From Candidatus Peregrinibacteria bacterium (GTDB lineage: Bacteria; Patescibacteriota; Gracilibacteria; UBA1369; LOWO2-01-FULL-3): 64,000 nt of DNA. How positions within the stretch are numbered: position 1 is the stretch's first letter; each line of letters starts with the position of its first letter. The translations under genes and the position numbers were made by a program. Below the pieces are notes generated by a model, which saw nothing but the letters and a program-made list of their open reading frames with translations, did no database searches and was not told the DNA's origin. Location of the stretch: contig JABILX010000004.1 of the NCBI GenBank assembly GCA_018654255.1, forward strand, positions 124,001 to 188,000, in the 5' to 3' direction. Shown here piece by piece: positions 1 to 64,000 of this stretch.

Positions 1-1
1 A

Positions 2-163
2 ATAACAGATAAGGAACTCGAAGATGAGATCACAAAAATGATTGAATTCTATCCAGAAGATCAAAGGACTCAAGTAAGAGAAGAGCTAACCAAAGACGAC
101 GGAAAATTTAAACTAAAAAATAAACTTTTGTTAAGAAAATTTTTCGACAAAGTTTTAGGGTAG
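2..163 (+). CDS. C-terminal end of a protein, possibly trigger factor (partial)
   Basis: An open frame enters from the left edge and ends at TAG 161-163, leaving 53 residues. The fragment is charged and helical (ITDKELEDEITKMIEFYP near its start, LLLRKFFDKVLG at its end). This pattern resembles the C-terminal helical domain of trigger factor (Tig), a ribosome-bound chaperone whose last segment has a similar helix ending in a basic-hydrophobic stretch. The match is judged by eye on a short fragment, so another SurA-like chaperone or an unrelated helical protein is possible. The upstream sequence would settle it. Confidence 0.5.
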   Translation: MTDKELEDEITKMIEFYPEDQRTQVREELTKDDGKFKLKNKLLLRKFFDKVLG

Positions 164-188
164 TTTGACCTAGCTGTACAAAAAAAGT

Positions 189-217
189 TTGCATTTTGTT
201 ATAAAAATGTATACATT
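189..217 (+). promoter_or_regulatory. Possible promoter of the winged-helix regulator
   Basis: TTGCAT, 17 bases, TACATT. The -10 lies inside the palindrome at 204-219, so a bound regulator would cover it. The start codon is at 286. The match is only moderate. Confidence 0.35.
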
Positions 218-219
218 TT
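204..219. promoter_or_regulatory. Perfect 16-bp palindrome, possible operator
   Basis: AAAATGTATACATTTT equals its own reverse complement. It lies upstream of the winged-helix regulator gene and overlaps the possible -10, which suggests an autoregulatory operator. AT-rich sequence makes chance palindromes more likely. Confidence 0.4.
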
Positions 220-230
220 GCATGCTCACT

Positions 231-247
231 GAGTACAAATTGTACTC
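231..247. promoter_or_regulatory. 8-bp perfect inverted repeat, possible operator
   Basis: GAGTACAA, A, TTGTACTC: two perfect 8-base arms around one central A, 38 bases before the regulator start codon. A related half-site TGTACAA lies near 175. This is the size and symmetry expected for a dimeric winged-helix regulator. Confidence 0.5.
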
Positions 248-285
248 GGGAGGGCAAATGGGCTAAATTCAATCATTACAATCAG

Positions 286-843
286 ATGTTAAAGCGGCTT
301 TTTACTTCAAACGTTCGTATTAAGTTGTTGCGGAAATTCCTTCTCAACCCCGAGGAGGAACATTACATTAGGCAACTTACCCGAGATCTTGATGAACAAA
401 TCAATTCCGTTCGACGTGAACTTGATAATCTCAAGAAAACAGGTCTTTTGCGTTCAAAAATGAAAGCGAGAAAAAAATACTACTATATAAATCCAAATTT
501 TATTTTCTTCAACGAATTTCGCTCAATGTTCCAAAAAGCAGAAAGTTCACTTCCAGCAATTGCAAAGAGGATTTCAGGGTTTGGAGACATTCAAGTGCTT
601 ATTTTTTCAGGAATTTTCATAGAAAAAAATACCCCAGTAGACATGTTGATTGTCGGATCAATAGATAAAGAAAAGCTCACAGACTACCTGAACAAACAAC
701 TTCCGCTCTCTAGATCAGTGAAGTTTACGATTATGACTCCTGAGGACTTCTCTTACAGGATAAAATGCAAGGATAAATTCGTTACAGACATCGTAAATGA
801 CAAGGACAATATTATTCCTATAAAAAAGCTTGATCTTCAGTAG
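286..843 (+). CDS. Winged-helix regulator with degenerate nucleotidyltransferase-like domain
   Basis: A protein of 185 residues. Residues 1-75 form an ArsR/MarR-like winged helix (YIRQLTRDL, then a recognition helix INSVRRELDNLKKTGLL and a basic wing ending RKKYYYINP). Residues 95-185 resemble the minimal nucleotidyltransferase (MNT) fold that often follows such domains in archaea and CPR bacteria. The catalytic GSxARG motif is reduced to SGIFIE (108-113) and the DxD motif to VDMLIVG (118-124), so this half is probably non-catalytic and may serve for sensing or dimerisation. Two palindromes lie just upstream, suggesting autoregulation. The start has no Shine-Dalgarno sequence. The target genes are unknown. 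Confidence 0.7.
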   Translation: MLKRLFTSNVRIKLLRKFLLNPEEEHYIRQLTRDLDEQINSVRRELDNLKKTGLLRSKMKARKKYYYINPNFIFFNEFRSMFQKAESSLPAIAKRISGFGDIQVLIFSGIFIEKNTPVDMLIVGSIDKEKLTDYLNKQLPLSRSVKFTIMTPEDFSYRIKCKDKFVTDIVNDKDNIIPIKKLDLQ

Positions 844-858
844 GGAAATAAGTATACT
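830..858 (+). promoter_or_regulatory. Promoter of rplS-rnhB
   Basis: TTGATC, 17 bases, TATACT, starting inside the end of the preceding gene. The predicted transcript start is near 865, giving a leader of about 24 bases. Confidence 0.55.
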
Positions 859-888
859 CCCACTCGATGTTTTCCTAAAAGAACAAAG

Positions 889-1500
889 ATGACTAACTTA
901 AAAATTCAAGAAATTCAGACCAAGAATATAAAGAAAATGCCAGCACTAAACACTGGTATGACAGTTCGAGTGCACCAAAAGATTAAAGAAGGAGAAAAAG
1001 AAAGAATCCAGATTTTTGAAGGGTTGATTATCAAAATTTCACACGGACACGGAGTAGATAAGACTTTAACAGTAAGAAAGGTTGTTGAAGGAATTGGAGT
1101 TGAAAAAATCTTCCCAATCCACTCTCCAAACATCGCAAAAATTGAAATTACAAAGAAATCTAAGGTAAGAAGATCAAAATTGTACTACATGAGAGAACGA
1201 TTTGGTAAATCAGCTCGTCTTAAAGGTAGATTCCTAACAGGAGAAGAGAAAGAAATGGAAGCAGCAATCGAAAAAGCACCAGCTGAGGAAGCTGAAGCTC
1301 CAGCTGAGGAAGCACCAGCTGCCGAGACTGAAGCACCTGCTGAGGAGGCACCTGCCGCTGAAGCTGAAACTCCTGCCAAGGAAGCCCCGGTCGCTGAGGA
1401 AGCACCAGCTGCCGAAGCTCCAGCCGAGGAGGCACCAAAAGAAGCTGAAGCCCCAGTCGCTGAAGAGGCTCCAGCCGAGGAGGAAAAGCCAGCTGCATAA
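889..1500 (+). CDS. rplS: Large ribosomal subunit protein bL19 with long Ala/Glu/Pro tail
   Basis: Residues 1-118 are a complete bL19, a protein at the interface of the two ribosomal subunits (TVRVHQKIKEGEKERIQIFEG, then LYYMRERFGKSARLKGRF). Family members are usually about 115-120 residues. Here a tail of about 85 residues follows, made almost only of Ala, Glu and Pro in irregular EEAPA-type repeats. The tail is acidic and probably disordered. Similar tails end IF2 and S1 in this window. rnhB follows nine bases later, the order rplS-rnhB seen in many bacteria. The start at 889 matches the usual bL19 N terminus. No Shine-Dalgarno sequence is evident. Confidence 0.96.
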   Translation: MTNLKIQEIQTKNIKKMPALNTGMTVRVHQKIKEGEKERIQIFEGLIIKISHGHGVDKTLTVRKVVEGIGVEKIFPIHSPNIAKIEITKKSKVRRSKLYYMRERFGKSARLKGRFLTGEEKEMEAAIEKAPAEEAEAPAEEAPAAETEAPAEEAPAAEAETPAKEAPVAEEAPAAEAPAEEAPKEAEAPVAEEAPAEEEKPAA

Positions 1501-1509
1501 ATTTTCAAA

Positions 1510-2136
1510 ATGGTTAAAAGGACCAAAAAAAATACCTTCCCCAAAACAAACGGGAGTTTTTTTGTTGCAGGAGTGGACGAGGCGGGAAGGGGACCACTCG
1601 CAGGTCCTGTTGTTGCTGCAGCAGTTATCTTGAAACCAGGTCAAAAACTACCAAATCTCAGAGATTCAAAGAAATTATCAGAAAAACAAAGAGAAATTCT
1701 CTTCGAGAAAATAACGAAAAACGCCATTGCATATGCAGTAACAGAAGTCTCAAATAAATATGTAGACAAGCATGGTCTTACAAAAGCAGTCCAAAAAGCC
1801 AACAATGACTCGATAAACAGGCTAGACCCACAACCAAATCACGTTTTGTTCGACGGAAACGACAAACAAACGACACCTCTTCCTTGCGAAACCATAATAA
1901 AAGGAGACACCTTCATTAGAGAAATTATGGCGGCTTCGATCATTGCGAAGGTCACACGGGATCGAAAAATGTACAAATTAGCAAAAAAACACCCTCTTTA
2001 CAGATTCGAAAAGCACAAAGGCTACGGAACGAGGCTTCACAAAGCGCTTCTAAAAAAGCATAAACCTTGCGAACTTCACCGAAAAAGTTATACTCCTGTC
2101 GCAGAAATCTTAAGCGAAATTTCACAAGAAAAATAA
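1510..2136 (+). CDS. rnhB: Ribonuclease HII
   Basis: RNase HII cuts RNA in RNA-DNA hybrids and starts removal of single ribonucleotides from DNA. The 208-residue protein has the family signature GVDEAGRGPLAGPVV (catalytic D23, E24), DSKKLS, VLFDGN (D114) and AKVTRD (D150), so all four metal-binding acidic residues are present. The length is typical. It lies between rplS and a pyruvyltransferase gene that begins two bases after its stop, so all three are probably one operon. Confidence 0.96.
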   Translation: MVKRTKKNTFPKTNGSFFVAGVDEAGRGPLAGPVVAAAVILKPGQKLPNLRDSKKLSEKQREILFEKITKNAIAYAVTEVSNKYVDKHGLTKAVQKANNDSINRLDPQPNHVLFDGNDKQTTPLPCETIIKGDTFIREIMAASIIAKVTRDRKMYKLAKKHPLYRFEKHKGYGTRLHKALLKKHKPCELHRKSYTPVAEILSEISQEK

Positions 2137-2137
2137 T

Positions 2138-3241
2138 ATGAAATTCGGAATAATCGGAAATTATGGGGCTTCAAATGTTGGGGATGAGCTTATTCTGGAA
2201 GGATTGCTTGCGACCATAAGAAAATCCAAGCCAGCTGCGGAAATAGTAGTCTTATCCGCAAATCCAAGCCATACAAGAGAGAAATTCGAAGTAAAATCGG
2301 TCCACAAATTCCCAGCAGGACCAAGATCCATATTCTCATATCTGTTAAACGGCAACTTCAAAAAAACAAAAGCCCAGATCAAAGAATGTGATTATGTAAT
2401 AGTAGGAGGTGGAGGCCTATTCGACGATTCGTCATTCAAGGCGATTTGGATATGGACCGTCCAGACTTACATGGCATATTCATTGAAAAAAAAGGTGATC
2501 ATGTACGGTCAAAGTATAAAAGAGCCAAGGTCCTCTCTAACCAAGAAAATCATCAAAAAACTATTCAAAAAATCATCATTTGTAGCTGTACGCGATGAAG
2601 ATTCAAAACGAATAATAAAAAAATTAATAAGAGGTAAAAAAGTACACTTAATGCCAGATCTACTCTTTTTCCTACAACCAAAATTCAAACAAGCCAAAGA
2701 AAACAAAATAATCTTATGCTTAAGGGACCAACCTGGAAAACCACAGGATTTTGATAAAAATTTGGCAAAATCAATAAATTATTTAATTCAAAAGGACGAA
2801 GCCCTTCAAATAGACTTCCTTCCATTCGAAAAAGACTCCGATGAGAGATATCACGAACAAATAATCGAGAAAATTGCAGAAAAAGGCAGGGTGCAAACCA
2901 GGGATTTCACAGAAAAACGTCACAAAATCGAAAAACTATTTTCAGAATCTAAAATGGTAATTGGAGTGAGATTACACAGCGTACTGATGGCTATCAACAC
3001 GGAAACCCCATTTATAGCTATAAACTACAATCCAAAGGTCAGAAATCTCTTGAAAACACTTGGTCTAAGCAAATTCGTAATAGAACCTGCAGATGCAACT
3101 CCAGAAAACATTACTCAACTCTACAAAACAATCCTTGAAAAGGAAGACCAGGTAGTAAAGAAGCTTAAAGAAGTCAAAGAAGAACAGATGAGAAAACACG
3201 AACTCACCGTTTCAAGTCTAAATAAGTTTATTATCAATTAA
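2138..3241 (+). CDS. csaB: CsaB-like polysaccharide pyruvyltransferase
   Basis: A 367-residue member of the polysaccharide pyruvyl transferase family (PF04230). It begins with the family hallmark FGIIGNYGASNVGDELIL, has a glycine-rich IVGGGGLFDD segment in the middle, and carries GVRLHSVLMA near residue 275 followed by FIAINYNPKV. CsaB enzymes add pyruvyl ketal to a secondary cell-wall polysaccharide, and this modification is the ligand of SLH domains. An SLH protein is encoded at 23.8-25.7 kb, which fits that role. The gene starts one base after the rnhB stop. Its 3' end overlaps that of rfbA by 24 bases on the other strand. Confidence 0.85.
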   Translation: MKFGIIGNYGASNVGDELILEGLLATIRKSKPAAEIVVLSANPSHTREKFEVKSVHKFPAGPRSIFSYLLNGNFKKTKAQIKECDYVIVGGGGLFDDSSFKAIWIWTVQTYMAYSLKKKVIMYGQSIKEPRSSLTKKIIKKLFKKSSFVAVRDEDSKRIIKKLIRGKKVHLMPDLLFFLQPKFKQAKENKIILCLRDQPGKPQDFDKNLAKSINYLIQKDEALQIDFLPFEKDSDERYHEQIIEKIAEKGRVQTRDFTEKRHKIEKLFSESKMVIGVRLHSVLMAINTETPFIAINYNPKVRNLLKTLGLSKFVIEPADATPENITQLYKTILEKEDQVVKKLKEVKEEQMRKHELTVSSLNKFIIN

Positions 3242-4069
3242 ATACTTCCTAGAAGTTTTTTTAGTTCGCTCTTTTTCCTCTTTGGAAGCTCTGTCTTCCA
3301 TGAGTTTTCTTTGTTCACGATCAGGAAGGTCCAAATCATCAGAGAGATATTTGAGAGAACTTTTTTGAACTAACGTCGAAGCCTCCAACAAACCATCGAA
3401 GGATTCACCACAATCACCCCAGAAACCCTCCAGAATGTCGTAAGACAGCGTTCCTTGTTCAACATAGTAATTATTCACATCCGTGATCTCCAATTCACCT
3501 CTGCCAGAAGGTTTGAGCCCTCTGATTATGTCAAAAATTTGATAATCATACATATATACACCTGTAACAGCATAAGAAGAATCAGGATCCTTCGGTTTCT
3601 CAGTAATTTTTGTGATTTTATTACCTTCAATTGTTGGAACTCCATAACTTTGAGGTTTATCTACTTTCTTCAGGAATATTTTCGCCCCCTTAGGCTCTAT
3701 TTCAAACTGTTTAACAGCATCAGACATATCATCTTGAATAATATTGTCACCCAAGATAACGCATACTTTTTGACCGTTTGCAAAACTCTCGGCAAGACTC
3801 AGTGCTTGAGCTATTCCGCCAGCCTCTTCCTGTACATCATACGACAGTCGGAGTCCAAGCCGAGACCCAGAACCAAGCAATTCCAAGAAATGCCCAGCGT
3901 GTCCCTGCCCAGAAACGATCAAAATATCCCGGATTCCTGCACGTTTCATCGCAAATAGGGGATAATAAATCATCGGTTTATTGTAAACACCGAGAAGATG
4001 CTTATTCGTAACCTTTGTAAGCGGATGAAGTCTACTGCCTGTTCCCCCAGCCAAAATAATTCCTTTCAT
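3218..4069 (-). CDS. rfbA: Glucose-1-phosphate thymidylyltransferase
   Basis: RmlA/RfbA makes dTDP-glucose from glucose 1-phosphate and dTTP, the first step of dTDP-deoxysugar synthesis. The N terminus has the nucleotide-binding loop GIILAGGTGSRLHPLT and the basic NKHLLGVYNKPMIYYPL; VILGDNI and GFWGDCGE follow later. The protein has 283 residues and ends in a highly charged tail (KEEKERTKKTSRK) that looks like a replacement of the usual C-terminal helices. It lies downstream of rfbD with a 40-base gap. Confidence 0.93.
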   Translation of the reverse strand: MKGIILAGGTGSRLHPLTKVTNKHLLGVYNKPMIYYPLFAMKRAGIRDILIVSGQGHAGHFLELLGSGSRLGLRLSYDVQEEAGGIAQALSLAESFANGQKVCVILGDNIIQDDMSDAVKQFEIEPKGAKIFLKKVDKPQSYGVPTIEGNKITKITEKPKDPDSSYAVTGVYMYDYQIFDIIRGLKPSGRGELEITDVNNYYVEQGTLSYDILEGFWGDCGESFDGLLEASTLVQKSSLKYLSDDLDLPDREQRKLMEDRASKEEKERTKKTSRKYLIDNKLI

Positions 4070-4109
4070 ACCTGAAACTTAACACCAGAACCGAGATTTG
4101 TAAAGAAAA

Positions 4110-4958
4110 TTAGCCCAAATAATCCTCCAGCGCGTCTTGCCAATTTCGGAGTTTTGGAAGTTTTGTATTTTTGAGAATTGAATTCATGGGTCTCAAAGCG
4201 GCAGTTCTATATTCCTTACTAGGAATTGGGTGAACTTTGACGCGTTTCTCTTTCAATTCAAAAATCTTCACAGCAAATTCATACCAAGTGCAAAAATCAT
4301 CATTCGTAAGATGGTAAATTCCATAATCAGGTGTTTCGGGTCCTCCGTCCACCTCCTCAACAACAAAACGATTAATAACAGCATCAGCAAGATCAGCAGT
4401 GTAAGTAGGAGATCCAAATTGGTTATTGACTACATTGAGCTCATCTCGATCCAAACCAAGCATAGTATCAACAAAATTACGACCATCAGGTCCATATAAC
4501 CAAGAAGTCCGCACAATATATCCTCGAGTCATTTCCTTCAAAATGAACTCCTCTCCTTTAAACTTTGTTTCCCCATAAGTACTCAACGGATTAGGCATAT
4601 CCGACTCGAGATAACCATCGGGTGGCTCTTTGCGACCATCAAAAACATAATCAGTACTGAAATGAATCAGACGCGAACCATGCTCATTGCAAAGCCGAGC
4701 GATCGACTTCACGGCACCTGCATTCAGCTTCATCGCATCTTTCTTCTTGAATTCAGCCTCATCAACAGCCGTATAACCAGCACAATTGATAACAATTTCA
4801 GGTAAGAAAAATTCAAAAGTCTTCTTCAAAGCACTAAAACTCAAAATATCCAGATCGTCACTATCCGTTGCAAGCAACTCAACCTCAGGCAAATCAGACA
4901 ATCGACTATCAAATTGACTTCCGAGCATCCCATTTTTACCTAGAAGCAAAATCTTCAC
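4110..4958 (-). CDS. rfbD: dTDP-4-dehydrorhamnose reductase
   Basis: RmlD/RfbD reduces dTDP-4-keto-L-rhamnose to dTDP-L-rhamnose with NAD(P)H. The 282-residue short-chain dehydrogenase has the Rossmann motif GKNGMLG (8-14 region), STDYVFDG (101-108) and the catalytic Y128xxxK132 (YGETK). It starts at GTG, and this codon overlaps the TGA stop of the preceding membrane protein gene (GTGA), a translational-coupling arrangement. Its natural partner RfbC (3,5-epimerase) is not seen in this window, so the sugar product is uncertain. Confidence 0.93.
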   Translation of the reverse strand: MKILLLGKNGMLGSQFDSRLSDLPEVELLATDSDDLDILSFSALKKTFEFFLPEIVINCAGYTAVDEAEFKKKDAMKLNAGAVKSIARLCNEHGSRLIHFSTDYVFDGRKEPPDGYLESDMPNPLSTYGETKFKGEEFILKEMTRGYIVRTSWLYGPDGRNFVDTMLGLDRDELNVVNNQFGSPTYTADLADAVINRFVVEEVDGGPETPDYGIYHLTNDDFCTWYEFAVKIFELKEKRVKVHPIPSKEYRTAALRPMNSILKNTKLPKLRNWQDALEDYLG

Positions 4959-5284
4959 GCCAAAGATGGTTTATAAAAAAGTAAAATAATCCCAATCACA
5001 ATTACTCCGATAGCAACATACTGTAAAAAAGCAATATTCTCCTTAAAATACAAAACACCAAGGCTAGTCGACGCAATCGTAGAAGCAGCAATCCAAAAAA
5101 TATTAACGATAGCCACTCCTTCATGCTTCAAAGAAAAACTAAAAAAGACTCCCGAAACAGCCCAAGCTAGAGAGCAAAGCAGGACAAAAACCCATTTATC
5201 ACTCAAGCTATACATTTTCCCAAAATAAAGAGCAATAAGGTCAAAGAGAGTGATTAGCACCATGTAAAAAACAAGCATTCTCAT
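4955..5284 (-). CDS. Small four-helix EamA/SMR-type membrane protein
   Basis: A 109-residue hydrophobic protein with four predicted membrane helices separated by short loops (first helix MLVFYMVLITLFDLIALYF; last VAIGVIVIGIILLFY). The size and pattern match the small multidrug resistance/EamA superfamily, which includes drug exporters and half-size flippases for lipid-linked sugars. The substrate cannot be told. It sits between proS and rfbD, five bases after the proS stop, and ends in TGA overlapping the rfbD GTG. Being within the sugar cluster hints at lipid-sugar transport, but this is inference. Confidence 0.7.
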   Translation of the reverse strand: MRMLVFYMVLITLFDLIALYFGKMYSLSDKWVFVLLCSLAWAVSGVFFSFSLKHEGVAIVNIFWIAASTIASTSLGVLYFKENIAFLQYVAIGVIVIGIILLFYKPSLA

Positions 5285-5289
5285 ATCTC

Positions 5290-6993
5290 TTAAGAGTTAA
5301 TGAATTTCAAGACATCTTTTACAACATTCCCAACCTTCACGCTCTTAGCATCCCCACCCGCACGCTCCTTCCACTCGACTCCACCAGCTTCCATCGCACG
5401 TTTGCTCACAACAAGCCTCAAAGGCAGCCCAATCAGGTCAGCATCCTTAAATTTCACACCAGGAGAGCCGTCTCTATCATCATAAAGAACCTCAACATCT
5501 TCATCCAAAAGATCTTGATACAATTTGTCAGCAGCATCGATCACTTCCTGATCTTTCCCGAGCGAAAGAATATGCACGTGATATGGAGCAACATTCAAAG
5601 GCCAAATCAATCCGTTCTCATCATGGCTGGCCTCAGCGATAGTTCCAACAATACGAGTATTTCCGATCCCATAACAACCCATGATAACAGGTTGTAACTT
5701 GCCATTAGAATCCGAGACAGTAAATCCAGCAGATTCACTGAATTTTGTGCCAAGTTTGAAAATATTTCCAGCTTCAACAGCAATCATTTCTTTCAGAGCT
5801 ACATCACAAGTTGAGCATCGGAAAGAGCCTTTTACTTCAACTAAATCGACAAAATCCTTGATCTGGAAATCACGCCCAACATTTGCGTTGACGTAATCTT
5901 TGGCAGGAGCATTTGCGCCGGTCACAAAATTCTTCACATTCGCGATAGAATGATCAGCCACAAAACTCAAACCTTCTGGATTCCCAACAGGGGAGATGTA
6001 ACCTTGTACAAGTCCTGCCTTCTTCAGAGTAGCAGGACTAGCAGGTCTCATAGGTTTGCCAAAATACTTCTCTAATTTGTTGGTATTAACACTCAAATCT
6101 CCTCGAATACAAACTCCAATCAATCCCTCTTCCTCAACTTCATAAACGACAGTTTTTAAAATCTTCCATTCAGGTACACCATGTGCCTTTGCATTGTCAG
6201 CAATTGTAAATCCACGCTCCATATCAACTTCCTTCAGGTCCTCTTCCTTCTCTTTTGGCTGGTCTGGATCTTCGACTTTCCCTTCAGCTACTTCTAGATT
6301 TTGAGCCTTCCCGCACTTTTCACAGACAATGATAGTGTCCTCACCAGCAGGAGTCTCAACCGAGAATTCATGCGAAAACTTATCAGTAAAAGCACCTCCA
6401 GACGCCTCGATCACATGAGCTTTCAACCCACATCGATCAAAAACTTTCAAATAGGCCTCTTTTGCCTTTTCATAATACTCATCCAAATCCTTCTCAGTCA
6501 GGTGAAAACTATATAAATCCTTCATTCCAAACTCACGACCACGCAATAACCCAGATTTAGCACGAGGTTCGTTGCGGAACTTCGCTTGAATCTGATAAAC
6601 AGAAAGAGGTAAGTCCTTATAAGATTGAATATATTTCTTCACAAGCGGAGTAACGATCTCTTCATGACTTGGTCCGAGAACAAACTCCTGATCATCCGCC
6701 CCAGTAGTTCTGTACAAAACATCTTCCATAATATCGTCACGTCCAGTCGCTTTCCAAACCTGTCTCGAGTGTAGAGCAGGCATCAAAATCTCTTGTCCAT
6801 CAATAGCATCCATCTCTTCACGAATGATATCGTTCACCTTGTGTAAAACCCTCAAACCTAACGGAAGAAAATTGTAAACTCCAGCAGATTGTTTTTCAAC
6901 AAAACCTGCTTGAGTCAGGAGTTGTGAATTTACGCTATTTGCATCATGTGGTGCATCGTGGCGAGTCTTGCCAAACAGTTTTGAATATCGCAT
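5290..6993 (-). CDS. proS: Prolyl-tRNA synthetase, bacterial type
   Basis: ProS charges tRNA-Pro. The 567-residue protein has the class II core (YNFLPLGLRVLHKVNDIIREEM, motif 2 FRNEPRAKSGLLRGREFGMKD), a YbaK-like editing insert between about residues 230 and 380, the family segment GCYGIGNTRIVGTIAE, and a C-terminal anticodon-binding domain. Cysteine pairs CEKC and CSTC flank the insert region. It is the first gene of a probable proS-eam-rfbD-rfbA transcript, with no T-box leader upstream. Confidence 0.96.
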   Translation of the reverse strand: MRYSKLFGKTRHDAPHDANSVNSQLLTQAGFVEKQSAGVYNFLPLGLRVLHKVNDIIREEMDAIDGQEILMPALHSRQVWKATGRDDIMEDVLYRTTGADDQEFVLGPSHEEIVTPLVKKYIQSYKDLPLSVYQIQAKFRNEPRAKSGLLRGREFGMKDLYSFHLTEKDLDEYYEKAKEAYLKVFDRCGLKAHVIEASGGAFTDKFSHEFSVETPAGEDTIIVCEKCGKAQNLEVAEGKVEDPDQPKEKEEDLKEVDMERGFTIADNAKAHGVPEWKILKTVVYEVEEEGLIGVCIRGDLSVNTNKLEKYFGKPMRPASPATLKKAGLVQGYISPVGNPEGLSFVADHSIANVKNFVTGANAPAKDYVNANVGRDFQIKDFVDLVEVKGSFRCSTCDVALKEMIAVEAGNIFKLGTKFSESAGFTVSDSNGKLQPVIMGCYGIGNTRIVGTIAEASHDENGLIWPLNVAPYHVHILSLGKDQEVIDAADKLYQDLLDEDVEVLYDDRDGSPGVKFKDADLIGLPLRLVVSKRAMEAGGVEWKERAGGDAKSVKVGNVVKDVLKFINS

Positions 6994-7027
6994 TTGTAAA
7001 AGTTTTATATCATAAAAATCGCTGTTA

Positions 7028-7056
7028 AATATACCAGGATAGGGAACTTGAGTAAA
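7028..7056 (-). promoter_or_regulatory. Promoter of proS operon
   Basis: On the minus strand TTTACT, 17 bases ending in TGG, TATATT: a moderate -35 with an extended -10. The predicted leader is about 27 bases. Confidence 0.5.
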
Positions 7057-7061
7057 TAAAA

Positions 7062-8102
7062 CTATCTACTAGCCTTCAGAGGCTCCTTGCTTATAACTTG
7101 ATGCTTCCTTTCAACCATATTCGCCTCCAATTTTTCCACCCATTTACGATTAGCCTTATACCAATCAAAGGTTTTTGCGATTCCTTCCTTGAAGTCAACA
7201 GAAGGTTCCCAAGAGAGCTCGTCCTGAATCTTGCTTGAGTCGATCGCGTAACGACGATCATGCGCACGACGATCATCAACATAAGTGATCAAACTCTCAT
7301 CTCTACCCAAGAAATCCAAAAGATTTTTAGTGATCTCAAGGTTTGTCTTCTCATTATTTCCACCAATATTATAAGCCTCCCCAAGTCGACCATCATTTAC
7401 GATCGCATCAATAGCCCTACAGTGATCAATCACATACAACCAATCTCGAACATTCAGCCCATCTCCATAAATAGGAACAGGCTTGTCCTCGGAAATCAGT
7501 TTGAAGAAATAGGGGATTAACTTCTCAGGAAACTGATAAGGTCCATAATTATTACTACACCGACTGATCGTCACAGGCATCTGATAAGTCTCGAAACAAG
7601 ATCGCACCAAAAGGTCAGCAGACGCCTTTGTAGCAGCGTAAGGACAATTTGGGGCAATGGGAGTCTTCTCGGTAAAGAAGTCTGTCGTATCAATGCCTAA
7701 ATCACCATAAACCTCGTCCGTAGATATCTGATGATACCTCTTCACTCCAGTATCACGTGTCGATTCGAGCAAGTTATGAGTTCCAACCACATTCGTCATT
7801 ACAAAAATTGAAGGTTCCTCTATTGACCGATCGACATGAGTCTCAGCCGCAAAATTCAAAACCAAATCAAATTTCTCCGCCTCAAACAAATCTTCGACAA
7901 ATTTCTTGTCAGCGATATCACCCTGAACGAACTTGAACCGTCCTTCGCGTGGCAAAAGATCGCTCAAATTATCCAAATTCCCAGCATAAGTCAGCTTATC
8001 CAGCACGACCAGCTGATCGTCAGGGTATTTGTCGTAGTGATAGTGTGCATAATTGCTTCCAATGAAGCCAGCACCACCTGTTATTAAGACCTTTTTAGCC
8101 AT
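7062..8102 (-). CDS. rfbB: dTDP-glucose 4,6-dehydratase
   Basis: RmlB/RfbB converts dTDP-glucose to dTDP-4-keto-6-deoxyglucose. The 346-residue protein has the NAD-binding GGAGFIGSN near the N terminus, the active-site STDEVYGD, the catalytic YAATK and the late signature SRCSNNYGPYQFPEKLIP. The start overlaps the end of the cupin gene by 19 bases, so the two are translated together. Upstream lie infB and rmuC on the same strand. The product feeds both rfbD-type reduction and the cupin isomerase. Confidence 0.95.
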   Translation of the reverse strand: MAKKVLITGGAGFIGSNYAHYHYDKYPDDQLVVLDKLTYAGNLDNLSDLLPREGRFKFVQGDIADKKFVEDLFEAEKFDLVLNFAAETHVDRSIEEPSIFVMTNVVGTHNLLESTRDTGVKRYHQISTDEVYGDLGIDTTDFFTEKTPIAPNCPYAATKASADLLVRSCFETYQMPVTISRCSNNYGPYQFPEKLIPYFFKLISEDKPVPIYGDGLNVRDWLYVIDHCRAIDAIVNDGRLGEAYNIGGNNEKTNLEITKNLLDFLGRDESLITYVDDRRAHDRRYAIDSSKIQDELSWEPSVDFKEGIAKTFDWYKANRKWVEKLEANMVERKHQVISKEPLKASR

Positions 8103-8479
8103 TCGATAAATTCGTTTAAATCGTAAATATAATCGTTAGGATCGTAGCTTACCGAAGAAATTGCCATAAGTACAGTACCAGGTTCAAAATCTGTGAAATC
8201 CCTGTAATAATCACCATCCATCACAATAGCATCCGAAGGCCCACTCAATTCGAACTCCTCCCACCCAGAACCATCATGAAACCTGCATTTGCAAGATCCT
8301 TTCTGACAAACATATATTTTCCTCTCACCTTTCACACAATGTCCACCGCGCGACGCCGAAACATCTGTCAGATAATAAACACGCGCAACAGGCCAATCGA
8401 CAAAATCTTTAATCTCAATAGGAGTGAGGCTTCCGCTCTCATCCGTAAAAGTTTGAAATTTGATCTTTTTCAAAGTCAT
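8084..8479 (-). CDS. FdtA/WxcM-like cupin, putative dTDP-keto-sugar isomerase
   Basis: A 131-residue single cupin matching the FdtA/QdtA/WxcM family of dTDP-4-keto-6-deoxyglucose 3,4-ketoisomerases: ARVYYLTDV, RGGHCVKGERKIYVCQKGSC and the family ending YDPNDYIYDLNEFIEWL. In characterised members the central motif is HxH (HAHK-like). Here the first His is H47 but the second position is V49, so activity may be changed. It starts 11 bases after infB stops and overlaps rfbB. Since no rfbC is visible, this protein may set the branch to a 3-amino or other 6-deoxy sugar rather than rhamnose. Confidence 0.8.
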   Translation of the reverse strand: MTLKKIKFQTFTDESGSLTPIEIKDFVDWPVARVYYLTDVSASRGGHCVKGERKIYVCQKGSCKCRFHDGSGWEEFELSGPSDAIVMDGDYYRDFTDFEPGTVLMAISSVSYDPNDYIYDLNEFIEWLKRS

Positions 8480-8490
8480 CTTAAAGATTA

Positions 8491-10704
8491 TTAAGATTCG
8501 CTTTCTGCTTCTGTGGCCTTCTCTTCAGGGGCACCCTCAACAGCTTCTTCATCAGAAGCGGCTTCAGCTTCTGCTTCAGCAGCAGCTTCTTCCTCAGGCC
8601 TCTCAATCTTATCTCCTAAAGAACGATGTTTTTCCTCATATTTGAATGCTTCAAATACATCTCCTTCTTGCAGTTTAATCTTTCCAGTATATTTAATTCC
8701 ACACTCCTCGTCCTGCTTCACTTCATCAACAGCGTTTTCTCCTCTTTGTAATGAAGTCAAAGTAGCTTCTTTTTCCATAATTTCCCCGTCACGAACAATT
8801 CTCAACTTGGCATCCTTCGTTATAATTCCATTCAAAACCTTACAACCAAGAATCATCTCCTTTTTCTTGGTCAAGAAAACCTGTAGAACCTTGGCTTTTC
8901 CAAGCTCAACGATTAAAACCTCAGCTTCAAGAAGTCCACCAAGAAGTTTTCTGACATCATCAAGTAACTCATAAATAATCTTATAACTTCGGACCTCAAC
9001 ACCTTCACGTTCAGCAGTGCTTTTCACGTGAGGGGAGTCGAAATTCACATGGAAGCCAACTACAAATCCCTGACTTGCACTAGCCATCATTACATCTGAT
9101 TCATTGATAGCACCAACTCCACTATGAATAATCTTGAAAGCAACCTCTTCATCTTTGATTTTAGCCAAGGAGCTCCTGATCGCTTCAAGAGAACCCTTCG
9201 TATCAGCCTTCAAAACAAGTTTCAAAAGTCTATTTGATTGAACAACGCTAATCAAATGAGTTAGAGCAGAAGATTTCTGTGATTTTTGTTTATCTAAAAG
9301 TAGTCCAATTTCTTTTGCACGATGTCTTACAGCTTTTTCACTAGGCATAACTTGTATGATGTCTCCAGCAAGAGGGGTTTTGTCCAATCCAGCTATTCTG
9401 ATGGGAGTAGATGGCGGAGCCTCCTTAACTCTTTTTCCACTAGAATCAAACATAACTTTAATTTTTCCATAAGTAGCTCCCAAGATAAAATTGTCTCCTT
9501 GTCTCAAAGTCCCAGTATTGACCAAGACGGTGGCAACAGGTCCAAGCTTGTTGTCCAAATTAGCCTCAACAACAGTACCAACAGCTGCACGATCTGGATT
9601 AGCTTTGAACTTCTCCATATCAGTTATCAACAAGATCATATCAAGAAGATCATCAATACCTTCTTTTTGCAAAGCAGAGATGGGAACAGTGATAGTCTTT
9701 CCGCCCCAGTCTTCAGCTTGGAGGCCATGCTCGGCTAATTCACCTTTTACCTTGTCTATATTTGCATTAGGTTTATCGATTTTATTAATAGCAACGATGA
9801 TAGGAACGTTGGCTTCTTTCGCATGATTAATAGCTTCGACGGTCTGAGGTTTAACACCTTCCTCCGCGGCAACAATCAATATCGCGATATCAGTAACACT
9901 TGCTCCACGAGCACGCATTTCTGTGAAGGCTTCGTGACCAGGAGTATCCAGGAAAGTGATCAAACGACCCTTTTTCTCAACCTGATACGCTCCAATATGC
10001 TGAGTTATTCCACCAGATTCTCCCTCAACAACGTTTGTTTCACGAATAGCGTCGAGCAGTTTTGTTTTACCATGGTCCACATGTCCCATCACTACAACTA
10101 CAGGAGGGCGCTCCTTCAAAACACTCTCATCTTCTTCTCTCAAAAGATTAGTCAAATCTCTCTCCAAAATTTCTCCAGCACTAGCTGTTCCATGTTTTTT
10201 CTTAACTTGAATTCCAAGATCACCAGAAATGATCAAAACAGTTTCAAAATCTATCTGTTGATTGATATTGGCAAGAATTCCGTTCTTCATAAGTTCACCA
10301 ATAATCTTGGCTACACTTATCCCAGCTTTATCAGCAAGTTCTTTGACAGATATAGAATCAGGAACTTCTACGACTCCTCCAGGATCTACTGCGGGAGCAG
10401 TAGGGGTATATTCCCCACGAGCCTTCTTTTTTTCATCTTTACCAGCCATTTTCTTTCTCTGGCTCTTCACTATCTCTTTTTGCCTTTCTTCATGAATCAT
10501 TTCATCATAAACATCAGCTACATCATCAGGAGAGGTATCTTCTTCCGCAGAGTCACCTGCTCCCAACTCAGCAACAACTAATTCGGCCACATCGTCATCA
10601 ATTACACGAGCAGTGCTCTTTACGCCAAAACCAAGCTCATCAAGTTTTTCCCTGAGCTCTTTTGTGGTTAGTTCTAGTTGTTTTGCCAAATCTGTTATCT
10701 TCAT
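8491..10704 (-). CDS. infB: Translation initiation factor IF-2 with acidic Ala/Glu tail
   Basis: IF-2 is the GTPase that brings fMet-tRNA to the ribosome. The protein (737 residues from the chosen start) has an IF2_N domain at the N terminus (MKITDLAKQLELTTKELREK), a second IF2_N domain (ISVKELADKAGISVAKII), the G domain (GHVDHGKT, DTPGHEAF, NKID) and C-terminal domains. A longer frame reaches 10839, but that part overlaps rmuC and has no IF2 similarity, so ATG 10704 is preferred. The last about 35 residues are an Ala/Glu tail like those of bL19 and S1 here. It is followed by the cupin gene and rfbB. Confidence 0.95.
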   Translation of the reverse strand: MKITDLAKQLELTTKELREKLDELGFGVKSTARVIDDDVAELVVAELGAGDSAEEDTSPDDVADVYDEMIHEERQKEIVKSQRKKMAGKDEKKKARGEYTPTAPAVDPGGVVEVPDSISVKELADKAGISVAKIIGELMKNGILANINQQIDFETVLIISGDLGIQVKKKHGTASAGEILERDLTNLLREEDESVLKERPPVVVVMGHVDHGKTKLLDAIRETNVVEGESGGITQHIGAYQVEKKGRLITFLDTPGHEAFTEMRARGASVTDIAILIVAAEEGVKPQTVEAINHAKEANVPIIVAINKIDKPNANIDKVKGELAEHGLQAEDWGGKTITVPISALQKEGIDDLLDMILLITDMEKFKANPDRAAVGTVVEANLDNKLGPVATVLVNTGTLRQGDNFILGATYGKIKVMFDSSGKRVKEAPPSTPIRIAGLDKTPLAGDIIQVMPSEKAVRHRAKEIGLLLDKQKSQKSSALTHLISVVQSNRLLKLVLKADTKGSLEAIRSSLAKIKDEEVAFKIIHSGVGAINESDVMMASASQGFVVGFHVNFDSPHVKSTAEREGVEVRSYKIIYELLDDVRKLLGGLLEAEVLIVELGKAKVLQVFLTKKKEMILGCKVLNGIITKDAKLRIVRDGEIMEKEATLTSLQRGENAVDEVKQDEECGIKYTGKIKLQEGDVFEAFKYEEKHRSLGDKIERPEEEAAAEAEAEAASDEEAVEGAPEEKATEAESES

Positions 10705-10750
10705 AAGCGAACATAGTTTAGGGAAAGAGCCTCGAGAAGTAAAGGTGAAC

Positions 10751-11845
10751 TTATCCTTCCAAAACAGTACTTTCTTCCACCTCAGGCAACAACAAAGGAT
10801 CCTCACTTTCACTTCCAGAAACATTAACCAGCTTGTCATTCAACCTAGAAAGACGTTTCTCAGAATTCTCATAACTACTCCTAGCTCGGCCAAGATGAGT
10901 TCCAACCAATTCAAAGTCCTTTCCAAATCTATTGAACTCAGTTCTCAAGCGAGTCAAATTATTAAAAATCTCTTTCGCACCCTTTTCAATCTGCATTCCT
11001 TTCAACCCGATCAAGACAGTATGTAAATAAATATTGAAGCTGTTAGGGGATACAGGGATAACATGTTTCTCAAGCCCATACTGGCTAATAGAAACACCAC
11101 TAGCATCCTTGATAATAGTCTCATAATAAACATTCTCAGCAGGAATATACATCAAAGCAAAATCCAGCGTTCCTTCGTCAGGTAGTAGATATTTTTTAGA
11201 AATAACATCGATATGTTTCTTCACATCAGAAACAAATGTCTTTCGAAGACGTTCAGACTCATTTTCATCTTTCACCTCTATCATCTTCTTGAAATTCTCT
11301 AATGGAAACTTGGCATCAACCGGTACAAGCAAATCATCCCTCAAGCGAACAACAGCATCTACAATTTCCCCACTTTTAAACCTGTGCTGAAGTGAATATT
11401 GATCTTTCGAGAAAATTTGAGAAAGCAATTCTTCCAAAAACAATTCTCCTAGAGACCCACGAAGTTTCGGAGTTTTCAATATATCCTGCAGACTAACCAA
11501 ATCTTTTGCCAGATCATGGACTCTTTTATTGGATTCTTCCATTTTGGAAAGGTGAGCCGTCACATCTTTAATGACACGTCCTGCATTATCAAGTCGGTCT
11601 GCAACATTTTTATGTTGTCTTTGCATTGTCTCAGAATTCTCTTTCAACCTACCTCCAACTTGAGAAGTAACAGAATTGAGCTGCTCCAAAACGGTCTTTG
11701 TAACAGTATTCAAATTCTCAGTCATATTCTGATTAAGAGAATCGATCCTAGCGCTCAGATCAGAAGGCTGGCGCCCTTTCAAATAGATAGCCACGCCAAC
11801 TGCGACAACGCCAATTAAAAGTCCAAATAGTAGATATGTTTCCAT
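10751..11845 (-). CDS. rmuC: DNA recombination protein RmuC
   Basis: RmuC family proteins limit sequence inversions and combine an N-terminal membrane anchor, a coiled coil and a nuclease-like domain. The 364-residue protein has a membrane helix at 4-22, a coiled coil to about residue 120 (NQNMTENLNTVTKTVLEQLN), then the conserved domain (KLRGSLGELFLEELLSQI, VPVDAKFPLENFKKM, FALMYIPAENVYYE). The predicted transcript start coincides with the A of its ATG, so the mRNA appears leaderless. infB follows after 46 bases. Confidence 0.92.
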   Translation of the reverse strand: METYLLFGLLIGVVAVGVAIYLKGRQPSDLSARIDSLNQNMTENLNTVTKTVLEQLNSVTSQVGGRLKENSETMQRQHKNVADRLDNAGRVIKDVTAHLSKMEESNKRVHDLAKDLVSLQDILKTPKLRGSLGELFLEELLSQIFSKDQYSLQHRFKSGEIVDAVVRLRDDLLVPVDAKFPLENFKKMIEVKDENESERLRKTFVSDVKKHIDVISKKYLLPDEGTLDFALMYIPAENVYYETIIKDASGVSISQYGLEKHVIPVSPNSFNIYLHTVLIGLKGMQIEKGAKEIFNNLTRLRTEFNRFGKDFELVGTHLGRARSSYENSEKRLSRLNDKLVNVSGSESEDPLLLPEVEESTVLEG

Positions 11846-11851
11846 GACGTC

Positions 11852-11880
11852 AAGATAATTAATTACGAGATGATTTGCAA
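11852..11880 (-). promoter_or_regulatory. Leaderless promoter of rmuC
   Basis: On the minus strand TTGCAA, 17 bases, TATCTT, then exactly six bases and the ATG at 11845. With the usual 6-base gap from -10 to +1 the first transcribed base is the A of the start codon. Confidence 0.6.
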
Positions 11881-11902
11881 GAAAGTTTTTTTTAAGTAGA
11901 AT
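11875..11902 (+). promoter_or_regulatory. Promoter of the CARDB protein, sharing its -35 with rmuC
   Basis: TTGCAA, 16 bases, TAGAAT. The -35 hexamer TTGCAA is a palindrome and is the same six bases used as the rmuC -35 on the other strand. Confidence 0.4.
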
Positions 11903-11934
11903 TCTAATTAGAAAAGAAAAATAACCTCACCAAA

Positions 11935-12405
11935 ATGAACAAAACATTCAAAATCATAACAGTCGTCCTAGTTGCTGGAGTGGCGGCAAGTTTCGCAGTA
12001 TTGCAGGTTCAAAACAAGGAATTGGTACAAGGTAAAATCTTCGGTAACAAAGAGGTAGAGGAGGTAGGAACTCCAGATTTAGTGCCATTCGTAGAATCTC
12101 TTGGAGCTGCTGAAAACGGAAATCTACGAGTAAAGATCACTATTCAAAACAACGGAACAGGCCCTGTTTACGGAGACAATCCATATAGCTATGGAATCTA
12201 CCTAAACGACGAATTGATCCTGACAAACACAGACAGCTACCTACAGATGAACGCCGGCGATAGCTTCACTTTTGTTTATCCTATAGACAGGGAGGTCTAC
12301 GCTTATGAGGATTCAGGAGTTGTAAAAGTAGTGATCGATGAAAACAACAGGATCGACGAACTGAACGAGGACAACAACGTCTCAGAAGATAATTACACTC
12401 TCTAA
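11935..12405 (+). CDS. Secreted or anchored CARDB-domain protein
   Basis: A 156-residue protein with an N-terminal hydrophobic segment (TFKIITVVLVAGVAASFAVL) serving as signal or anchor, and one CARDB-like beta-sandwich (PDLVPFVESLG at the start, IDENNRIDELNEDNNVSEDNY at the end; the xDExNxxxExxExNN ending is typical). CARDB domains are extracellular adhesion modules. No catalytic motif is visible. The stop codon interlocks with that of the convergent helicase gene. Function is unknown beyond a likely cell-surface location. Confidence 0.75.
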   Translation: MNKTFKIITVVLVAGVAASFAVLQVQNKELVQGKIFGNKEVEEVGTPDLVPFVESLGAAENGNLRVKITIQNNGTGPVYGDNPYSYGIYLNDELILTNTDSYLQMNAGDSFTFVYPIDREVYAYEDSGVVKVVIDENNRIDELNEDNNVSEDNYTL

Positions 12406-15344
12406 ACAGCAGGACAAATAAGCCTGTAATCACAGTAATTACACAAAAACCCAGGAGTCGGAGTAAAATCCGACTCTTTCATTGCTGCAATATAAGCCAA
12501 GACATCATCACGAACACTATCCAGCTCATCGTATCCCTTTGAAAGACTCAAAGATTGTTTTTCACCATCTTCAAGATAATAAAGCGTCAATTTCTTAACA
12601 GGTATATTCAGAACATCCCTACAAGCCAAAGCATAGATATAAAGCTGAAGTTTGTTCTCTTTCGTAAGTCTAGCCTTGCTTTTACCAGTTTTATAATCAA
12701 TCACCTCAAAGAACCCACCATCAAGCTTGTCGATGCGGTCTATCCTTCCATTCAACATATATTCACCAATCTTCAGGTTGAAATTCTTTTCAATATAAGC
12801 AGGAATAACCCAAGGATCATTGTTCGAATTAAAGAATTGTTCCAACATCTTTTTGCCCTGCTCTTTCCGAGCCTCTTCGTGTGCGTCGTTTTCATAACCA
12901 TTACTTATCCAATTCTTTTCAAACAACTCGATCAAAAACGAAAAGCTCATTTCGCCGCTGGCCTCAACTCCAACACTACGATCCGTCAAAGCCCGATAAA
13001 AATCTTTCAAAGTCTCGTGAATACTCGTCCCGAAATTTGCCGCATGATGTGATGGGGTGGGGACATTCAAAACATACCTATACCCATACTTCAGAGGGCA
13101 AGTGTTGAACGTATCTATCTGAGAAAAACTCAAAGAACGTTTTTTGAGCCAGCCGTCAGGAGCCGTTAGGATTTTTTGAGGCGCAGTCTTTTCAGGAGCA
13201 ACCTCAACTTCAATTTTCACATCCTTCTCTTCAATCAACCCACTCTCCGCCAATTCATCCAAGAAACTAGACTTCTTCCATTTTCTCGGACCATTGTATT
13301 TATCACTATATGTTAGATAAAGCTTCCTCTTGGCCCTAGTCAAAGAAACATAAAAAAGCCTGCGCTCTTCTTCTATATGAAAATCTCCCTCAGGAAATAT
13401 CTCCTTGGTTAATTCAAGCGGAATATGCAGAGGATCTTTTTTGTTCAAGATCGGATAACGCCCATTCACTAGATTACAAATAAAAACAGTATCAAACTCC
13501 AAGCCTTTCGCAGAATGAGCGGTTAGTATCTGAACAGAATCCGCATCCGAAGCTAGATTAGATTCATTTTGACCAGATATCGGAATTTTCGATTCCTCAA
13601 TGACAGACAGATATTTCGCGAAACCCTGGATAGAATCATCATCAGAAACTTTCTCGAAACTCCAAACAACCCTCGAGAAAGCAGTAACATTCTCCAGTTT
13701 TTGCTGATGCTCAGCATCGAAATGACTGCTCAGTTCCTCCAAGTATCCAGACTCCGTGAGAAAGTAACTAATAACCCTCCCAGCAGAATGATTTTTTGAA
13801 AACTCAATAACGCGCTCAATGAAATTAACAAATGAAGCCAAGGGGCTTTCCAAACCAGGCAACGCATCACTTTCACGTTCTTCAAACAAAACTTTGTAAA
13901 CATTTTTACGCTGACTCTTCGCATTGCCCAAAACATTAACTATGTCGGACATAGGAATCTCGAATATTGGCATTTTCATCAGTCCCACCCAAGCGACATC
14001 GTCAGAAAAATCAGATAATGCCCTGCAAAAAGCGACAATATCTTTGACTTCACTAATAGACAAAAGTCCCTTAGGAGTTTTGATCTGATAGGGGATACCA
14101 GCATTCTTCAATTCCTCAGCAAAAGGCAGCGCATGAGCATTAGCCCTAACCAAAATCGCCACATCCCTGTACGAAATATCTTTGCTAGAAACAGTATCAG
14201 AAATTGTCTTAACAACAGATTTGACCTCGCTCATATACTGGTCACAATGCAGAACTTCGATAGGAAGATTCTCCTTTGTTTGACTGCGTAAATTTTTATC
14301 AATTCCTTCCCTGTGTTCAAGTCTGTTTGGATCGTTGAATTTTATAAAATGATGAGACGAATCCAAAACGTTTTGATTACTCCTGTAATTTTCAGTCAAA
14401 ACAATTTTCTTGGCCTCCGGATATTCTTTTTGAAATTGCAGAATGTTAGATAAAGAAGCTCCCCTCCACCGGAAAATACTTTGGTCATCGTCACCAACCA
14501 CGCAAATGTTCCCATCCTTCCCACCAGACAGCATCAGAATGAGCTTGAATTGGGCGTAATTAGTGTCCTGGAACTCATCGACCATCATGTATTTAAATCG
14601 ATCTTGATAATGCTTGAGAACGCTAGGTCGCTCATCAAACAATTTCAAAACATAATAAGAAAGGTCTCCAAAATCCAAGAAATTCCCAGCCAACATCAAC
14701 TCTTGGTATTTCTTGTATGCATTTGCAGCTTCTATAATCTTGCGTACTTCTTCCATCTCAATCCCAAGCACGGACTTCTTGTCAATTTTAGTTTGAGCAG
14801 ACAGCTTGGCTTTTTCCATCAATTCTTTGAGTCGTTTTTCTGCATATTCGACATATTGGTCAGGAGATATGTATTCCTCCTTGATCCTGCTGAAATGAGA
14901 GGTAAGAGTGTTTATGAAGCTACCAGGATTGCCAAGTGGTCTGAAGTACTCCAAGTCAAAATCAAAAATATGATCTTTTACAAAAACCCACTGATCAAGT
15001 TGATCCAACAACTTGTAATCGTTGCTCAAACCTATTTCATGACCACTTTCTCTCAAAACTTTTTCACAAAATCCATGGAAAGTTTTGATCCAAACTTCCT
15101 CATAGCCAAGAGGCATAGCAACATCTATTCTCTCTACCATTTCCTGGGCAGCCTTCTCGGTAAAAGTAAGAGCCAAGACTTCAGTACTAGTAGCTCGTTC
15201 ATCCGCAATCAGCTTCAAAATTCTAGAAGTAATAACTCTAGTTTTACCAGTTCCAGCACCAGCCACTATGAGCAGGGGACCGTCTGTGTGTTCAACAGCA
15301 GCCCTTTGCTCATCATTAAGTTTTGATAAAAAATCGTCCTGCAT
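12402..15344 (-). CDS. UvrD/PcrA-family helicase fused to PD-(D/E)XK nuclease with Fe-S cysteines
   Basis: A 980-residue superfamily 1A helicase. It has the Q-motif LNDEQRAAVEH, Walker A GAGTGKT (29-35), VDEFQDTN, GDDDQSIFRWRGAS and the late VQILTAHSAKGLEFDTVFI. After about residue 700 comes a PD-(D/E)XK nuclease with FNTCPLKY, the core VIDYKTGKSK and the ending CNYCDYRLIC; the four cysteines match the Fe-S staple of AddB-like nucleases. The fusion resembles AddA/RecB-type end-processing enzymes in one chain. It probably acts in double-strand-break repair. No separate AddB partner is seen here. The gene lies 42 bases downstream of rpsA. Confidence 0.9.
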   Translation of the reverse strand: MQDDFLSKLNDEQRAAVEHTDGPLLIVAGAGTGKTRVITSRILKLIADERATSTEVLALTFTEKAAQEMVERIDVAMPLGYEEVWIKTFHGFCEKVLRESGHEIGLSNDYKLLDQLDQWVFVKDHIFDFDLEYFRPLGNPGSFINTLTSHFSRIKEEYISPDQYVEYAEKRLKELMEKAKLSAQTKIDKKSVLGIEMEEVRKIIEAANAYKKYQELMLAGNFLDFGDLSYYVLKLFDERPSVLKHYQDRFKYMMVDEFQDTNYAQFKLILMLSGGKDGNICVVGDDDQSIFRWRGASLSNILQFQKEYPEAKKIVLTENYRSNQNVLDSSHHFIKFNDPNRLEHREGIDKNLRSQTKENLPIEVLHCDQYMSEVKSVVKTISDTVSSKDISYRDVAILVRANAHALPFAEELKNAGIPYQIKTPKGLLSISEVKDIVAFCRALSDFSDDVAWVGLMKMPIFEIPMSDIVNVLGNAKSQRKNVYKVLFEERESDALPGLESPLASFVNFIERVIEFSKNHSAGRVISYFLTESGYLEELSSHFDAEHQQKLENVTAFSRVVWSFEKVSDDDSIQGFAKYLSVIEESKIPISGQNESNLASDADSVQILTAHSAKGLEFDTVFICNLVNGRYPILNKKDPLHIPLELTKEIFPEGDFHIEEERRLFYVSLTRAKRKLYLTYSDKYNGPRKWKKSSFLDELAESGLIEEKDVKIEVEVAPEKTAPQKILTAPDGWLKKRSLSFSQIDTFNTCPLKYGYRYVLNVPTPSHHAANFGTSIHETLKDFYRALTDRSVGVEASGEMSFSFLIELFEKNWISNGYENDAHEEARKEQGKKMLEQFFNSNNDPWVIPAYIEKNFNLKIGEYMLNGRIDRIDKLDGGFFEVIDYKTGKSKARLTKENKLQLYIYALACRDVLNIPVKKLTLYYLEDGEKQSLSLSKGYDELDSVRDDVLAYIAAMKESDFTPTPGFLCNYCDYRLICPAV

Positions 15345-15386
15345 AACAGAACGATTTTCTATGTATTGATTGTGTATGTCCAGTCT

Positions 15387-16640
15387 TTACTCTTTATTTT
15401 CTTCCTTTTCTGTTTTTTTATCTTCTTCGACCGGTGTTTCTTCTTCGGCAGGAGCCTCAGTAGTTTCAGCTTCAGGAGCATCTTTGTCCTCGGCTGGCGC
15501 CTCGTCCGAGGTTTCCGCTTTCGCTTCAACCTCTTCCTTTGGTTTAGCAGTCAAAGCTTTGAGGGAGAGTCCAACTCTGTGCTCATCAGCATCGATGCTA
15601 ATAATTTTAGCCTTAACCTTTTCTCCCATCTTCATGATAGAACCAACGTCGAATCCTTCTTCATCTGAAATTTCAGAGATGTGAATAAGTCCGTTGATTT
15701 CATCATCCAATTTAACAAAAGCTCCAAAAGGAGTGATTCTGCTAACTTCACATTCAACAGTAGAATTGACCTTATAATTTTTACTAGCTTCAATCCAAGG
15801 ATCAGGAATAAGTCTCTTCATCGACAAGCTGATCTTATCATCATCTTTGCCTATTACGAGAACCTCAACTTCATCACCTGATTTACCGTAGTCAGATGGA
15901 TCTTTGACGTGTCCCCAAGCGATTTCAGAGATGTGAACAAGTCCTTCAAGACCATCGAAAGCAACGAAGATACCAAATTTAACAATTCCACTAATCTTGC
16001 CTTTGACCTTTTGTCCAATATCAAGAGTATCAAGAGATTTCTGTCGAGCCTCTTTTTGAGCTGCTCTTTCAGACAAAATAAGCTTACCTCCTGTCTCATC
16101 TAGATTTATTACTTTAACCTCTAGATTAACACCGACAAGTTTCTGAAGTCTTGAAAGGATCTTTGCGCTATCAGCGCCATCAACCCTAGGGTAGTGCATA
16201 GGTGCCAACTGTGAAACAGGGATGAAACCTTTGATTCCATCGATGTTAAGAAGTAGACCACCTTTGTTTGCTTCGTTAGGAGCAACTTCGATGATTTCAC
16301 CAGTTTCATGAGCTTGCTTGAACTTATCCCATGTTTTCTCTTGGCTTGCACGTCTTAGAGACAATACGACCAAACCATCGTCATTTTCTTCCTCCAAAAC
16401 ATAAGCAGAGATCAAGTCTTCCGGTTGAAGATTTTTAACAGTTCCAACACTATCGTGAGACTCTTTTCCGGTTATAACACCAGTTGCCGCCCCTCCCAGG
16501 TCAACCAGAATTTTGTTCTTTAAAATAGAACTTACATTTCCTTCTACGATACTTCCAGGCTTCGGAAACGTAAGCCCGGGAGCTTTTTCCATAAGCTCTT
16601 CCATAACTGAAGAAGCTTGGTATTTAGCTGTCTTAGCCAT
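15387..16640 (-). CDS. rpsA: Ribosomal protein bS1 with four S1 domains and acidic tail
   Basis: S1 binds mRNA leaders on the 30S subunit. Four S1/OB domains are visible (GSIVEGNVSSILKNKILVDLG; the GEIIEV segment; GQKVKGKISGIVKFGIFVAF; ECEVSRITPFGAFVKL). After residue about 365 follows an Ala/Glu/Pro/Lys tail (SDEAPAEDKDAPEAET), like those of bL19 and IF2 in this window. ATG 16640 (MAKTAKYQ) is preferred over the in-frame ATG 16655, which is only five codons upstream. The leader is about 91 bases, long for this region, and can fold into competing hairpins. S1-mediated binding could compensate for the scarcity of Shine-Dalgarno sequences here. Confidence 0.93.
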   Translation of the reverse strand: MAKTAKYQASSVMEELMEKAPGLTFPKPGSIVEGNVSSILKNKILVDLGGAATGVITGKESHDSVGTVKNLQPEDLISAYVLEEENDDGLVVLSLRRASQEKTWDKFKQAHETGEIIEVAPNEANKGGLLLNIDGIKGFIPVSQLAPMHYPRVDGADSAKILSRLQKLVGVNLEVKVINLDETGGKLILSERAAQKEARQKSLDTLDIGQKVKGKISGIVKFGIFVAFDGLEGLVHISEIAWGHVKDPSDYGKSGDEVEVLVIGKDDDKISLSMKRLIPDPWIEASKNYKVNSTVECEVSRITPFGAFVKLDDEINGLIHISEISDEEGFDVGSIMKMGEKVKAKIISIDADEHRVGLSLKALTAKPKEEVEAKAETSDEAPAEDKDAPEAETTEAPAEEETPVEEDKKTEKEENKE

Positions 16641-16650
16641 AATTCTTGTT

Positions 16651-16731
16651 AGCAAAGCGTCTTATATTATTCTTTAGGCTTTCTGATGAAGATACTGCTT
16701 TGCTTTTTAAATTGCACAACAATCAAAAAGC
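16651..16731 (-). promoter_or_regulatory. rpsA leader with two mutually exclusive hairpins
   Basis: Reading the minus strand, GCTTTTT at the predicted 5' end can pair with AAAAAGC (7 bp, loop 16). Alternatively AGCAAAGC, which overlaps that arm by three bases, pairs with GCTTTGCT about ten bases before the start codon (8 bp). The two folds cannot coexist. This could underlie autoregulation by S1, known in other bacteria; here it is inference. Confidence 0.4.
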
Positions 16732-16737
16732 AGAGGG

Positions 16738-16765
16738 ATTATAGCAGACGCTCCCTGTAATGCAA
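16738..16765 (-). promoter_or_regulatory. Promoter of rpsA
   Basis: Minus strand TTGCAT, 16 bases ending in TGC, TATAAT: a consensus -10 with the TGn extension. Predicted transcript start near 16731. Confidence 0.65.
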
Positions 16766-16777
16766 ATGGAAATCAGC

Positions 16778-19390
16778 TTATTTACTTACTTTTTTGCTTT
16801 CTTTCTTGTTAGGCACCACATCAACAGAGTCGGTTTTCTTGACAACCTTCACCGTATCACCCTCTTTTATTTTGCCGTCAATTAGCTTCTGTGTAAGAGG
16901 ATCCTCGATGTACTCCTGGACAGCACGTCTAACAGGTCTTGCCCCAAATGCCGGGTCATAACTCTTGTTTGCAAGAAACTCAAGTCCACCAGAGGTGAGT
17001 TCTATTGATATATTTTTGTGGTCCAATCTTTTTTGCAGATATCCAACATGCAATTTAACAATCTCTTTGATGTTTGGATGTGTAAGAGGATGAAAAACCA
17101 CAACTTTATCAACACGATTCAAGAACTCAGGTCTGAACTTGTCCTTAAGACTAGACAAAACGTCCTCACTCATAGAATCATAATCCTTTTCAGCTTCTTG
17201 AAGTTCATCAGATTTAACGCTGAATCCCATTGGAGCTGCCTTTTCGGTCAATTTCTCAGCACCAATGTTTGAGGTCATTATGATGATAGTATTCTTGAAA
17301 TTAACTTTTCTTCCCTTTGCATCGGTCAATTCACCGTCTTCAAGGATTTGAAGCAATAGATTGAATACTTCGGGATGAGCTTTTTCAATCTCATCAAACA
17401 AGATCACAGAGTACGGTTTTGTTCTTACGGCCTCTGTCAATTGCCCACCTTCTTCATATCCAACATAACCTGCGGTCGCACCAACCAATCTAGAAGTGTT
17501 ATGTCTTTCCATAAACTCACTCATATCTATCTTTATAAGAGCGCTCTTGTCGTCATATACTTCTTCGGCTATCGATTTAACAAGCTCAGTTTTACCAACA
17601 CCAGTTGGCCCCATAAATATAAAAGAACCAATAGGTCTCTTTTCATCAGAGATACCTGTTCGAGAACGTCTAATTGCTTTCGCGATTGCTGATATAGCCT
17701 CTTCTTGTCCAATAATTCTTGATCTCAAAGACTGTTCTAGATTTTTCAACTTATCAACATCGTCTTTTACAAGTCTAGTAACAGGAACACCGGTCATAAC
17801 AGAGATTACTTTTGCGACATCCTGTTCGGTAATTTTCTTCCTTTTTGATCTAGGCAAATTAGTTTTCTTTTGTTTCGCAATATCTTCAATAACAGAAAGT
17901 TCTTCGTTCCTGAATTCAGCAGCTTTTTCATAGTCTTGCTTAGAAACACATTCCTCTTTTTTCTTGATTATTCCTTGAAGTTTCTTCTGTAACTTCTTAA
18001 CTTTGCTCATATCAACATTAGTAGTCTTGATTCTTTTCAAAGAAGCCGCTTCATCGATCAAGTCGATAGCTTTATCGGGTAAGTACCTGTCGTTAACATA
18101 TCTCTTCGACAAACTTACGGCAGACGCAAGAGCTTCATCTGTAATTATCAAATTGTGATGATTTTCAAAAGACTCCTGGAGTCCTTTGAGCATTTCAAGA
18201 GAGTCATCAACATTTGGTTCATCCACCATTACAGGTTGGAACCTTCTCTCAAGAGCTGCATCAGATTCAACATTTTTTCTGTATTCTTTTGTAGTAGTAG
18301 CTCCAATAACCTGAACCTTACCTCTAGACAGAGCCGGTTTCAGTATATTAGCAGCGTCCAAACTTCCTTCAGCGCTACCAGCACCTATAACAGTATGAAT
18401 CTCATCGATAAATAAGATCACGTCAGTTTGAGTGGCAGCCTCATCTATGATTTGCTTCATCCTTTCTTCAAATTCACCTCTATACTTTGTGCCAGCAACC
18501 ACAGAGGTCATAGAAAGAGCAAGAATCTTCTTGTCGAGCATATTGTCTGGAACATCTTCGTTAACAATTGCCTGAGCAAGTCCCTCAGCAACAGCGGTTT
18601 TACCAACGCCAGGTTCTCCGATAAGAACCGGATTGTTTTTTGTTTTTCTACAAAGAATACTAACAACACGTTCAATTTCTTTTTTTCTTCCTATTACAGG
18701 GTCTAATTTTTTCTCACGAGCCTCCTCTATCATATTAGAGGTAAAATAATCTAAGGCTGGAGTTTTCGAATCCTTTTTACCTTTTTGTTTATGAGCATCT
18801 TGCGGTTGATCTTTCTGCATTTGTCCTGCCGCCAAAACACCATGAAGTCCGCTCAAAAACATTTCGAGAGGATTTCCTGATTGCCCAGGCTTTCCAGGAA
18901 CTCCTGGTTCAGATGGAGCATTGCCTTCAGCACCTTTGGCTCGTTCGAAAACTTCAACGATCTGATCTCTTACATCGTTAGGATTTATTTTCATATTTTC
19001 CAGAATAACGGTCGCCGCTGTATTCTCTTGCGATACAAGAGAGTAGAGAAGATGTTCAGTCCCAATAAAACTGTGACTATATTCATGGGCGATCTTTACC
19101 GACTCTTCTATTACTGATTTTGCATAATCAGAAAGTCCTCCCGGAGAACCAACTCCAGCTCCGCTTTTTCCTACACGTCCAACAGAATTGAGTACTAATT
19201 CAACATTCTGGATAGAAACTCCAAAATTTAATAAAACAGAAGCTCCCAAAGAACTCTCTTGAGAAAGAATACCCATCAAGAGATGTTCTGTTCCTACATA
19301 GGATTGGCCCGAATCTTTTGCTTTATCCTGAGCTACGACCAAAGCTTGCTTTGCTTCCTTTGTAAACTTATCAAAATGTCCTTCAATCAT
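16778..19390 (-). CDS. clpC: ATP-dependent Clp protease ATPase subunit ClpC
   Basis: An 870-residue Hsp100 unfoldase with two N-terminal Clp_N repeats (about 1-150), AAA+ module 1 with Walker A GEPGVGKT, a middle region with a UVR-like motif ([19 protein letters not shown]) typical of ClpC, AAA+ module 2 with GPTGVGKT, and a C-terminal D2-small domain. A ClpP tripeptide cannot be assigned with certainty. It would feed substrates to ClpP or refold proteins under stress. The promoter overlaps a CIRCE element, so heat-shock control by HrcA is likely. A second extended -10 lies close to the start. Confidence 0.95.
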
Positions 19391-19416
19391 ATTAAAAAAA
19401 TTAATTAAGTTACTAA

Positions 19417-19425
19417 ATTATACCA
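19417..19425 (-). promoter_or_regulatory. Proximal extended -10 promoter of clpC
   Basis: Minus strand TGGTATAAT about 27 bases before the start codon, with no clear -35. It would give a leader of about 20 bases and could supply basal expression independent of the CIRCE promoter. Confidence 0.45.
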
Positions 19426-19507
19426 TAAAACATGTGGGGGATTACTCCTTTCAACTTTACAGCTACAGAAATACATGTCCTGTTTTTACCTTAAAAATAT
19501 CAAAATA

Positions 19508-19534
19508 TTAGCACTCGCGATTGTAGAGCGCCAA
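19508..19534. promoter_or_regulatory. CIRCE element (HrcA operator) of clpC
   Basis: TTAGCACTC, nine bases, GAGCGCCAA. The first arm matches the CIRCE consensus TTAGCACTC exactly; the second matches GAGTGCTAA at 7 of 9 bases. It covers the -10 of the distal clpC promoter, the expected position for repression by HrcA. Confidence 0.85.
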
Positions 19535-19548
19535 TGAATTAAAGTCAA
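19520..19548 (-). promoter_or_regulatory. Distal, CIRCE-controlled promoter of clpC
   Basis: Minus strand TTGACT, 17 bases, TACAAT. The -10 lies exactly in the spacer of the CIRCE inverted repeat. Confidence 0.75.
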
Positions 19549-19552
19549 CTTT

Positions 19553-20815
19553 TTATTCAACGTGAGTGATACTTCCTGCGATCTGTTCCAGCATCGCTTG
19601 ATGCTCCTTGAGACCCTCTACTAGGTAAAGTTGATCGTCAACCTCAACATAAACCTTGAACGTACTGCCAGATGTTTGTTTGTAAGCTTTCTTGCCATTT
19701 GGAAGAGTGTACTGAGACAAACCATTTGGCTTCTCGCTAGATAGAACTTGTAGGCTCGCGAATTGATTTTCATCTGTGACAGATTCATCACTGAATGCAT
19801 AAACATGCATAACGCCATCCGCAGATCCTGACTCACCAGAGTAGTACCAGCTTGCAGGGTATTTTGCTACAAAGTGATAGGGGAGACTTTCAAATTCAGA
19901 GAAAGAAGAATAATCATAGGCTTCCAAGGCATCAGACTCCAAGGTGTCAGCCTCAGGAGCGTCGGGTTCCAGAAGTTCATCGTCAGTATCGGCAGTATCA
20001 GGGGCTACAACAAGTTCATCGTCGTCCGGAGGTGTTTCAGACCCTCCTCCATCAGAAAAAGGTACAAATTGGAACTCAAGCAACATTTCATAGAATGCCG
20101 CTTCATTCTCTAGTAAATCTTCAAAAGAATAAAAAGAAACTTGATACACATAGATGTCTCTCAAAAGGAAGAAATGCACGTCACTTTTGACCTTATGTTT
20201 CCACTTTCTACCAGGTTGCTGATTGCCACCAACCTTTGCGTCTGTTACCAAATAGTCTTCTTCACCATTGCTGACTCCAAAAATATCAAGTCCATTTCGT
20301 TCAATGAATTCATCCAGTGTCTCGTCGCCCTCCAACGGATCAAACCTTATCAAAATAGTATCAACGCTTTCTTCCTCGTCTAGATCATGGATAGTAGGAG
20401 AGTAGAAACGTGCTTCAGAATCTTTTTCCAGAAGCTCCCAATTGTCGTAGTATTTTAATTTAAAACCAAAATCTTGATTCATGTAACCAACCCAATTTGC
20501 TTTTCCGTCTTCTTTTTCCAAAACAGCCAAAACAGAAACTCCAGAAGCAGAATAAACTTCATTTTCCTCGTCGTATTCGACCTGGACCTTCAATTCATTC
20601 CCGAGATATTGTAGGCTAGACAGGTTCAAAACAGTACTATTTAGTGCGTACACTTCACCATCTTCATCAGTCAGAAGGTGACTTCCAGGGTACTCATCAA
20701 AAGCATCTTGTTTGGTTAGCACACCAGTAATTTCGTCTTTGTGATCAGTAGAAGAAAAAAGACCACAAGCACTGAAGATAAAAACCATGCTTAAAAGAAT
20801 TGCAATTTTTTTCAT
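19553..20815 (-). CDS. Lipoprotein with two PsbP-like domains joined by an acidic linker
   Basis: A 420-residue secreted protein with a lipoprotein signal (IAILLSMVFIFSACG, Cys17 as lipid site). Two regions look like PsbP/DUF1795-type folds: about 95-250 (FGFKLKYYDNWELL, FYSFEDLLENEAAFYEMLLEFQF) and about 305-420 (FVAKYPASWYYSG, QLYLVEGLKEHQAMLEQIAGS). They are separated by a linker rich in Asp, Glu, Ala and Pro. No enzyme motif is visible. It lies downstream of ruvB, with a promoter inside the ruvB end. The role is unknown; surface or envelope binding is likely. Confidence 0.65.
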   Translation of the reverse strand: MKKIAILLSMVFIFSACGLFSSTDHKDEITGVLTKQDAFDEYPGSHLLTDEDGEVYALNSTVLNLSSLQYLGNELKVQVEYDEENEVYSASGVSVLAVLEKEDGKANWVGYMNQDFGFKLKYYDNWELLEKDSEARFYSPTIHDLDEEESVDTILIRFDPLEGDETLDEFIERNGLDIFGVSNGEEDYLVTDAKVGGNQQPGRKWKHKVKSDVHFFLLRDIYVYQVSFYSFEDLLENEAAFYEMLLEFQFVPFSDGGGSETPPDDDELVVAPDTADTDDELLEPDAPEADTLESDALEAYDYSSFSEFESLPYHFVAKYPASWYYSGESGSADGVMHVYAFSDESVTDENQFASLQVLSSEKPNGLSQYTLPNGKKAYKQTSGSTFKVYVEVDDQLYLVEGLKEHQAMLEQIAGSITHVE

Positions 20816-20848
20816 ATTATTTTTTAGTTAAGGTTTGAATGCTGCTGA

Positions 20849-20877
20849 ATTATATTAGAGAAGGCTTTTTTGTTCAA
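20849..20877 (-). promoter_or_regulatory. Promoter of the lipoprotein gene
   Basis: Minus strand TTGAAC, 17 bases, TATAAT; the -35 lies inside the end of ruvB. Predicted leader about 27 bases, A-rich and without Shine-Dalgarno sequence. Confidence 0.65.
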
Positions 20878-21916
20878 GACCAAGATGAACGTAGGCATTA
20901 GGAGTGGCTATTCTCCCTCGTGGAGTTCTTTCAAGCATGCCAAGTTTTATCAAGAAAGGCTCATAGATATCCTCTATAGTGCTTTCTTCCTCAGAGGTAG
21001 CGGCAGAAATAGTATTCAATCCAACAGGGCCACCACCAAATTTCACAATTATATCTTTGAGAATTTTTCGATCAGTAGTATCTAATCCAATATCGTCAAT
21101 TCCGAGGGAGTTAAATGCTTTAGCCACCATGGCTACATCTATACAAGAAACGTCATGATAATCTGCAAAATCTCGAACCCTCTTGAGTAAACGGTTTGCA
21201 ATCCTAGGGGTCTGCCTGGCACAGTTTGCGATTGCGATTGCGGCATCGGGATTTATCTTTGTGTTAAGAATCTTCGCAGAGCGCAAAATAATGGAAGTTA
21301 TTTCATCAATAGTATAAAAGTTCAATTTGTAATTATGTCCAAAACGATCCCTGAGAGGGGATGAAAGTAAGCTAGTTTTGGTAGTAGCACCAATCAATGT
21401 AAACCTAGGAAGATTAATCCTCATAGAGCTAGCCGAAGTTCCTTTCCCCAGAACGATATCGATCCCATAGTCTTCCATCGCGGTATATAAAATCTCCTCA
21501 ACAACAGAACGGATCCTGTGAATCTCATCGATAAAAAGAACATCTCCATCATTTAGATTTGATATAATAGCAGCCAAGTCTCCCTGTTTTTCAAGAGCAG
21601 GCCCCGAAGTAATTTTGATATTAACATTCATTTCTCTCGAGATGATGCTGGCCAATGTTGTCTTCCCCAGACCAGGAGGCCCATGTAGTAGAACGTGCTC
21701 AAGGGGTTCATCTCTTTTTTTCGAAGCCTCAATTGAAATCTTCAAATTTTCCTTAAGTTTTTTTTGACCGACGTATTCTTCAAGAGTAGTAGGCCTAAGT
21801 TTGTTTTCAAAAGCATTCGCATTTGGTTCTGCTGGAGAAACAATGCGCTCTTCAGACTCAAGAGCCTTGGAAGGAGTCTTCGGCTTCGGCGGATTTTTAT
21901 CATCCCTAACGATCAA
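20855..21916 (-). CDS. ruvB: Holliday junction branch migration helicase RuvB
   Basis: RuvB is the motor of the RuvAB complex. The protein has LRPTTLEEYVGQKKLKENL, Walker A GPPGLGKT, Walker B LFIDEIHRI, the sensor LIGATTKTSLLSSPLRDRFG and the winged helix at the C terminus (RTPRGRIATPNAYVHLG). The open frame extends to ATG 22027, but that part overlaps the PH-domain gene and looks non-coding in this frame. A TTG at 21916, one base after the PH gene stop, gives 353 residues, the normal size. This start is a choice, not proven. Confidence 0.92.
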   Translation of the reverse strand: MIVRDDKNPPKPKTPSKALESEERIVSPAEPNANAFENKLRPTTLEEYVGQKKLKENLKISIEASKKRDEPLEHVLLHGPPGLGKTTLASIISREMNVNIKITSGPALEKQGDLAAIISNLNDGDVLFIDEIHRIRSVVEEILYTAMEDYGIDIVLGKGTSASSMRINLPRFTLIGATTKTSLLSSPLRDRFGHNYKLNFYTIDEITSIILRSAKILNTKINPDAAIAIANCARQTPRIANRLLKRVRDFADYHDVSCIDVAMVAKAFNSLGIDDIGLDTTDRKILKDIIVKFGGGPVGLNTISAATSEEESTIEDIYEPFLIKLGMLERTPRGRIATPNAYVHLGLEQKSLL

Positions 21917-21917
21917 A

Positions 21918-22397
21918 TTAATTTGGTTTAATCCTGTAAATAAATTGTCTAATCCCTTCTGGATCCGGAGCTTCCGTAAATTCAATAATAGACATATAAG
22001 AAGCGGTTTGTACCGAGAAAGTACCATAATCTAAAAACCAAAAAGTAGCGAGAATTCCTTTTTCTTTGGTAGTAATGTCCTGGATATCACTAAGCTCAGC
22101 CTCGAATTCATCTCTTTTTGTGAGGTACTTCCAATCAATTAAAATAATTCGGTTATTAGTAACGACAAGTCTATCAAGCCAATAAACCAGCGCCTGATAT
22201 ATGAGAATCAAAATAAAAACAAACACCACTATCAAATGGGCCCAGATATAAACCTTTTGAGACATAGTTGGCCCAAAAAGATACAACAACAAAAAGAACG
22301 GAAAAGAGCCAAGAATTATCTTCAGCAAGTCGAAAATAAAAGGGGTTGGGTGGTGATGATAAATTTTGAGAATTTTTTCTCCTTCGCGTAAATCCAT
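21918..22397 (-). CDS. Membrane protein with bacterial PH domain
   Basis: A 159-residue protein with a short cytoplasmic N terminus (LREGEKILKIYHHHPTPFIF), two membrane helices (about 23-43 and 51-73) and a C-terminal bPH_2/YdbS-like domain (RLVVTNNRIILIDWKYLTKRDEFEAELSDI begins it). Such proteins are widespread in Gram-positive and CPR bacteria, with no firm function. It probably forms an operon with ruvB, whose likely start is one base after its stop. Confidence 0.75.
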   Translation of the reverse strand: MDLREGEKILKIYHHHPTPFIFDLLKIILGSFPFFLLLYLFGPTMSQKVYIWAHLIVVFVFILILIYQALVYWLDRLVVTNNRIILIDWKYLTKRDEFEAELSDIQDITTKEKGILATFWFLDYGTFSVQTASYMSIIEFTEAPDPEGIRQFIYRIKPN

Positions 22398-22437
22398 AGT
22401 TTATAGTAAAATCAATTCAGTAATCTTATTTTATAGT

Positions 22438-23193
22438 ATGTCAAAGTATTTTCAAGCTAGATGGCAATTAAAAGACTTGGTTCTCGTACTGACGGTCACG
22501 ATTCTATTGTTAGTATTGGTCGATGCAGCTATTTATTATTCTGGATTGAGAGAGTATTACGCAGATCTAATTGCAACAGGGGAGGGAGCTTGGGTCAAAG
22601 AGTTAATCATCCTGGGATTATACTTCCTGCAAAGCGTAATTTTGTTGATTCCATTGTCAGTCTTGGTAATAAAAAAATACAAATGGAAATGGAAAGAGTT
22701 TGGATTCAACAGATTTAAACCATTCCATCATTTCGGACTTGCGATATTAGGTTATTTATTTTATATAGGTGTGAGTTTGATGATAGCGGCTTTGATAGTT
22801 TTCGGAGGAATCAAAATCCCTGGATACCAGATTCCCGAGCCAACCTTGCCGTTGTTTGGAGAAACAGGTCTAGCGATCACGATCGCGGCTATAGTAATAA
22901 TCGGAATAGCTCCAATCCTTGAAGAACTCTTCTTCAGAGGATTTATCCTGCAAGGGTTGGTGAACAAAATCGGTCCATACTTCGGAGCCATTTTGACCGC
23001 TTTATTATTTGCAATCGTTCATCTTCAATTCGAAAGTTTTATTCCTATTTTCATTCTAAGCCTGATTTTAAGCATACTCTTTATCAGATCTAAATCGATT
23101 TGGCCCTGTATCATTTTCCACCTAATCAACAACGCAGTTGCGTTCATGATCGAACTTCTAATGATAAAGGGATTGATTCCGCTTGATTTTTAA
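22438..23193 (+). CDS. CPBP-family intramembrane metalloprotease
   Basis: A protein of 251 residues from ATG 22438 with about six membrane helices. It has the CPBP (CaaX protease and bacteriocin-processing, PF02517) motifs: EELFFRGFIL (EExxxR), a later FAIVHLQFE (FxxxH) and HLINNAVAF. These residues form the catalytic site in Rce1-type proteases. An upstream in-frame ATG at 22366 overlaps the divergent PH gene and its promoter region and is less likely. The substrate is unknown; candidates include secreted-protein signals. Confidence 0.85.
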   Translation: MSKYFQARWQLKDLVLVLTVTILLLVLVDAAIYYSGLREYYADLIATGEGAWVKELIILGLYFLQSVILLIPLSVLVIKKYKWKWKEFGFNRFKPFHHFGLAILGYLFYIGVSLMIAALIVFGGIKIPGYQIPEPTLPLFGETGLAITIAAIVIIGIAPILEELFFRGFILQGLVNKIGPYFGAILTALLFAIVHLQFESFIPIFILSLILSILFIRSKSIWPCIIFHLINNAVAFMIELLMIKGLIPLDF

Positions 23194-23211
23194 GGAGAGA
23201 ATGCTTAAGAT
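23183..23211 (+). promoter_or_regulatory. Promoter of tRNA-Arg
   Basis: TTGATT, 17 bases, TAAGAT, beginning inside the end of the CPBP gene and ending 36 bases before the tRNA. Confidence 0.5.
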
Positions 23212-23247
23212 TAGCCCGTTCTTTTCAAGAAGAACACACGACCACGT

Positions 23248-23324
23248 GCGCCCGTAGCTCAGCTGGATAGAGCAGTGCCCTTCTAAGGCAAAGGTCACAG
23301 GTTCGAATCCTGTCGGGCGTACCA
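23248..23324 (+). tRNA. tRNA-Arg (anticodon TCT)
   Basis: A 77-base cloverleaf with CCA encoded in the gene. The 7-bp acceptor GCGCCCG/CGGGCGT has a G-U first pair. The anticodon loop CTTCTAA reads AGA/AGG codons, and the T arm contains GTTCGAATC. A strong terminator follows. Confidence 0.96.
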
Positions 23325-23333
23325 TTTTTAAAA

Positions 23334-23360
23334 AGCTCAACCAAAGGTTGAGACTTTTTT
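23334..23360 (+). terminator. Rho-independent terminator after tRNA-Arg
   Basis: A 7-bp stem CTCAACC/GGTTGAG with loop AAA, followed by AC and six T. It is one of the few textbook terminators in this window. Confidence 0.85.
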
Positions 23361-23419
23361 AAATCCGTATCACGGGGCAGGGTTAGAAACCTAGGTTCGC
23401 ACCGAAAAAAACAAACCCC

Positions 23420-23448
23420 TTGCGACAAAAATACAAAAACGCTAAGAT
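23420..23448 (+). promoter_or_regulatory. Promoter of the 23.5-kb small gene
   Basis: TTGCGA, 17 bases, TAAGAT. Predicted transcript start near 23455, leader about 22 bases. Confidence 0.45.
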
Positions 23449-23476
23449 CACATCCAATATTTAACAAAACACAATC

Positions 23477-23797
23477 ATGGCAAACAAACAACTAGCACCA
23501 GCAGAAGAAGTTCAATGCGCAAGAACAGCAGATCTAAAAAATGCGCAAAGAGCAGAGATAAGACTTAAAGAAGGAACAGAAATGGTTCTAAGTTTAGAAG
23601 GGACAAGAGGAGCTCCATACGCAGACATAGAGCTAACAAGACAAGGGGCACTAACGGTCATTAGATCTGCCAAAAGTCTAGAAGCACTAGAGCCAATGAT
23701 ACAAGCCATGAGGGACGACGTGGACGTAGTGGTAGAATTGTTCACCGAACAAGTCGTGGACCCAGAAGCACTACTCCCACAAGAAAACGAGGCTTAA
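23477..23797 (+). CDS. Small conserved-looking hypothetical protein
   Basis: A soluble, acidic protein of 106 residues with no signal, membrane helix or recognised motif. Secondary structure would be mixed: beta-rich in the middle (TEMVLSLEGTRGAPYADIEL, TVIRSAK) with a helix before the end (LEALEPMIQAMRDDV). I do not recognise the family. It has its own promoter after the tRNA-Arg terminator, and its stop interlocks with that of the convergent SLH gene (TTAA 23794-23797). Confidence 0.65.
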   Translation: MANKQLAPAEEVQCARTADLKNAQRAEIRLKEGTEMVLSLEGTRGAPYADIELTRQGALTVIRSAKSLEALEPMIQAMRDDVDVVVELFTEQVVDPEALLPQENEA

Positions 23798-25704
23798 TCT
23801 GCCATCACCCTGTACATAGCTTCCGCCACATCAGCTCTTTTCATACCAGTTGAAGGCCAAGCTCGAAGTTTAGAGTCAATAATATTCTCATCTTTTGCAT
23901 ATTCGAAATAAGGAGCAAACCAATCGTTGTTATCGACGTCAACAAAAGGATCTTTCTTGACCCGGCTAGGAATATCTACATCCATAGCCGAGAATAGAAT
24001 CTTGAAAAATTCAGCTTTACTAACAACGTTAGAGGCCTTGAAATTCCCATCATCATATCCCGCAACAATAGATCTCAAATGCGCAGTAGAAACATACTTG
24101 TAATACCAAGCAGAGTCTGAGACGTCGTCGTAAGGGAGATTAGATTCTTCTATCTGAGCATTAATTCCTTCCAAAACAAATTTCAAAGCTTCAGCTCTGG
24201 TAACAACTTCATTAGGTTTGAATGTACCATCCGGATATCCACTAATAACTCCATTTTCAGCTAAATATGTAATTGCTTCATAATTTGTATGACTCTCAGG
24301 AACATCAGTAAAAGATGTAAGCCCTACTTCAACCTCAGGAGCGACAGATTTATTTACTTCAAACCAATCTGAATACTCCACTTTTTCTCCATATGACACC
24401 TTGATCTTCGACTTTCCAGCCTCAAGATCTGAAATATTCAATTTAACCTTGCCACCTGAAAGCTCACTGTCGGTAATTTTTTTGTCAGAAATGTTTCCAA
24501 CATCATTATTCAAAGACAACCTAATAACTCCATCGAAAGAGCCAGTATACGTATTGCCATCCTCGTCATTAACGTAAACGGTGAAATAAGCAGTTTCTCC
24601 TTCTTCATACTCAGATCCAACAACGACCTTGAAAGTCAAAGAATGCGCCTGCCCAGGACTAGGAGCAGCTGGCGGGGTATAAGTATCCACTTCGGGTTCA
24701 TCAACGACCTCAGGCTCATCAACAACCTCAGGTTCATCAACAACCTCAGGTTCATCAACAACCTCAGGTTCATCAACCTCCTCCTCTTCCTCATAAGTAG
24801 CTGCGTTCTCTACAACAGAGGCACTTGGGTCTAAATATTTCTGAACATATTTCATAGGATTAACAGTAGAAGCAACACCTCTGTCATAACCAAGGCCAGT
24901 ATTCACAGCTTCAAAGAAACTTAGTCCAGCATCACTAGACTCTTGCCAAGTAAATGGCCAGTAAGGATGCCAGTCAACTTCATCGTTATCCATCTGAAAA
25001 TGCAAATGTGGAGTCGTCGCAGTCCCTGTTGCACCAGATAATGCAATCTGATCTCCTTTATCGACCACCTGTCCTTCAGACACCAAGATCGTGCTCAAAT
25101 GTGAATAAGAAGCATAATAAGTCGTAATATTGTTTTCACTATTAATAGTAGGGAAGTTCTTATGTTCAACAACAACATGATGTCCAAAACCACTTGAGAT
25201 ATTACTGACCTTCACAATAACCCCATTCCCAATTGAAAAAACTGGGGTCCCGGCTGGAACTTTGATATCCACAGCCAAATGACTTCCACTATATTCAACA
25301 GAATCAAGGGTATAGTCTCCCATATAGGGGACACTGTATGTAATCTTTGCATTTCTCAAATCCTCAGTAGCAGGATCCCCCCATGTAAGTTCGTCAAAAG
25401 AAGTATGAAAATCATTTGAATTGTAATAAGGAGCATCAATCAGCTTAGAAGAAGGAATCGATGTGTAAGAATTATCATATTCCTCGCTCGACAATTGAGC
25501 CCAATTAGGAACCTTTGCTATTGGATAAACGGTCCCATCAAAAGGTTTATGCGTAGGAGTGGGAATCAAGCTTGTTCTCAACACAGTCGCATTATGTTCA
25601 ACCAAGAAAACAGAAAATGAAACCACACAAGTTAAAGCGGCCCAAGAAAATAATCGGAACCATTTCCTGTGCATTAATAGATCGTGCTTGTGAGGTTTAT
25701 GCAT
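23794..25704 (-). CDS. Surface M23 peptidase with Ig-like domain and three SLH domains
   Basis: A 636-residue exported protein. Order: membrane/signal helix (17-35); M23/LytM zinc peptidase domain about 120-260 with ligands and catalytic residues H142, D146 (SHLAVD), H202 (SHLS) and H233/H235 (PHLHF), all present; an acidic VDEPEV repeat linker about 305-340 encoded by an 18-bp tandem repeat; an Ig-like beta domain about 355-455; and three SLH domains to the C terminus (FTDVPESHTNYEAITYL, then two more). M23 enzymes cut peptidoglycan cross-links. SLH domains bind pyruvylated wall polysaccharide, which the CsaB homologue at 2.1 kb would make. Confidence 0.93.
   Translation of the reverse strand: MHKPHKHDLLMHRKWFRLFSWAALTCVVSFSVFLVEHNATVLRTSLIPTPTHKPFDGTVYPIAKVPNWAQLSSEEYDNSYTSIPSSKLIDAPYYNSNDFHTSFDELTWGDPATEDLRNAKITYSVPYMGDYTLDSVEYSGSHLAVDIKVPAGTPVFSIGNGVIVKVSNISSGFGHHVVVEHKNFPTINSENNITTYYASYSHLSTILVSEGQVVDKGDQIALSGATGTATTPHLHFQMDNDEVDWHPYWPFTWQESSDAGLSFFEAVNTGLGYDRGVASTVNPMKYVQKYLDPSASVVENAATYEEEEEVDEPEVVDEPEVVDEPEVVDEPEVVDEPEVDTYTPPAAPSPGQAHSLTFKVVVGSEYEEGETAYFTVYVNDEDGNTYTGSFDGVIRLSLNNDVGNISDKKITDSELSGGKVKLNISDLEAGKSKIKVSYGEKVEYSDWFEVNKSVAPEVEVGLTSFTDVPESHTNYEAITYLAENGVISGYPDGTFKPNEVVTRAEALKFVLEGINAQIEESNLPYDDVSDSAWYYKYVSTAHLRSIVAGYDDGNFKASNVVSKAEFFKILFSAMDVDIPSRVKKDPFVDVDNNDWFAPYFEYAKDENIIDSKLRAWPSTGMKRADVAEAMYRVMAD
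24698..24775. repeat. 18-bp tandem repeat in the SLH protein linker
   Basis: About four and a third copies of TCATCAACAACCTCAGGT on the plus strand, encoding repeated DEPEVV on the other strand. The first copy differs at two bases and the rest are identical, so copy number may vary between strains. Confidence 0.9.
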
Positions 25705-25738
25705 TTTGTATTTGTTTTTGATGTTTAATTATCATAGA

Positions 25739-25767
25739 ATTATACCAAATTTAACCTGAAAAATCAA
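25739..25767 (-). promoter_or_regulatory. Promoter of the M23-SLH gene
   Basis: Minus strand TTGATT, 17 bases ending in TGG, TATAAT: consensus -10 with extension. Predicted leader about 28 bases, A-rich, no Shine-Dalgarno sequence. Confidence 0.7.
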
Positions 25768-25770
25768 TCC

Positions 25771-26205
25771 ATGAATTTAGTAATTACACACAGCGAAGAA
25801 GAAACAGCCGATCTCGCAGAAAAATTTCTAAAAGAAAGGAGTCCTAATAAACAAAACAAACCGATTCTTTTATTTGGAGATTTGGGAAGCGGCAAAACAG
25901 CTTTTGTAAAAGGGCTAGCAAAAGGTCTTGGTATAGACAATTATCAGGTTAAAAGCCCAACCTACACTTTCGTCAGGGAGTATATTCACAGAAATGGTAT
26001 ATTGGTACACATAGACCTGTATAGACTAGAAGCCATAGACAACTTGCTGCTCGAACAAATAGAGGAATACGATGACAAAAAGGGGACTCTTGTAGTTATA
26101 GAATGGGCAGACAAGCTTGGAGACAACACCCCAGACGATAGAAGCGATATTTGCTTCGAACATATAAATGAAAACCAAAGAAAAATAACTTTCTTCAATG
26201 ACTAA
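25771..26205 (+). CDS. tsaE: tRNA threonylcarbamoyladenosine biosynthesis ATPase TsaE
   Basis: TsaE is the P-loop ATPase that works with TsaB, TsaD and TsaC in making t6A37 of tRNAs reading ANN codons. The 144-residue protein has Walker A GDLGSGKT (36-43), VKSPTYTFVREY, HIDLYRL and VIEWADKL, all typical. It is divergent from the SLH gene and overlaps the HD gene by eight bases, so the two are cotranslated. Confidence 0.95.
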   Translation: MNLVITHSEEETADLAEKFLKERSPNKQNKPILLFGDLGSGKTAFVKGLAKGLGIDNYQVKSPTYTFVREYIHRNGILVHIDLYRLEAIDNLLLEQIEEYDDKKGTLVVIEWADKLGDNTPDDRSDICFEHINENQRKITFFND

Positions 26206-26743
26206 GCTCAAAGCAAAAGACATATATGATCTATACAAAGAATTCCACGTTCCAAAAAACGTAATAGATCATATGGTGAAAGTGGCAGATGTTGCAGAAA
26301 AACTTTGCGACAAGTTCATTAAAAAAGGAATTAAAATAGACAAAGAGTTGGTCGTAAAAGCAGCTCTTCTTCACGATCTTTTAAGAGTAGTAGATTTCAA
26401 AGAACTCAAACTTAAAAGAATCAAGCAACACGTTACCTCGGAAGATCTGGAATTTTGGACAGATTTGATGGAGGAGCACAAAGAAATTAATCACGCTGAT
26501 CTTGCCGCAAAAATATTGAACAAAAGAGGCCACAAACGCATAGCCAATCTCGTAAAAAAACACTTCATAACTGAGATCGACAATCTGAAAACATGGGAGG
26601 AAAAAATCGTTTACTACGCAGACAAAAGAGTTAAAGGCAAAAGAAAGGTTGGTATAAAAAGACGTATGAGAAAAAGCACGAAGGAGATGAAGAAAAAGCT
26701 CATCCAATTAGAAAAGGAAATAAAAAAGGTACTGAAGGATTAG
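26198..26743 (+). CDS. HD-superfamily hydrolase
   Basis: A 181-residue protein with the HD pattern: H25 in the first helix, LLHD (H59, D60), HADLAAKIL and a later YADKRVK Asp. These are metal ligands of HD phosphohydrolases, acting on nucleotides or phosphoesters. The C terminus is a basic helix (GIKRRMRKSTKEMKKKL), suggesting a nucleic-acid or ribosome contact. It starts inside tsaE, hinting at a tRNA-related or housekeeping role, which is inference. Its stop interlocks with the convergent 3D-domain gene. Confidence 0.8.
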   Translation: MTKLKAKDIYDLYKEFHVPKNVIDHMVKVADVAEKLCDKFIKKGIKIDKELVVKAALLHDLLRVVDFKELKLKRIKQHVTSEDLEFWTDLMEEHKEINHADLAAKILNKRGHKRIANLVKKHFITEIDNLKTWEEKIVYYADKRVKGKRKVGIKRRMRKSTKEMKKKLIQLEKEIKKVLKD

Positions 26744-28260
26744 TCGTTCAAAGCAACCTGACCTTTACTGATTCTCTTCTCACTTATCTTTTTGTTGTAG
26801 TAATTTTTTTCTGCAATGATTTCATTCATCTTAGATCTCGTAGAAGCCCCAAAAACACCAGCATACTGAGAAGACTTCTGGTCAACAAGACCATGAATCT
26901 GTTGGAACTTAAATATAGCGTGTTCAGTAACCTCACCGTAATTCCCGGTCGGATCTATCCGAAGCAAACCAAGGTTTTTCAACTCCTGTTGAAGCCTTTT
27001 AACTTCAGGACCACTGTCTCCAATTTTAAGATCATCGTGAAGAGGTGGAGTCAAAACTTGTCTACTTTTGACTATTACACCAATCTCATCATTAGCATAA
27101 GCGACAGGAATCTCAATTTTCCCACCAGATATTGATTGATCTATCTTCAGAACAAGAGAAGAAAGTGTCTTTGGCCCGAAATAACCAGCTCCATACTCAG
27201 AAGCATTTGCCAAAACATCACTGTCTATTTGAAATTCCAAAACAGCTTTTTCAGTGGCCTCATCGTATTCACCAGAAACAACGACGTCATAACCAAGTAG
27301 ACTCAACGCTTTCTGTAGCTTTTTCACAGAGTCAGAATCAGAATCAGAGTCACTCTCAGAAGGTCCAAGATTCATACGAGGAGTGAGTTCCTCCTTTCTA
27401 GACAAGATTTCCTTCTCCAAAGCTTCTCTAGTTCCAGGACCAAAATGTCCAGCTCCCAAATCAGCTATCGAATCAACTAAACCTCTGTCTTTTTGAAATA
27501 AGTAAATCGCCATTCTTGTTTCGTCACCAAAGTAACCATTAACAATACCAGTGAAATAACCGAGCTTCTCCAAATATTCTTGAAGATTTCGGACATCGTC
27601 ACCTTCGCTCAAATACCACAAATCCTCAGAGAACAACCTCTCAGGAACAGCTTCCGCAGGAACATCTTCGTAATACTCAGGTATATAGTAGTATTCTTGA
27701 TTGTTCTTTTCGTCTGGAGTGTAGTCTCCAATAACAACATTTTCATCAATAGTAGCGTCTATTCCATAAACAGTAACTTCAACAGTCTTAAGACCCCAAT
27801 TTAAAGCTCTTGTTAAACCTTTATCTCCATATCCCATCCAGATATCTAGTCTATCGTATTTATGCCTAGAACGCTCATCAGTTACGTCAACAATAGCTCC
27901 ACCTCTGTCATGCACAGCAGTCATTCCGACCCCAGGAATATATAGTTTTGTACCAAACGCATAAGTTTTTGGAGCTGCAATCATTCCTGCATACACAGGA
28001 GTTCCATCAGCACCATTAGTTCCACGTCCATTCAACCTAATGTCTGAAGCATAGCTACCGGTAACATAATGACTTTGACCAGGCAGGGGGGAGTAATAAG
28101 CAGAAATGCTGAAGGTTTTCTCATAAGGATAAGAAGACTCGGATGCAAAAGCATCTTTAGTCTCAATATTAGACAATGTAGAGAGCCCTGCATCCAAAAA
28201 AGCAAAGTTTAAGAACTGTGCAAAGATAATGAACAAAGCTAATACTGTTTTATTTTTCAT
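26740..28260 (-). CDS. Exported 3D-domain protein with three peptidoglycan-binding domains
   Basis: A 506-residue protein with a signal peptide (1-about 39). A 3D domain follows (about 48-168: SISAYYSPLPGQ, IAAPKTYAFGTKLYIPG, HDRGGAI, DIWMG) whose three aspartates form the lytic transglycosylase-like site seen in MltA/YocH-type proteins. Then come three PG_binding_1 domains near 220-285, 310-375 and 400-480, each with the LQxxLxxLGY...G.fG..T pattern. A short Ser-Asp repeat (SDSDSDSDS) lies between the first and second. It probably remodels cell-wall glycan, complementary to the M23 peptidase. Confidence 0.88.
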   Translation of the reverse strand: MKNKTVLALFIIFAQFLNFAFLDAGLSTLSNIETKDAFASESSYPYEKTFSISAYYSPLPGQSHYVTGSYASDIRLNGRGTNGADGTPVYAGMIAAPKTYAFGTKLYIPGVGMTAVHDRGGAIVDVTDERSRHKYDRLDIWMGYGDKGLTRALNWGLKTVEVTVYGIDATIDENVVIGDYTPDEKNNQEYYYIPEYYEDVPAEAVPERLFSEDLWYLSEGDDVRNLQEYLEKLGYFTGIVNGYFGDETRMAIYLFQKDRGLVDSIADLGAGHFGPGTREALEKEILSRKEELTPRMNLGPSESDSDSDSDSVKKLQKALSLLGYDVVVSGEYDEATEKAVLEFQIDSDVLANASEYGAGYFGPKTLSSLVLKIDQSISGGKIEIPVAYANDEIGVIVKSRQVLTPPLHDDLKIGDSGPEVKRLQQELKNLGLLRIDPTGNYGEVTEHAIFKFQQIHGLVDQKSSQYAGVFGASTRSKMNEIIAEKNYYNKKISEKRISKGQVALND

Positions 28261-28296
28261 TTTTGTTTTTTATTTTTGTTTCGAAAATATCAGAGA

Positions 28297-28305
28297 ATTA
28301 TACCA
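28297..28305 (-). promoter_or_regulatory. Extended -10 promoter of the 3D-domain gene
   Basis: Minus strand TGGTATAAT without a good -35. Predicted leader about 30 bases, almost only A and T. Confidence 0.5.
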
Positions 28306-28357
28306 CAAAACCCAACTGGATTGTAGTTACTAACTATTGCCAAAACTAAAAAGTGAT

Positions 28358-30901
28358 CTAGAACAAAGGCTTGTCATAAGGAGAACCTCCAGCAGCGCCA
28401 GCGCCGCCAGTGTCTACTATATCAACACCAATCCTTCTTATAATTTCTTTCTCAACAATATCTCGATCTCTACCATACTTGAGTCTTGAAAGTTGTTTAT
28501 AAGCCTCAGCAGCCTCTTTGTCACCTTCTTCGGTATAAGGATTTAGAGGAACGACAGAGAAAGGACGACTAGGTTGAGTATCTATAGAAAGCTTCATTAC
28601 AGCTTTATATTTATCAATATTGATCAAATCTTGATCACTGAAAACAGGAGCCATTTCTTTTGCCATATGTTCGGCATCTTGAGCACCAATCTTATAACTC
28701 ATAATAGTACCAACATTACCAAACACAGCATCTTTAACTTTTGACTGTCCTTTGCTCATTCCGCTCTTATCATCTTCCAACTGAGCCAAGTACTGGTGGG
28801 CGATAATCAAACCAAGGCGATACTTACGAGCCTCAGACAAGATCGACTCGATACTTTCTGTAACATAATTCTGGAACTCATCGATATATAAGAAAAAGTC
28901 TCGTCTCTCATTTTTAGGGATTTTTTGTCGTCTCATTGCTGCCATCTGAATCTTTTGAACTATAACCAAACCAAGCAGCCTAGAATTAACTTCACCAACG
29001 GAACCCTTTGAAAGATTCATTAAAAGTATTTTTCCTTCTTGCATGACTTTGAAGAAATCAAAGGCACTTCTAGTTTGGCCAATGATATTCCTCATCATGG
29101 TGTTTGTAACAAACTGTCCAAATTTAGCTGCGAAATACGGAATCATTTCTTGCTTCTCACGTTGACCCGTCTTCGCCATCTGATGTTCCCAGAAGCTTCT
29201 AACTACAGGATTTGTGACATGTTTAACCTTGAGTTTTTGGAAGTCGTCGTCGGTAAACAGTCTCACGATATCAGTAAGAGCTCCACCTTCAGGGTCAGAC
29301 ATCAGAGTCAAAACACCATTACGGAAGTAATCCTGAATACGTGGACCAAACACCTCTTCATTAAACAATTTGATCATAATATTCATCGCATCCAAGGCAA
29401 CCAATTCTTTCTCTTCCCAAGTATCTCCTTCCAACAAATTCAAACCAAGAGGACGTTCCATATCAGAAGGATCGAAGTAAATAACGTCGTCGGCACGTTC
29501 GCGAGGAATAAAAGGCAAAATATCTTCAACCAAAGAACCATGCGGATCAATGACGGCGATACCTCTACCTTCCTTCAAATCCTGGCGAATCTTCACCTGA
29601 AGAGTAGAAGATTTACCAGTACCAGTTTGTCCAATGATATAAAAGTGTCTGAATCTATCTTCATTCTTTATTCTTACCTCAGTTTTTTCACCTCTGAAGA
29701 CGTTATGCCCAATCAACAGACCTTCATCTGGCATATTTGATGGAGCAGGGGCTAGCTTGAAGTTTTGCCATGCAATTTGAGGATATTTATTAAATCTGAT
29801 GTTTGGAAGGTGGAAAAGACTAGCCAACTCCTCACTACAGAAAATATTTTTTCTCCTAGTTGAAATCATAAACCAATTCCTTCTGAAATGTCGGAAGACA
29901 AAGTTTTTTATCAAAGTCTTAGTGCTGTGCCAGTAAGAAGTGTGAAATGAGTTATTGTTTGAAAAAGAATATTGTGCGAAAGAATTTTTGAGACCCTCTG
30001 CGTAAGATACAGCTCTTCTCTTTGTTTCAGCAGAAGCAATAACCCTAATAATTGTCTCAAAGCCAGGCTTAGAATTCTTCTCTTCCATAGCTTTCACTTC
30101 TTCATCTGTTATAGGGGTTGTCCTCGTAGTTACACCATCAGCATCCATATTTGAAACTCCCTTCTCTCCAGAAACAATCAAGTCCCAAACAGACCTGATC
30201 CAAACCAAAGGATTCAGGCTAGAAAACCCACTTTTATCTTTGTGATGGAATTTCTTTTCAGCAGTTTTACGTCCTTTTTTCTGCCACCCATCTTTTTTAG
30301 GTCTAATCATAATTTGGACAGCAGCTCCTTCGTTTTTCGTGATCTTAGAGAGAGAGTTGATAATATTATTGAGTGGGTCAGAAGTTAGTCTCTGGTAAGT
30401 CTTAATAGGGAACCCATAATTTTTATCTAAATACAAATAATGCCCGGCAACCTTTCCATTCTTTTGAAATATATTGTAGTCATCCAGTCTTTCTACATAA
30501 GAGTCTGGATAAAAAGCGGTCAATTGTTTCTCAATATGATCAACGAGAGACCTAGGGCAAACTACATAGAAGTGGACCTCACCATCAATAGCTGCATATT
30601 CCAGGGAGAAGAAGTCTTGAGACTTAAAAAGCCTATACCATCTCTCCGTATACAAACTATGCAAAGACTCATAAAAATGAGTCATAACCCCAAGTATTTC
30701 TTTGAAGTCTTTTGACGAAGAGTATTGTTCTCCATCAACCTCCCGGTCTTCCTTGGATTCCTTTTTAGGAACTCTTACTTCAAGAAAAACCATATTTAGA
30801 GACCTATTAACATTGGAATAGTATCTAAAGAATTTAACAATTAGGAGAGCTATAGAAGCTAATCCCAAAAGTATCAACAATATAATTAACCAGGTAGGCA
30901 T
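28358..30901 (-). CDS. VirD4/TraG-like membrane ATPase, DUF87 type (paralogue 1)
   Basis: An 847-residue protein with one N-terminal membrane helix (4-25), a long extra domain (about 40-390), and a FtsK/HerA/VirD4-type ATPase with Walker A GQTGTGKS (424-431), IDPHGSLVEDIL, Walker B LYIDEFQN and an arginine-finger region. Such proteins pump DNA or protein through type IV secretion channels, or couple substrates to them. No other type IV secretion gene is near. A paralogue of the same architecture lies at 47.1 kb. It seems to have a nearly leaderless mRNA. Confidence 0.85.
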   Translation of the reverse strand: MPTWLIILLILLGLASIALLIVKFFRYYSNVNRSLNMVFLEVRVPKKESKEDREVDGEQYSSSKDFKEILGVMTHFYESLHSLYTERWYRLFKSQDFFSLEYAAIDGEVHFYVVCPRSLVDHIEKQLTAFYPDSYVERLDDYNIFQKNGKVAGHYLYLDKNYGFPIKTYQRLTSDPLNNIINSLSKITKNEGAAVQIMIRPKKDGWQKKGRKTAEKKFHHKDKSGFSSLNPLVWIRSVWDLIVSGEKGVSNMDADGVTTRTTPITDEEVKAMEEKNSKPGFETIIRVIASAETKRRAVSYAEGLKNSFAQYSFSNNNSFHTSYWHSTKTLIKNFVFRHFRRNWFMISTRRKNIFCSEELASLFHLPNIRFNKYPQIAWQNFKLAPAPSNMPDEGLLIGHNVFRGEKTEVRIKNEDRFRHFYIIGQTGTGKSSTLQVKIRQDLKEGRGIAVIDPHGSLVEDILPFIPRERADDVIYFDPSDMERPLGLNLLEGDTWEEKELVALDAMNIMIKLFNEEVFGPRIQDYFRNGVLTLMSDPEGGALTDIVRLFTDDDFQKLKVKHVTNPVVRSFWEHQMAKTGQREKQEMIPYFAAKFGQFVTNTMMRNIIGQTRSAFDFFKVMQEGKILLMNLSKGSVGEVNSRLLGLVIVQKIQMAAMRRQKIPKNERRDFFLYIDEFQNYVTESIESILSEARKYRLGLIIAHQYLAQLEDDKSGMSKGQSKVKDAVFGNVGTIMSYKIGAQDAEHMAKEMAPVFSDQDLINIDKYKAVMKLSIDTQPSRPFSVVPLNPYTEEGDKEAAEAYKQLSRLKYGRDRDIVEKEIIRRIGVDIVDTGGAGAAGGSPYDKPLF

Positions 30902-30910
30902 ATCGACAAT

Positions 30911-30939
30911 ATTATAACATAATCAAGAGAAAATAACAA
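30911..30939 (-). promoter_or_regulatory. Near-leaderless promoter of VirD4-like paralogue 1
   Basis: Minus strand TTGTTA, 17 bases ending in TGT, TATAAT. The predicted start (30904) lies three bases before the ATG. Confidence 0.6.
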
Positions 30940-30944
30940 CGGCG

Positions 30945-32711
30945 CTATTTCTTAACATCAGCTTTTATATGTACCTCATTCAGTGTTTCCATAGGGACCT
31001 CAGAAGGAGCTCCAAGCATCAAGTCTCGCGCTTGTTGATCCTTTGGGAATGGAATTACCTCTCTTATATTAGGCTCATTCTGGAATATCATAATCAATCT
31101 ATCCAATCCCCAAGCAATACCTCCATGAGGTGGAACTCCATAACCAAAAGCCTTAAGTATATGTCCAAATCTAGATTCAGCATCCTCATCACTAATGCCT
31201 AGAGTTTTGAATATCTTCGCTTGAAGTCCTTGATCGTGGATCCTTATACTTCCACCACCAACCTCACATCCATTCAAAACAACGTCATAAGCATCAGACA
31301 AGACCTTTTCGGGCTCTTTGTCGAGCAATTCCAAATGTTCCTTGATAGGAGCAGTAAATGGGTGGTGAACCGCGTTCAATTTACCTCCATCCTCATCGTA
31401 CTCAAACAAAGGAAACTCGGTAACCCAGCAGAAAGCAAAAACATTCTCGTCCATCAGCTCAAGTTTCTCAGCAATTTTCAACCTCAAAAGACCCAAGAAT
31501 TCACAACATTTAATCCATTTATCAGCAGCGAATAAAATCAAATCTCCTTTTTTAGCTCCACATCTTTCCGCAATAGCCTTCAGCTCATCGTCTTTAAAGA
31601 ATTTAGAAATAGGGGACTTGAACGACCCATCGTCTTCAAGATACATATAAGCCAAACCTTTCGCGCCTTGTTCCTTCACAATAGCCTCCAAAGAATCAAC
31701 GTAAGACCTAGGAAATTCTCCTCCGCCACTGACGTTAAGAGCTTTAACAACTCCACCACCTTCTACTGTATTTTTGAAAACACCAAAGTCACATTCAGAA
31801 GCAATATCTGAAATATCAGACAAAGGAAGTTCAAACCTCAAGTCAGGCTTGTCAGATCCATAGAGATTCATCGCTTCTTCATAGGTTAATGTAACAAAAT
31901 CTGTAACTTTCTTCTCAGGCTTAAACATTTTGACCAAATCTTTCAAAAGTCTTTCATTCAAATCAATAATATCTTCCATCTCAATAAAAGACATCTCCAG
32001 ATCTAGCTGGGTAAACTCAGGCTGTCTGTCTCCACGTTGATCTTCGTCACGGAAACACCTTGCAATCTGGAAATATTTGTCGAAACCACCCACCATCAAG
32101 AGCTGCTTTAGTTGCTGAGGGGACTGTGGTAGCACGTAGAAATCTCCTTCATGTAACCTAGAAGGAACGATGTATTCTCGACTACCTTCCGGCGTTCCTT
32201 TTATCAAAATAGGAGTCTCAATTTCCAAGAAATCCTCTTTTTCCAAAAAATCTCTAATAAATTTAATAACCTCAGATCTCTTGATGATATTATTCTTCAT
32301 TCTTTGTCGTCTGAGATCCAAATATCTAAATTTAAGCCTCAAGTCCTCAGGTAAATCCTTGTCCTGATCAATTTCAAATGGAGGAACTTCAGAAGAAGAT
32401 AGGATTTCGGCTTTCTTTACCAATACCTCAATCTTGCCGGTTTCTAAATTAGAATTTTCTTGTCCGTCAGGTCTCTTGCCAACCGTGCCTTCAATCCTAA
32501 GAACGAATTCTGATCTAGATTCATTCAAGACATCATGGGCTTCTTTGAATTTTTCAGGGTCAGAAACAATTTGAGTCATACCATATCTATCCCTCAAATC
32601 CATAAAAATTATTCCACCGTGATCCCTTCTTCTATGTACCCAGCCAGAAAGAACGACATCCTTTCCAACATCTTTCTCGGTCATAGAATTTAATAAATGA
32701 GTTCTGTACAT
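30945..32711 (-). CDS. aspS: Aspartyl-tRNA synthetase
   Basis: AspRS, 588 residues, bacterial type. It has the OB-fold anticodon domain (SGWVHRRRDHGGIIFMDLRDRYG), class II motif 2 (FRDEDQRGDRQPEFTQLDLEMSF), the bacterial GAD insertion, and motif 3 (GIAWGLDRLIMIF). It follows dnaE by 31 bases on the same strand, probably one transcript. Whether it also charges tRNA-Asn (non-discriminating) is not determined here. Confidence 0.96.
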   Translation of the reverse strand: MYRTHLLNSMTEKDVGKDVVLSGWVHRRRDHGGIIFMDLRDRYGMTQIVSDPEKFKEAHDVLNESRSEFVLRIEGTVGKRPDGQENSNLETGKIEVLVKKAEILSSSEVPPFEIDQDKDLPEDLRLKFRYLDLRRQRMKNNIIKRSEVIKFIRDFLEKEDFLEIETPILIKGTPEGSREYIVPSRLHEGDFYVLPQSPQQLKQLLMVGGFDKYFQIARCFRDEDQRGDRQPEFTQLDLEMSFIEMEDIIDLNERLLKDLVKMFKPEKKVTDFVTLTYEEAMNLYGSDKPDLRFELPLSDISDIASECDFGVFKNTVEGGGVVKALNVSGGGEFPRSYVDSLEAIVKEQGAKGLAYMYLEDDGSFKSPISKFFKDDELKAIAERCGAKKGDLILFAADKWIKCCEFLGLLRLKIAEKLELMDENVFAFCWVTEFPLFEYDEDGGKLNAVHHPFTAPIKEHLELLDKEPEKVLSDAYDVVLNGCEVGGGSIRIHDQGLQAKIFKTLGISDEDAESRFGHILKAFGYGVPPHGGIAWGLDRLIMIFQNEPNIREVIPFPKDQQARDLMLGAPSEVPMETLNEVHIKADVKK

Positions 32712-32742
32712 AAATAAAAATTAAATTTCTTAGGTAAATATA

Positions 32743-35700
32743 TTATTTACTTAACAATTCCACAAGACCAGTCTCGAATTTTGGGTCGATAGATACGCCA
32801 AATGGCACCTTTATTCTTTTCAAAGATTCTTTTGAGGGGATATGTAAAACAACCCTTCTGTCTCCCTTATGCTTTGTTAATAAGTCTTTGATTTTTCCAA
32901 GTAACTCCTTATTAACATCCGAGGGGAGCTCTATAACATAAGGAGCATCATCGATATCAGGGACCGGCCCGTCTTTAGGTTTCCCATAAACCTCTCCCTT
33001 TTTTAGGTCGACATTAGAAATATCGAAATTAGTCATCTTGACCTCTTCCGTACTGTCAGTATCGTTACTACCATTGCTATCATCTAGAATCTCTCCTATA
33101 AAAGGAATGTATCTGTTGAATTTATCGTCAGGTTTATAAGAGCCAAGTTCTCTGGATCTAGCAATCATTGTATCCAAAGACACATTCTTTATATTGTGAC
33201 ATATAACTTGGCACCCACCACGTCTATTATCAAATTTTCCCTCAACCACAACCACCTGATCCTCAATCAGCAAGGGAGCTAGTTTGTGATAATTCTTTGT
33301 AAAAACAGCAACTTCAACTTTTGCGGTAGGATCTTCTAACACAAATATAGCAATATAAGAACCAGCCTTGGTTAAAATCTTTCTTATGCCACCTATAATC
33401 CCAATGATCTTTATGGGTTTTCCAAGTTGTTTTTCAGTAAGTTCACCTATAAGAGTAGCTTTTTTCCTCAAATATTTTTCCAGCCCATGAAGAGGGTGAT
33501 TTGAAACATAAAGTCCAAGGAATTCTTTCTCCCAAGTCAATTTCTCGATATCAGAAGCCTTTGGAACATCTCTCAAATAAAATGATTGTTCCTGATCAGC
33601 AGCTCCACTATCAGCCAAAGCCCCAAAAAGATCCGTCTGCCCTTGAGCTTGAGATTCTTGAATATACTTAGCATATTTTGAAATTTCATCGTAACTCTCG
33701 GAAATTTGACGACGATCACCAAATTCATCCAAAGCCCCGCTAAGTGCCAACGCTTGGATCAATTTCTTATTAAGAACTTGTGCCGGAACCCTGTTTGCAA
33801 AATCTTCGATGTCCTTGAAAGGCCCACCAAGCTTCCTGGTGTTAATAATTTCTTTCACAGGACCTTCTCCCACTCCTTTGATGGCCATTAGTCCAAATCT
33901 AACTTTCTTTTCTTCTACTGCTGTGAAATTTGCAAAAGACTCATTGATAGAAGGTGGCAAAACATTTATTCCCATTTCTTCACATTCATTTATTTCAAGA
34001 ACGATCCTATCCGTATCCCCATAATCACTACACATAAGGGCCGTCATGAACTGAGTAGGGTAGTGAGCTTTCAAATATGCCGTTTGGAATGCAATCAATC
34101 CATAACAAGCAGCATGAGCTTTGTTGAAACCATATCCAGCAAAAGGCTCGATAACTTTTTCAAAAACCTCTTTGGCAAATTTTTCCTTATGACCTTGCTC
34201 GACAGAACCAGTAACAAACTTATCTCTCTGCTCTGCTAACAATTTCGGGATTTTCTTCCCAACAGCTTTTCTCAATATATCAGCTTCACCCAAGCTAAAT
34301 CCGGCAAAATCCCTAGCTATCTGCAGTATTTGCTCCTGATAAACAGCAACACCATAAGTTTCAGAAAGAACGGTCTCAAAAGACTTGTGAAGATATTTCA
34401 CTTTACTAGGATTATGCTTACCTTTTATGTAAGAGGGGATCCACTCCATAGGACCAGGCCGGTACAAAGCTCCCATCGCAACGATGTCTTCAAATTTCGA
34501 AGGCTTTAACTCCTTCAAATACCTTCTCATCCCAGCCGATTCCAGCTGAAAGACACCAGTAGTATTAGCATCTTGAAGCAATTTGAAAGTTTTCTTATCT
34601 TCAAAACCCAGAGTGCTAAGGTCTACATCTTCATTCTTCATAGCTTTTACCAATCTTTGAGTTTTTTCTATTACAGTCAGGTTTTTCAAACCTAGGAAGT
34701 CCATCTTTAGTAGCCCAATTTCTTCCAAGGGTTTCATCGAGTATTGAGTGACGACATCTTGATCTCCTCCACCAGTAGCTCGTTGCAAAGGAGTATAATT
34801 AATCAAAGGTTTCTCAGATATAATAACAGCACACGCATGAGTCCCCGCATGTCTGACAGTTCCCTCTATTTGAGCCGCAAAATCCAAAACCCTACGAGTT
34901 TTTTCATTAGTTTCATAATCGTTTCTCAAATCCGGATCATCTTTCATAGATTCTTTCAAAGGAGCATGTTTCCCAAGTACCGGAGGAGGAATCAGCTTTG
35001 CAAGTTTATCAATCTCAACATACGGAACCCCCAAAGCACGCCCAACATCTCTTACAACCGCTTTTGCAGTCATCGTTCCAAAAGTGATAATTTGAGCCAC
35101 GTTTTCTCTGCCATATTTCTCAATAACATAATCCAAGACTTCCTGCCTTCTATTATCCGCAAAATCGATATCTATATCAGGCATCGAGACTCTTTCGGGA
35201 TTCAGAAACCTCTCAAAGAAAAGCCCATGAGCAATAGGATCCAGCTCCGTAATACCAAGACTGTAAGCAATAATTGCTCCAGCGGCAGAACCACGACCGG
35301 GCCCGACAACTATGCCCTCTTCTTTTGCGAATCTAATAAAATCACGAACAATCAAAAAGTATGTTGCAAAACCCATCTTTATAACCATATCAAGCTCATA
35401 GTCCAGCCTATTCGTATATTCTTTTGAAACTTTTTTTCCATTGAACCTATCCTTAAGTCCTTCTTCACAAAGTTTTCTCAAATAAATTTCAGGCTTTTCA
35501 TTCTGGGGAGTAGCAAAAGCAGGGATTAAATTCTGATCAAATTCTAGTTCAAGATCGCACATTTCAGCTATCTTCACGGTGTTTTCCAGAGCCTCAGGAG
35601 TATCTTTGAAAGAGATCTCCATATCTTCGACTTCACGAATTGAAAAATCTCCATTGTATTTCATTCTATTTTCTTCATCTACAGTTGTTTGCATCTGAAT

Positions 35701-36369
35701 ACAAAGAAGAACGTCGTGAGCTTCAGCATCTCCTCTACGAGGATAATGAGTATCATTTGTAGCAACTAAATCTAACCCAAATTTTTTCGACAACTTCTTG
35801 ATCTCTCTATTAACAATAGCCTGATCTTCGTTGAACGGATGGTCCTGCATTTCCAGGAAATAGTTGTCAACACCAAATATCTCAATATTTTTTTGAATAA
35901 CCCTATCAGCTTCCTCGGGATCTCCAGACAATATCGCTCGCGGCAAATTACCTTGCAAGCACCCACTAAGAGCGATCAGTCCTTCAGAGTGGGCCTTTAT
36001 CAACCCATAATCAGCCCTTGGCTTGTAGTAAAACCCTTCCAAATTAGCCTTTGTGTTGATTTCAAGGAGATTCTTGTATCCAACCTCATTCTTTGCAAGT
36101 AGCGTCAGGTGATACGGTCTAACGTCCACCTGTGGAGTCTTGTCAAATCTAGTCCTCCTAGCAACATAGATCTCACACCCAATAATAGGTTTGATACCAA
36201 CATCCTTGCATGCTTTATAAAATTCAATAGCCCCACACATATTCCCATGATCGGTGATCGCACAAGCAGGCATACCAAGCTCTTTTGCACGTTCGGCAAC
36301 CTTTTTCGGCGAACCAAGCCCATCAAGCAAACTATAGTGAGTATGACAATGTAAATTAACGTAAGACAT
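32743..36369 (-). CDS. dnaE: DNA polymerase III alpha subunit
   Basis: Replicative polymerase, 1208 residues. N-terminal PHP domain with HCHTHYS and ITDHGNM, then the pol3 core (PGRGSAAGAIIAYSLGIT, VSMPDIDIDFADNRR), the tau/beta-binding region and a C-terminal OB domain (IIGGIRKILTKAGSYIAIF). A low-complexity patch (DDSNGSNDTDSTEE) lies in the C-terminal part before the end. The length is typical for DnaE1. The predicted promoter leaves one base before the ATG. Confidence 0.97.
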   Translation of the reverse strand: MSYVNLHCHTHYSLLDGLGSPKKVAERAKELGMPACAITDHGNMCGAIEFYKACKDVGIKPIIGCEIYVARRTRFDKTPQVDVRPYHLTLLAKNEVGYKNLLEINTKANLEGFYYKPRADYGLIKAHSEGLIALSGCLQGNLPRAILSGDPEEADRVIQKNIEIFGVDNYFLEMQDHPFNEDQAIVNREIKKLSKKFGLDLVATNDTHYPRRGDAEAHDVLLCIQMQTTVDEENRMKYNGDFSIREVEDMEISFKDTPEALENTVKIAEMCDLELEFDQNLIPAFATPQNEKPEIYLRKLCEEGLKDRFNGKKVSKEYTNRLDYELDMVIKMGFATYFLIVRDFIRFAKEEGIVVGPGRGSAAGAIIAYSLGITELDPIAHGLFFERFLNPERVSMPDIDIDFADNRRQEVLDYVIEKYGRENVAQIITFGTMTAKAVVRDVGRALGVPYVEIDKLAKLIPPPVLGKHAPLKESMKDDPDLRNDYETNEKTRRVLDFAAQIEGTVRHAGTHACAVIISEKPLINYTPLQRATGGGDQDVVTQYSMKPLEEIGLLKMDFLGLKNLTVIEKTQRLVKAMKNEDVDLSTLGFEDKKTFKLLQDANTTGVFQLESAGMRRYLKELKPSKFEDIVAMGALYRPGPMEWIPSYIKGKHNPSKVKYLHKSFETVLSETYGVAVYQEQILQIARDFAGFSLGEADILRKAVGKKIPKLLAEQRDKFVTGSVEQGHKEKFAKEVFEKVIEPFAGYGFNKAHAACYGLIAFQTAYLKAHYPTQFMTALMCSDYGDTDRIVLEINECEEMGINVLPPSINESFANFTAVEEKKVRFGLMAIKGVGEGPVKEIINTRKLGGPFKDIEDFANRVPAQVLNKKLIQALALSGALDEFGDRRQISESYDEISKYAKYIQESQAQGQTDLFGALADSGAADQEQSFYLRDVPKASDIEKLTWEKEFLGLYVSNHPLHGLEKYLRKKATLIGELTEKQLGKPIKIIGIIGGIRKILTKAGSYIAIFVLEDPTAKVEVAVFTKNYHKLAPLLIEDQVVVVEGKFDNRRGGCQVICHNIKNVSLDTMIARSRELGSYKPDDKFNRYIPFIGEILDDSNGSNDTDSTEEVKMTNFDISNVDLKKGEVYGKPKDGPVPDIDDAPYVIELPSDVNKELLGKIKDLLTKHKGDRRVVLHIPSKESLKRIKVPFGVSIDPKFETGLVELLSK

Positions 36370-36376
36370 CGGTGAT

Positions 36377-36405
36377 AATATAGAGTCTTTTTATGATCAA
36401 GACAA
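36377..36405 (-). promoter_or_regulatory. Near-leaderless promoter of dnaE-aspS
   Basis: Minus strand TTGTCT, 17 bases, TATATT. Predicted transcript start one base before the dnaE ATG. It lies just downstream of tRNA-Leu. Confidence 0.5.
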
Positions 36406-36419
36406 TCGAATTGAAATAA

Positions 36420-36504
36420 TGGTGCCCAGAGAGAGACTCGAACTCTCACAGGTTTCCCTACCAGTTCCTAAGACTGGCGCGTCTACCAGTTCCGCCACCT
36501 GGGC
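36420..36504 (-). tRNA. tRNA-Leu (anticodon TAG)
   Basis: An 85-base class II tRNA with a long variable arm (TGGTAGGGAAACC region) and encoded CCA. Acceptor GCCCAGG/TCTGGGC, anticodon loop CTTAGGA, T arm GTTCGAGTC. Confidence 0.95.
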
Positions 36505-36527
36505 ATAGCTTTCAAAAAGCATGCAAA

Positions 36528-36556
36528 AAAGTACCAGAACGCCCTCATGTAGTCAA
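36528..36556 (-). promoter_or_regulatory. Promoter of tRNA-Leu
   Basis: Minus strand TTGACT, 17 bases ending in TGG, TACTTT; about 24 bases before the tRNA 5' end. Confidence 0.55.
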
Positions 36557-36582
36557 ACATAAATAAAAAACAAAAAAAGCAT

Positions 36583-36611
36583 TTGACAAGTGTCAAGGAA
36601 AGTAATACAAT
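36583..36611 (+). promoter_or_regulatory. Strong promoter upstream of sigma-4/HARE gene 1 (distal)
   Basis: TTGACA, 17 bases, TACAAT: perfect -35 and near-perfect -10. The -35 is one arm of the inverted repeat TTGACA-AG-TGTCAA, a possible operator. It would give a leader of about 129 bases. Confidence 0.7.
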
Positions 36612-36673
36612 GGGCCTCCTTCTATTTCTATGATTATATCACTACACATTTGCACAAGCTGCAATTTTATTGC

Positions 36674-36702
36674 TTGACAGTATATTCATTTATAAATATC
36701 TT
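36674..36702 (+). promoter_or_regulatory. Promoter of sigma-4/HARE gene 1 (proximal)
   Basis: TTGACA, 17 bases, TATCTT, with a predicted leader of about 38 bases. Confidence 0.5.
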
Positions 36703-36746
36703 AGTACGGCCAGTAATGGCAATAAACCATTAAAATCAATAAAACC

Positions 36747-37793
36747 ATGTCTACAAGCACTAAAATAAACCTCACCCAGATCTTAGAAGAGATATTCCTT
36801 GTACTGACGACAAAGGAGAAAGAGGTAGTTGTTAAGAGGTTTAGCCTCGACAACAAGTCTAAACAGACCCTAGAGAAAATAGGTCAGCATTTTTCTGTAA
36901 CAAGAGAAAGAATCAGACAAATAGAGAAAATAGCTCTTGGAAAACTAAGGAGAACAGTAAGAAACACGAAGCTAAACATGATCAATGAAATTTCAAACGA
37001 GATTATGGAAGAAAATGGGGGAGTAATGCTTGAAAAGAGAATGGTTGCTGAAATTTTGAATAAAATAGCCTCTTCGCAAGACGTAGATAAATACATCATT
37101 AAATTAGCACTTCATATCAATTCAGACCTAGCGAAGGTAGAGAAAAACAACACATTGCACCCTTATTGGAAAAACAAAGAAATCGATGCTAAAGAAATAG
37201 ACAAACTACTTCAATCAGGAGTTAAACTTCTAAAAAAGGCAAAGGAAATTCAAGACGGAAGCAAGCTCGCAGCTGCTATAAAACAGGACTTAAAAGGAAA
37301 GGTAGACGCAGCAGATGTTATGATCGTTTCAGCCCTAGAAGTAGACAAGAGAATTAAAAAGATCCCGGAAGGATTCGGTCTTATGGAATGGAGACACATC
37401 AATCCTAGATCAATCCGTGACAAAGCGTACATCGTCCTTAAAAAAGCCAACAAACCACTTCACTTTGTAGAGATCGCTAACAAGATCACAGAGGCAGGTT
37501 TCGACAAAAAAGTCGTTACCACTCAAGCTGTTCACAACGAACTTATCCGATACGAACAATTCGTATTAGTAGGTCGTGGTCTATATGCCCTAAAAGAATG
37601 GGGATATACCGAAGGTACAGTTGCTGATGTAATAGAATTACTTCTTAAAAAGAAGAGTCCTATGACAAAGCAAGAGATCATCGAAGGTGTTCTAAAGCAA
37701 AGACAAGTCAAGAAAGGAACAATCTCACTAAACTTGCAAAAGAATCCACAATTTGTCAGAGTTGGACGTGCAGTTTATAAATTAAGTAAATAG
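36747..37793 (+). CDS. Sigma-region-4 plus HARE-HTH regulator (paralogue 1)
   Basis: A 348-residue protein. Residues 6-67 are a sigma70 region 4 helix-turn-helix with the region 4.2 signature [21 protein letters not shown]; no sigma region 2 is present, so it cannot melt promoters as a full sigma factor. Residues about 225-345 hold a HARE-HTH winged helix (RDKAYIVLKKANKPLHFVEI, VHNELIRYEQFVLVGRGLYAL), the fold of the Firmicutes RNA polymerase delta subunit. A homologue with the same order lies at 43.3-44.4 kb. It probably binds promoter -35 regions and RNA polymerase. The HIT gene follows after two bases. Confidence 0.82.
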   Translation: MSTSTKINLTQILEEIFLVLTTKEKEVVVKRFSLDNKSKQTLEKIGQHFSVTRERIRQIEKIALGKLRRTVRNTKLNMINEISNEIMEENGGVMLEKRMVAEILNKIASSQDVDKYIIKLALHINSDLAKVEKNNTLHPYWKNKEIDAKEIDKLLQSGVKLLKKAKEIQDGSKLAAAIKQDLKGKVDAADVMIVSALEVDKRIKKIPEGFGLMEWRHINPRSIRDKAYIVLKKANKPLHFVEIANKITEAGFDKKVVTTQAVHNELIRYEQFVLVGRGLYALKEWGYTEGTVADVIELLLKKKSPMTKQEIIEGVLKQRQVKKGTISLNLQKNPQFVRVGRAVYKLSK

Positions 37794-37795
37794 AA

Positions 37796-38119
37796 ATGCC
37801 CGAAGATTGCATCTTCTGCAAAATTATCAACAAAGAAATCCCTTCCGAAATTTTATACGAAGACGATCTTTGTATGATCTTTCCTGATATAAACCCAGTT
37901 GCAAAAACACATCTTCTCATTATCCCAAAGAAGCACATAGCAACGATCGCAAACCTCGCACCAGAAGACGAGAAGCTGATAGGTCACATGGTCGGAAAAG
38001 CCCGCGATATAGCAAAAGAGCGCAACATAGACGGCTATCAACTTCTATACAGAGTCGGAAAAGGAGGAGGACAGGAAGTTTTCCACATCCACCTTCACCT
38101 CACGTCGGACCAAGGCTAA
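37796..38119 (+). CDS. HIT-family nucleotide hydrolase
   Basis: A 107-residue histidine triad protein. It opens with EDCIFCKIINKEIPSEILYEDD and ends with the catalytic motif VFHIHLHLT (HxHxH). HIT proteins of the HINT branch hydrolyse nucleoside phosphoramidates and adenylates. The usual C-terminal residues after the triad are short here. It begins two bases after the sigma-4/HARE gene, probably cotranscribed. Confidence 0.93.
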   Translation: MPEDCIFCKIINKEIPSEILYEDDLCMIFPDINPVAKTHLLIIPKKHIATIANLAPEDEKLIGHMVGKARDIAKERNIDGYQLLYRVGKGGGQEVFHIHLHLTSDQG

Positions 38120-39075
38120 TCAATATCAAGACTAAAATCCATCCCCGAAGCATCCATCGTCAAACAACCCATTGATATGATGTCGACTCCGGTTTTAGCA
38201 TATTCAACCAAATTATCGGCTGAAATCCCACCCGAAGCCTCAAACAAAATAGAATCGTAAACATCCTTTGACTTTAAAGCATCCAAAGTCTCACCAACTT
38301 CAGTAGCGCTCATGTTGTCAAACAACACACAAGTAGGAGAGCCAAACTTCATAGAAGAAAGGTTTTCAGCAGCCTTAATAGCAGACTCCTTATCTTCAAC
38401 TTCAATCTCAACAAAACGAGCATCAACTCCACTGTCAGACAAATTTTTCAAAGCCGTAGCTTGAGAATCACCCAAGATTTTCAAATGATTGTCCTTAATC
38501 AAAATAGCATCTGCCAAATTCAACCTATGAGTACCGCCTCCACCAAGAACACAACCCTTTTTATCAAGCAATCCCCACAAAGTTTTCCTCGTAGGTACGA
38601 CTAGGGCATCGCTCCCAGCATCAGTAATAATAGAAACCATCTCAGAAGTTTTTGTAGCAACACCACTCATTCTCATAATCAAGTTCAAAGCAACTCTCTC
38701 AACCGCCAAAATATCTCGGACAGAACCACTCAAACGCATCACACGATCCCCGGTCTTGACCCGAGCCCCGTCCTCAACCAACATCTCTACCTTGAGTTTT
38801 CCCAACCTAGGACGAAACCTAGGATCACTATCGACCAAAAAATACATAATTTCTTCCAAACCAGCTAGAACACCATTACTACCAGACACAACGTGGGCTG
38901 TCTTCACCTCATCATTTTTAATAACGCTTGCGGTTGTAATATCCCCAAGCACACCCAAATCTTTCTCCAATTCAAGAAAAGTGTAGCGAAAAACCCACTG
39001 TTTATAATCGTTTTTACTAACACTCAAAAAATCCTTAGCATTGTGTGTAAGATTTTTTAATGATTTTCTATCCAT
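38116..39075 (-). CDS. nadC: Nicotinate-nucleotide pyrophosphorylase (carboxylating)
   Basis: NadC turns quinolinate and PRPP into nicotinate mononucleotide in NAD synthesis. The protein (319 residues from ATG 39075) has the N-terminal domain GDITTASVI and the barrel motifs VPTRKTLWGLLDKKGCVLGGGGTHR in part, DAILIKDNHL, EIEVED and EASGGI. A longer frame to 39111 overlaps the preceding gene; MDRKSLKN is preferred. NadA and NadB are not seen here, so quinolinate may come from elsewhere. CPR genomes often lack this pathway, so its presence is informative. Confidence 0.93.
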   Translation of the reverse strand: MDRKSLKNLTHNAKDFLSVSKNDYKQWVFRYTFLELEKDLGVLGDITTASVIKNDEVKTAHVVSGSNGVLAGLEEIMYFLVDSDPRFRPRLGKLKVEMLVEDGARVKTGDRVMRLSGSVRDILAVERVALNLIMRMSGVATKTSEMVSIITDAGSDALVVPTRKTLWGLLDKKGCVLGGGGTHRLNLADAILIKDNHLKILGDSQATALKNLSDSGVDARFVEIEVEDKESAIKAAENLSSMKFGSPTCVLFDNMSATEVGETLDALKSKDVYDSILFEASGGISADNLVEYAKTGVDIISMGCLTMDASGMDFSLDID

Positions 39076-39080
39076 ATTGA

Positions 39081-39614
39081 TTACATTACGCCATGTACAA
39101 AACGTAACCACAGAGTTTTTGCAGCGTCTGCGGTTGCCTTTGACAAAGCCACGAGGAGAGCTTTTAGTTCCCTTATTTTCTTAACAACATTATTTACCTC
39201 AAAAGCACTGACCGAACCAGGTTTTCTTAGAATCTTCCTAGCTCTTTTGTTCAAATATCGAACTTCTTTTTCAATTTCTTTTTTAACTTGTCTAAGCATC
39301 ACTTTTTCAGAAGGGGCAGATTTCAACAATTGTGCTTTGATTTGAGCGGCAGTCATCTGAGTAGCGCGATCATCTTTTTTTCGCGAACCTTTTACCCCAT
39401 CTCCTTTTTGTTCAGATTGTTCTCTAATGCCTTCACTTACCTCACCTTGAACCTCAGCCGACTCACCAAGATCAACATACTCAGCGGTTTTGCTTGCAGT
39501 AGATTCAAAAGGTTGTTTAGGCAGATCATTCAAATTTTCCTTACGAATCTCTGAGTTCGAAGAGTTAGAATTTGATTGATCTTTTTCCGGTGATTTTGGT
39601 GTGTTTTGTTTCAT
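39081..39614 (-). CDS. Charged hypothetical protein with helical C-terminal half
   Basis: A 177-residue protein. Residues 1-85 are low complexity (Ser, Asn, Glu, Lys; KSPEKDQSNSNSSNSE) and probably disordered. Residues 88-177 are helical and basic (MTAAQIKAQLLKSAP, MLRQVKKEIEKEVRYLNKRARKI). I do not recognise a named family. It has a perfect-consensus promoter and one of the few clear Shine-Dalgarno sequences here (GGAG, five bases before ATG), so high expression is expected. nadC follows after five bases. Confidence 0.65.
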   Translation of the reverse strand: MKQNTPKSPEKDQSNSNSSNSEIRKENLNDLPKQPFESTASKTAEYVDLGESAEVQGEVSEGIREQSEQKGDGVKGSRKKDDRATQMTAAQIKAQLLKSAPSEKVMLRQVKKEIEKEVRYLNKRARKILRKPGSVSAFEVNNVVKKIRELKALLVALSKATADAAKTLWLRFVHGVM

Positions 39615-39628
39615 GATTACTCCTCTTA

Positions 39629-39657
39629 ATTATAGATGAAACGAAATCTAATGTCAA
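39629..39657 (-). promoter_or_regulatory. Perfect-consensus promoter of the 39.1-kb gene and nadC
   Basis: Minus strand TTGACA, 17 bases, TATAAT: both hexamers match the sigma-70 consensus exactly. A GGAG Shine-Dalgarno sequence precedes the ATG. Confidence 0.85.
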
Positions 39658-39670
39658 TCTAGCCATGAGG

Positions 39671-39699
39671 TTGTAATGTAAGCTTTTTTGCTATAAAAT
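39671..39699 (+). promoter_or_regulatory. Near-leaderless promoter of valS
   Basis: TTGTAA, 17 bases, TAAAAT (or the overlapping TATAAA with TGC extension). Predicted transcript start is one to three bases before the GTG start codon. Confidence 0.5.
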
Positions 39700-39706
39700 C
39701 ACAGCC

Positions 39707-42322
39707 GTGAAAAAAGAAATCGAAAAAGCTTACAACGCCAAGAAGTACGAAGACTCTTTATACAAAAAATGGGAAGAGTCCGGAGCTTTTTCTCCGAAAA
39801 TAGATAAGAGCAAAAAACCGTTCACAATAATGATGCCTCCACCTAATGCAACGGGGCAACTTCATCTTGGACACGCGATGATGCTGGCTATCGAGGATAT
39901 AATGATCAGGTATCACAGGATGAAAGGGGACCCAAGTCTTTGGTTGCCAGGAACAGATCACGCAGCTATAGCAACACAGAACAAAGTAGAACAAGAATTG
40001 GCAAAGAAAGGCATAACACGTCACGACCTTGGTAGGGAGAAATTTCTGAAAGAAGTCAGGGCCTATGTGAAAAATTCACAAGGAACCATAAGACGGCAAA
40101 TTAGGAAAATGGGAAGTTCGTGCGATTGGACCAGGGAAAGATACACTTTAGACGATGGCTTATCCAAAGTAGTGGAAGATGTTTTTGTGAAAATGTACAA
40201 AGATGGACTGATCTACAGAGGCGATAGGATCGTGAACTGGTGTCCAAGATGCCACTCGACACTATCTGACGACGAAGTAGACTACAAGTCAGAAAACGCA
40301 AAAATGTATTGGATAAAATACGGTCCGTTTGTTCTAGCAACCACAAGGCCAGAAACAAAACTTGGAGATACAGCCGTAGCGGTGCATCCAAAAGATAAGA
40401 GGTACAAAGAGATGATCGGAAAAAAATATCAGATCCCAGGAGTCCTAGGAGATTTCGAAGTTATAGTTGTTGGAGACAAGGCTGTAGATCCAGAGTTTGG
40501 GTCAGGAGCAGTAAAGGTAACACCAGCGCACAGCTTTACTGATTTCGAAATAGCACAGAGACATAATGTTCCAGTCAAAAAAATAATAGACGAGGATGGA
40601 AAGATGATGGAAAACTGCGGCAAGTACGAGGGAATGACGACAGCCGAATGTAGAAAAGAAATCTTGAAAGACATGGAAAAGATGGGGCTGCTCGAAAAAG
40701 TAGAAGACTACGAACACAAGTTATCTGTCTGTTACAGATGTGGTTCTTCGATCGAACCACTAACCTCGAAGCAATGGTTCGTAGACGTAAATAAAAAAGC
40801 AAAACGCCTCAACAATAAAACATTAAAAGAAAAATCGCTCGAAGTTGTAAAAGATGGATCAATTAAAATAATTCCATCAAGATTCAACAAAACATACTTT
40901 CACTGGATGGAGAACTTGAGAGATTGGTGTGTATCAAGACAAATTTGGTGGGGGCATAGAATCCCAGTTTGGTATTGTAAGAAATGTGGTGAGGTTCACG
41001 TCTCAGGCGACAAGCCTATCAAATGTAGCGGATGCTCTCACAAAGAGTTCAAACAAGACCCTGACACGTTAGACACCTGGTTTTCGTCTGGTCTATGGAC
41101 GTTCTCTACATTGGACTGGCCAAACGGTGAAGACTACAAGTACTTTCATCCAACTTCAGTTTTAGAAACAGGATACGACATATTGTTTTTCTGGGTAGCA
41201 AGAATGATACTGATGACAACTTATGCGACGGGGGAAGTCCCTTTCAAAAACGTATATCTGCACGGACTGATAAGAGACAAGAATGGAGAGAAGATGAGTA
41301 AATCAAAACCAGAAACTTGTATAGATCCTCTAGACATGATCGATAAGTACGGTACGGACTCGGTCAGGTTGAGCCTAGTGATAGGTGGAACTCCCGGAAA
41401 TGACATGAGGGTGTACGAAGAAAAGATTTCAGGATACAGGAACTTCATAAACAAAATCTGGAATTCATCAAGATTCGTATTAATGAATTTGGACGAAGAA
41501 GATTTGCAAATAGAGTTCAATCCAAAAATGATAAAATCTCTAGCTGACAAATGGATAGTCTCAAGATTAAACGAGATTATCAAAGAATCAACAAAAGACA
41601 TTGAGAAACACAGATTCTCAGATGCAGGAATGAAGATATATGATTTCTTCTGGTCGGAGTTTTGCAACTGGTACTTAGAAATCTCAAAAGGAGACCTCCA
41701 AAACAAAGCGATCCTCAAATACACACTAGAAACATTATTGAAACTACTGCATCCATTCACACCTTTTGTGACAGAAGTTATTTGGGGAGAGTTGAAGAAA
41801 GAAAAAATGCTCATATCTGAAAGCTGGCCAAAACCAGACCCAAAACTAGCATTCGCAAAAGAAGAAAAATCAATGCAAAGAATCCTGAATATAGTTTCTG
41901 CGATTAGAAGAGCTCGGGCCGACTACAACGTTCCACCAGGCAAACAAATCTCTGCTGCGATATATTCTAAATATCACAAAGACTTAGAAGCACAGAGAGA
42001 ACCGATCATGCGATTGGCTCGTCTGGAAGAATTGGAAATTAAAGAAAAAGGCAAAAAGCTTCCAAAATCAAAAGCGGTAATGCTCCCACATATAGAGATT
42101 TACATCCCACTAGAAGAAATGGTTGATGTGGAAAAAGAAACGTTGCGCCTGAAGAAAGAAATAGAATCATTGAAAGAATACATAGAAAAAATAGATTCAA
42201 AATTAAACAACAAAGGGTTCCTGAACAACGCCAAACAGGAGCTAATAGATCAAGAGAAGATAAAGAAAGAAGATGCTAATAACAACCTCCAAAAGCTAGA
42301 AAAAGAATTAAAAGAGCTTTAA
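39707..42322 (+). CDS. valS: Valyl-tRNA synthetase
   Basis: ValRS, 871 residues, class I. It has PPPNATGQLHLGHAMM (HIGH motif), the CP1 editing domain (ATTRPETKLGDTAVAVHP), RDWCVSRQIWWGHRIPVWYC, GEKMSKSKPE (KMSKS) and a C-terminal coiled coil (EKETLRLKKEIESLKEYIEK). The start is GTG at 39707, immediately after its promoter. Two cysteine pairs in the insert (CKKC, CSGC) suggest a zinc site. No T-box leader is present. A weak hairpin GCCTT-CAAA-AAGGC follows the stop. Confidence 0.96.
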   Translation: MKKEIEKAYNAKKYEDSLYKKWEESGAFSPKIDKSKKPFTIMMPPPNATGQLHLGHAMMLAIEDIMIRYHRMKGDPSLWLPGTDHAAIATQNKVEQELAKKGITRHDLGREKFLKEVRAYVKNSQGTIRRQIRKMGSSCDWTRERYTLDDGLSKVVEDVFVKMYKDGLIYRGDRIVNWCPRCHSTLSDDEVDYKSENAKMYWIKYGPFVLATTRPETKLGDTAVAVHPKDKRYKEMIGKKYQIPGVLGDFEVIVVGDKAVDPEFGSGAVKVTPAHSFTDFEIAQRHNVPVKKIIDEDGKMMENCGKYEGMTTAECRKEILKDMEKMGLLEKVEDYEHKLSVCYRCGSSIEPLTSKQWFVDVNKKAKRLNNKTLKEKSLEVVKDGSIKIIPSRFNKTYFHWMENLRDWCVSRQIWWGHRIPVWYCKKCGEVHVSGDKPIKCSGCSHKEFKQDPDTLDTWFSSGLWTFSTLDWPNGEDYKYFHPTSVLETGYDILFFWVARMILMTTYATGEVPFKNVYLHGLIRDKNGEKMSKSKPETCIDPLDMIDKYGTDSVRLSLVIGGTPGNDMRVYEEKISGYRNFINKIWNSSRFVLMNLDEEDLQIEFNPKMIKSLADKWIVSRLNEIIKESTKDIEKHRFSDAGMKIYDFFWSEFCNWYLEISKGDLQNKAILKYTLETLLKLLHPFTPFVTEVIWGELKKEKMLISESWPKPDPKLAFAKEEKSMQRILNIVSAIRRARADYNVPPGKQISAAIYSKYHKDLEAQREPIMRLARLEELEIKEKGKKLPKSKAVMLPHIEIYIPLEEMVDVEKETLRLKKEIESLKEYIEKIDSKLNNKGFLNNAKQELIDQEKIKKEDANNNLQKLEKELKEL

Positions 42323-42325
42323 GCC

Positions 42326-42354
42326 TTCAAAAAGGCACCATTTTAAGGTATAAT
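42326..42354 (+). promoter_or_regulatory. Promoter of the 42.4-kb helical protein
   Basis: TTCAAA, 17 bases ending in AGG, TATAAT, predicted leader about 16 bases. The -35 lies in a weak hairpin after valS that may act as a terminator. Confidence 0.45.
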
Positions 42355-42376
42355 GTCTTGATGTAATTATATCTAA

Positions 42377-43303
42377 ATGGAAGACGCATTCTTCAGACAA
42401 ATAAGGAGAAATCTAGAGGCCTTGATGGTTGAGGGTCGATTGGCCGAAGCCTACTCAAAAGGAAAAGAAATCCTCCAGAAATATCCAGACCAGAAACCAA
42501 TCCGCGATTTGATGGCGGATATTTCCAAAAGAATGATGACGATGAATAAACAGCAAATAAAAGACGGGGTAAAGGAAGCAAAATCATTAAACAAAGCAGG
42601 CGATCTCGTAGGAGCCCTAAGAAAACTGAAAGAATTAATAACTCTCTCCCCACAAGACGCCAAGTTAAAAAGGCTTTATCTAAAAATTCAAAAAACTTAC
42701 AAAGAAAAGATCGACAAGCAATCGAAGAACTTCCTCGAACAAAAATCAAAAGAAATACACGAGCTATACGAGGCAGGGGATCGAACAAACCTGATAATCA
42801 GACTCCAGGAATTAGCGAGAGAATACAAAAACAATAAACAAATGATAACCCTGATAAGAAGCTATAGGGAAAAAATAATTGAAGAAGAAGTGACAAAGAA
42901 AAAAGAACTAATAAATTCAACTAAATTTGAGGACATCAGGGGTTTCATAAAAGATTTAAAGAAGATTGATGAGACGTCGAAGACTATAAAAAACCTAGAG
43001 AATTATATCTCAAGAAGGCAAATGGGGAACCAAGTAGAAAACATCGAAGAGTTTGTATTCGCGAGTGAAGACAGTCTTGCGACGCTGGTGAAGTTGAAGA
43101 AATTTGAAGAAGCGATAATTGTAGCCAATGAAATCCTAAAGACAAACCCAGACAACAAAAAAGTGCGTAAAAATTTAAAGAAAGCCAAAAGGAAAGCATT
43201 TTTCAAAAACCAAAAAGAAGTAGCAAGAAAAATAAAACTATCCCTGCCAAAACTCAAAGAAGAGTACAAAAAGAATAAATCAAATTTCGTGAGAATTCAC
43301 TAA
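42377..43303 (+). CDS. Helical TPR-like protein of unknown function
   Basis: A 308-residue, very basic and helical protein without signal or membrane helices. Segments look like TPR repeats ([25 protein letters not shown] near 22-46; [24 protein letters not shown] near 243-266), with coiled coil between. I do not recognise a named family. It probably serves as a protein or RNA scaffold. Its stop interlocks with the convergent sigma-4/HARE gene. Confidence 0.65.
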
Positions 43304-44385
43304 GCTTTTACTAGCTTATAAATCTTCCTTCCAATTCTTTCAAACTTAGCATTGTTCTTTAGAGCAAGAACTATAGTAATTTCTTTGACTTGTCTTTGTT
43401 TAAGAACTTCTTTCAAGATTTGATCCTGCGATAGTTCTTTCTTCTCAGACAAGATTCTTTCAATTACATCTGCTACAGTTCCTTTCTCGTATCCCCAATC
43501 TTTTAGAGCGTAGATACCTCTTCCAATTAAAACGAACTGAGCGTGCCTAATAAGTTCGTTATGAACAGCCTGGATATTGACCTTTTTATTGTCAAAATTC
43601 TTTGAAGAAATTTTCTCAGCGATTTCAACAAAATGCATTGGAGACTTCTCAGTCTTTAGTATGAAACTTATCTTATCCCTCAAAGTCCTAGGGTGGATAT
43701 GTCTCCATTCAAAAAGACCAACCTTTTCCTCGTCCAAAACTTTAACTCTCTTATCAATATCCATTAAAGACTTGAAAGAAAGCCCCGAAAGATTGAAGTC
43801 TTTGATGATTTTGTCCAAATCTCTCTCCAGTCTATGAATAGGCTTTGTATCTTTAGCCTTCCTTAGCTGATTAACAGCCTTCCCAGCAGTATGTTTTAGA
43901 GAATAATCAGTTATATTCTTTTTTCTAATGTAAGGATAAAAGTCGATGGTATTTCCAATACAATCAACGTCATCATGCAAAAACAAAGCGAGACGAATAG
44001 CGTTAACATCAATCTTCGAATCATTGCCCTGAAGGACATTCAAAATTTTATCAACCAAAATATCTTCCCTAATAATTCCACCAGAATCGTCGATGATGTG
44101 AGCAGCAACGCCATGGATATGGACAAGGGCTGTATTGAAAACATTCCTTCTCATTTTAATAAGAGCGTTCTTTTCAATTTGCCTAATTCTTTCTCTAGTA
44201 ACAGAAAATTCTTTTCCAATTTCTTCCAAGGTGTGTTTTCGAGTTTTGTCTAGATTGAACCTCTTGACTACGACTGTTTTTTCTTTGTCAGACAAAAGAA
44301 GTAGGAGATTTTTGACAATAGAATCGAGGTCAAGAAGAGTCGACACAAGCTCGGGATTAGCGGTAGATGAATCTGTTTGTTGCAT
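43300..44385 (-). CDS. Sigma-region-4 plus HARE-HTH regulator (paralogue 2)
   Basis: A 361-residue homologue of the protein at 36.7 kb, aligned along its whole length. Residues about 20-80 are sigma region 4 ([21 protein letters not shown]) and the C-terminal third is HARE-HTH ([50 protein letters not shown]). The middle is helical and more variable. Two such copies 6 kb apart suggest either an old duplication or two general transcription factors. It has its own promoter downstream of the OmpR-like gene. Confidence 0.82.
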
Positions 44386-44421
44386 AGGAATGAGGGTAAG
44401 GGAATGATTTTGCTAATTCGA

Positions 44422-44450
44422 ATTATAAAAAGTCTTTGCGTGTTTGGCAA
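44422..44450 (-). promoter_or_regulatory. Promoter of sigma-4/HARE gene 2
   Basis: Minus strand TTGCCA, 17 bases, TATAAT. Predicted leader about 29 bases. Confidence 0.6.
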
Positions 44451-44504
44451 AAAAAACGTCTTATTCGGATTTACAAACGGAGCATATATTTTAGAGTTCC
44501 AATT

Positions 44505-45176
44505 CTATTCGATTATATACCCAGCGCATGGAATAGTTTTTATGACCGGGCTTTCGACATGTTTTTTGATTTTGCGTCTAAGACGACTCATGTGGACATC
44601 GATTGTAGACATAGAGCCAAGTAAATTCTTACCCCAAATGAATTCAAACATATCCGTTTTAGACACAACTCGCCCTCTATTATTTATCAGAAACTGCAGG
44701 ATATAAAATTCTTTATTAATTAGTTGAATTGTTATTTCATCATTGATATGAAGGGTTCTTTTACGTGGATCTAATTTTAAACTCAAGTCGTCAATGTTAG
44801 CAATCATGGGCTCGTCAGTACCACACAAAACATCCCTCTGAAGAAAGCTTGCGATTTGGTGATAAGAAAACGGAGCAAAAAAAAGAGGCGCATTCACGGC
44901 CTCCTTCATCATATTCAACACTTCAATCTCGCAGTCCTCAATCAAAATGAACAGTTTCTTGCCTGGTGAAAGGTTTTGTAAATGACTGCAAAAGTTAACG
45001 TGTTGTTCTTTAGGGTTTTTTAACAAAACTAAAAAACCATCATGATAAATGAAATCATAATGATCGGTCACAGAAAAATCAGTTTTATAAATAAGACATT
45101 TCAAATTCGAATTATCAAGGCCTCTTTGAACACTTTGGGCTACCAAATAATCTGACGTAATTATCGCAGAAAGCAT
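44505..45176 (-). CDS. OmpR/PhoB-type regulator with degenerate receiver
   Basis: A 223-residue protein. The C-terminal part (about 125-223) is a Trans_reg_C winged helix (LDPRKRTLHINDEITIQLINKE in part, FEFIWGKN, STIDVHMSRLRRKIK, IKTIPCAGYII). The N-terminal part (1-115) has the length and alternation of a CheY-like receiver, but the usual phospho-acceptor segment DLxLP is absent (YDFIYHDGFLVLLKNP stands there). Phosphorylation is therefore doubtful, and no histidine kinase is near. It lies upstream of and on the same strand as the second sigma-4/HARE gene. Confidence 0.78.
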   Translation of the reverse strand: MLSAIITSDYLVAQSVQRGLDNSNLKCLIYKTDFSVTDHYDFIYHDGFLVLLKNPKEQHVNFCSHLQNLSPGKKLFILIEDCEIEVLNMMKEAVNAPLFFAPFSYHQIASFLQRDVLCGTDEPMIANIDDLSLKLDPRKRTLHINDEITIQLINKEFYILQFLINNRGRVVSKTDMFEFIWGKNLLGSMSTIDVHMSRLRRKIKKHVESPVIKTIPCAGYIIE

Positions 45177-45290
45177 TCTTTTATTTTTAAATTAATTGTG
45201 GTGTTTAATTTCGGGCAAAAACGTCTCGAAAACAAGGGGGCAATAAAAAAAGACAAACCACAAGAAGGAAAACGTGCGAAAAAAGTGTTG

Positions 45291-45319
45291 TTGAATTAAA
45301 GACAACAGCAAGATACACT
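45291..45319 (+). promoter_or_regulatory. Promoter of DUF3467-glyS
   Basis: TTGAAT, 17 bases, TACACT. Predicted leader about 26 bases. Confidence 0.45.
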
Positions 45320-45351
45320 ATGGGACGCATATTTATCATTAATTATACAAA

Positions 45352-45630
45352 ATGGCAGAAGACAATAAAAAACAATATCTCGTAAAAATTCCTGAGGAAG
45401 TTGAATCAGGAAAATTTGTAAACGCGGTATCGGTGCACTTCAACTCAAACGAATGCGTGATAGATCTAGGTTACACTCTTCCGAATGCAGAAAAACCAAC
45501 TATAAAGATCGTCAGCAGAACGAATATGACACACAAGACAGCGGAATCGTTTTTGAAAGTTCTTTCAAACGCGCTTTTGGACTTCAAGAACAAAAATGAA
45601 GACAAAAGCAAAAGCGACAAACAAGAATAA
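45352..45630 (+). CDS. DUF3467-family small protein
   Basis: A 92-residue protein with the DUF3467 pattern: FVNAVSVHFNSNECVIDLGYTLP, then IVSRTNMTHKTAESFLKVLSNAL, and a Lys/Asp/Glu-rich tail. The fold is small and cytoplasmic and the function is unknown. It is followed after 14 bases by glyS, so the two share a transcript. Confidence 0.78.
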   Translation: MAEDNKKQYLVKIPEEVESGKFVNAVSVHFNSNECVIDLGYTLPNAEKPTIKIVSRTNMTHKTAESFLKVLSNALLDFKNKNEDKSKSDKQE

Positions 45631-45644
45631 CTAACATAAAATCA

Positions 45645-47021
45645 ATGCAAGATTTAATGGAAAAAGTTGTATCCCTTTGTAAAAGAAGAGGTTTTATATT
45701 CCCAGGGTCAGAGATATACGGCGGGTTGGCCAATACTTGGGATTATGGACCTTATGGGGTGCTCTTAAAAAACAACGTAAAAAACAATTGGTGGGACAAG
45801 TTCGTGAAGACAAGAGAAGACATGGTAGGACTAGACTCGGCAATTTTGTACAACCCAACAGTTTGGGAAGCTTCGGGGCACCTATCTTCGTTCACAGATC
45901 CGTTGATGGACTGCAAGAAATGCAAGGAAAGAGTTCGTGGAGACAAGTTAATCGAAGACAAACTCGGCGTTGAAGCGGCGGCTGGAAAATCATTAGAAGA
46001 AATCGGAGAGATGATAAAAAAAGAAAACTTAAAGTGTCCAAAATGCGGAGAATGTGACTTCACAGAAGCGAGATCATTCAACTTAATGTTCAAGACGCAC
46101 CAGGGAGTTGTCGAAGAAAAAAGCACTCCCGTATATCTAAGACCTGAAACAGCTCAAGGGATATTCATCAATTTTAAAAACGTACTTCAAACATCTAGAA
46201 AACGTCTTCCTTTCGGAATAGCTCAGATCGGTAAATCTTTTAGAAATGAAATAACTCCCGGGAACTTCACATACAGGACTAGAGAGTTTGAACAAATGGA
46301 AATAGAATATTTCATTGATCCGAAAGACGAGAAAGAAGCTAAGAAGAAGTTCGATGAGTGGAAAAAAGACTGTATGGGATGGTTTGAATCACTAGGTATT
46401 AACAAAAAGGATCTAAGATTCAGAGAACACGACAAAGACGAGTTGTCGCATTACTCTAGCATGACCATAGACGTTGAGTACAAATTCCCTTTTGGTTGGG
46501 GAGAATTAATGGGACTAGCAAACAGAGGCCAGTTCGACCTAACACAACACGAAGAGTATTCTAAACAGGATCTCAAATATCAAGATCCAATAACAAACGA
46601 GAAATATTTGCCTGCAGTTATAGAGCCTTCTTTCGGAGTTGAAAGAACAATATTGACCGTTCTTCTAGATGCATACGAGGAAGACAAGATAGATGGTGAA
46701 GACAGGGTTGTGATGAAATTTGACCCAAAAATAGCACCTATAAAAGCAGCGATCCTTCCACTAATGAAGAAGCCCGAGTTGAAAGAAGTTGCAAGGAAGA
46801 TATTTGACGACCTAAAGAAGGATTATTACGTGGAATACGATGAGTCTGGAGCGATAGGAAAGAGATACAGAAGACAGGACGAAATAGGTACGCCTTTCGC
46901 TATAACGGTCGATTATGACACTCTGGAGGACCAAACAGTAACTTTGAGAGAAAGAGACACAAGCAAACAAAAGAGGATCAAAATCGATGAATTAAAGGAA
47001 GAACTAGCAAAAACACTGTAA
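45645..47021 (+). CDS. glyS: Glycyl-tRNA synthetase, single-chain dimeric type
   Basis: GlyRS of the alpha2 (eukaryotic/archaeal and some bacteria) type, 458 residues. It starts with KRRGFIFPGSEIYGGLANTWDYGP and has class II motif 2 (FRNEITPGNFTYRTREFEQMEIEYF in part), ATP-site residues and a C-terminal anticodon domain (LKKDYYVEYDESGAIGKRYRRQDEIG). CKKC and CPKCGEC lie in an insert near residues 85-135, probably a zinc site. No glycine riboswitch or T-box is seen upstream. A terminator follows. Confidence 0.96.
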   Translation: MQDLMEKVVSLCKRRGFIFPGSEIYGGLANTWDYGPYGVLLKNNVKNNWWDKFVKTREDMVGLDSAILYNPTVWEASGHLSSFTDPLMDCKKCKERVRGDKLIEDKLGVEAAAGKSLEEIGEMIKKENLKCPKCGECDFTEARSFNLMFKTHQGVVEEKSTPVYLRPETAQGIFINFKNVLQTSRKRLPFGIAQIGKSFRNEITPGNFTYRTREFEQMEIEYFIDPKDEKEAKKKFDEWKKDCMGWFESLGINKKDLRFREHDKDELSHYSSMTIDVEYKFPFGWGELMGLANRGQFDLTQHEEYSKQDLKYQDPITNEKYLPAVIEPSFGVERTILTVLLDAYEEDKIDGEDRVVMKFDPKIAPIKAAILPLMKKPELKEVARKIFDDLKKDYYVEYDESGAIGKRYRRQDEIGTPFAITVDYDTLEDQTVTLRERDTSKQKRIKIDELKEELAKTL

Positions 47022-47039
47022 ACCGACCACAAACCAGTC

Positions 47040-47065
47040 AGCCCTATTGATAAAATGGGCTTTTT
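47040..47065 (+). terminator. Rho-independent terminator after glyS
   Basis: A 5-bp stem AGCCC/GGGCT with a 12-base loop, followed by a T run that includes the last stem base. It ends just before the promoter of the next gene. Confidence 0.6.
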
Positions 47066-47066
47066 C

Positions 47067-47075
47067 TGGTAAAAT
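47067..47075 (+). promoter_or_regulatory. Extended -10 promoter of VirD4-like paralogue 2
   Basis: TGGTAAAAT right after the glyS terminator; no clear -35. Predicted leader about 23 bases. Confidence 0.45.
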
Positions 47076-47104
47076 ATAAGGATTAAATTATATTTATTGA
47101 AAAA

Positions 47105-49789
47105 ATGGTAAGTTTACTCAAAGCAATAGGAGGATTCATAGTCAACCACCCAGGTTGGTTTATTCTGATAATATTAGCATTAATATTTGGAATTAGGGCT
47201 GGTGTCAGATCCATGAGAAAGTTTTACGCTAATATCATAAATAAGAAGCGTGTGTTTTTGAGAGTAACTATGCCGAGACAAGATTCTCAAAAAGACAAAG
47301 AAAAGCAGGTTGAAAAAGACTTCAGAGAAAAGATAGCAATAATGGCGCAATTCTTCAGAAATCTAGAAGAAACCAGGGAGATGAATATGTGGAACAAAAT
47401 AAAAACAAGAATATTTCAGCACAACGTCTTCTCCTTGGAATTAGTTGCTCAAAACAAATTGGTAGATTTTTACGTAAGTACACCAAAGTACTATGCAGAC
47501 ATAGTAGAGAAACAAATAACCTCTTACTATCCAGACGCAGAGGTCTTGCCAACAGAAGCGTACAAGCACATGCCAGAAGGAAACAAAATGAAAGGGTACT
47601 ACGCTTATCAAAAAAATCCTTTCTGGTTTCCAATAAGAACATTTAAAAAGATTGAAAACGATCCTCTTAACGATCTGACAAATATATTTTCAAACATGAA
47701 ACCAGAAGAGACTGCTGTATACCAAGTAGTAATAAGACCAAAAGATCACAAATGGCAGAAAAAAGCAGAGAAACAAGGATCGGCTTTTTTCCAGGGTGGT
47801 AAATCAAGCAAAATCTCAGGAATCCCTGTTATTGGTAAGCTATACGCCTTACTGACAGGTATCATAGGTGGTTATGACAAATACAAAAAGAATGCACCGA
47901 AAAGCGATGACGCTCAATCCGGATACGTAAGAATGCTTCAAACAAAAGAAGAAGTTGCAAAAAGTATTGGTGAAAAATCACAGCAAGCAGGTTTCGATTC
48001 AATAGTAAGAATTTTGGCGACAGCAAAGAACGAAGAAAGAGCGGAAGAAATATGCAACAATATGATAGTAGGACTCAATCTGTTCAAAGACCCTTCGATG
48101 AATTACTTCCAGACAAGAAGGTTGTTCTTTATAGACAAATGGAATGACAAAATTTTATTGAAAAACTTTGCCAACAGATACCTTTTAAAGGGACACTTCA
48201 TTTTTAATGAAAGACACTCTGTGTTGTCGGAAGAAGAACTCGCAAGTCTATATCACTTCCCAGACAGCAAGTACAACAATATCCCAACTATCAGATGGAT
48301 GAGGTACAAAGTACTTCCGCCTCCAAACAACGTTGGGTCGGAAGGAATATTGTTAGGTAAAAACATATACAGAGGAAAATCAACAGACATACGCTTCTTG
48401 GACAAGGATAGGTCTAGGCATCATTACGTAATTGGTAAGTCGGGTACAGGTAAATCGAATTTCATATCGTTCATGGCACGCCAAGACATAATAGCCGGAA
48501 AAGGGGTCTGTGTGATCGATCCTCACGGAGACTTGGTCGAAGATATTCTTCATTACATCCCAAAGGAAAGGGCGAAAGACGTGATCATATTCGACCCAGC
48601 AGATTCTGAACGCCCAATGGGATTGAATATATTGGAAGCTACAACTCCTGCGGAAATGGACCTGGTTTCGAGCCAAGCCACGGAAATATTCATAAAACTA
48701 TTCGGCGACGAAATATTCGGGCCACGTATACAGCATTACTTCCGAAATGGATGTCTTACCCTAATGGAAGATCCTGAAGAAGGAGCAACACTGATAGATG
48801 TCCCTAGAATTTTCGTAGACGAAGAATACATGAAATACAAAGTTAAAAAAGTTACAAACCCAGTAGTTAAATCTTTCTGGAAAAATGAGTACGCAAACAC
48901 AGGTGATCGTGAAAGACAGGAGATGATCCCATACTTCAGCTCGAAGTTCGGACCTTTCATCACAAATACAATAATGCGTAATACGATCGGTCAAACAAAA
49001 TCTGCTTTCAATTTCAGGGAAGTAATGGACCAAGGAAAAATTCTTCTAGTTAGACTGTCAAAAGGTAGAATTGGAGACTTGAACACACAGCTTCTGGGGT
49101 TAGTAATGGTTGCTCGTATACAGATGGCAGCTATGAGTCGTGCAGACATGCCAGAGAGCGAACGTAGGGACTTCTATCTATACGTAGATGAGTTCCAAAA
49201 CTTTGCAACAGACAGTTTCTGCTCGATCTTGTCTGAGGCAAGAAAATACCACCTCTGTTTGATAATGGCTCATCAGTATATAAATCAGCTCGTAACAAGT
49301 AAGTACGGGACAACAACTACTCAGGTCAGAGATGCGGTTTTTGGTAATGTCGGATCCATAAGTGCATTCAAAGTAGGTGCTGATGACGCAGAATATCTCA
49401 CGAAAGAATTCGCACCAACAATCACAGAGCAAGACTTAGTAGGAATAGCGAACTACAAACAGTACCTTAAGTTGAACATAAACAGCGCCACTTCTAGGCC
49501 ATTCTCAATTAATACTATTTACGACACTACTGGGTCAAACGCGAAGGTAGCGAAAATAGTAAGAGAATACTCGCGTATGAAATATGGACGTAAAAAAGCA
49601 TTCGTAGACCAAGAAATCTCAGCAAGGATAGGTATTAGCATAGAAGACGATCCTATTGATACAAACGTACTCCCAAGTATGCCTGGTCAGAAAAAATCAG
49701 GTAATCCAATGGCAAACATATTGGCTCAAGCAAAAGCAGAGGCCAAGGCCAACAAAGGCAAAAAAGCCAAAAAACCTAAGAAGAAATAG
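47105..49789 (+). CDS. VirD4/TraG-like membrane ATPase, DUF87 type (paralogue 2)
   Basis: An 894-residue paralogue of the 28.4-kb protein with the same order: N-terminal membrane helix (about 15-32), extra domain to about 430, Walker A GKSGTGKSN, IDPHGDLVEDILHYIPKERA, Walker B LYVDEFQN, and a conserved C-terminal arginine region. It ends with an Ala/Lys-rich tail (AKAEAKANKGKKAKKPKKK) absent from paralogue 1. Probably both form hexamers at the membrane for DNA or protein export, but no other secretion component is in the window. Confidence 0.85.
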   Translation: MVSLLKAIGGFIVNHPGWFILIILALIFGIRAGVRSMRKFYANIINKKRVFLRVTMPRQDSQKDKEKQVEKDFREKIAIMAQFFRNLEETREMNMWNKIKTRIFQHNVFSLELVAQNKLVDFYVSTPKYYADIVEKQITSYYPDAEVLPTEAYKHMPEGNKMKGYYAYQKNPFWFPIRTFKKIENDPLNDLTNIFSNMKPEETAVYQVVIRPKDHKWQKKAEKQGSAFFQGGKSSKISGIPVIGKLYALLTGIIGGYDKYKKNAPKSDDAQSGYVRMLQTKEEVAKSIGEKSQQAGFDSIVRILATAKNEERAEEICNNMIVGLNLFKDPSMNYFQTRRLFFIDKWNDKILLKNFANRYLLKGHFIFNERHSVLSEEELASLYHFPDSKYNNIPTIRWMRYKVLPPPNNVGSEGILLGKNIYRGKSTDIRFLDKDRSRHHYVIGKSGTGKSNFISFMARQDIIAGKGVCVIDPHGDLVEDILHYIPKERAKDVIIFDPADSERPMGLNILEATTPAEMDLVSSQATEIFIKLFGDEIFGPRIQHYFRNGCLTLMEDPEEGATLIDVPRIFVDEEYMKYKVKKVTNPVVKSFWKNEYANTGDRERQEMIPYFSSKFGPFITNTIMRNTIGQTKSAFNFREVMDQGKILLVRLSKGRIGDLNTQLLGLVMVARIQMAAMSRADMPESERRDFYLYVDEFQNFATDSFCSILSEARKYHLCLIMAHQYINQLVTSKYGTTTTQVRDAVFGNVGSISAFKVGADDAEYLTKEFAPTITEQDLVGIANYKQYLKLNINSATSRPFSINTIYDTTGSNAKVAKIVREYSRMKYGRKKAFVDQEISARIGISIEDDPIDTNVLPSMPGQKKSGNPMANILAQAKAEAKANKGKKAKKPKKK

Positions 49790-49808
49790 TCCAGAACCAA
49801 GGTTGCAA

Positions 49809-49885
49809 TGGTAGCAGGAGGCGGATTTGAACCGCCGACCTCAGGCTTATGAGTCCTGCGCTCTAACCAACTGAGCTATCCTGCC
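49809..49885 (-). tRNA. tRNA-Met, elongator type (anticodon CAT)
   Basis: A 77-base cloverleaf with encoded CCA. Acceptor GGCAGGA/TCCTGCT with first pair G-U, not the C-A mismatch of initiators; anticodon loop CTCATAA. The last anticodon-stem pair is A31-G39, a mismatch. A CAT anticodon can also be tRNA-Ile2 after lysidine modification, which cannot be excluded. Confidence 0.88.
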
Positions 49886-49903
49886 ACGTCAAACAACAAA
49901 GAG

Positions 49904-49931
49904 ATTCTATCAAAAACTCCCCCTGAATCAA
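49904..49931 (-). promoter_or_regulatory. Promoter of the elongator tRNA-Met
   Basis: Minus strand TTGATT, 16 bases, TAGAAT, starting just before the Cys-rich gene stop. Confidence 0.5.
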
Positions 49932-49932
49932 G

Positions 49933-51201
49933 CTAATCCTTCGGAAAATAATCATTAGCCACACTTTCCTCGTACTTAAAGGGACTTATCTCCTCGGGGA
50001 AATACTCCCCATATTCGCCACGTTCAATCATCGCTTCACGAAGCCGCCCCGTCAACTCACGATACTCTTCTTCACTGTATTTCTTATTAAAAATACAATT
50101 CTTCTGTTTCTTCAGTGAAACACATCCAAAACAATCATTACAATTCATGCAAAAATCAGTGTAATCACAATCCTTACAATTTCCGCTTATCAAAGAAAAC
50201 TTAACGTTATAGTTCTCATCAAACCCAATATGCTCGTAGCAAAGCTCAAAATATTCACAATAATTAACATCATACGAATCCTTACCATCAATAACCTGCG
50301 CACAGTACGAGCAATCCCAAAGCTTCTTCACGTCAAAACAACAATGAGAGTTCTTGCTATTAACTATAAAGTTCCCAGTACAATCTTCAGATTTTAAGAT
50401 ACGAGAAGAACGATGGGGGAATGTCAGCTTCTCTTTGCCCAAATAATCATTTGCTCGAGCCAAGCCTTCTACCGTAGCCAACTTCAACCCATCTCTTTTA
50501 ACTTCATACTCTTCCTTTGAATACTTCTTGTTAGCAATACAGTATTGCTGGCGTTTCAAACCGGTACAACCTATACAATCATTGCACCCCTGACACTCAT
50601 AACAAGACACACAGTCCGTACATCCATCACAGGACTGGCAAAAATCGCAATTATACATCTTCTCACAGTCAACACACTCATAAGCAAGCTCACTCTCCCG
50701 AACTAAGAAACAATCCACACAGTCCTTCGATTCGTAAGGATTTCCATACATACAGTCCTCGACCTGCACACTTCCATAACAAAGATAACAATTCTTCGCA
50801 AAATCCACATAATTACAGAAATCGCAGTTCGTCGCACGCGACGTTACAACAGCTAGGCTCAGACGTGGTACTCGGTCCATCAAAGCCTTCATCTGAGGAA
50901 AGAACGGCTCGTCCACTTTGACGTCCATGCCAAAATCAGTAGCGTCCCACTTATCACTCCACCAACAATCCGTGCAATAAACTGGGTGAACGGCATCAGG
51001 TTTGTATGCAGCTATGATATCCTTCTTGCACAAATCACATTTCCGCCGATACAGCGAATGCTCATTTCGAAAACGCATCCTTCTCATCATCCTGCATTGA
51101 GGACAAAAAGTAGGCTCAGGGACAGAGATTTTCTTATAAAAAATCTGATCAGCGTCTGTGACCTCAAACTCACAAGAGCATTTCCGGCAAGGTTTGTGCA
51201 T
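49933..51201 (-). CDS. Very cysteine-rich multi-zinc-ribbon protein
   Basis: A protein of 422 residues from ATG 51201 with 43 cysteines, nearly all in CxxC or CxxCxxC spacing (CRKCSC, CPQC, CDLC, CTDC, and a dense run from CDFC through CIGC). Two copies of one module can be aligned: CIGCTGLKRQQYCIANKKYS and CFGCVSLKKQKNCIFNKKYS, each followed by EEY. It has no membrane helix or signal from this start. A longer frame to 51306 adds a hydrophobic segment but ignores the promoter position. The function is unknown; it would bind several metal ions. Similar Cys-rich proteins occur in CPR genomes. Confidence 0.72.
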   Translation of the reverse strand: MHKPCRKCSCEFEVTDADQIFYKKISVPEPTFCPQCRMMRRMRFRNEHSLYRRKCDLCKKDIIAAYKPDAVHPVYCTDCWWSDKWDATDFGMDVKVDEPFFPQMKALMDRVPRLSLAVVTSRATNCDFCNYVDFAKNCYLCYGSVQVEDCMYGNPYESKDCVDCFLVRESELAYECVDCEKMYNCDFCQSCDGCTDCVSCYECQGCNDCIGCTGLKRQQYCIANKKYSKEEYEVKRDGLKLATVEGLARANDYLGKEKLTFPHRSSRILKSEDCTGNFIVNSKNSHCCFDVKKLWDCSYCAQVIDGKDSYDVNYCEYFELCYEHIGFDENYNVKFSLISGNCKDCDYTDFCMNCNDCFGCVSLKKQKNCIFNKKYSEEEYRELTGRLREAMIERGEYGEYFPEEISPFKYEESVANDYFPKD

Positions 51202-51211
51202 AGCAACCTGG

Positions 51212-51220
51212 ATTATACCA
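51212..51220 (-). promoter_or_regulatory. Near-leaderless promoter of the Cys-rich gene
   Basis: Minus strand TGGTATAAT. Predicted transcript start about four bases before ATG 51201, which supports that start over the longer frame. Confidence 0.55.
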
Positions 51221-51240
51221 TACAAAAAACATGAAAAATA

Positions 51241-51249
51241 TGTTATAAT
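51241..51249 (+). promoter_or_regulatory. Leaderless promoter of the peptidoglycan-binding hydrolase
   Basis: TGTTATAAT followed by exactly six bases and ATG 51256, so the first transcribed base is predicted to be the A of the start codon. The -35 (TACAAA) is weak. Confidence 0.55.
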
Positions 51250-51255
51250 TAACAG

Positions 51256-52335
51256 ATGGAAAACATAGAAAAATCGAAAGAAATTACGCCAAAAAAAGAA
51301 AACCAATTAGGTTCTCATTCAGCAGAAGTTGGTGATTTTCTAAAAAAAGACGTTAAAGAAGTTATAGATGTAAAAGAATACAACCTTGGAGATTGGCAGA
51401 CTATAAATCAAGGGCTTGAAAAACTAGGGATAGACATAGAAATGATCAAAAACATCCAGAAGAAATTAAGCCTCAAGGTTGACGGGAAAGTTGGTCCAGA
51501 AACAATAGCGGCAATCAAGAAACTAGGCGAACAAAGCGACTCCGAATCGCTAGAAAGCGAGTCGTTACACGACCAGGGGCTCGAAAAAGAAGTAGAGAAA
51601 GTTTCAACGCCTGCTTGGATAGAGAAAATGAGAGGAAACGGCGGCAGAGATGTAGTCTTGATGGTTTCGGACGATTTTGACCCAAGCAAAGAAACAGAAG
51701 TGATCTATCATTTCCACGGTACGGACGGACACGAGTTCGGTAAACTTCCAAAACTAGACGGAGCATCGAGCAGCTACCAGAAAAGAACCGGAAAAAAATC
51801 AGTAGCTGGAAACAGATTCCAACAAGTAGCCAATTCGTTAAGCGAGATGAAAAACAGAAACGTAATCATCGCTTACCCTATAAGCGCAGGTCGAAGAGGT
51901 CCAAAAAAAACAATTGCATATAGAAATGGATATGATCTCAATTGGATGGATAGAGAAGAAAGCAACGAAGACATGAGTGTACTTCACTCTGAAGTAATAG
52001 ATTCTGTCAGCAAAAGATTTGGCACAAGGGTCAATGTCACAAAAAGAACAGTGAAAGGACACAGCGCAGGAGGACTAGCTCTAAAGAATCTTTCAAAATC
52101 AGGCTTCCACATAGATAGAATAGATTTCCTAGACGCAAGTTACGGTAATTGGGCTCAAAGATGCTACGAAGAAGCTATAAAAAGGAATCCCAATCTTCAA
52201 TTCAACCTGTACGTAAGACCCGGTACAAGTACAGATAATTCAAAAACAAAATCTCTCCAAGAAAAAGAAGGCGTAAACATCATCTACACAAACGAAAAAC
52301 ACGCCGACATGAATAGGGTGTATTTTGGCGCGTAA
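51256..52335 (+). CDS. Peptidoglycan-binding domain fused to alpha/beta-hydrolase-like domain
   Basis: A 359-residue protein. Residues about 45-92 resemble a PG_binding_1 repeat (INQGLEKLGIDIEMIKNIQ, KVDGKVGPETIAAIKKLG). After an acidic Ser/Glu linker (95-115) comes an alpha/beta-hydrolase-like domain (about 130-355) with VIYHFHGTDG (oxyanion region), the nucleophile elbow GHSAGG (Ser270), LDASYGNW and a terminal KHADM His. This suggests a serine esterase or deacetylase acting on wall material. No signal peptide or membrane helix is seen, which is odd for a wall-binding enzyme. It is divergent from the Cys-rich gene. Confidence 0.7.
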   Translation: MENIEKSKEITPKKENQLGSHSAEVGDFLKKDVKEVIDVKEYNLGDWQTINQGLEKLGIDIEMIKNIQKKLSLKVDGKVGPETIAAIKKLGEQSDSESLESESLHDQGLEKEVEKVSTPAWIEKMRGNGGRDVVLMVSDDFDPSKETEVIYHFHGTDGHEFGKLPKLDGASSSYQKRTGKKSVAGNRFQQVANSLSEMKNRNVIIAYPISAGRRGPKKTIAYRNGYDLNWMDREESNEDMSVLHSEVIDSVSKRFGTRVNVTKRTVKGHSAGGLALKNLSKSGFHIDRIDFLDASYGNWAQRCYEEAIKRNPNLQFNLYVRPGTSTDNSKTKSLQEKEGVNIIYTNEKHADMNRVYFGA

Positions 52336-52339
52336 TATT

Positions 52340-52414
52340 TGGTTGCGGGGGGCGGATTCGAACCGCCGACCTCAAGGTTATGAGCCTTGCGAGCTGCCTC
52401 TGCTCCACCCCGCG
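52340..52414 (-). tRNA. Initiator tRNA-fMet (anticodon CAT)
   Basis: A 75-base cloverleaf with encoded CCA. The first acceptor pair is the C1-A72 mismatch that marks bacterial initiators (CGCGGGG/CCCCGCA), with anticodon loop CTCATAA and T arm GTTCGAATC. The anticodon stem has G30-C40 and G31-C39 but A29-T41 instead of the third G-C pair. Confidence 0.95.
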
Positions 52415-52449
52415 ATGATTTTGAATAAACTTCTCAATAAAGCGAGAGG

Positions 52450-52478
52450 ATAGTAAATAAATTTGACGAAAAAGTCAA
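52450..52478 (-). promoter_or_regulatory. Promoter of tRNA-fMet
   Basis: Minus strand TTGACT, 17 bases, TACTAT. The -35 lies in the inverted repeat TTTGAC-N6-GTCAAA. Confidence 0.5.
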
Positions 52479-52500
52479 ACCTATCTCCAAGGTAAAAATT

Positions 52501-52914
52501 CTACCCAAAAAAGAAATCCCACCAACTCTTGGGATTAGACCTAGTGTCTATCTTTACAGCATCCTCATCTTCATAGAGATCGATGCCAAAGTTTTCACTC
52601 TCACCAGTATCGTAAGTCAAACTGTCAGGGGAAATAATAATAACCTCCTCACCAGGGTTTATAAGTCCTAAGTTCTGCTTGGCAATCTTGTCTATATATT
52701 CCTCAGAAGTGAAGTACAGGTAGTCATAAGTTTTCTTTTGGTTTTCCAAGGCAATTATAGAGTTTTCCTTTTCAAAAGTTTCAATATATCGATCAACAAG
52801 ATAACTGTTATAGACGTTCCTAGTGAGCGAGTATATCAAATAAGCAACTAGCGTGAATTCCACTATTATAATGAATTTTGTTAGGCCGGAAGTATGTGAG
52901 AATTGAGTGCTCAT
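52501..52914 (-). CDS. DivIC/FtsB-like septum formation protein
   Basis: A 137-residue bitopic membrane protein. After a short N terminus comes one membrane helix (about 10-29, FIIIVEFTLVAYLIYSLT), a coiled coil (about 35-75, ETFEKENSIIALENQKKTYD) and the family segment EEYIDKIAKQNLGLINPGEEVIII. DivIC/FtsB works with FtsL in the divisome. The C-terminal acidic tail is not conserved in the family. It is divergent from murC, a wall-synthesis gene. Confidence 0.85.
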   Translation of the reverse strand: MSTQFSHTSGLTKFIIIVEFTLVAYLIYSLTRNVYNSYLVDRYIETFEKENSIIALENQKKTYDYLYFTSEEYIDKIAKQNLGLINPGEEVIIISPDSLTYDTGESENFGIDLYEDEDAVKIDTRSNPKSWWDFFFG

Positions 52915-52992
52915 GGATAATTTTTAACAACTAGATTTTTAACACAAAAAATGTAAAATGACAAAGAACCAAATCAAATATAACAAAACAAA

Positions 52993-54351
52993 ATGAATAC
53001 ATTCGATAAAGTTAAGAAAGTACATTTAATAGGAATTGGAGGAATAGGTGTTAGCACTTTAGCGCAAATTTTCAATGATCAAGGTAAGAAAGTGTCGGGA
53101 TCAGACATGGAAGATTCAGACCATATTACCCAGATGAAAAAAGCAGGAATAAAGATAAAAATAGGTCACAAGGCGACGAACTTACCACAAGGAACGAACC
53201 TAGTCGTCCACTCTTACGCAATCGAAGAAGACAACCCAGAATTACTCAAAGCAAAGAAACAAAAGATAAAAACTCTCACTTATCCAGAAGCAGTGGGTGA
53301 ATTAACAAAAAACTACAGAACAATCGCGATAACAGGAACTCACGGCAAATCAACTGCCACTAGTATGATGGTATTGCTTGCAATAAAGGCAGGGCTCGAT
53401 CCAACAGTTATCCTCGGCACAAAGATGAAAGAGCTCAATAACAAAAACTATAGGATTGGTAAGTCCAATCTTTTAATAGTAGAAGCGTGCGAATTCCGTG
53501 ACGCTTACTTGAATTACAAAATGGAAACTCTTGCGGTGCTGAACGTAGACAGCGACCATCTCGATTATTTCAAAACCCAAGAAAATTACGTAAAATCATT
53601 CGGCAAAGCTTGTAAGAAAGTAAAAAAAGCAGGCCTTGTGTTGATAGACGCAGACGATGAATTTTCGAAAGGGATAGATAAACAAGCAAAAGCAAAGGCG
53701 GTAAAAATAACAAGCAACAAAAAACTCAAAGGCAAGAAAAACCACTTCTACCTACAAAACCACCTTCTCAAAATCAACGACAAATCTATAAAAATAAACC
53801 CCAAGGTGCCAGGCACCTTCAATATAAGGAATGCAGCATTCGTAGCTGCAATAGGGGAGCACTTAGGGCTTTCAAACAGAAAAATAGAAACTGGGATAGG
53901 TGCTTTCAAAGGATGTTGGCGCAGAATGGAACTCAAGAAGATTAAGTCAAAAGGATTCGACTTCTATGACGATTACGCCCACCTCCCATTAGAGATAGAC
54001 GTAACCCTCCAGGCAATCAAAGAAACCTTCCCAAAAAAGAAACTCCTGGCCGTTTTCCAACCTCATCAGTTTGTGAGAATCAAAAACTACCTCGAGGAAT
54101 TTGGATCAGCGTTCTCGGCCGCAGACGAAGTTCTCATCCCAGACATCCTTCGTAACAGGGATACCAAGGAACAAATGGAATTAATCCAAACCCAAGAACT
54201 AATAGATGAAATAAAGAAGCACAAGAAAAAAGTTCATCACTCTACGGATGTGAAAAACACAGCGAAATGGATAAAAAAGAATGGAAAGAAATACGGCATC
54301 ATAGTGGCTATGGGATCAGGGGATATCAAGAAACTATACAAGTATATCTAG
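52993..54351 (+). CDS. murC: UDP-N-acetylmuramate--L-alanine ligase
   Basis: MurC adds the first amino acid to UDP-MurNAc in peptidoglycan synthesis. The 452-residue protein has the N-terminal Rossmann motif HLIGIGGIGVSTLA, the ATP loop GTHGKSTA, EACEFRDAYLNY, DSDHLDYF and the C-terminal DDYAHLPLEI and FQPHQFVR. All Mur-ligase domains are present. The only other visible Mur-pathway members are indirect (M23, 3D enzymes), so the rest of the pathway is elsewhere. Confidence 0.95.
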   Translation: MNTFDKVKKVHLIGIGGIGVSTLAQIFNDQGKKVSGSDMEDSDHITQMKKAGIKIKIGHKATNLPQGTNLVVHSYAIEEDNPELLKAKKQKIKTLTYPEAVGELTKNYRTIAITGTHGKSTATSMMVLLAIKAGLDPTVILGTKMKELNNKNYRIGKSNLLIVEACEFRDAYLNYKMETLAVLNVDSDHLDYFKTQENYVKSFGKACKKVKKAGLVLIDADDEFSKGIDKQAKAKAVKITSNKKLKGKKNHFYLQNHLLKINDKSIKINPKVPGTFNIRNAAFVAAIGEHLGLSNRKIETGIGAFKGCWRRMELKKIKSKGFDFYDDYAHLPLEIDVTLQAIKETFPKKKLLAVFQPHQFVRIKNYLEEFGSAFSAADEVLIPDILRNRDTKEQMELIQTQELIDEIKKHKKKVHHSTDVKNTAKWIKKNGKKYGIIVAMGSGDIKKLYKYI

Positions 54352-54359
54352 TCTGGACC

Positions 54360-54387
54360 TTGACTTAAGTCTGAAAAGTGGTAGTAT
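54360..54387 (+). promoter_or_regulatory. Promoter of the 54.4-kb gene pair
   Basis: TTGACT, 16 bases, TAGTAT. It covers an upstream GTG of the reading frame, so ATG 54420 (leader about 26 bases) is the likely start. Confidence 0.45.
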
Positions 54388-54419
54388 GCAGTACTCTAAA
54401 TATTTACCAATTATTTGAG

Positions 54420-54773
54420 ATGCCAGAATTTGAAACAAACATCTTTGGGCAACGAGCTACGATAGAGTACGAAATCCGTGATAGTGCAAAAGTGCGCGCA
54501 AACGCATCTAGAACACCTAGGATGGATGTTCGTGTATCAAGGGTAGATGGAATCAACCCAGAAAGTATAAACAAGAGAACAAAAGCTCGCATACAAGCCG
54601 CAATAAGGAAAGACATGGGATTTGATGGCCAGTTGATTGCATCATGGGAGAGAGATATCCAGGGAAGCAGAATTCATTCATATCATGTAGTTGACAATGA
54701 TGGTGATACAGAAACAACGATAGGAGAAATAAGAAGTCTATTTGGAACTCAACCTATACAATCAACAGAATAA
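54420..54773 (+). CDS. Hypothetical protein, first of a pair
   Basis: A protein of 117 residues from ATG 54420 (MPEFETNIFGQ). It seems soluble, with mixed charge and beta-alpha character (RATIEYEIRDSAKVRAN; INKRTKARIQAAIRKDMGFDG). I do not recognise the family. A GTG at 54378 would extend it, but the promoter overlaps there. The next gene begins two bases after its stop, so the pair is probably cotranslated and functionally linked. Confidence 0.62.
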   Translation: MPEFETNIFGQRATIEYEIRDSAKVRANASRTPRMDVRVSRVDGINPESINKRTKARIQAAIRKDMGFDGQLIASWERDIQGSRIHSYHVVDNDGDTETTIGEIRSLFGTQPIQSTE

Positions 54774-54775
54774 TA

Positions 54776-55165
54776 ATGACTATGGAAAGAATGATAGACA
54801 TAGACGTTGATATAGAAGGACCACTAAACAAGTGTCTATTCAGGCAACCTGGTGAAGATGAAGATCACCTAGAAAGACATATTGTAATCGGGCCAAAAGA
54901 TGCTCCAGGATTGGTTTCAGCAAACATAAGATCAGGTACAATATATGTATTAATAGGTCCGACTAGAAAAGATGGTGTATGCGAAATACACGGAATAAAA
55001 GTTCTGCAAGAACGCACGAGAGGAGAAACAGAACTATGTGCTGAAACAGATATAGACATGGACAAAAAAAACGATCTCGTACTTAGGGAAGTAGGAAAGA
55101 AAGTCATTAAAACCCTTCACTGTCTTTGGGCCGGCACAAGACAATCTAAAGCCTCTTCCAAATAG
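54776..55165 (+). CDS. Hypothetical protein, second of a pair
   Basis: A 129-residue soluble protein with alternating acidic beta strands (MIDIDVDIEGPL, IYVLIGPTRKDGVCEIHGIKV, CAETDIDMD) and a C-terminal helix. No motif is recognised. The start may be ATG 54776 or the ATG two codons later. The 3' end overlaps cysS by 20 bases on the opposite strand. Its pairing with the preceding small gene is the only functional clue. Confidence 0.6.
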   Translation: MTMERMIDIDVDIEGPLNKCLFRQPGEDEDHLERHIVIGPKDAPGLVSANIRSGTIYVLIGPTRKDGVCEIHGIKVLQERTRGETELCAETDIDMDKKNDLVLREVGKKVIKTLHCLWAGTRQSKASSK

Positions 55166-56504
55166 TCCCGTTAGAAGTATCTTCTAATTCAATCCCTTTT
55201 TTAAGTAAATCATTTCTGATCTGATCAGCTTTTTCAAAATCTTTTTCTTTGCGGGCGTCTTCACGATCCTTGATCAAGCTTTCAATTTCCGAATCCAAAC
55301 TATCTTCTTCAACAAAAATCACACCAAAAACCTGATCCATAGCCTCCAAAGCCTTCAAAATAGGCTCCTTCTTATAATCAGTATCGAAACCAACGTATTT
55401 AATCAAATCAAACAAAGCCGCCAAACCTCCCGAAGTATCAAAATCATTATCCATCGCTTCCTCAAATTTTTCTACAAAAGGCTCAAGATCAAAGTCCATA
55501 GATCCACCATCAGAAACCTTCAAATTCCTAACAAAATCATGAATTCTAGCCAACCCAGCTTTAGCCTGCTCGAGCAGATCATCCGAAAACTCAATAGGAT
55601 TCGCGTAATGTGTTTGTAAAAACATCAGTCGAACCACGCGACCATCGTACTTCGACAAAATATCCTTCAGGGTAGCAAAATTCCCCAAACTCTTACTCAT
55701 CTTCTCCTTGTCCACAGTTATAAATCCGTTGTGCATCCAGTATTGAGCAAAAGACCCTTCTCCAAAAACCGACTCGCTCTGCGCAATCTCGCATTCGTGA
55801 TGGGGGAATGTAAGATCCCCACCTCCACCATGTATATCAAATTTCTCACCAAGTAACTTCCAAGACATCGCACTACATTCCAAATGCCAACCAGGACGAC
55901 CATCTCCCCAAGGAGAAGGCCAGTGTGGTTCTCCCTCTTTTGCAAATTTCCAAACAACAAAATCATAAGGATTTTTTTTGGCTTCATTCTCAGCAACACG
56001 AGCTCCAATCCTTAGATCCTCTAATTTCTGGCCAGACAATTTTCCGTAAGTAGCCGATTTTGAAACATCGAAATAAACACCATCTCCTTCTATCACATAA
56101 GTTACTCCAGCTTTTTCCATCCGACCTACAAATTCGACCATCTCATCAATGTAAGAAGTAGCCATAGGTGCCTCGTCAGCAACAAGCACTCCCAAAGAAG
56201 CATAATCCCTATCATACTCAGCAATGACCCTCTCAGCTAATTCAGGAACCATCACGCCTTCTTCACGAGCCCTATTTATCATCTTATCGTCAATATCCGT
56301 ATAATTAGAAACAAATTTTACGTCGTAATCGCGATACATCAAATATCTCCTAATCACATCGAAACAAACCGCACTCCTTCCATGTCCCAAGTGGGCAACG
56401 TCATAAACGGTAGGCCCGCAAACATACATAGAAACAGAGCCTTTCCTCAAGGGCTTGAACTCCTCTTTCTTCCCAGTCAGTGTGTTTTTGATTTTCAAGG
56501 TCAT
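55146..56504 (-). CDS. cysS: Cysteinyl-tRNA synthetase
   Basis: CysRS, 452 residues, class I. It has VCGPTVYDVAHLGHGRSAV (HIGH motif with the zinc-binding Cys), WHLECSAMS and HHECEIAQSE (zinc ligands), KMSKSLGN (KMSKS) and a DALR-type C-terminal helix bundle. The ATG overlaps the TGA stop of yggT (ATGA), implying translational coupling. It ends in TAG within the convergent hypothetical gene. Confidence 0.96.
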   Translation of the reverse strand: MTLKIKNTLTGKKEEFKPLRKGSVSMYVCGPTVYDVAHLGHGRSAVCFDVIRRYLMYRDYDVKFVSNYTDIDDKMINRAREEGVMVPELAERVIAEYDRDYASLGVLVADEAPMATSYIDEMVEFVGRMEKAGVTYVIEGDGVYFDVSKSATYGKLSGQKLEDLRIGARVAENEAKKNPYDFVVWKFAKEGEPHWPSPWGDGRPGWHLECSAMSWKLLGEKFDIHGGGGDLTFPHHECEIAQSESVFGEGSFAQYWMHNGFITVDKEKMSKSLGNFATLKDILSKYDGRVVRLMFLQTHYANPIEFSDDLLEQAKAGLARIHDFVRNLKVSDGGSMDFDLEPFVEKFEEAMDNDFDTSGGLAALFDLIKYVGFDTDYKKEPILKALEAMDQVFGVIFVEEDSLDSEIESLIKDREDARKEKDFEKADQIRNDLLKKGIELEDTSNGTIWKRL

Positions 56505-56806
56505 ATTCCTGCAATTAATTGAACTAAAAAAGAAGTAAGTAAACTAATTCCCACCAATGCAATCAATGGAGAGAGGTCTATCATTCCAATTTTATGAGGC
56601 AATTTCTTGATGAGATTCATGATAGGGTCAGTTGCGCTGTTTATAATCTGTGTAAGTTTGCCAGGAGGACCTCCACCAGCAACCACAAACCAAGATAAGA
56701 TTACTCGAATAAAAATCGCATAAGTCAGCAAATTCCCCAAGACATTTACAAAATTAGCCAAAAATATTTTCAATTGAATGATATTCATCGAAAAAGATAT
56801 TACCAC
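56501..56806 (-). CDS. YggT-family membrane protein
   Basis: A 101-residue protein with two hydrophobic regions (LLTYAIFIRVILSWFVV; LSPLIALVGISLLTSFLVQLI) around the conserved GGGPPGKLTQIINSATDPIMNLIKK, the YggT hallmark. Family members (also called CcmB-like or YlmG) relate to cell division or chloroplast nucleoid partition. The frame starts at GTG 56806, overlapping the preceding gene; ATG 56788 is an alternative. Its TGA stop overlaps the cysS start, one of only two TGA stops in the window. Confidence 0.85.
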   Translation of the reverse strand: MVISFSMNIIQLKIFLANFVNVLGNLLTYAIFIRVILSWFVVAGGGPPGKLTQIINSATDPIMNLIKKLPHKIGMIDLSPLIALVGISLLTSFLVQLIAGI

Positions 56807-58914
56807 ATCTCCTTTCTTCTAGTCGAGAAATATGTATAGAAAAGCCCGCCAAAGATTGCAGACAAAAACAACCAGACCACTTCAGGACCACTGTCACTAA
56901 CATCCTCACCCATATCATCGAAGTTTTCCCCACCGGCCGTACCTTGCCAAACATCAGTAGTAGATCCTTGCCCAACACCATCAGGATAAGATGAGTTTGG
57001 CGTAGCAGAAACAATATTGCTCAGGTGAGCACTTATATTGCCCTGATTATCAACAGCAGCAACGGCAAAGAAATATTCGGTATCGTTATGTAGATCAGGA
57101 ATAAACCAAGTTGTAGTTGCATCCCAAGTATCAATAACATACATCAGTTGATTCGGAGACAATCCATAAGAAATCCTATAAAACTGAACCGGAGACCCGC
57201 TTGATGGAGGAGTCCAACTAAGAGTGAGTTTGTGATTCCCAGGAATAGCAACCAAGCCAGTAACGTCACCAACAGTAGTTCCACTAAGCAAAGAACTGTT
57301 AGATACGTTCAAGAGATGACTAGCCTCTTCTATATTAGATTCATTTCCCAAAGCATCGACCAATGTAAATTTCAAAGGATAAGTCCCTCCCAGGATTGGA
57401 GCACTAAAAGAAGCAGAATAATATCCATCCTCAGACTCTTCCATTTCAAAAATCGCATTATTTAAATCCAAAAGAACTTGAGTCAAACCAGGCTCAGCGT
57501 ACAAACGAACCTCAGTAGTGCCACCGGAAGAAACTGTATCGGAAGGCAGAATTTCAAGAGATTGTAGGTCTGGAGCAGTCGTATCTACAGTTATTTTAAC
57601 TTTAGGAGATGAAGCGAGTATCGTTCCACTTTGATTAATTATTGCCACATAAAACTCATGACTTCCGTCGGTCATCAAACCAGTTGTATAAGAAAACGTA
57701 CCGGTAGGTGATGCAGAAGCATCCCCGACCTTTATATTATTGTCGTAAATAACTAGGCTGGCACCTGCCGTAGCTGTTCCGGAAATTACTTGCACATTAT
57801 TGCTATAGGTTCCAGGGGTCGGATTTGTAATACTTGCAGCATTGCTTATTCCTGCTTGAGCAGAATTAACGGTAATAGAAGCAGTCCCAAACAGAGTTGG
57901 GTCAGAAACATCTCTAGCTTCTACAACATAAGTTCCGGCGGTAGCAAAAGAAAGAGCCAAAGCAAAAGGATGAGAACCCAGGTTCTCAGATTGATAAGTG
58001 TAATTGTTAGGTAAAGTAACTCCAGTCTGTGACCCTGAAGCTATAGAGAATTGCACAGTACCTGCATAGTCCGTCACAACTTGGTCTGATTCGTCTCTAG
58101 CAGACAAAGTGAAAGATAAAGCCTGTCCAGTATTTACAGATGTAGGGGCATCTTCAAATTTCAAATAAGCAACAGGGCCAGAAGCGGCTCCGACTGCATT
58201 ACCTATAAAAGCCTGCGTATTAGAGAACAACTGCTCATTTGAGTCGAAATAAACCACTTTTGCCCTCTGAGTTAATATCTTATTTGCAGTCAAGTCGTAC
58301 ACAGAATAAGAAGAAACACCACTCTCATCAGAATTCACTGTAAACAAAGACATCCCATTCTGATCGGTGAGATTATTGTCTACAGAGGTTACGTCAGAAC
58401 TTCTGCTAGATATTAATTCGACGACATGCCCAGGAATTGAATTTCCATACATATCCTGTAATCGAACTTCTATTTCTCCATACTCATTGCCGATACGAAC
58501 CACTTGCTCAGAAGGTGTTACCGCAGAATAGACTTCAGACATATCACCAGGAATAACCTGGAAAACATTAGAAGCGCCATACTGAGAAGATCCTTGGTAT
58601 TTTGCAGAAACCTGGTAATCACCAGCTATCCTAGTATGAAAATCATTCAATTCAATCCTCGCAACCCCGTCCAAGCCAGCAGTTGCAGGAAGTTCTACGT
58701 ACAAACCATCAGGTTTGACCACCTTGAATACCAAAGAGGAAGACGCGGAAACCACAGATGATTCCAACGTAGTGGGGAAGCCAGAGACAGTATCTGAACC
58801 AGAAACAGCCAGTTGATCCCCATAAGATTCAAAATCATAAGCAAAAGCTGTTGAAGCCAAAGAGGCACCAATAGCCACACCAATCAATAATTTTTTAAAT
58901 ATAGTATCTATCAT
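56800..58914 (-). CDS. Large secreted Ig-like/FN3 surface protein with C-terminal membrane anchor
   Basis: A 704-residue protein: signal peptide (about 1-25), several Ig-like or invasin-type beta domains (about 35-420, with VVRIGNEYGEIEVRLQDMYGN and VSYSVYD-type patterns), a cadherin-like segment (APDLQSLEILPSD), an FN3 domain (about 560-650, GNHKLTLSWTPPSSG, TEYFFAVAAVDNQGN) and a C-terminal membrane helix followed by RRKEMW. The ending (acidic patch, GPEVVW, helix, basic tail) resembles a sorting or anchor signal, though no LPxTG is seen. Role: adhesion or contact. It has a leaderless promoter divergent from the PKD-7TM operon. Confidence 0.78.
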   Translation of the reverse strand: MIDTIFKKLLIGVAIGASLASTAFAYDFESYGDQLAVSGSDTVSGFPTTLESSVVSASSSLVFKVVKPDGLYVELPATAGLDGVARIELNDFHTRIAGDYQVSAKYQGSSQYGASNVFQVIPGDMSEVYSAVTPSEQVVRIGNEYGEIEVRLQDMYGNSIPGHVVELISSRSSDVTSVDNNLTDQNGMSLFTVNSDESGVSSYSVYDLTANKILTQRAKVVYFDSNEQLFSNTQAFIGNAVGAASGPVAYLKFEDAPTSVNTGQALSFTLSARDESDQVVTDYAGTVQFSIASGSQTGVTLPNNYTYQSENLGSHPFALALSFATAGTYVVEARDVSDPTLFGTASITVNSAQAGISNAASITNPTPGTYSNNVQVISGTATAGASLVIYDNNIKVGDASASPTGTFSYTTGLMTDGSHEFYVAIINQSGTILASSPKVKITVDTTAPDLQSLEILPSDTVSSGGTTEVRLYAEPGLTQVLLDLNNAIFEMEESEDGYYSASFSAPILGGTYPLKFTLVDALGNESNIEEASHLLNVSNSSLLSGTTVGDVTGLVAIPGNHKLTLSWTPPSSGSPVQFYRISYGLSPNQLMYVIDTWDATTTWFIPDLHNDTEYFFAVAAVDNQGNISAHLSNIVSATPNSSYPDGVGQGSTTDVWQGTAGGENFDDMGEDVSDSGPEVVWLFLSAIFGGLFYTYFSTRRKEMW

Positions 58915-58920
58915 CTTAGA

Positions 58921-58949
58921 ATTTTACCGTAAAACAACCTAATAATCAA
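58921..58949 (-). promoter_or_regulatory. Leaderless promoter of the Ig/FN3 gene
   Basis: Minus strand TTGATT, 17 bases, TAAAAT, then exactly six bases and ATG 58914. Confidence 0.65.
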
Positions 58950-58996
58950 TTAGCCAAGACACCGCTGTCGAACCTGTCAATGTAGATATTTTAGGT

Positions 58997-59025
58997 TTGA
59001 TAATAAGTCTGATTTTTGATAAATT
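58997..59025 (+). promoter_or_regulatory. Leaderless promoter of the PKD-7TM/ATP-grasp operon
   Basis: TTGATA, 17 bases, TAAATT, then exactly six bases and ATG 59032. Confidence 0.6.
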
Positions 59026-59031
59026 GATCAT

Positions 59032-60573
59032 ATGATTAAATCAAAGCTCATAGTTGGATTATTATCCATCGGACTGTTATTTTCAATGAATATTGCTTTT
59101 GCAGTAGAGGACAACAGCCCAACGTTGTTGGAGGGGATTATAACTGCAGAAGACACGGTTGCAGTTAAAAGGAGTACTATATTGGATGCCTCTCAAAGCT
59201 TCCTCTCAGATCCTGGCTCAAATTACAGTTACGAGTGGGATTTTGGCGACGGCAATAAAAACGAGGGAGTCGAGGTCTTACATGCATACAAAGATCCGGG
59301 GAGATACACGGTTACTCTAGATATACATAATGAAAACGAAAGTACGACAGTCCAAAAAGAAGTGTTTGTATTCAAGAAGTTAATACTTCTTCTAACAGAT
59401 TCAGACGAAGACAAGGCTCAAATAGAAGCAATAAGAAGTTATGCGGAAAAACAGGGAGTTTTTGTGAAGATAATAGAAAGTTTCGGAAGCGCATCAGAAT
59501 TCATATCAGAAGAAGTCCTGACTAAAACACTTATAGAATCGACTTCATATATTCAAAAGTCGTTACAGATAGTTATATGGACAAAAGAAAACGCAGGCAT
59601 GAACGCTTTTTCTAGGTATATCCAAGAAATAAAAGAAACTAATCCCGTTAATTTCTCTCAAAAATCAGTTGTAGTCATAACAGATGATCCATCTGATTAT
59701 ACAAACAGAGTAAAAAGGCAGTACGAGATAGTGTCTCCAAAAAACATAATCTTAGTTCAAGAAGCAGGAATATATCAACTTATAGATAATTTTACTTCAA
59801 GCGATTTTACGGAGAGTTTGGATACGAAGGGTTATGACTACGAAGTGATAACGGAAGGTAGCTTCAAGCTAAGACCATGGAATTTCATGTCGTATTCTGT
59901 AGCACAATTAGTAGAGAAAGGGATCCCAGACAATACAATAGCTCTTTTACTTCTGCTCCCGATAATAGCGACCGTAGTAGCCTTGATGAAACAAGTTGTG
60001 GGACTAACAACCATGGGAATATATACGCCTACCATTATAACTTTATCGTTCCTGATTATAGGTCCCTATTTCGGACTGTTGACACTCTTGATGGTGCTAG
60101 TCGTGGGAGCCTTAGCAAGACGCTTGCTGAAAAAAGTCCGACTACTTTTTATTCCAAAAATGGCGATAGTATTAACAGTAGTAGCGATAACCCTATTCTT
60201 GGTTTTAATAATAAGTATGTCTCTCGGGATATTCAATGCAACATTCTTCTCATTAGCAATATTCCCAATGGTGATATTGAGTACCTTGGTAGAGAAATTT
60301 GTAAGTATCAAAACAGAGAAAGGATTGATATCAGCAACCGTATTGATGTCCGAGACAATAGTAGTTTCATTAATTGCATTTATTGTTGCTGGCGGAGAAA
60401 TGGACTTAGGATTTGTGACAATTCAATGGGGCTTCTTTAGGGCATTAATGCTTAATTACCCAGAATTAATATTTGCCTTACTTGTTGTAAATATATTACT
60501 CGGTAGATGGAGCGGCTTAAGGGTTCTAGAATTTATCAGATTTAGAGAAATTCTAAGACACATAGAAGAATAA
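59032..60573 (+). CDS. PKD domain plus 7TM_transglut-family membrane protein
   Basis: A 513-residue protein with a signal peptide (1-24), a PKD domain (about 35-112; YEWDFGDGN at 67-75, HAYKDPGRYTVTL), an alpha/beta domain (about 115-270; LILLLTDSDEDKAQ, SVVVITDDPSDY) and a seven-helix membrane domain (about 300-495). The membrane part carries the signature VGLTTMGIYTPTIITLSF and the following PKMAIVLTVV of the family named 7TM-transglut (PF14402). In known members a dead transglutaminase precedes the helices. Here PKD and an alpha/beta domain replace it. The family is usually encoded next to an ATP-grasp ligase, as is true here: the next gene starts 10 bases later. Confidence 0.82.
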   Translation: MIKSKLIVGLLSIGLLFSMNIAFAVEDNSPTLLEGIITAEDTVAVKRSTILDASQSFLSDPGSNYSYEWDFGDGNKNEGVEVLHAYKDPGRYTVTLDIHNENESTTVQKEVFVFKKLILLLTDSDEDKAQIEAIRSYAEKQGVFVKIIESFGSASEFISEEVLTKTLIESTSYIQKSLQIVIWTKENAGMNAFSRYIQEIKETNPVNFSQKSVVVITDDPSDYTNRVKRQYEIVSPKNIILVQEAGIYQLIDNFTSSDFTESLDTKGYDYEVITEGSFKLRPWNFMSYSVAQLVEKGIPDNTIALLLLLPIIATVVALMKQVVGLTTMGIYTPTIITLSFLIIGPYFGLLTLLMVLVVGALARRLLKKVRLLFIPKMAIVLTVVAITLFLVLIISMSLGIFNATFFSLAIFPMVILSTLVEKFVSIKTEKGLISATVLMSETIVVSLIAFIVAGGEMDLGFVTIQWGFFRALMLNYPELIFALLVVNILLGRWSGLRVLEFIRFREILRHIEE

Positions 60574-60583
60574 TTTTTACCTT

Positions 60584-62974
60584 ATGGAGTTATTTAAATC
60601 AAAGGGGATACTAGGAATAAACGCCAGAAACCTTTTATACATCAAGCCTTATAACGAAAAGAAGGCTATTAAACTTGCTGACAACAAGATAAAAACAAAA
60701 AGATTCTTGGAAGCAAGGGGCGTGCCAGTCCCAAAGCTGATCGCTGCAATCCATACAAGAGAAGAAGCAGAGAAATTTAACTTCGACATACTTCCAAACG
60801 CATATGTGTTGAAACCAAATTTTGGATTTGGTGGAGAGGGAATAATACCAATAGCAAACAAACGAGAAAAATACTGGATAACTTCAAGCGGCAAAAAAGT
60901 CGACAAAGAATTCTTATTTGATCACATAATCGACATCCTTGATGGTAGATTTTCTATATCAAACATTTCGGATTCAGCCTTTTTCGAGCAACTGATAATT
61001 CCTGACGATGTCCTGAGTGCTTACACATACGAAGGACTTCCAGACATCAGAGTAATAGTCTACAACCTGGTTCCAGTTATGGCCATGCTGAGGCTTCCAA
61101 CAAAAGAATCGGGTGGTAAAGGAAATTTGCATCAAGGCGCAGTCGGGGTAGGAATAGACATTGCAACAGGTAAAACAACTTATATTGCAAGAGGCGACAA
61201 GGTGGTAGACGAGATCCCAGACGTAGGGCCAATAGAAGGATTGAAGATACCATTTTGGGATGAAATACTTCACATAGCGTCCAACGTTCAGATAGTTACA
61301 AATCTGGGTTATTTAGCCGTAGACATAGCGATAGATAAAAGTACGGGCCCAGTTCTACTCGAAATAAACGCAAGAGCAGGACTAGGGGTACAAATCGCAA
61401 ATCTAGCCCCGTTAAAAAAAAGACTCGAACGTATTCAGGGAATAAAAGTAACGTCACCAGAAAAAGGAGTCCGAATAGCAAAAGACATGTTCGGAAAGGT
61501 GTTAGAAAAAGAAATAAAACAGATATCGGGCAAACAAGTGATAGGAAAGGTGGAAGAAGTCGAAATGATTCTGAAGAAAGGTACTCAAAAAGTAAAAACA
61601 CTCATAAGTCCATCACAGGAAAGAAGTGTGTTAGACCAGGCTCTCGCTGAAGAATTAGGATTGCTAGATAGTCAAAAATACAATGACGAACAATCGACGT
61701 TAAAAATCAAATTCAACCTAAAGGACAAGAGAATACAGACAGTAGCAGACATAGAAAAATTCCCAGAAGAAAACCAATTGAAATTCATGGTAGGGTCTAG
61801 GGATCTTCAAGATTTCTTGATAGACCCATCTTACAAAGAGGAAGCATCGGACAAAAGACAGATCATGTCAGAAAAGAATATACAGAAACCAATTGTAAAA
61901 AAATCGATTACCAACAATTTCAATATTGACCAGGAGTTAGTAAACGTAGACAACAAATTAAAGCTACTTTTCCATCTTCGCCCAACGAACCTAGAAACAG
62001 AAAAAGGGAAGTTTTTAGAAAACTTTTCTTACAATCCTCAGTTTACATACCCAGAAATAAAATTCGACCCAATCGACTTAAAACAAAGACTGTCCAATAT
62101 AGAAACAGATGAGTCACCGTTGGGTACGATCTTTAAAGAAAAAAAAGAAGAGCTAGTTAAAAAAATAGAGTTGATAGAGCGTGTTGACCACGAAGAATTT
62201 ACAGAGAAGTCAGTGGCTCTATTTGGAAGACCAGACGACAAAACGATACAAGAAGCGGAGAATTTACTTCTAGAAGCTGGAAAATTCGACTCCAAAGACA
62301 AGGAAGATGTTAGTTGTGAAGAAGCAAAAAATGAATTCGAAAAAGTATTCAAAAAATACAGACTCAACAACTGGAAGGTAAAGATAAAGGACGAAATGGT
62401 TACAAACTGTATAGCTGGAAAAAACAACAGATTGTTTGTCCGAAGAGGGTCCACTTTCTCAGAAAAAAGTATAAAAGATCTTATTGTCCATGAGATTGAA
62501 ACTCACATATTGACCGCAGAAAACGGCAAGAACCAACCCTACGAGATATTCAACAGGGGCCTCGCAAATTATCTAATAACACAAGAAGGATTGGCTACTT
62601 ACAACGTAACGACTCAGAACAAAGAAGGCATAAAAAACAGATACAAATCCTTAGCATTAATACTGGCCACAGATGTTGCAATGAATGCCTCTTTCGTAGA
62701 AACATTCGAAAAAATACTATCTCTAGGAATTCCTATTGATCAAGCCTTGAGAATATCATTAAAAGTAAAAAGAGGACTTTCTGATACAAGTAAAAAAGGT
62801 GCTTTTACAAAAGATATTATTTATTACAAAGGATACAGGGAAGTTCAAAATTTCGTAGAAAATGGAGGAAAGATAAAAGACCTATACGTCGGAAAACTAA
62901 ATCTAAACGACATAGAAGAAATAAATAAGATAGAAGGTCTAACCTCTCCTAAACACCTTCCACACTGGCTTTAA
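60584..62974 (+). CDS. ATP-grasp ligase / degenerate retropepsin-like / DUF1704 metallopeptidase fusion
   Basis: A 796-residue three-part protein. Residues 1-300: RimK-related ATP-grasp ligase (ATPgrasp_ST type) with YVLKPNFGFGGEGI (74-87) and the metal/ATP motif LEINARAGLGVQIAN (259-273), apparently active. Residues 316-418: RimB/retropepsin-like fold (VIGKVEEVEM; KFMVGSRDLQDFLIDPS), but the catalytic DTGA is replaced by SPSQ at 342-345, so it is likely inactive. Residues about 440-796: DUF1704/QEGLA family, with HEIETH (636-641) and TQEGLATYN (666-674), a zinc carboxypeptidase-like site of the HExxxH type. Separate genes elsewhere carry these functions. It probably ligates amino acids to, and trims them from, a peptide or protein at the membrane. 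Confidence 0.82.
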   Translation: MELFKSKGILGINARNLLYIKPYNEKKAIKLADNKIKTKRFLEARGVPVPKLIAAIHTREEAEKFNFDILPNAYVLKPNFGFGGEGIIPIANKREKYWITSSGKKVDKEFLFDHIIDILDGRFSISNISDSAFFEQLIIPDDVLSAYTYEGLPDIRVIVYNLVPVMAMLRLPTKESGGKGNLHQGAVGVGIDIATGKTTYIARGDKVVDEIPDVGPIEGLKIPFWDEILHIASNVQIVTNLGYLAVDIAIDKSTGPVLLEINARAGLGVQIANLAPLKKRLERIQGIKVTSPEKGVRIAKDMFGKVLEKEIKQISGKQVIGKVEEVEMILKKGTQKVKTLISPSQERSVLDQALAEELGLLDSQKYNDEQSTLKIKFNLKDKRIQTVADIEKFPEENQLKFMVGSRDLQDFLIDPSYKEEASDKRQIMSEKNIQKPIVKKSITNNFNIDQELVNVDNKLKLLFHLRPTNLETEKGKFLENFSYNPQFTYPEIKFDPIDLKQRLSNIETDESPLGTIFKEKKEELVKKIELIERVDHEEFTEKSVALFGRPDDKTIQEAENLLLEAGKFDSKDKEDVSCEEAKNEFEKVFKKYRLNNWKVKIKDEMVTNCIAGKNNRLFVRRGSTFSEKSIKDLIVHEIETHILTAENGKNQPYEIFNRGLANYLITQEGLATYNVTTQNKEGIKNRYKSLALILATDVAMNASFVETFEKILSLGIPIDQALRISLKVKRGLSDTSKKGAFTKDIIYYKGYREVQNFVENGGKIKDLYVGKLNLNDIEEINKIEGLTSPKHLPHWL

Positions 62975-63993
62975 TAAATAAACATAGAATCTCCAAAGCT
63001 GTAGAAACGATACATCTTCTCTTTTGCCTCCTCATAAAGCTCTAATACACGCTTGGTGCCATTTTTAACACCCTTGTGCTCTAGAAAAGAAGCGACCAAC
63101 ATGATCAACGTACTTTTCGGAAGATGAAAATTCGTCATCAAGGCATCTACAGCTTTCCACTCGTACCCAGGATAAATAAAAATATCAGTCTCCCCAGAAA
63201 AAGGAATAAGCTTCCCGTCTTTGAAAGAAGACTCGAGAACCCTAACAGACGTCGTGCCAACGGCAACAATTCTTTTCTTATCAGACAAAGCTTCATTCAA
63301 ATTTATAGCAGAAGAACCTTCTAACTCACAAAACTCCGTATGCATTTTGTGATCCAAGATATTTTCAGTCTTTACGGGTTGAAAGGTTCCCAAACCAATA
63401 TGCAACAAAACCTTTTCAAACATAACCCCTTTGTCACGCAATTTGGTCACAAGATCATCCGTGAAATGCAGACCAGCAGTAGGGGAGGCAACGCTTCCCT
63501 TTTCTTTGGCGTAAACCGTTTGGTAGTCATCCATAGAAGAAGAAGAATGATCTATGTAAGGTGGGAAAGGGGCACGACCAAGCTCTTCAGGATCATCTTT
63601 CGTATCGAATCTTATAACCCTAACCCCGTCGTCCTTAACATCGACAACAAAAGCATTTGAACCATCTATCATCATAAAATCAGATCCGACCTGGAATTTC
63701 TTGCCAGGCTTAACAATACATTCATAAGTTTTTTCTCCAATCTTTTTCAATAAAAATATTTCAAAGAACTTCCCATTGTTAGAAAAATTGATTCTTGCCT
63801 TTATTACCTTAGACCTATTTGCAACCAACACATCGTTTGAGCCAAGGTAATTCAAAACATCTCTAAATACCTTATGCTCAACTTTGCCCGTAGAAGTATC
63901 GAAAACCATCATTTTACTAGAATCCCTGGGAGTAACAGGGTCTTGAGCTATGAAGCTTTTTGGAAGGTCGTAATCAAAGTCGCTTAATTTCAT
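62971..63993 (-). CDS. queA: S-adenosylmethionine:tRNA ribosyltransferase-isomerase
   Basis: QueA transfers the ribosyl part of SAM to preQ1 at tRNA position 34 in queuosine synthesis. The 340-residue protein starts at KLSDFDYDLPKSFIAQDPV and has SVASPTAGLHFT, LHIGLGTFQPVK and MTNFHLPKSTLIMLVASF, all family hallmarks. The length is normal. No other queuosine gene is in the window. Its stop interlocks with that of the ATP-grasp fusion (TTAA). Only seven bases of upstream sequence are available, so its promoter cannot be judged. Confidence 0.95.
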   Translation of the reverse strand: MKLSDFDYDLPKSFIAQDPVTPRDSSKMMVFDTSTGKVEHKVFRDVLNYLGSNDVLVANRSKVIKARINFSNNGKFFEIFLLKKIGEKTYECIVKPGKKFQVGSDFMMIDGSNAFVVDVKDDGVRVIRFDTKDDPEELGRAPFPPYIDHSSSSMDDYQTVYAKEKGSVASPTAGLHFTDDLVTKLRDKGVMFEKVLLHIGLGTFQPVKTENILDHKMHTEFCELEGSSAINLNEALSDKKRIVAVGTTSVRVLESSFKDGKLIPFSGETDIFIYPGYEWKAVDALMTNFHLPKSTLIMLVASFLEHKGVKNGTKRVLELYEEAKEKMYRFYSFGDSMFIY

Positions 63994-64000
63994 GTCTTTT

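Follow-up and report, generated by a model that had tools for sequence, protein, structure and literature searches.

A conserved ATP-grasp/retropepsin-like/MATCAP fusion encoded beside a 7TM membrane protein in Gracilibacteria: a candidate C-terminal glutamylation system

We describe a locus in which a 7TM membrane protein is encoded together with a fusion of an ATP-grasp ligase, a retropepsin-like domain and a MATCAP/DUF1704 metallocarboxypeptidase. In our best model it is an Rlo-like module whose protease has been swapped for MATCAP. As to what such a module might do, we give about even chances to the explanation that we prefer, a membrane-tethered cycle of C-terminal glutamylation.

The locus was found in a stretch of 64,000 nucleotides (the window). 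ORF calls place its two genes on the + strand with a gap of 10 bases, in agreement with the two-gene operon of the original prediction. The first, gene A (59032..60573, +; 513 aa), encodes an RloB-like membrane protein, recognized from the ORF call, Pfam and an AlphaFold model (pLDDT 90.3). From a secreted N-terminus it proceeds through a PKD domain and an extracytoplasmic alpha/beta domain to the 7TM part. The PKD domain (aa 31-115; 59122..59376, +) matches PF18911 (E 1.1e-15), and structure comparison of the model likens it to the ColG PKD domain 2y72 (Z 14.7). The alpha/beta domain (aa 116-279; 59377..59868, +) was delimited by secondary structure; its resemblance to one lobe of the GluA2/3 amino-terminal domain is weak (Z about 10). 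In searches with the whole model PKD dominated the hits, and no firm fold match emerged for the alpha/beta domain or the 7TM part. The latter (7TM_transglut, aa 283-507; 59878..60552, +) matches PF14402 with E 1.7e-28 and 100 bits against a cut-off of 25, and is 30% identical to Legionella RloB; profile searches matched no transglutaminase in gene A. The alignment defines a cytoplasmic C-terminal tail, GRWSGLRVLEFIRFREILRHIEE (60502..60570, +). Its G.R..E..RF motif, which unfused relatives also keep, is proposed as a candidate dock for the ligase.

Gene B (60584..62974, +; 796 aa) encodes the fusion, according to the ORF call, Pfam and NCBIfam, and its AlphaFold model has a mean pLDDT of 91.7. 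The domains originally predicted for both genes are borne out by Pfam/NCBIfam, profile-profile and structure comparison, which agree. The ATP-grasp ligase domain (aa 4-287; 60593..61444, +) is of the TIGR02291/RloC type by profiles and structure. It matches ATPgrasp_ST PF14397 (E 2.2e-65, 221 bits; cut-off 31.4) and TIGR02291 (E 5e-84; 282 bits, which is under the strict cut-off of 314.2), and is 42% identical to the RloC-type protein from the Legionella RloABC locus. ATP-grasp residues are invariant in 40-41 of 41, with K77, D154, R156, R170, D247, E260 and N262 among these residues. For the ligase part of the AlphaFold model, RimK and ArgX come out top in Foldseek and VIA-align (Z 17.9 and 18.5, respectively); the former synthesizes poly-alpha-L-glutamate and the latter attaches Glu to LysW. 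The ligase of gene B probably adds amino acids, which we infer to be glutamates, to a carboxyl end. With RimK_N absent, glutamate specificity is a prediction only: the alignment of gene B starts at RimK residue 98, PF08443 is only weakly matched, and the RimK N-terminal domain carries most of the polyglutamate contacts (residues: PMC10092738).

The middle of the protein is a retropepsin-like domain related to RimB/RloA (aa 313-418; 61520..61837, +). Searched alone against Pfam, this third gives no match; the assignment comes from profile-profile comparison and from the alignment with unfused relatives, some of which match Zn_protease/RloA3 (PF05618). Fused and unfused middle domains match each other profile to profile with 99.7% probability (E 4e-27). 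Sequence comparison reveals that the catalytic DTG has become Ser342-Pro343-Ser344 (61607..61615, +), which rules out a working retropepsin in the window protein; D[TS]G is kept in 4/45 fused versus 32/34 unfused proteins. The suggestion that three functions reside in one polypeptide is therefore correct for the domains, but not for three working activities. The retropepsin domain of the fused protein is probably a scaffold or activator. Retention of a dead domain would fit the stimulation of RimK by RimB, which both stimulates and cleaves (PMC11957791). A flexible linker (aa 421-440; 61844..61903, +; pLDDT under 50) lies between this domain and the next.

The last domain is the MATCAP/DUF1704 metallocarboxypeptidase (aa 449-796; 61928..62971, +), with matches to PF08014 (E 8.3e-61; 206 bits, cut-off 27) and to TIGR02421 QEGLA (E 1.5e-61) and with a Z of 27.6 between its AlphaFold model and human MATCAP. 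The His and Glu positions of the metal-binding HExxxH motif, HEIETH (aa 636-641; 62489..62506, +), are conserved in 38/38, and so is Glu668 in the QEGLA motif (62582..62596, +), the likely third metal ligand. Since D[TS]G is mostly lost in fused proteins, MATCAP is probably the working eraser, an activity predicted from its sequence. Addition by the ligase and removal by the DUF1704 part, as first proposed, is still the most likely chemistry; the metal motif is intact. Human MATCAP/TMCP enzymes remove C-terminal residues of tubulin and shorten polyglutamate chains (PMC10499314), and the RimB/RloA family of retropepsins also cleaves polyglutamate (PMC7343187, PMC12239564). That two unrelated proteases have this one characterised activity in common points to the same kind of substrate. 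A different amino acid could be ligated, in a tubulin-tyrosine-ligase-like or peptide-ligase reaction, and removed by MATCAP with glutamate uninvolved. In its favour are the breadth of the ATP-grasp superfamily, the missing RimK_N contacts and the fact that MATCAP takes tyrosine off tubulin as well. Against it, the solved structures that come closest are those of glutamate ligases, and polyglutamate is the substrate common to MATCAP and the protease family that it displaced; we regard this alternative as very improbable.

The fusion is widespread. Of 287 genomes from the phylum, 94 have a match to gene B, and the top ~24 of these matches are full-length or nearly full-length fusions. In the class, 148/192 sampled genomes have a match, most over the full length, as do 126/162 of the near-complete ones. 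In TGA-recoded lineages the fusion frame is open with TGA read through. Such recurrence across phylum and class rules out an assembly or fusion artefact confined to a single genome. Outside the class the ligase and the retropepsin form one gene, and MATCAP, where present, is usually encoded separately. Of the fused loci 37/45, and of the unfused ones 33/34, have the 7TM gene next to the ligase gene, on the same strand and under 200 bases away. A single polypeptide of Halobacterium sp. DL1 combines 7TM and ATP-grasp, an arrangement that puts the ligase in the same compartment as the 7TM C-terminus. The host of the window is a tiny-genome bacterium (Gracilibacteria/Peregrinibacteria), from a class of ultra-small bacteria.

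Gene A ends in Glu-Glu (aa 512-513; 60565..60570, +), a proposed acceptor or docking site, and conservation counts single this end out. Glu-Glu terminates the 7TM protein of 75/78 fusion genomes (39/41 in a first set, 35/36 in a held-out set, and the window) versus 3/52 unfused loci. Position -1 has an entropy of 0.17 bits and position -2 one of 0.37 bits, compared with 2.7-3.7 bits at -3 to -8. Among the other long ORFs at these loci, 2/411 end this way. One genome (G432) has the fusion and a 7TM protein ending in Lys-Lys; the RloB-like proteins of Legionella and Aeromonas are without the Glu-Glu end. A Shine-Dalgarno origin of the Glu-Glu codons is ruled out by unlinked and unfused loci. In 36 of 77 Glu-Glu 7TM entries, fused and unfused together, no ligase start lies within 40 bases downstream (terminator-like hairpins then follow some of these genes), and 2/26 unfused loci with equally close spacing end in Glu-Glu. 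Because Glu-Glu is kept where the 7TM gene is unlinked, its codons are not a ribosome-binding site. On the tree there are 2 changes for the fusion, 8 for motif loss and 6 for Glu-Glu, and an independent-pairs test is not significant; with so few changes, the association of the three rests largely on one clade.

A near-invariant end of the membrane partner makes the 7TM tail a likely target, and thereby offers a concrete, testable candidate acceptor. A conserved tail need not mean modification, and Glu-Glu might instead serve for docking or against degradation while the enzyme targets another protein, such as S6 or the Ig/FN3 neighbour. The latter, named as a possible substrate in the original prediction, is a neighbour at 15/45 fused loci. 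As a substrate it is not supported: it is missing at the remaining fused loci and its C-termini vary (...KEMW in the window). For S6 the usual enzyme is canonical RimK, which this genome encodes in a separate gene. We consider this reading distinctly unlikely. Bacterial C-terminal poly-alpha-glutamate extension has so far been described for ribosomal protein S6 only (PMC11957791).

If the glutamylation cycle is correct, the ATP-grasp domain would work at the membrane's inner face and extend a free carboxyl end stepwise with glutamate or similar amino acids, and MATCAP on the same chain would trim them from the C-terminus. The 7TM protein would anchor the enzyme via its conserved cytoplasmic tail, with the terminal Glu-Glu as the likeliest acceptor, and writer and eraser together would set the length of an acidic tail. 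The outer PKD and alpha/beta domains could perhaps control this, which would give the cycle a regulatory role. The retropepsin would be the family's original eraser, its catalytic motif gone in most fused members, and was probably retained for dimerisation, substrate-binding or ligase activation. Only tentatively, and short of even chances, do we suggest the whole of what this implies: a bacterial membrane protein with a reversible glutamate tail, writer and eraser in one polypeptide, a MATCAP-type eraser beyond tubulin, and a core shared class-wide.

The closest known systems are RloABC and RimK/RimB. In Pseudomonas aeruginosa RloABC (PMC12239564), as here, an RloB 7TM protein and an RloC-type ATP-grasp ligase are encoded together and a retropepsin-family protease belongs to the set, which is also present in Legionella adelaidensis. 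There, however, RloA is a separate secreted protease, whereas here the retropepsin is inside the ligase protein and carries SPS; RloB has an inactive transglutaminase domain in place of PKD and alpha/beta; and MATCAP is absent. The substrate of the Rlo system awaits identification (PMC12239564). Since Pseudomonas RloA is secreted, the product there is thought to be periplasmic rather than a cytoplasmic tail, which counts against our model. Pseudomonas genetics (PMC12239564) show that the lack of the secreted RloA proteases is rescued when rloB or rloC is lost, which implies a site of action outside the cytoplasm for the RloB/RloC product. The ligase might accordingly make an oligoglutamate or other peptide, free or linked to lipid or cell wall, for the 7TM protein to transfer and MATCAP to edit or recycle, Glu-Glu being a product mimic or a MATCAP dock. 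Further ATP-grasp ligases at other patescibacterial loci, some of them cyanophycin-synthetase-like, would suit a peptide product. Yet MATCAP here sits on a cytoplasmic enzyme, no separate Zn_protease-family peptidase (PF05618) was found in the genome, and the near-invariant 7TM end is hard to explain unless a carboxyl end is read. Export of such a polymer thus seems unlikely to us, though it is the strongest competitor of the tail cycle.

RimK/RimB and the RimBK hybrids (PMC7343187, PMC11957791) also pair or fuse a glutamate ligase with a polyglutamate-cleaving retropepsin and act on a protein C-terminus. They differ in having neither a membrane partner nor MATCAP; RimK has the N-terminal domain that is missing here, and RimBK carries an active protease at its N-terminus. 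The candidate undescribed system of the original prediction therefore has known kin, in RloABC (PMC12239564), a module of the same kind with a separate protease, and in the RimB-RimK hybrids (PMC11957791). As for the ATP-grasp/retropepsin/MATCAP fusion itself, our search of the open-access literature found no paper on it.

MATCAP/TMCP tubulin carboxypeptidases (PDB 7z5g; PMC10499314) share the fold and the HExxxH and Glu motifs, but are stand-alone eukaryotic enzymes acting on tubulin, not parts of a bacterial ligase. By analogy only, TTLL11, a TTLL-family ligase, extends the free C-terminus of Dishevelled with glutamates and CCP6 reverses this (PMC11574253); these are separate eukaryotic proteins, and the eraser is from a different family. 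The locus suggests a natural swap of glutamate erasers, aspartic protease for metallocarboxypeptidase, on the same ligase, which mirrors the tubulin code. Bacterial DUF1704/QEGLA proteins, too, gain a possible role from it. In a rhizobial cluster the ATP-grasp gene is of another family and 7TM and retropepsin are not annotated, but there too a DUF1704/MATCAP protein is encoded beside it, in the order N-formylglutamate amidohydrolase, QEGLA, glutathione-synthetase-like.

Gene A (59032-60573, +; 513 aa) and gene B (60584-62974, +; 796 aa) lie, by ORF calls, where the original prediction placed them. Profile searches describe the gene A product as a secreted protein with PKD and 7TM_transglut domains, and find in gene B both the ATP-grasp ligase and the DUF1704 domain (at present named MATCAP in Pfam) that had been proposed. 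The window belongs to a genome of 1.24 Mb; the nearest named relative, a Candidatus Peregrinibacteria bin, is 69% identical across the fusion. AlphaFold predicts the domains of the 796-aa protein confidently (pLDDT 91.7), with their relative placement uncertain (pTM 0.54) and the linker 421-440 loose. In the model, the N-terminal third superposes on ArgX and RimK, and the C-terminal third on human MATCAP (Z 27.6, 279 residues, 2.3 A). In alignments, core ATP-grasp residues are kept in practically all of 41 sequences and the HExxxH + Glu metal motif in 38 of 38. Alignment to RimK finds no RimK_N domain, which RloC-type proteins of Legionella and Aeromonas likewise lack.

Could the fusion be an assembly artefact of a single genome? 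Its recurrence across phylum and class rules this out. The 796-aa protein has matches in 94 of 287 genomes sampled across the Patescibacteriota; within the class Gracilibacteria 148 of 192 have one, the majority of these full-length, and in TGA-recoded lineages the frame is open provided TGA is translated. In genomes of other classes, ligase and middle domain make up a shorter protein (about 430-510 residues), while MATCAP, if present, is usually a separate gene, directly downstream in some loci. The ligase-domain tree requires two fused/unfused changes, one for the main fusion and one for a second (loci L053 and L055). The module is real, class-wide and Rlo-like, resembling the Pseudomonas protease, 7TM protein and ligase RloABC.

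Judged from its sequence, the middle domain is a retropepsin whose motif is mostly lost in fused forms; profile-profile comparison links fused to unfused versions (E 4e-27). Unfused relatives have KAKIDTGA as the motif region, and some match PF05618 or RloA3. D[TS]G occurs in 32/34 unfused but only 4/45 fused proteins, and its Asp alone in 32/34 versus 22/45. The two unfused exceptions, L064 and L065, both have NTG, and in both a MATCAP gene directly adjoins the ligase gene. Retropepsin appears to have been replaced by a MATCAP eraser. RimB not only cuts polyglutamate but also stimulates RimK (PMC11957791), so by analogy the inactive copy may be kept for ligase stimulation. A canonical RimK, with no RimB-like neighbour, is encoded in the window's own genome (G000:C6:181972-182529; L124:5670-6587). 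Elsewhere, ATP-grasp proteins with intact retropepsin are lengthened to 854-921 aa (L070:7408-10173, L071:3218-5782); Pfam finds a second ATP-grasp domain in the former and a weak biotin-carboxylase-type match only in the latter.

The carboxyl terminus of the 7TM protein follows the fusion. In the first set, fused genomes had Glu last in 41/41 and Glu-Glu in 39/41, against 0/21 unfused genomes whose locus has no MATCAP; other long ORFs of fused loci ended so in 2/411. The prediction was fixed before new genomes were fetched. Among these held-out fused genomes Glu-Glu was found in 11/12 with the 7TM gene linked, in 14/14 with it unlinked (for the most part in TGA-recoded lineages) and in a further 10/10; the sole exception, genome G432, found in both searches, ends Lys-Lys. 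Held-out unfused proteins had Glu-Glu in 0/18 and a single Glu in 3/18. The totals, resting on ORF calls and one HMM for the 7TM protein, are 75 of 78 fused genomes (window included) versus 3 of 52 unfused loci; fusion, motif loss and Glu-Glu each take few changes on the tree, and the association cannot count as statistically independent. Two of the three unfused loci are L064 and L065, with their neighbouring MATCAP and dead retropepsin. Positions -1 and -2 are much more conserved than -3 to -8. A spacing check rejected the possibility that the Glu-Glu codons serve as ribosome-binding site of the next gene.

What might the module do? The ligase domain would write, and MATCAP erase, a chain at a carboxyl terminus, with the 7TM protein keeping both at the membrane; the likeliest acceptor would be its own acidic end. 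Glutamate is suggested as substrate because several known systems point there: RimK adds glutamates to S6 and RimB trims them (PMC7343187), RloA cleaves polyglutamate (PMC12239564), MATCAP/TMCP enzymes shorten tubulin polyglutamate (PMC10499314), and a cycle of this kind at the C-terminus of a protein is carried out by TTLL11 and CCP6 (PMC11574253). The analysis shows anatomy and conservation; we infer glutamate as the added residue, the 7TM end as acceptor, and regulation. The main rival, a polymer-export system, is suggested by Pseudomonas genetics. For the writing and erasing of a terminal chain, the module supplies a concrete candidate substrate, the 7TM protein end.

The 7TM gene is directly upstream of the ligase gene in nearly all linked loci. 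The outer part of its product varies: an inactive transglutaminase in RloB, PKD and an alpha/beta domain in the window, and none in several other members of the phylum; a cytoplasmic tail, G.R..E..RF, is common to them. Halobacterium sp. DL1 encodes the 7TM and ATP-grasp parts as a single polypeptide, which is direct evidence that they cooperate at one and the same membrane face. That plasmid-encoded 584-aa protein (L218:3164-4918; 7TM_transglut-like plus RloC-type ATP-grasp) is missing from the plasmid gene table, and annotated transposase genes are close by. Where TGA-recoded genomes have the 7TM gene elsewhere, another ORF with about five predicted TM helices is directly upstream of the fusion gene (L117:9254-10288, L118:9112-10011).

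Within the window, two small neighbouring ORFs at 54378-55165 (+), of 131 and 129 aa and unassigned function, have MurC and CysS genes on either side. The divergent Ig/FN3 surface protein (56800-58914, -), whose membrane anchor is C-terminal, is a neighbour in only 15/45 fused loci. Unfused patescibacterial loci L057, L058, L060, L061, L066, L067, L068 and L071, from their gene content putatively larger peptide-ligase operons, have one to three extra ATP-grasp ligases, cyanophycin-synthetase-, RimK- or glutathione-synthetase-like; L057 also has an N-formylglutamate-amidohydrolase-like protein.
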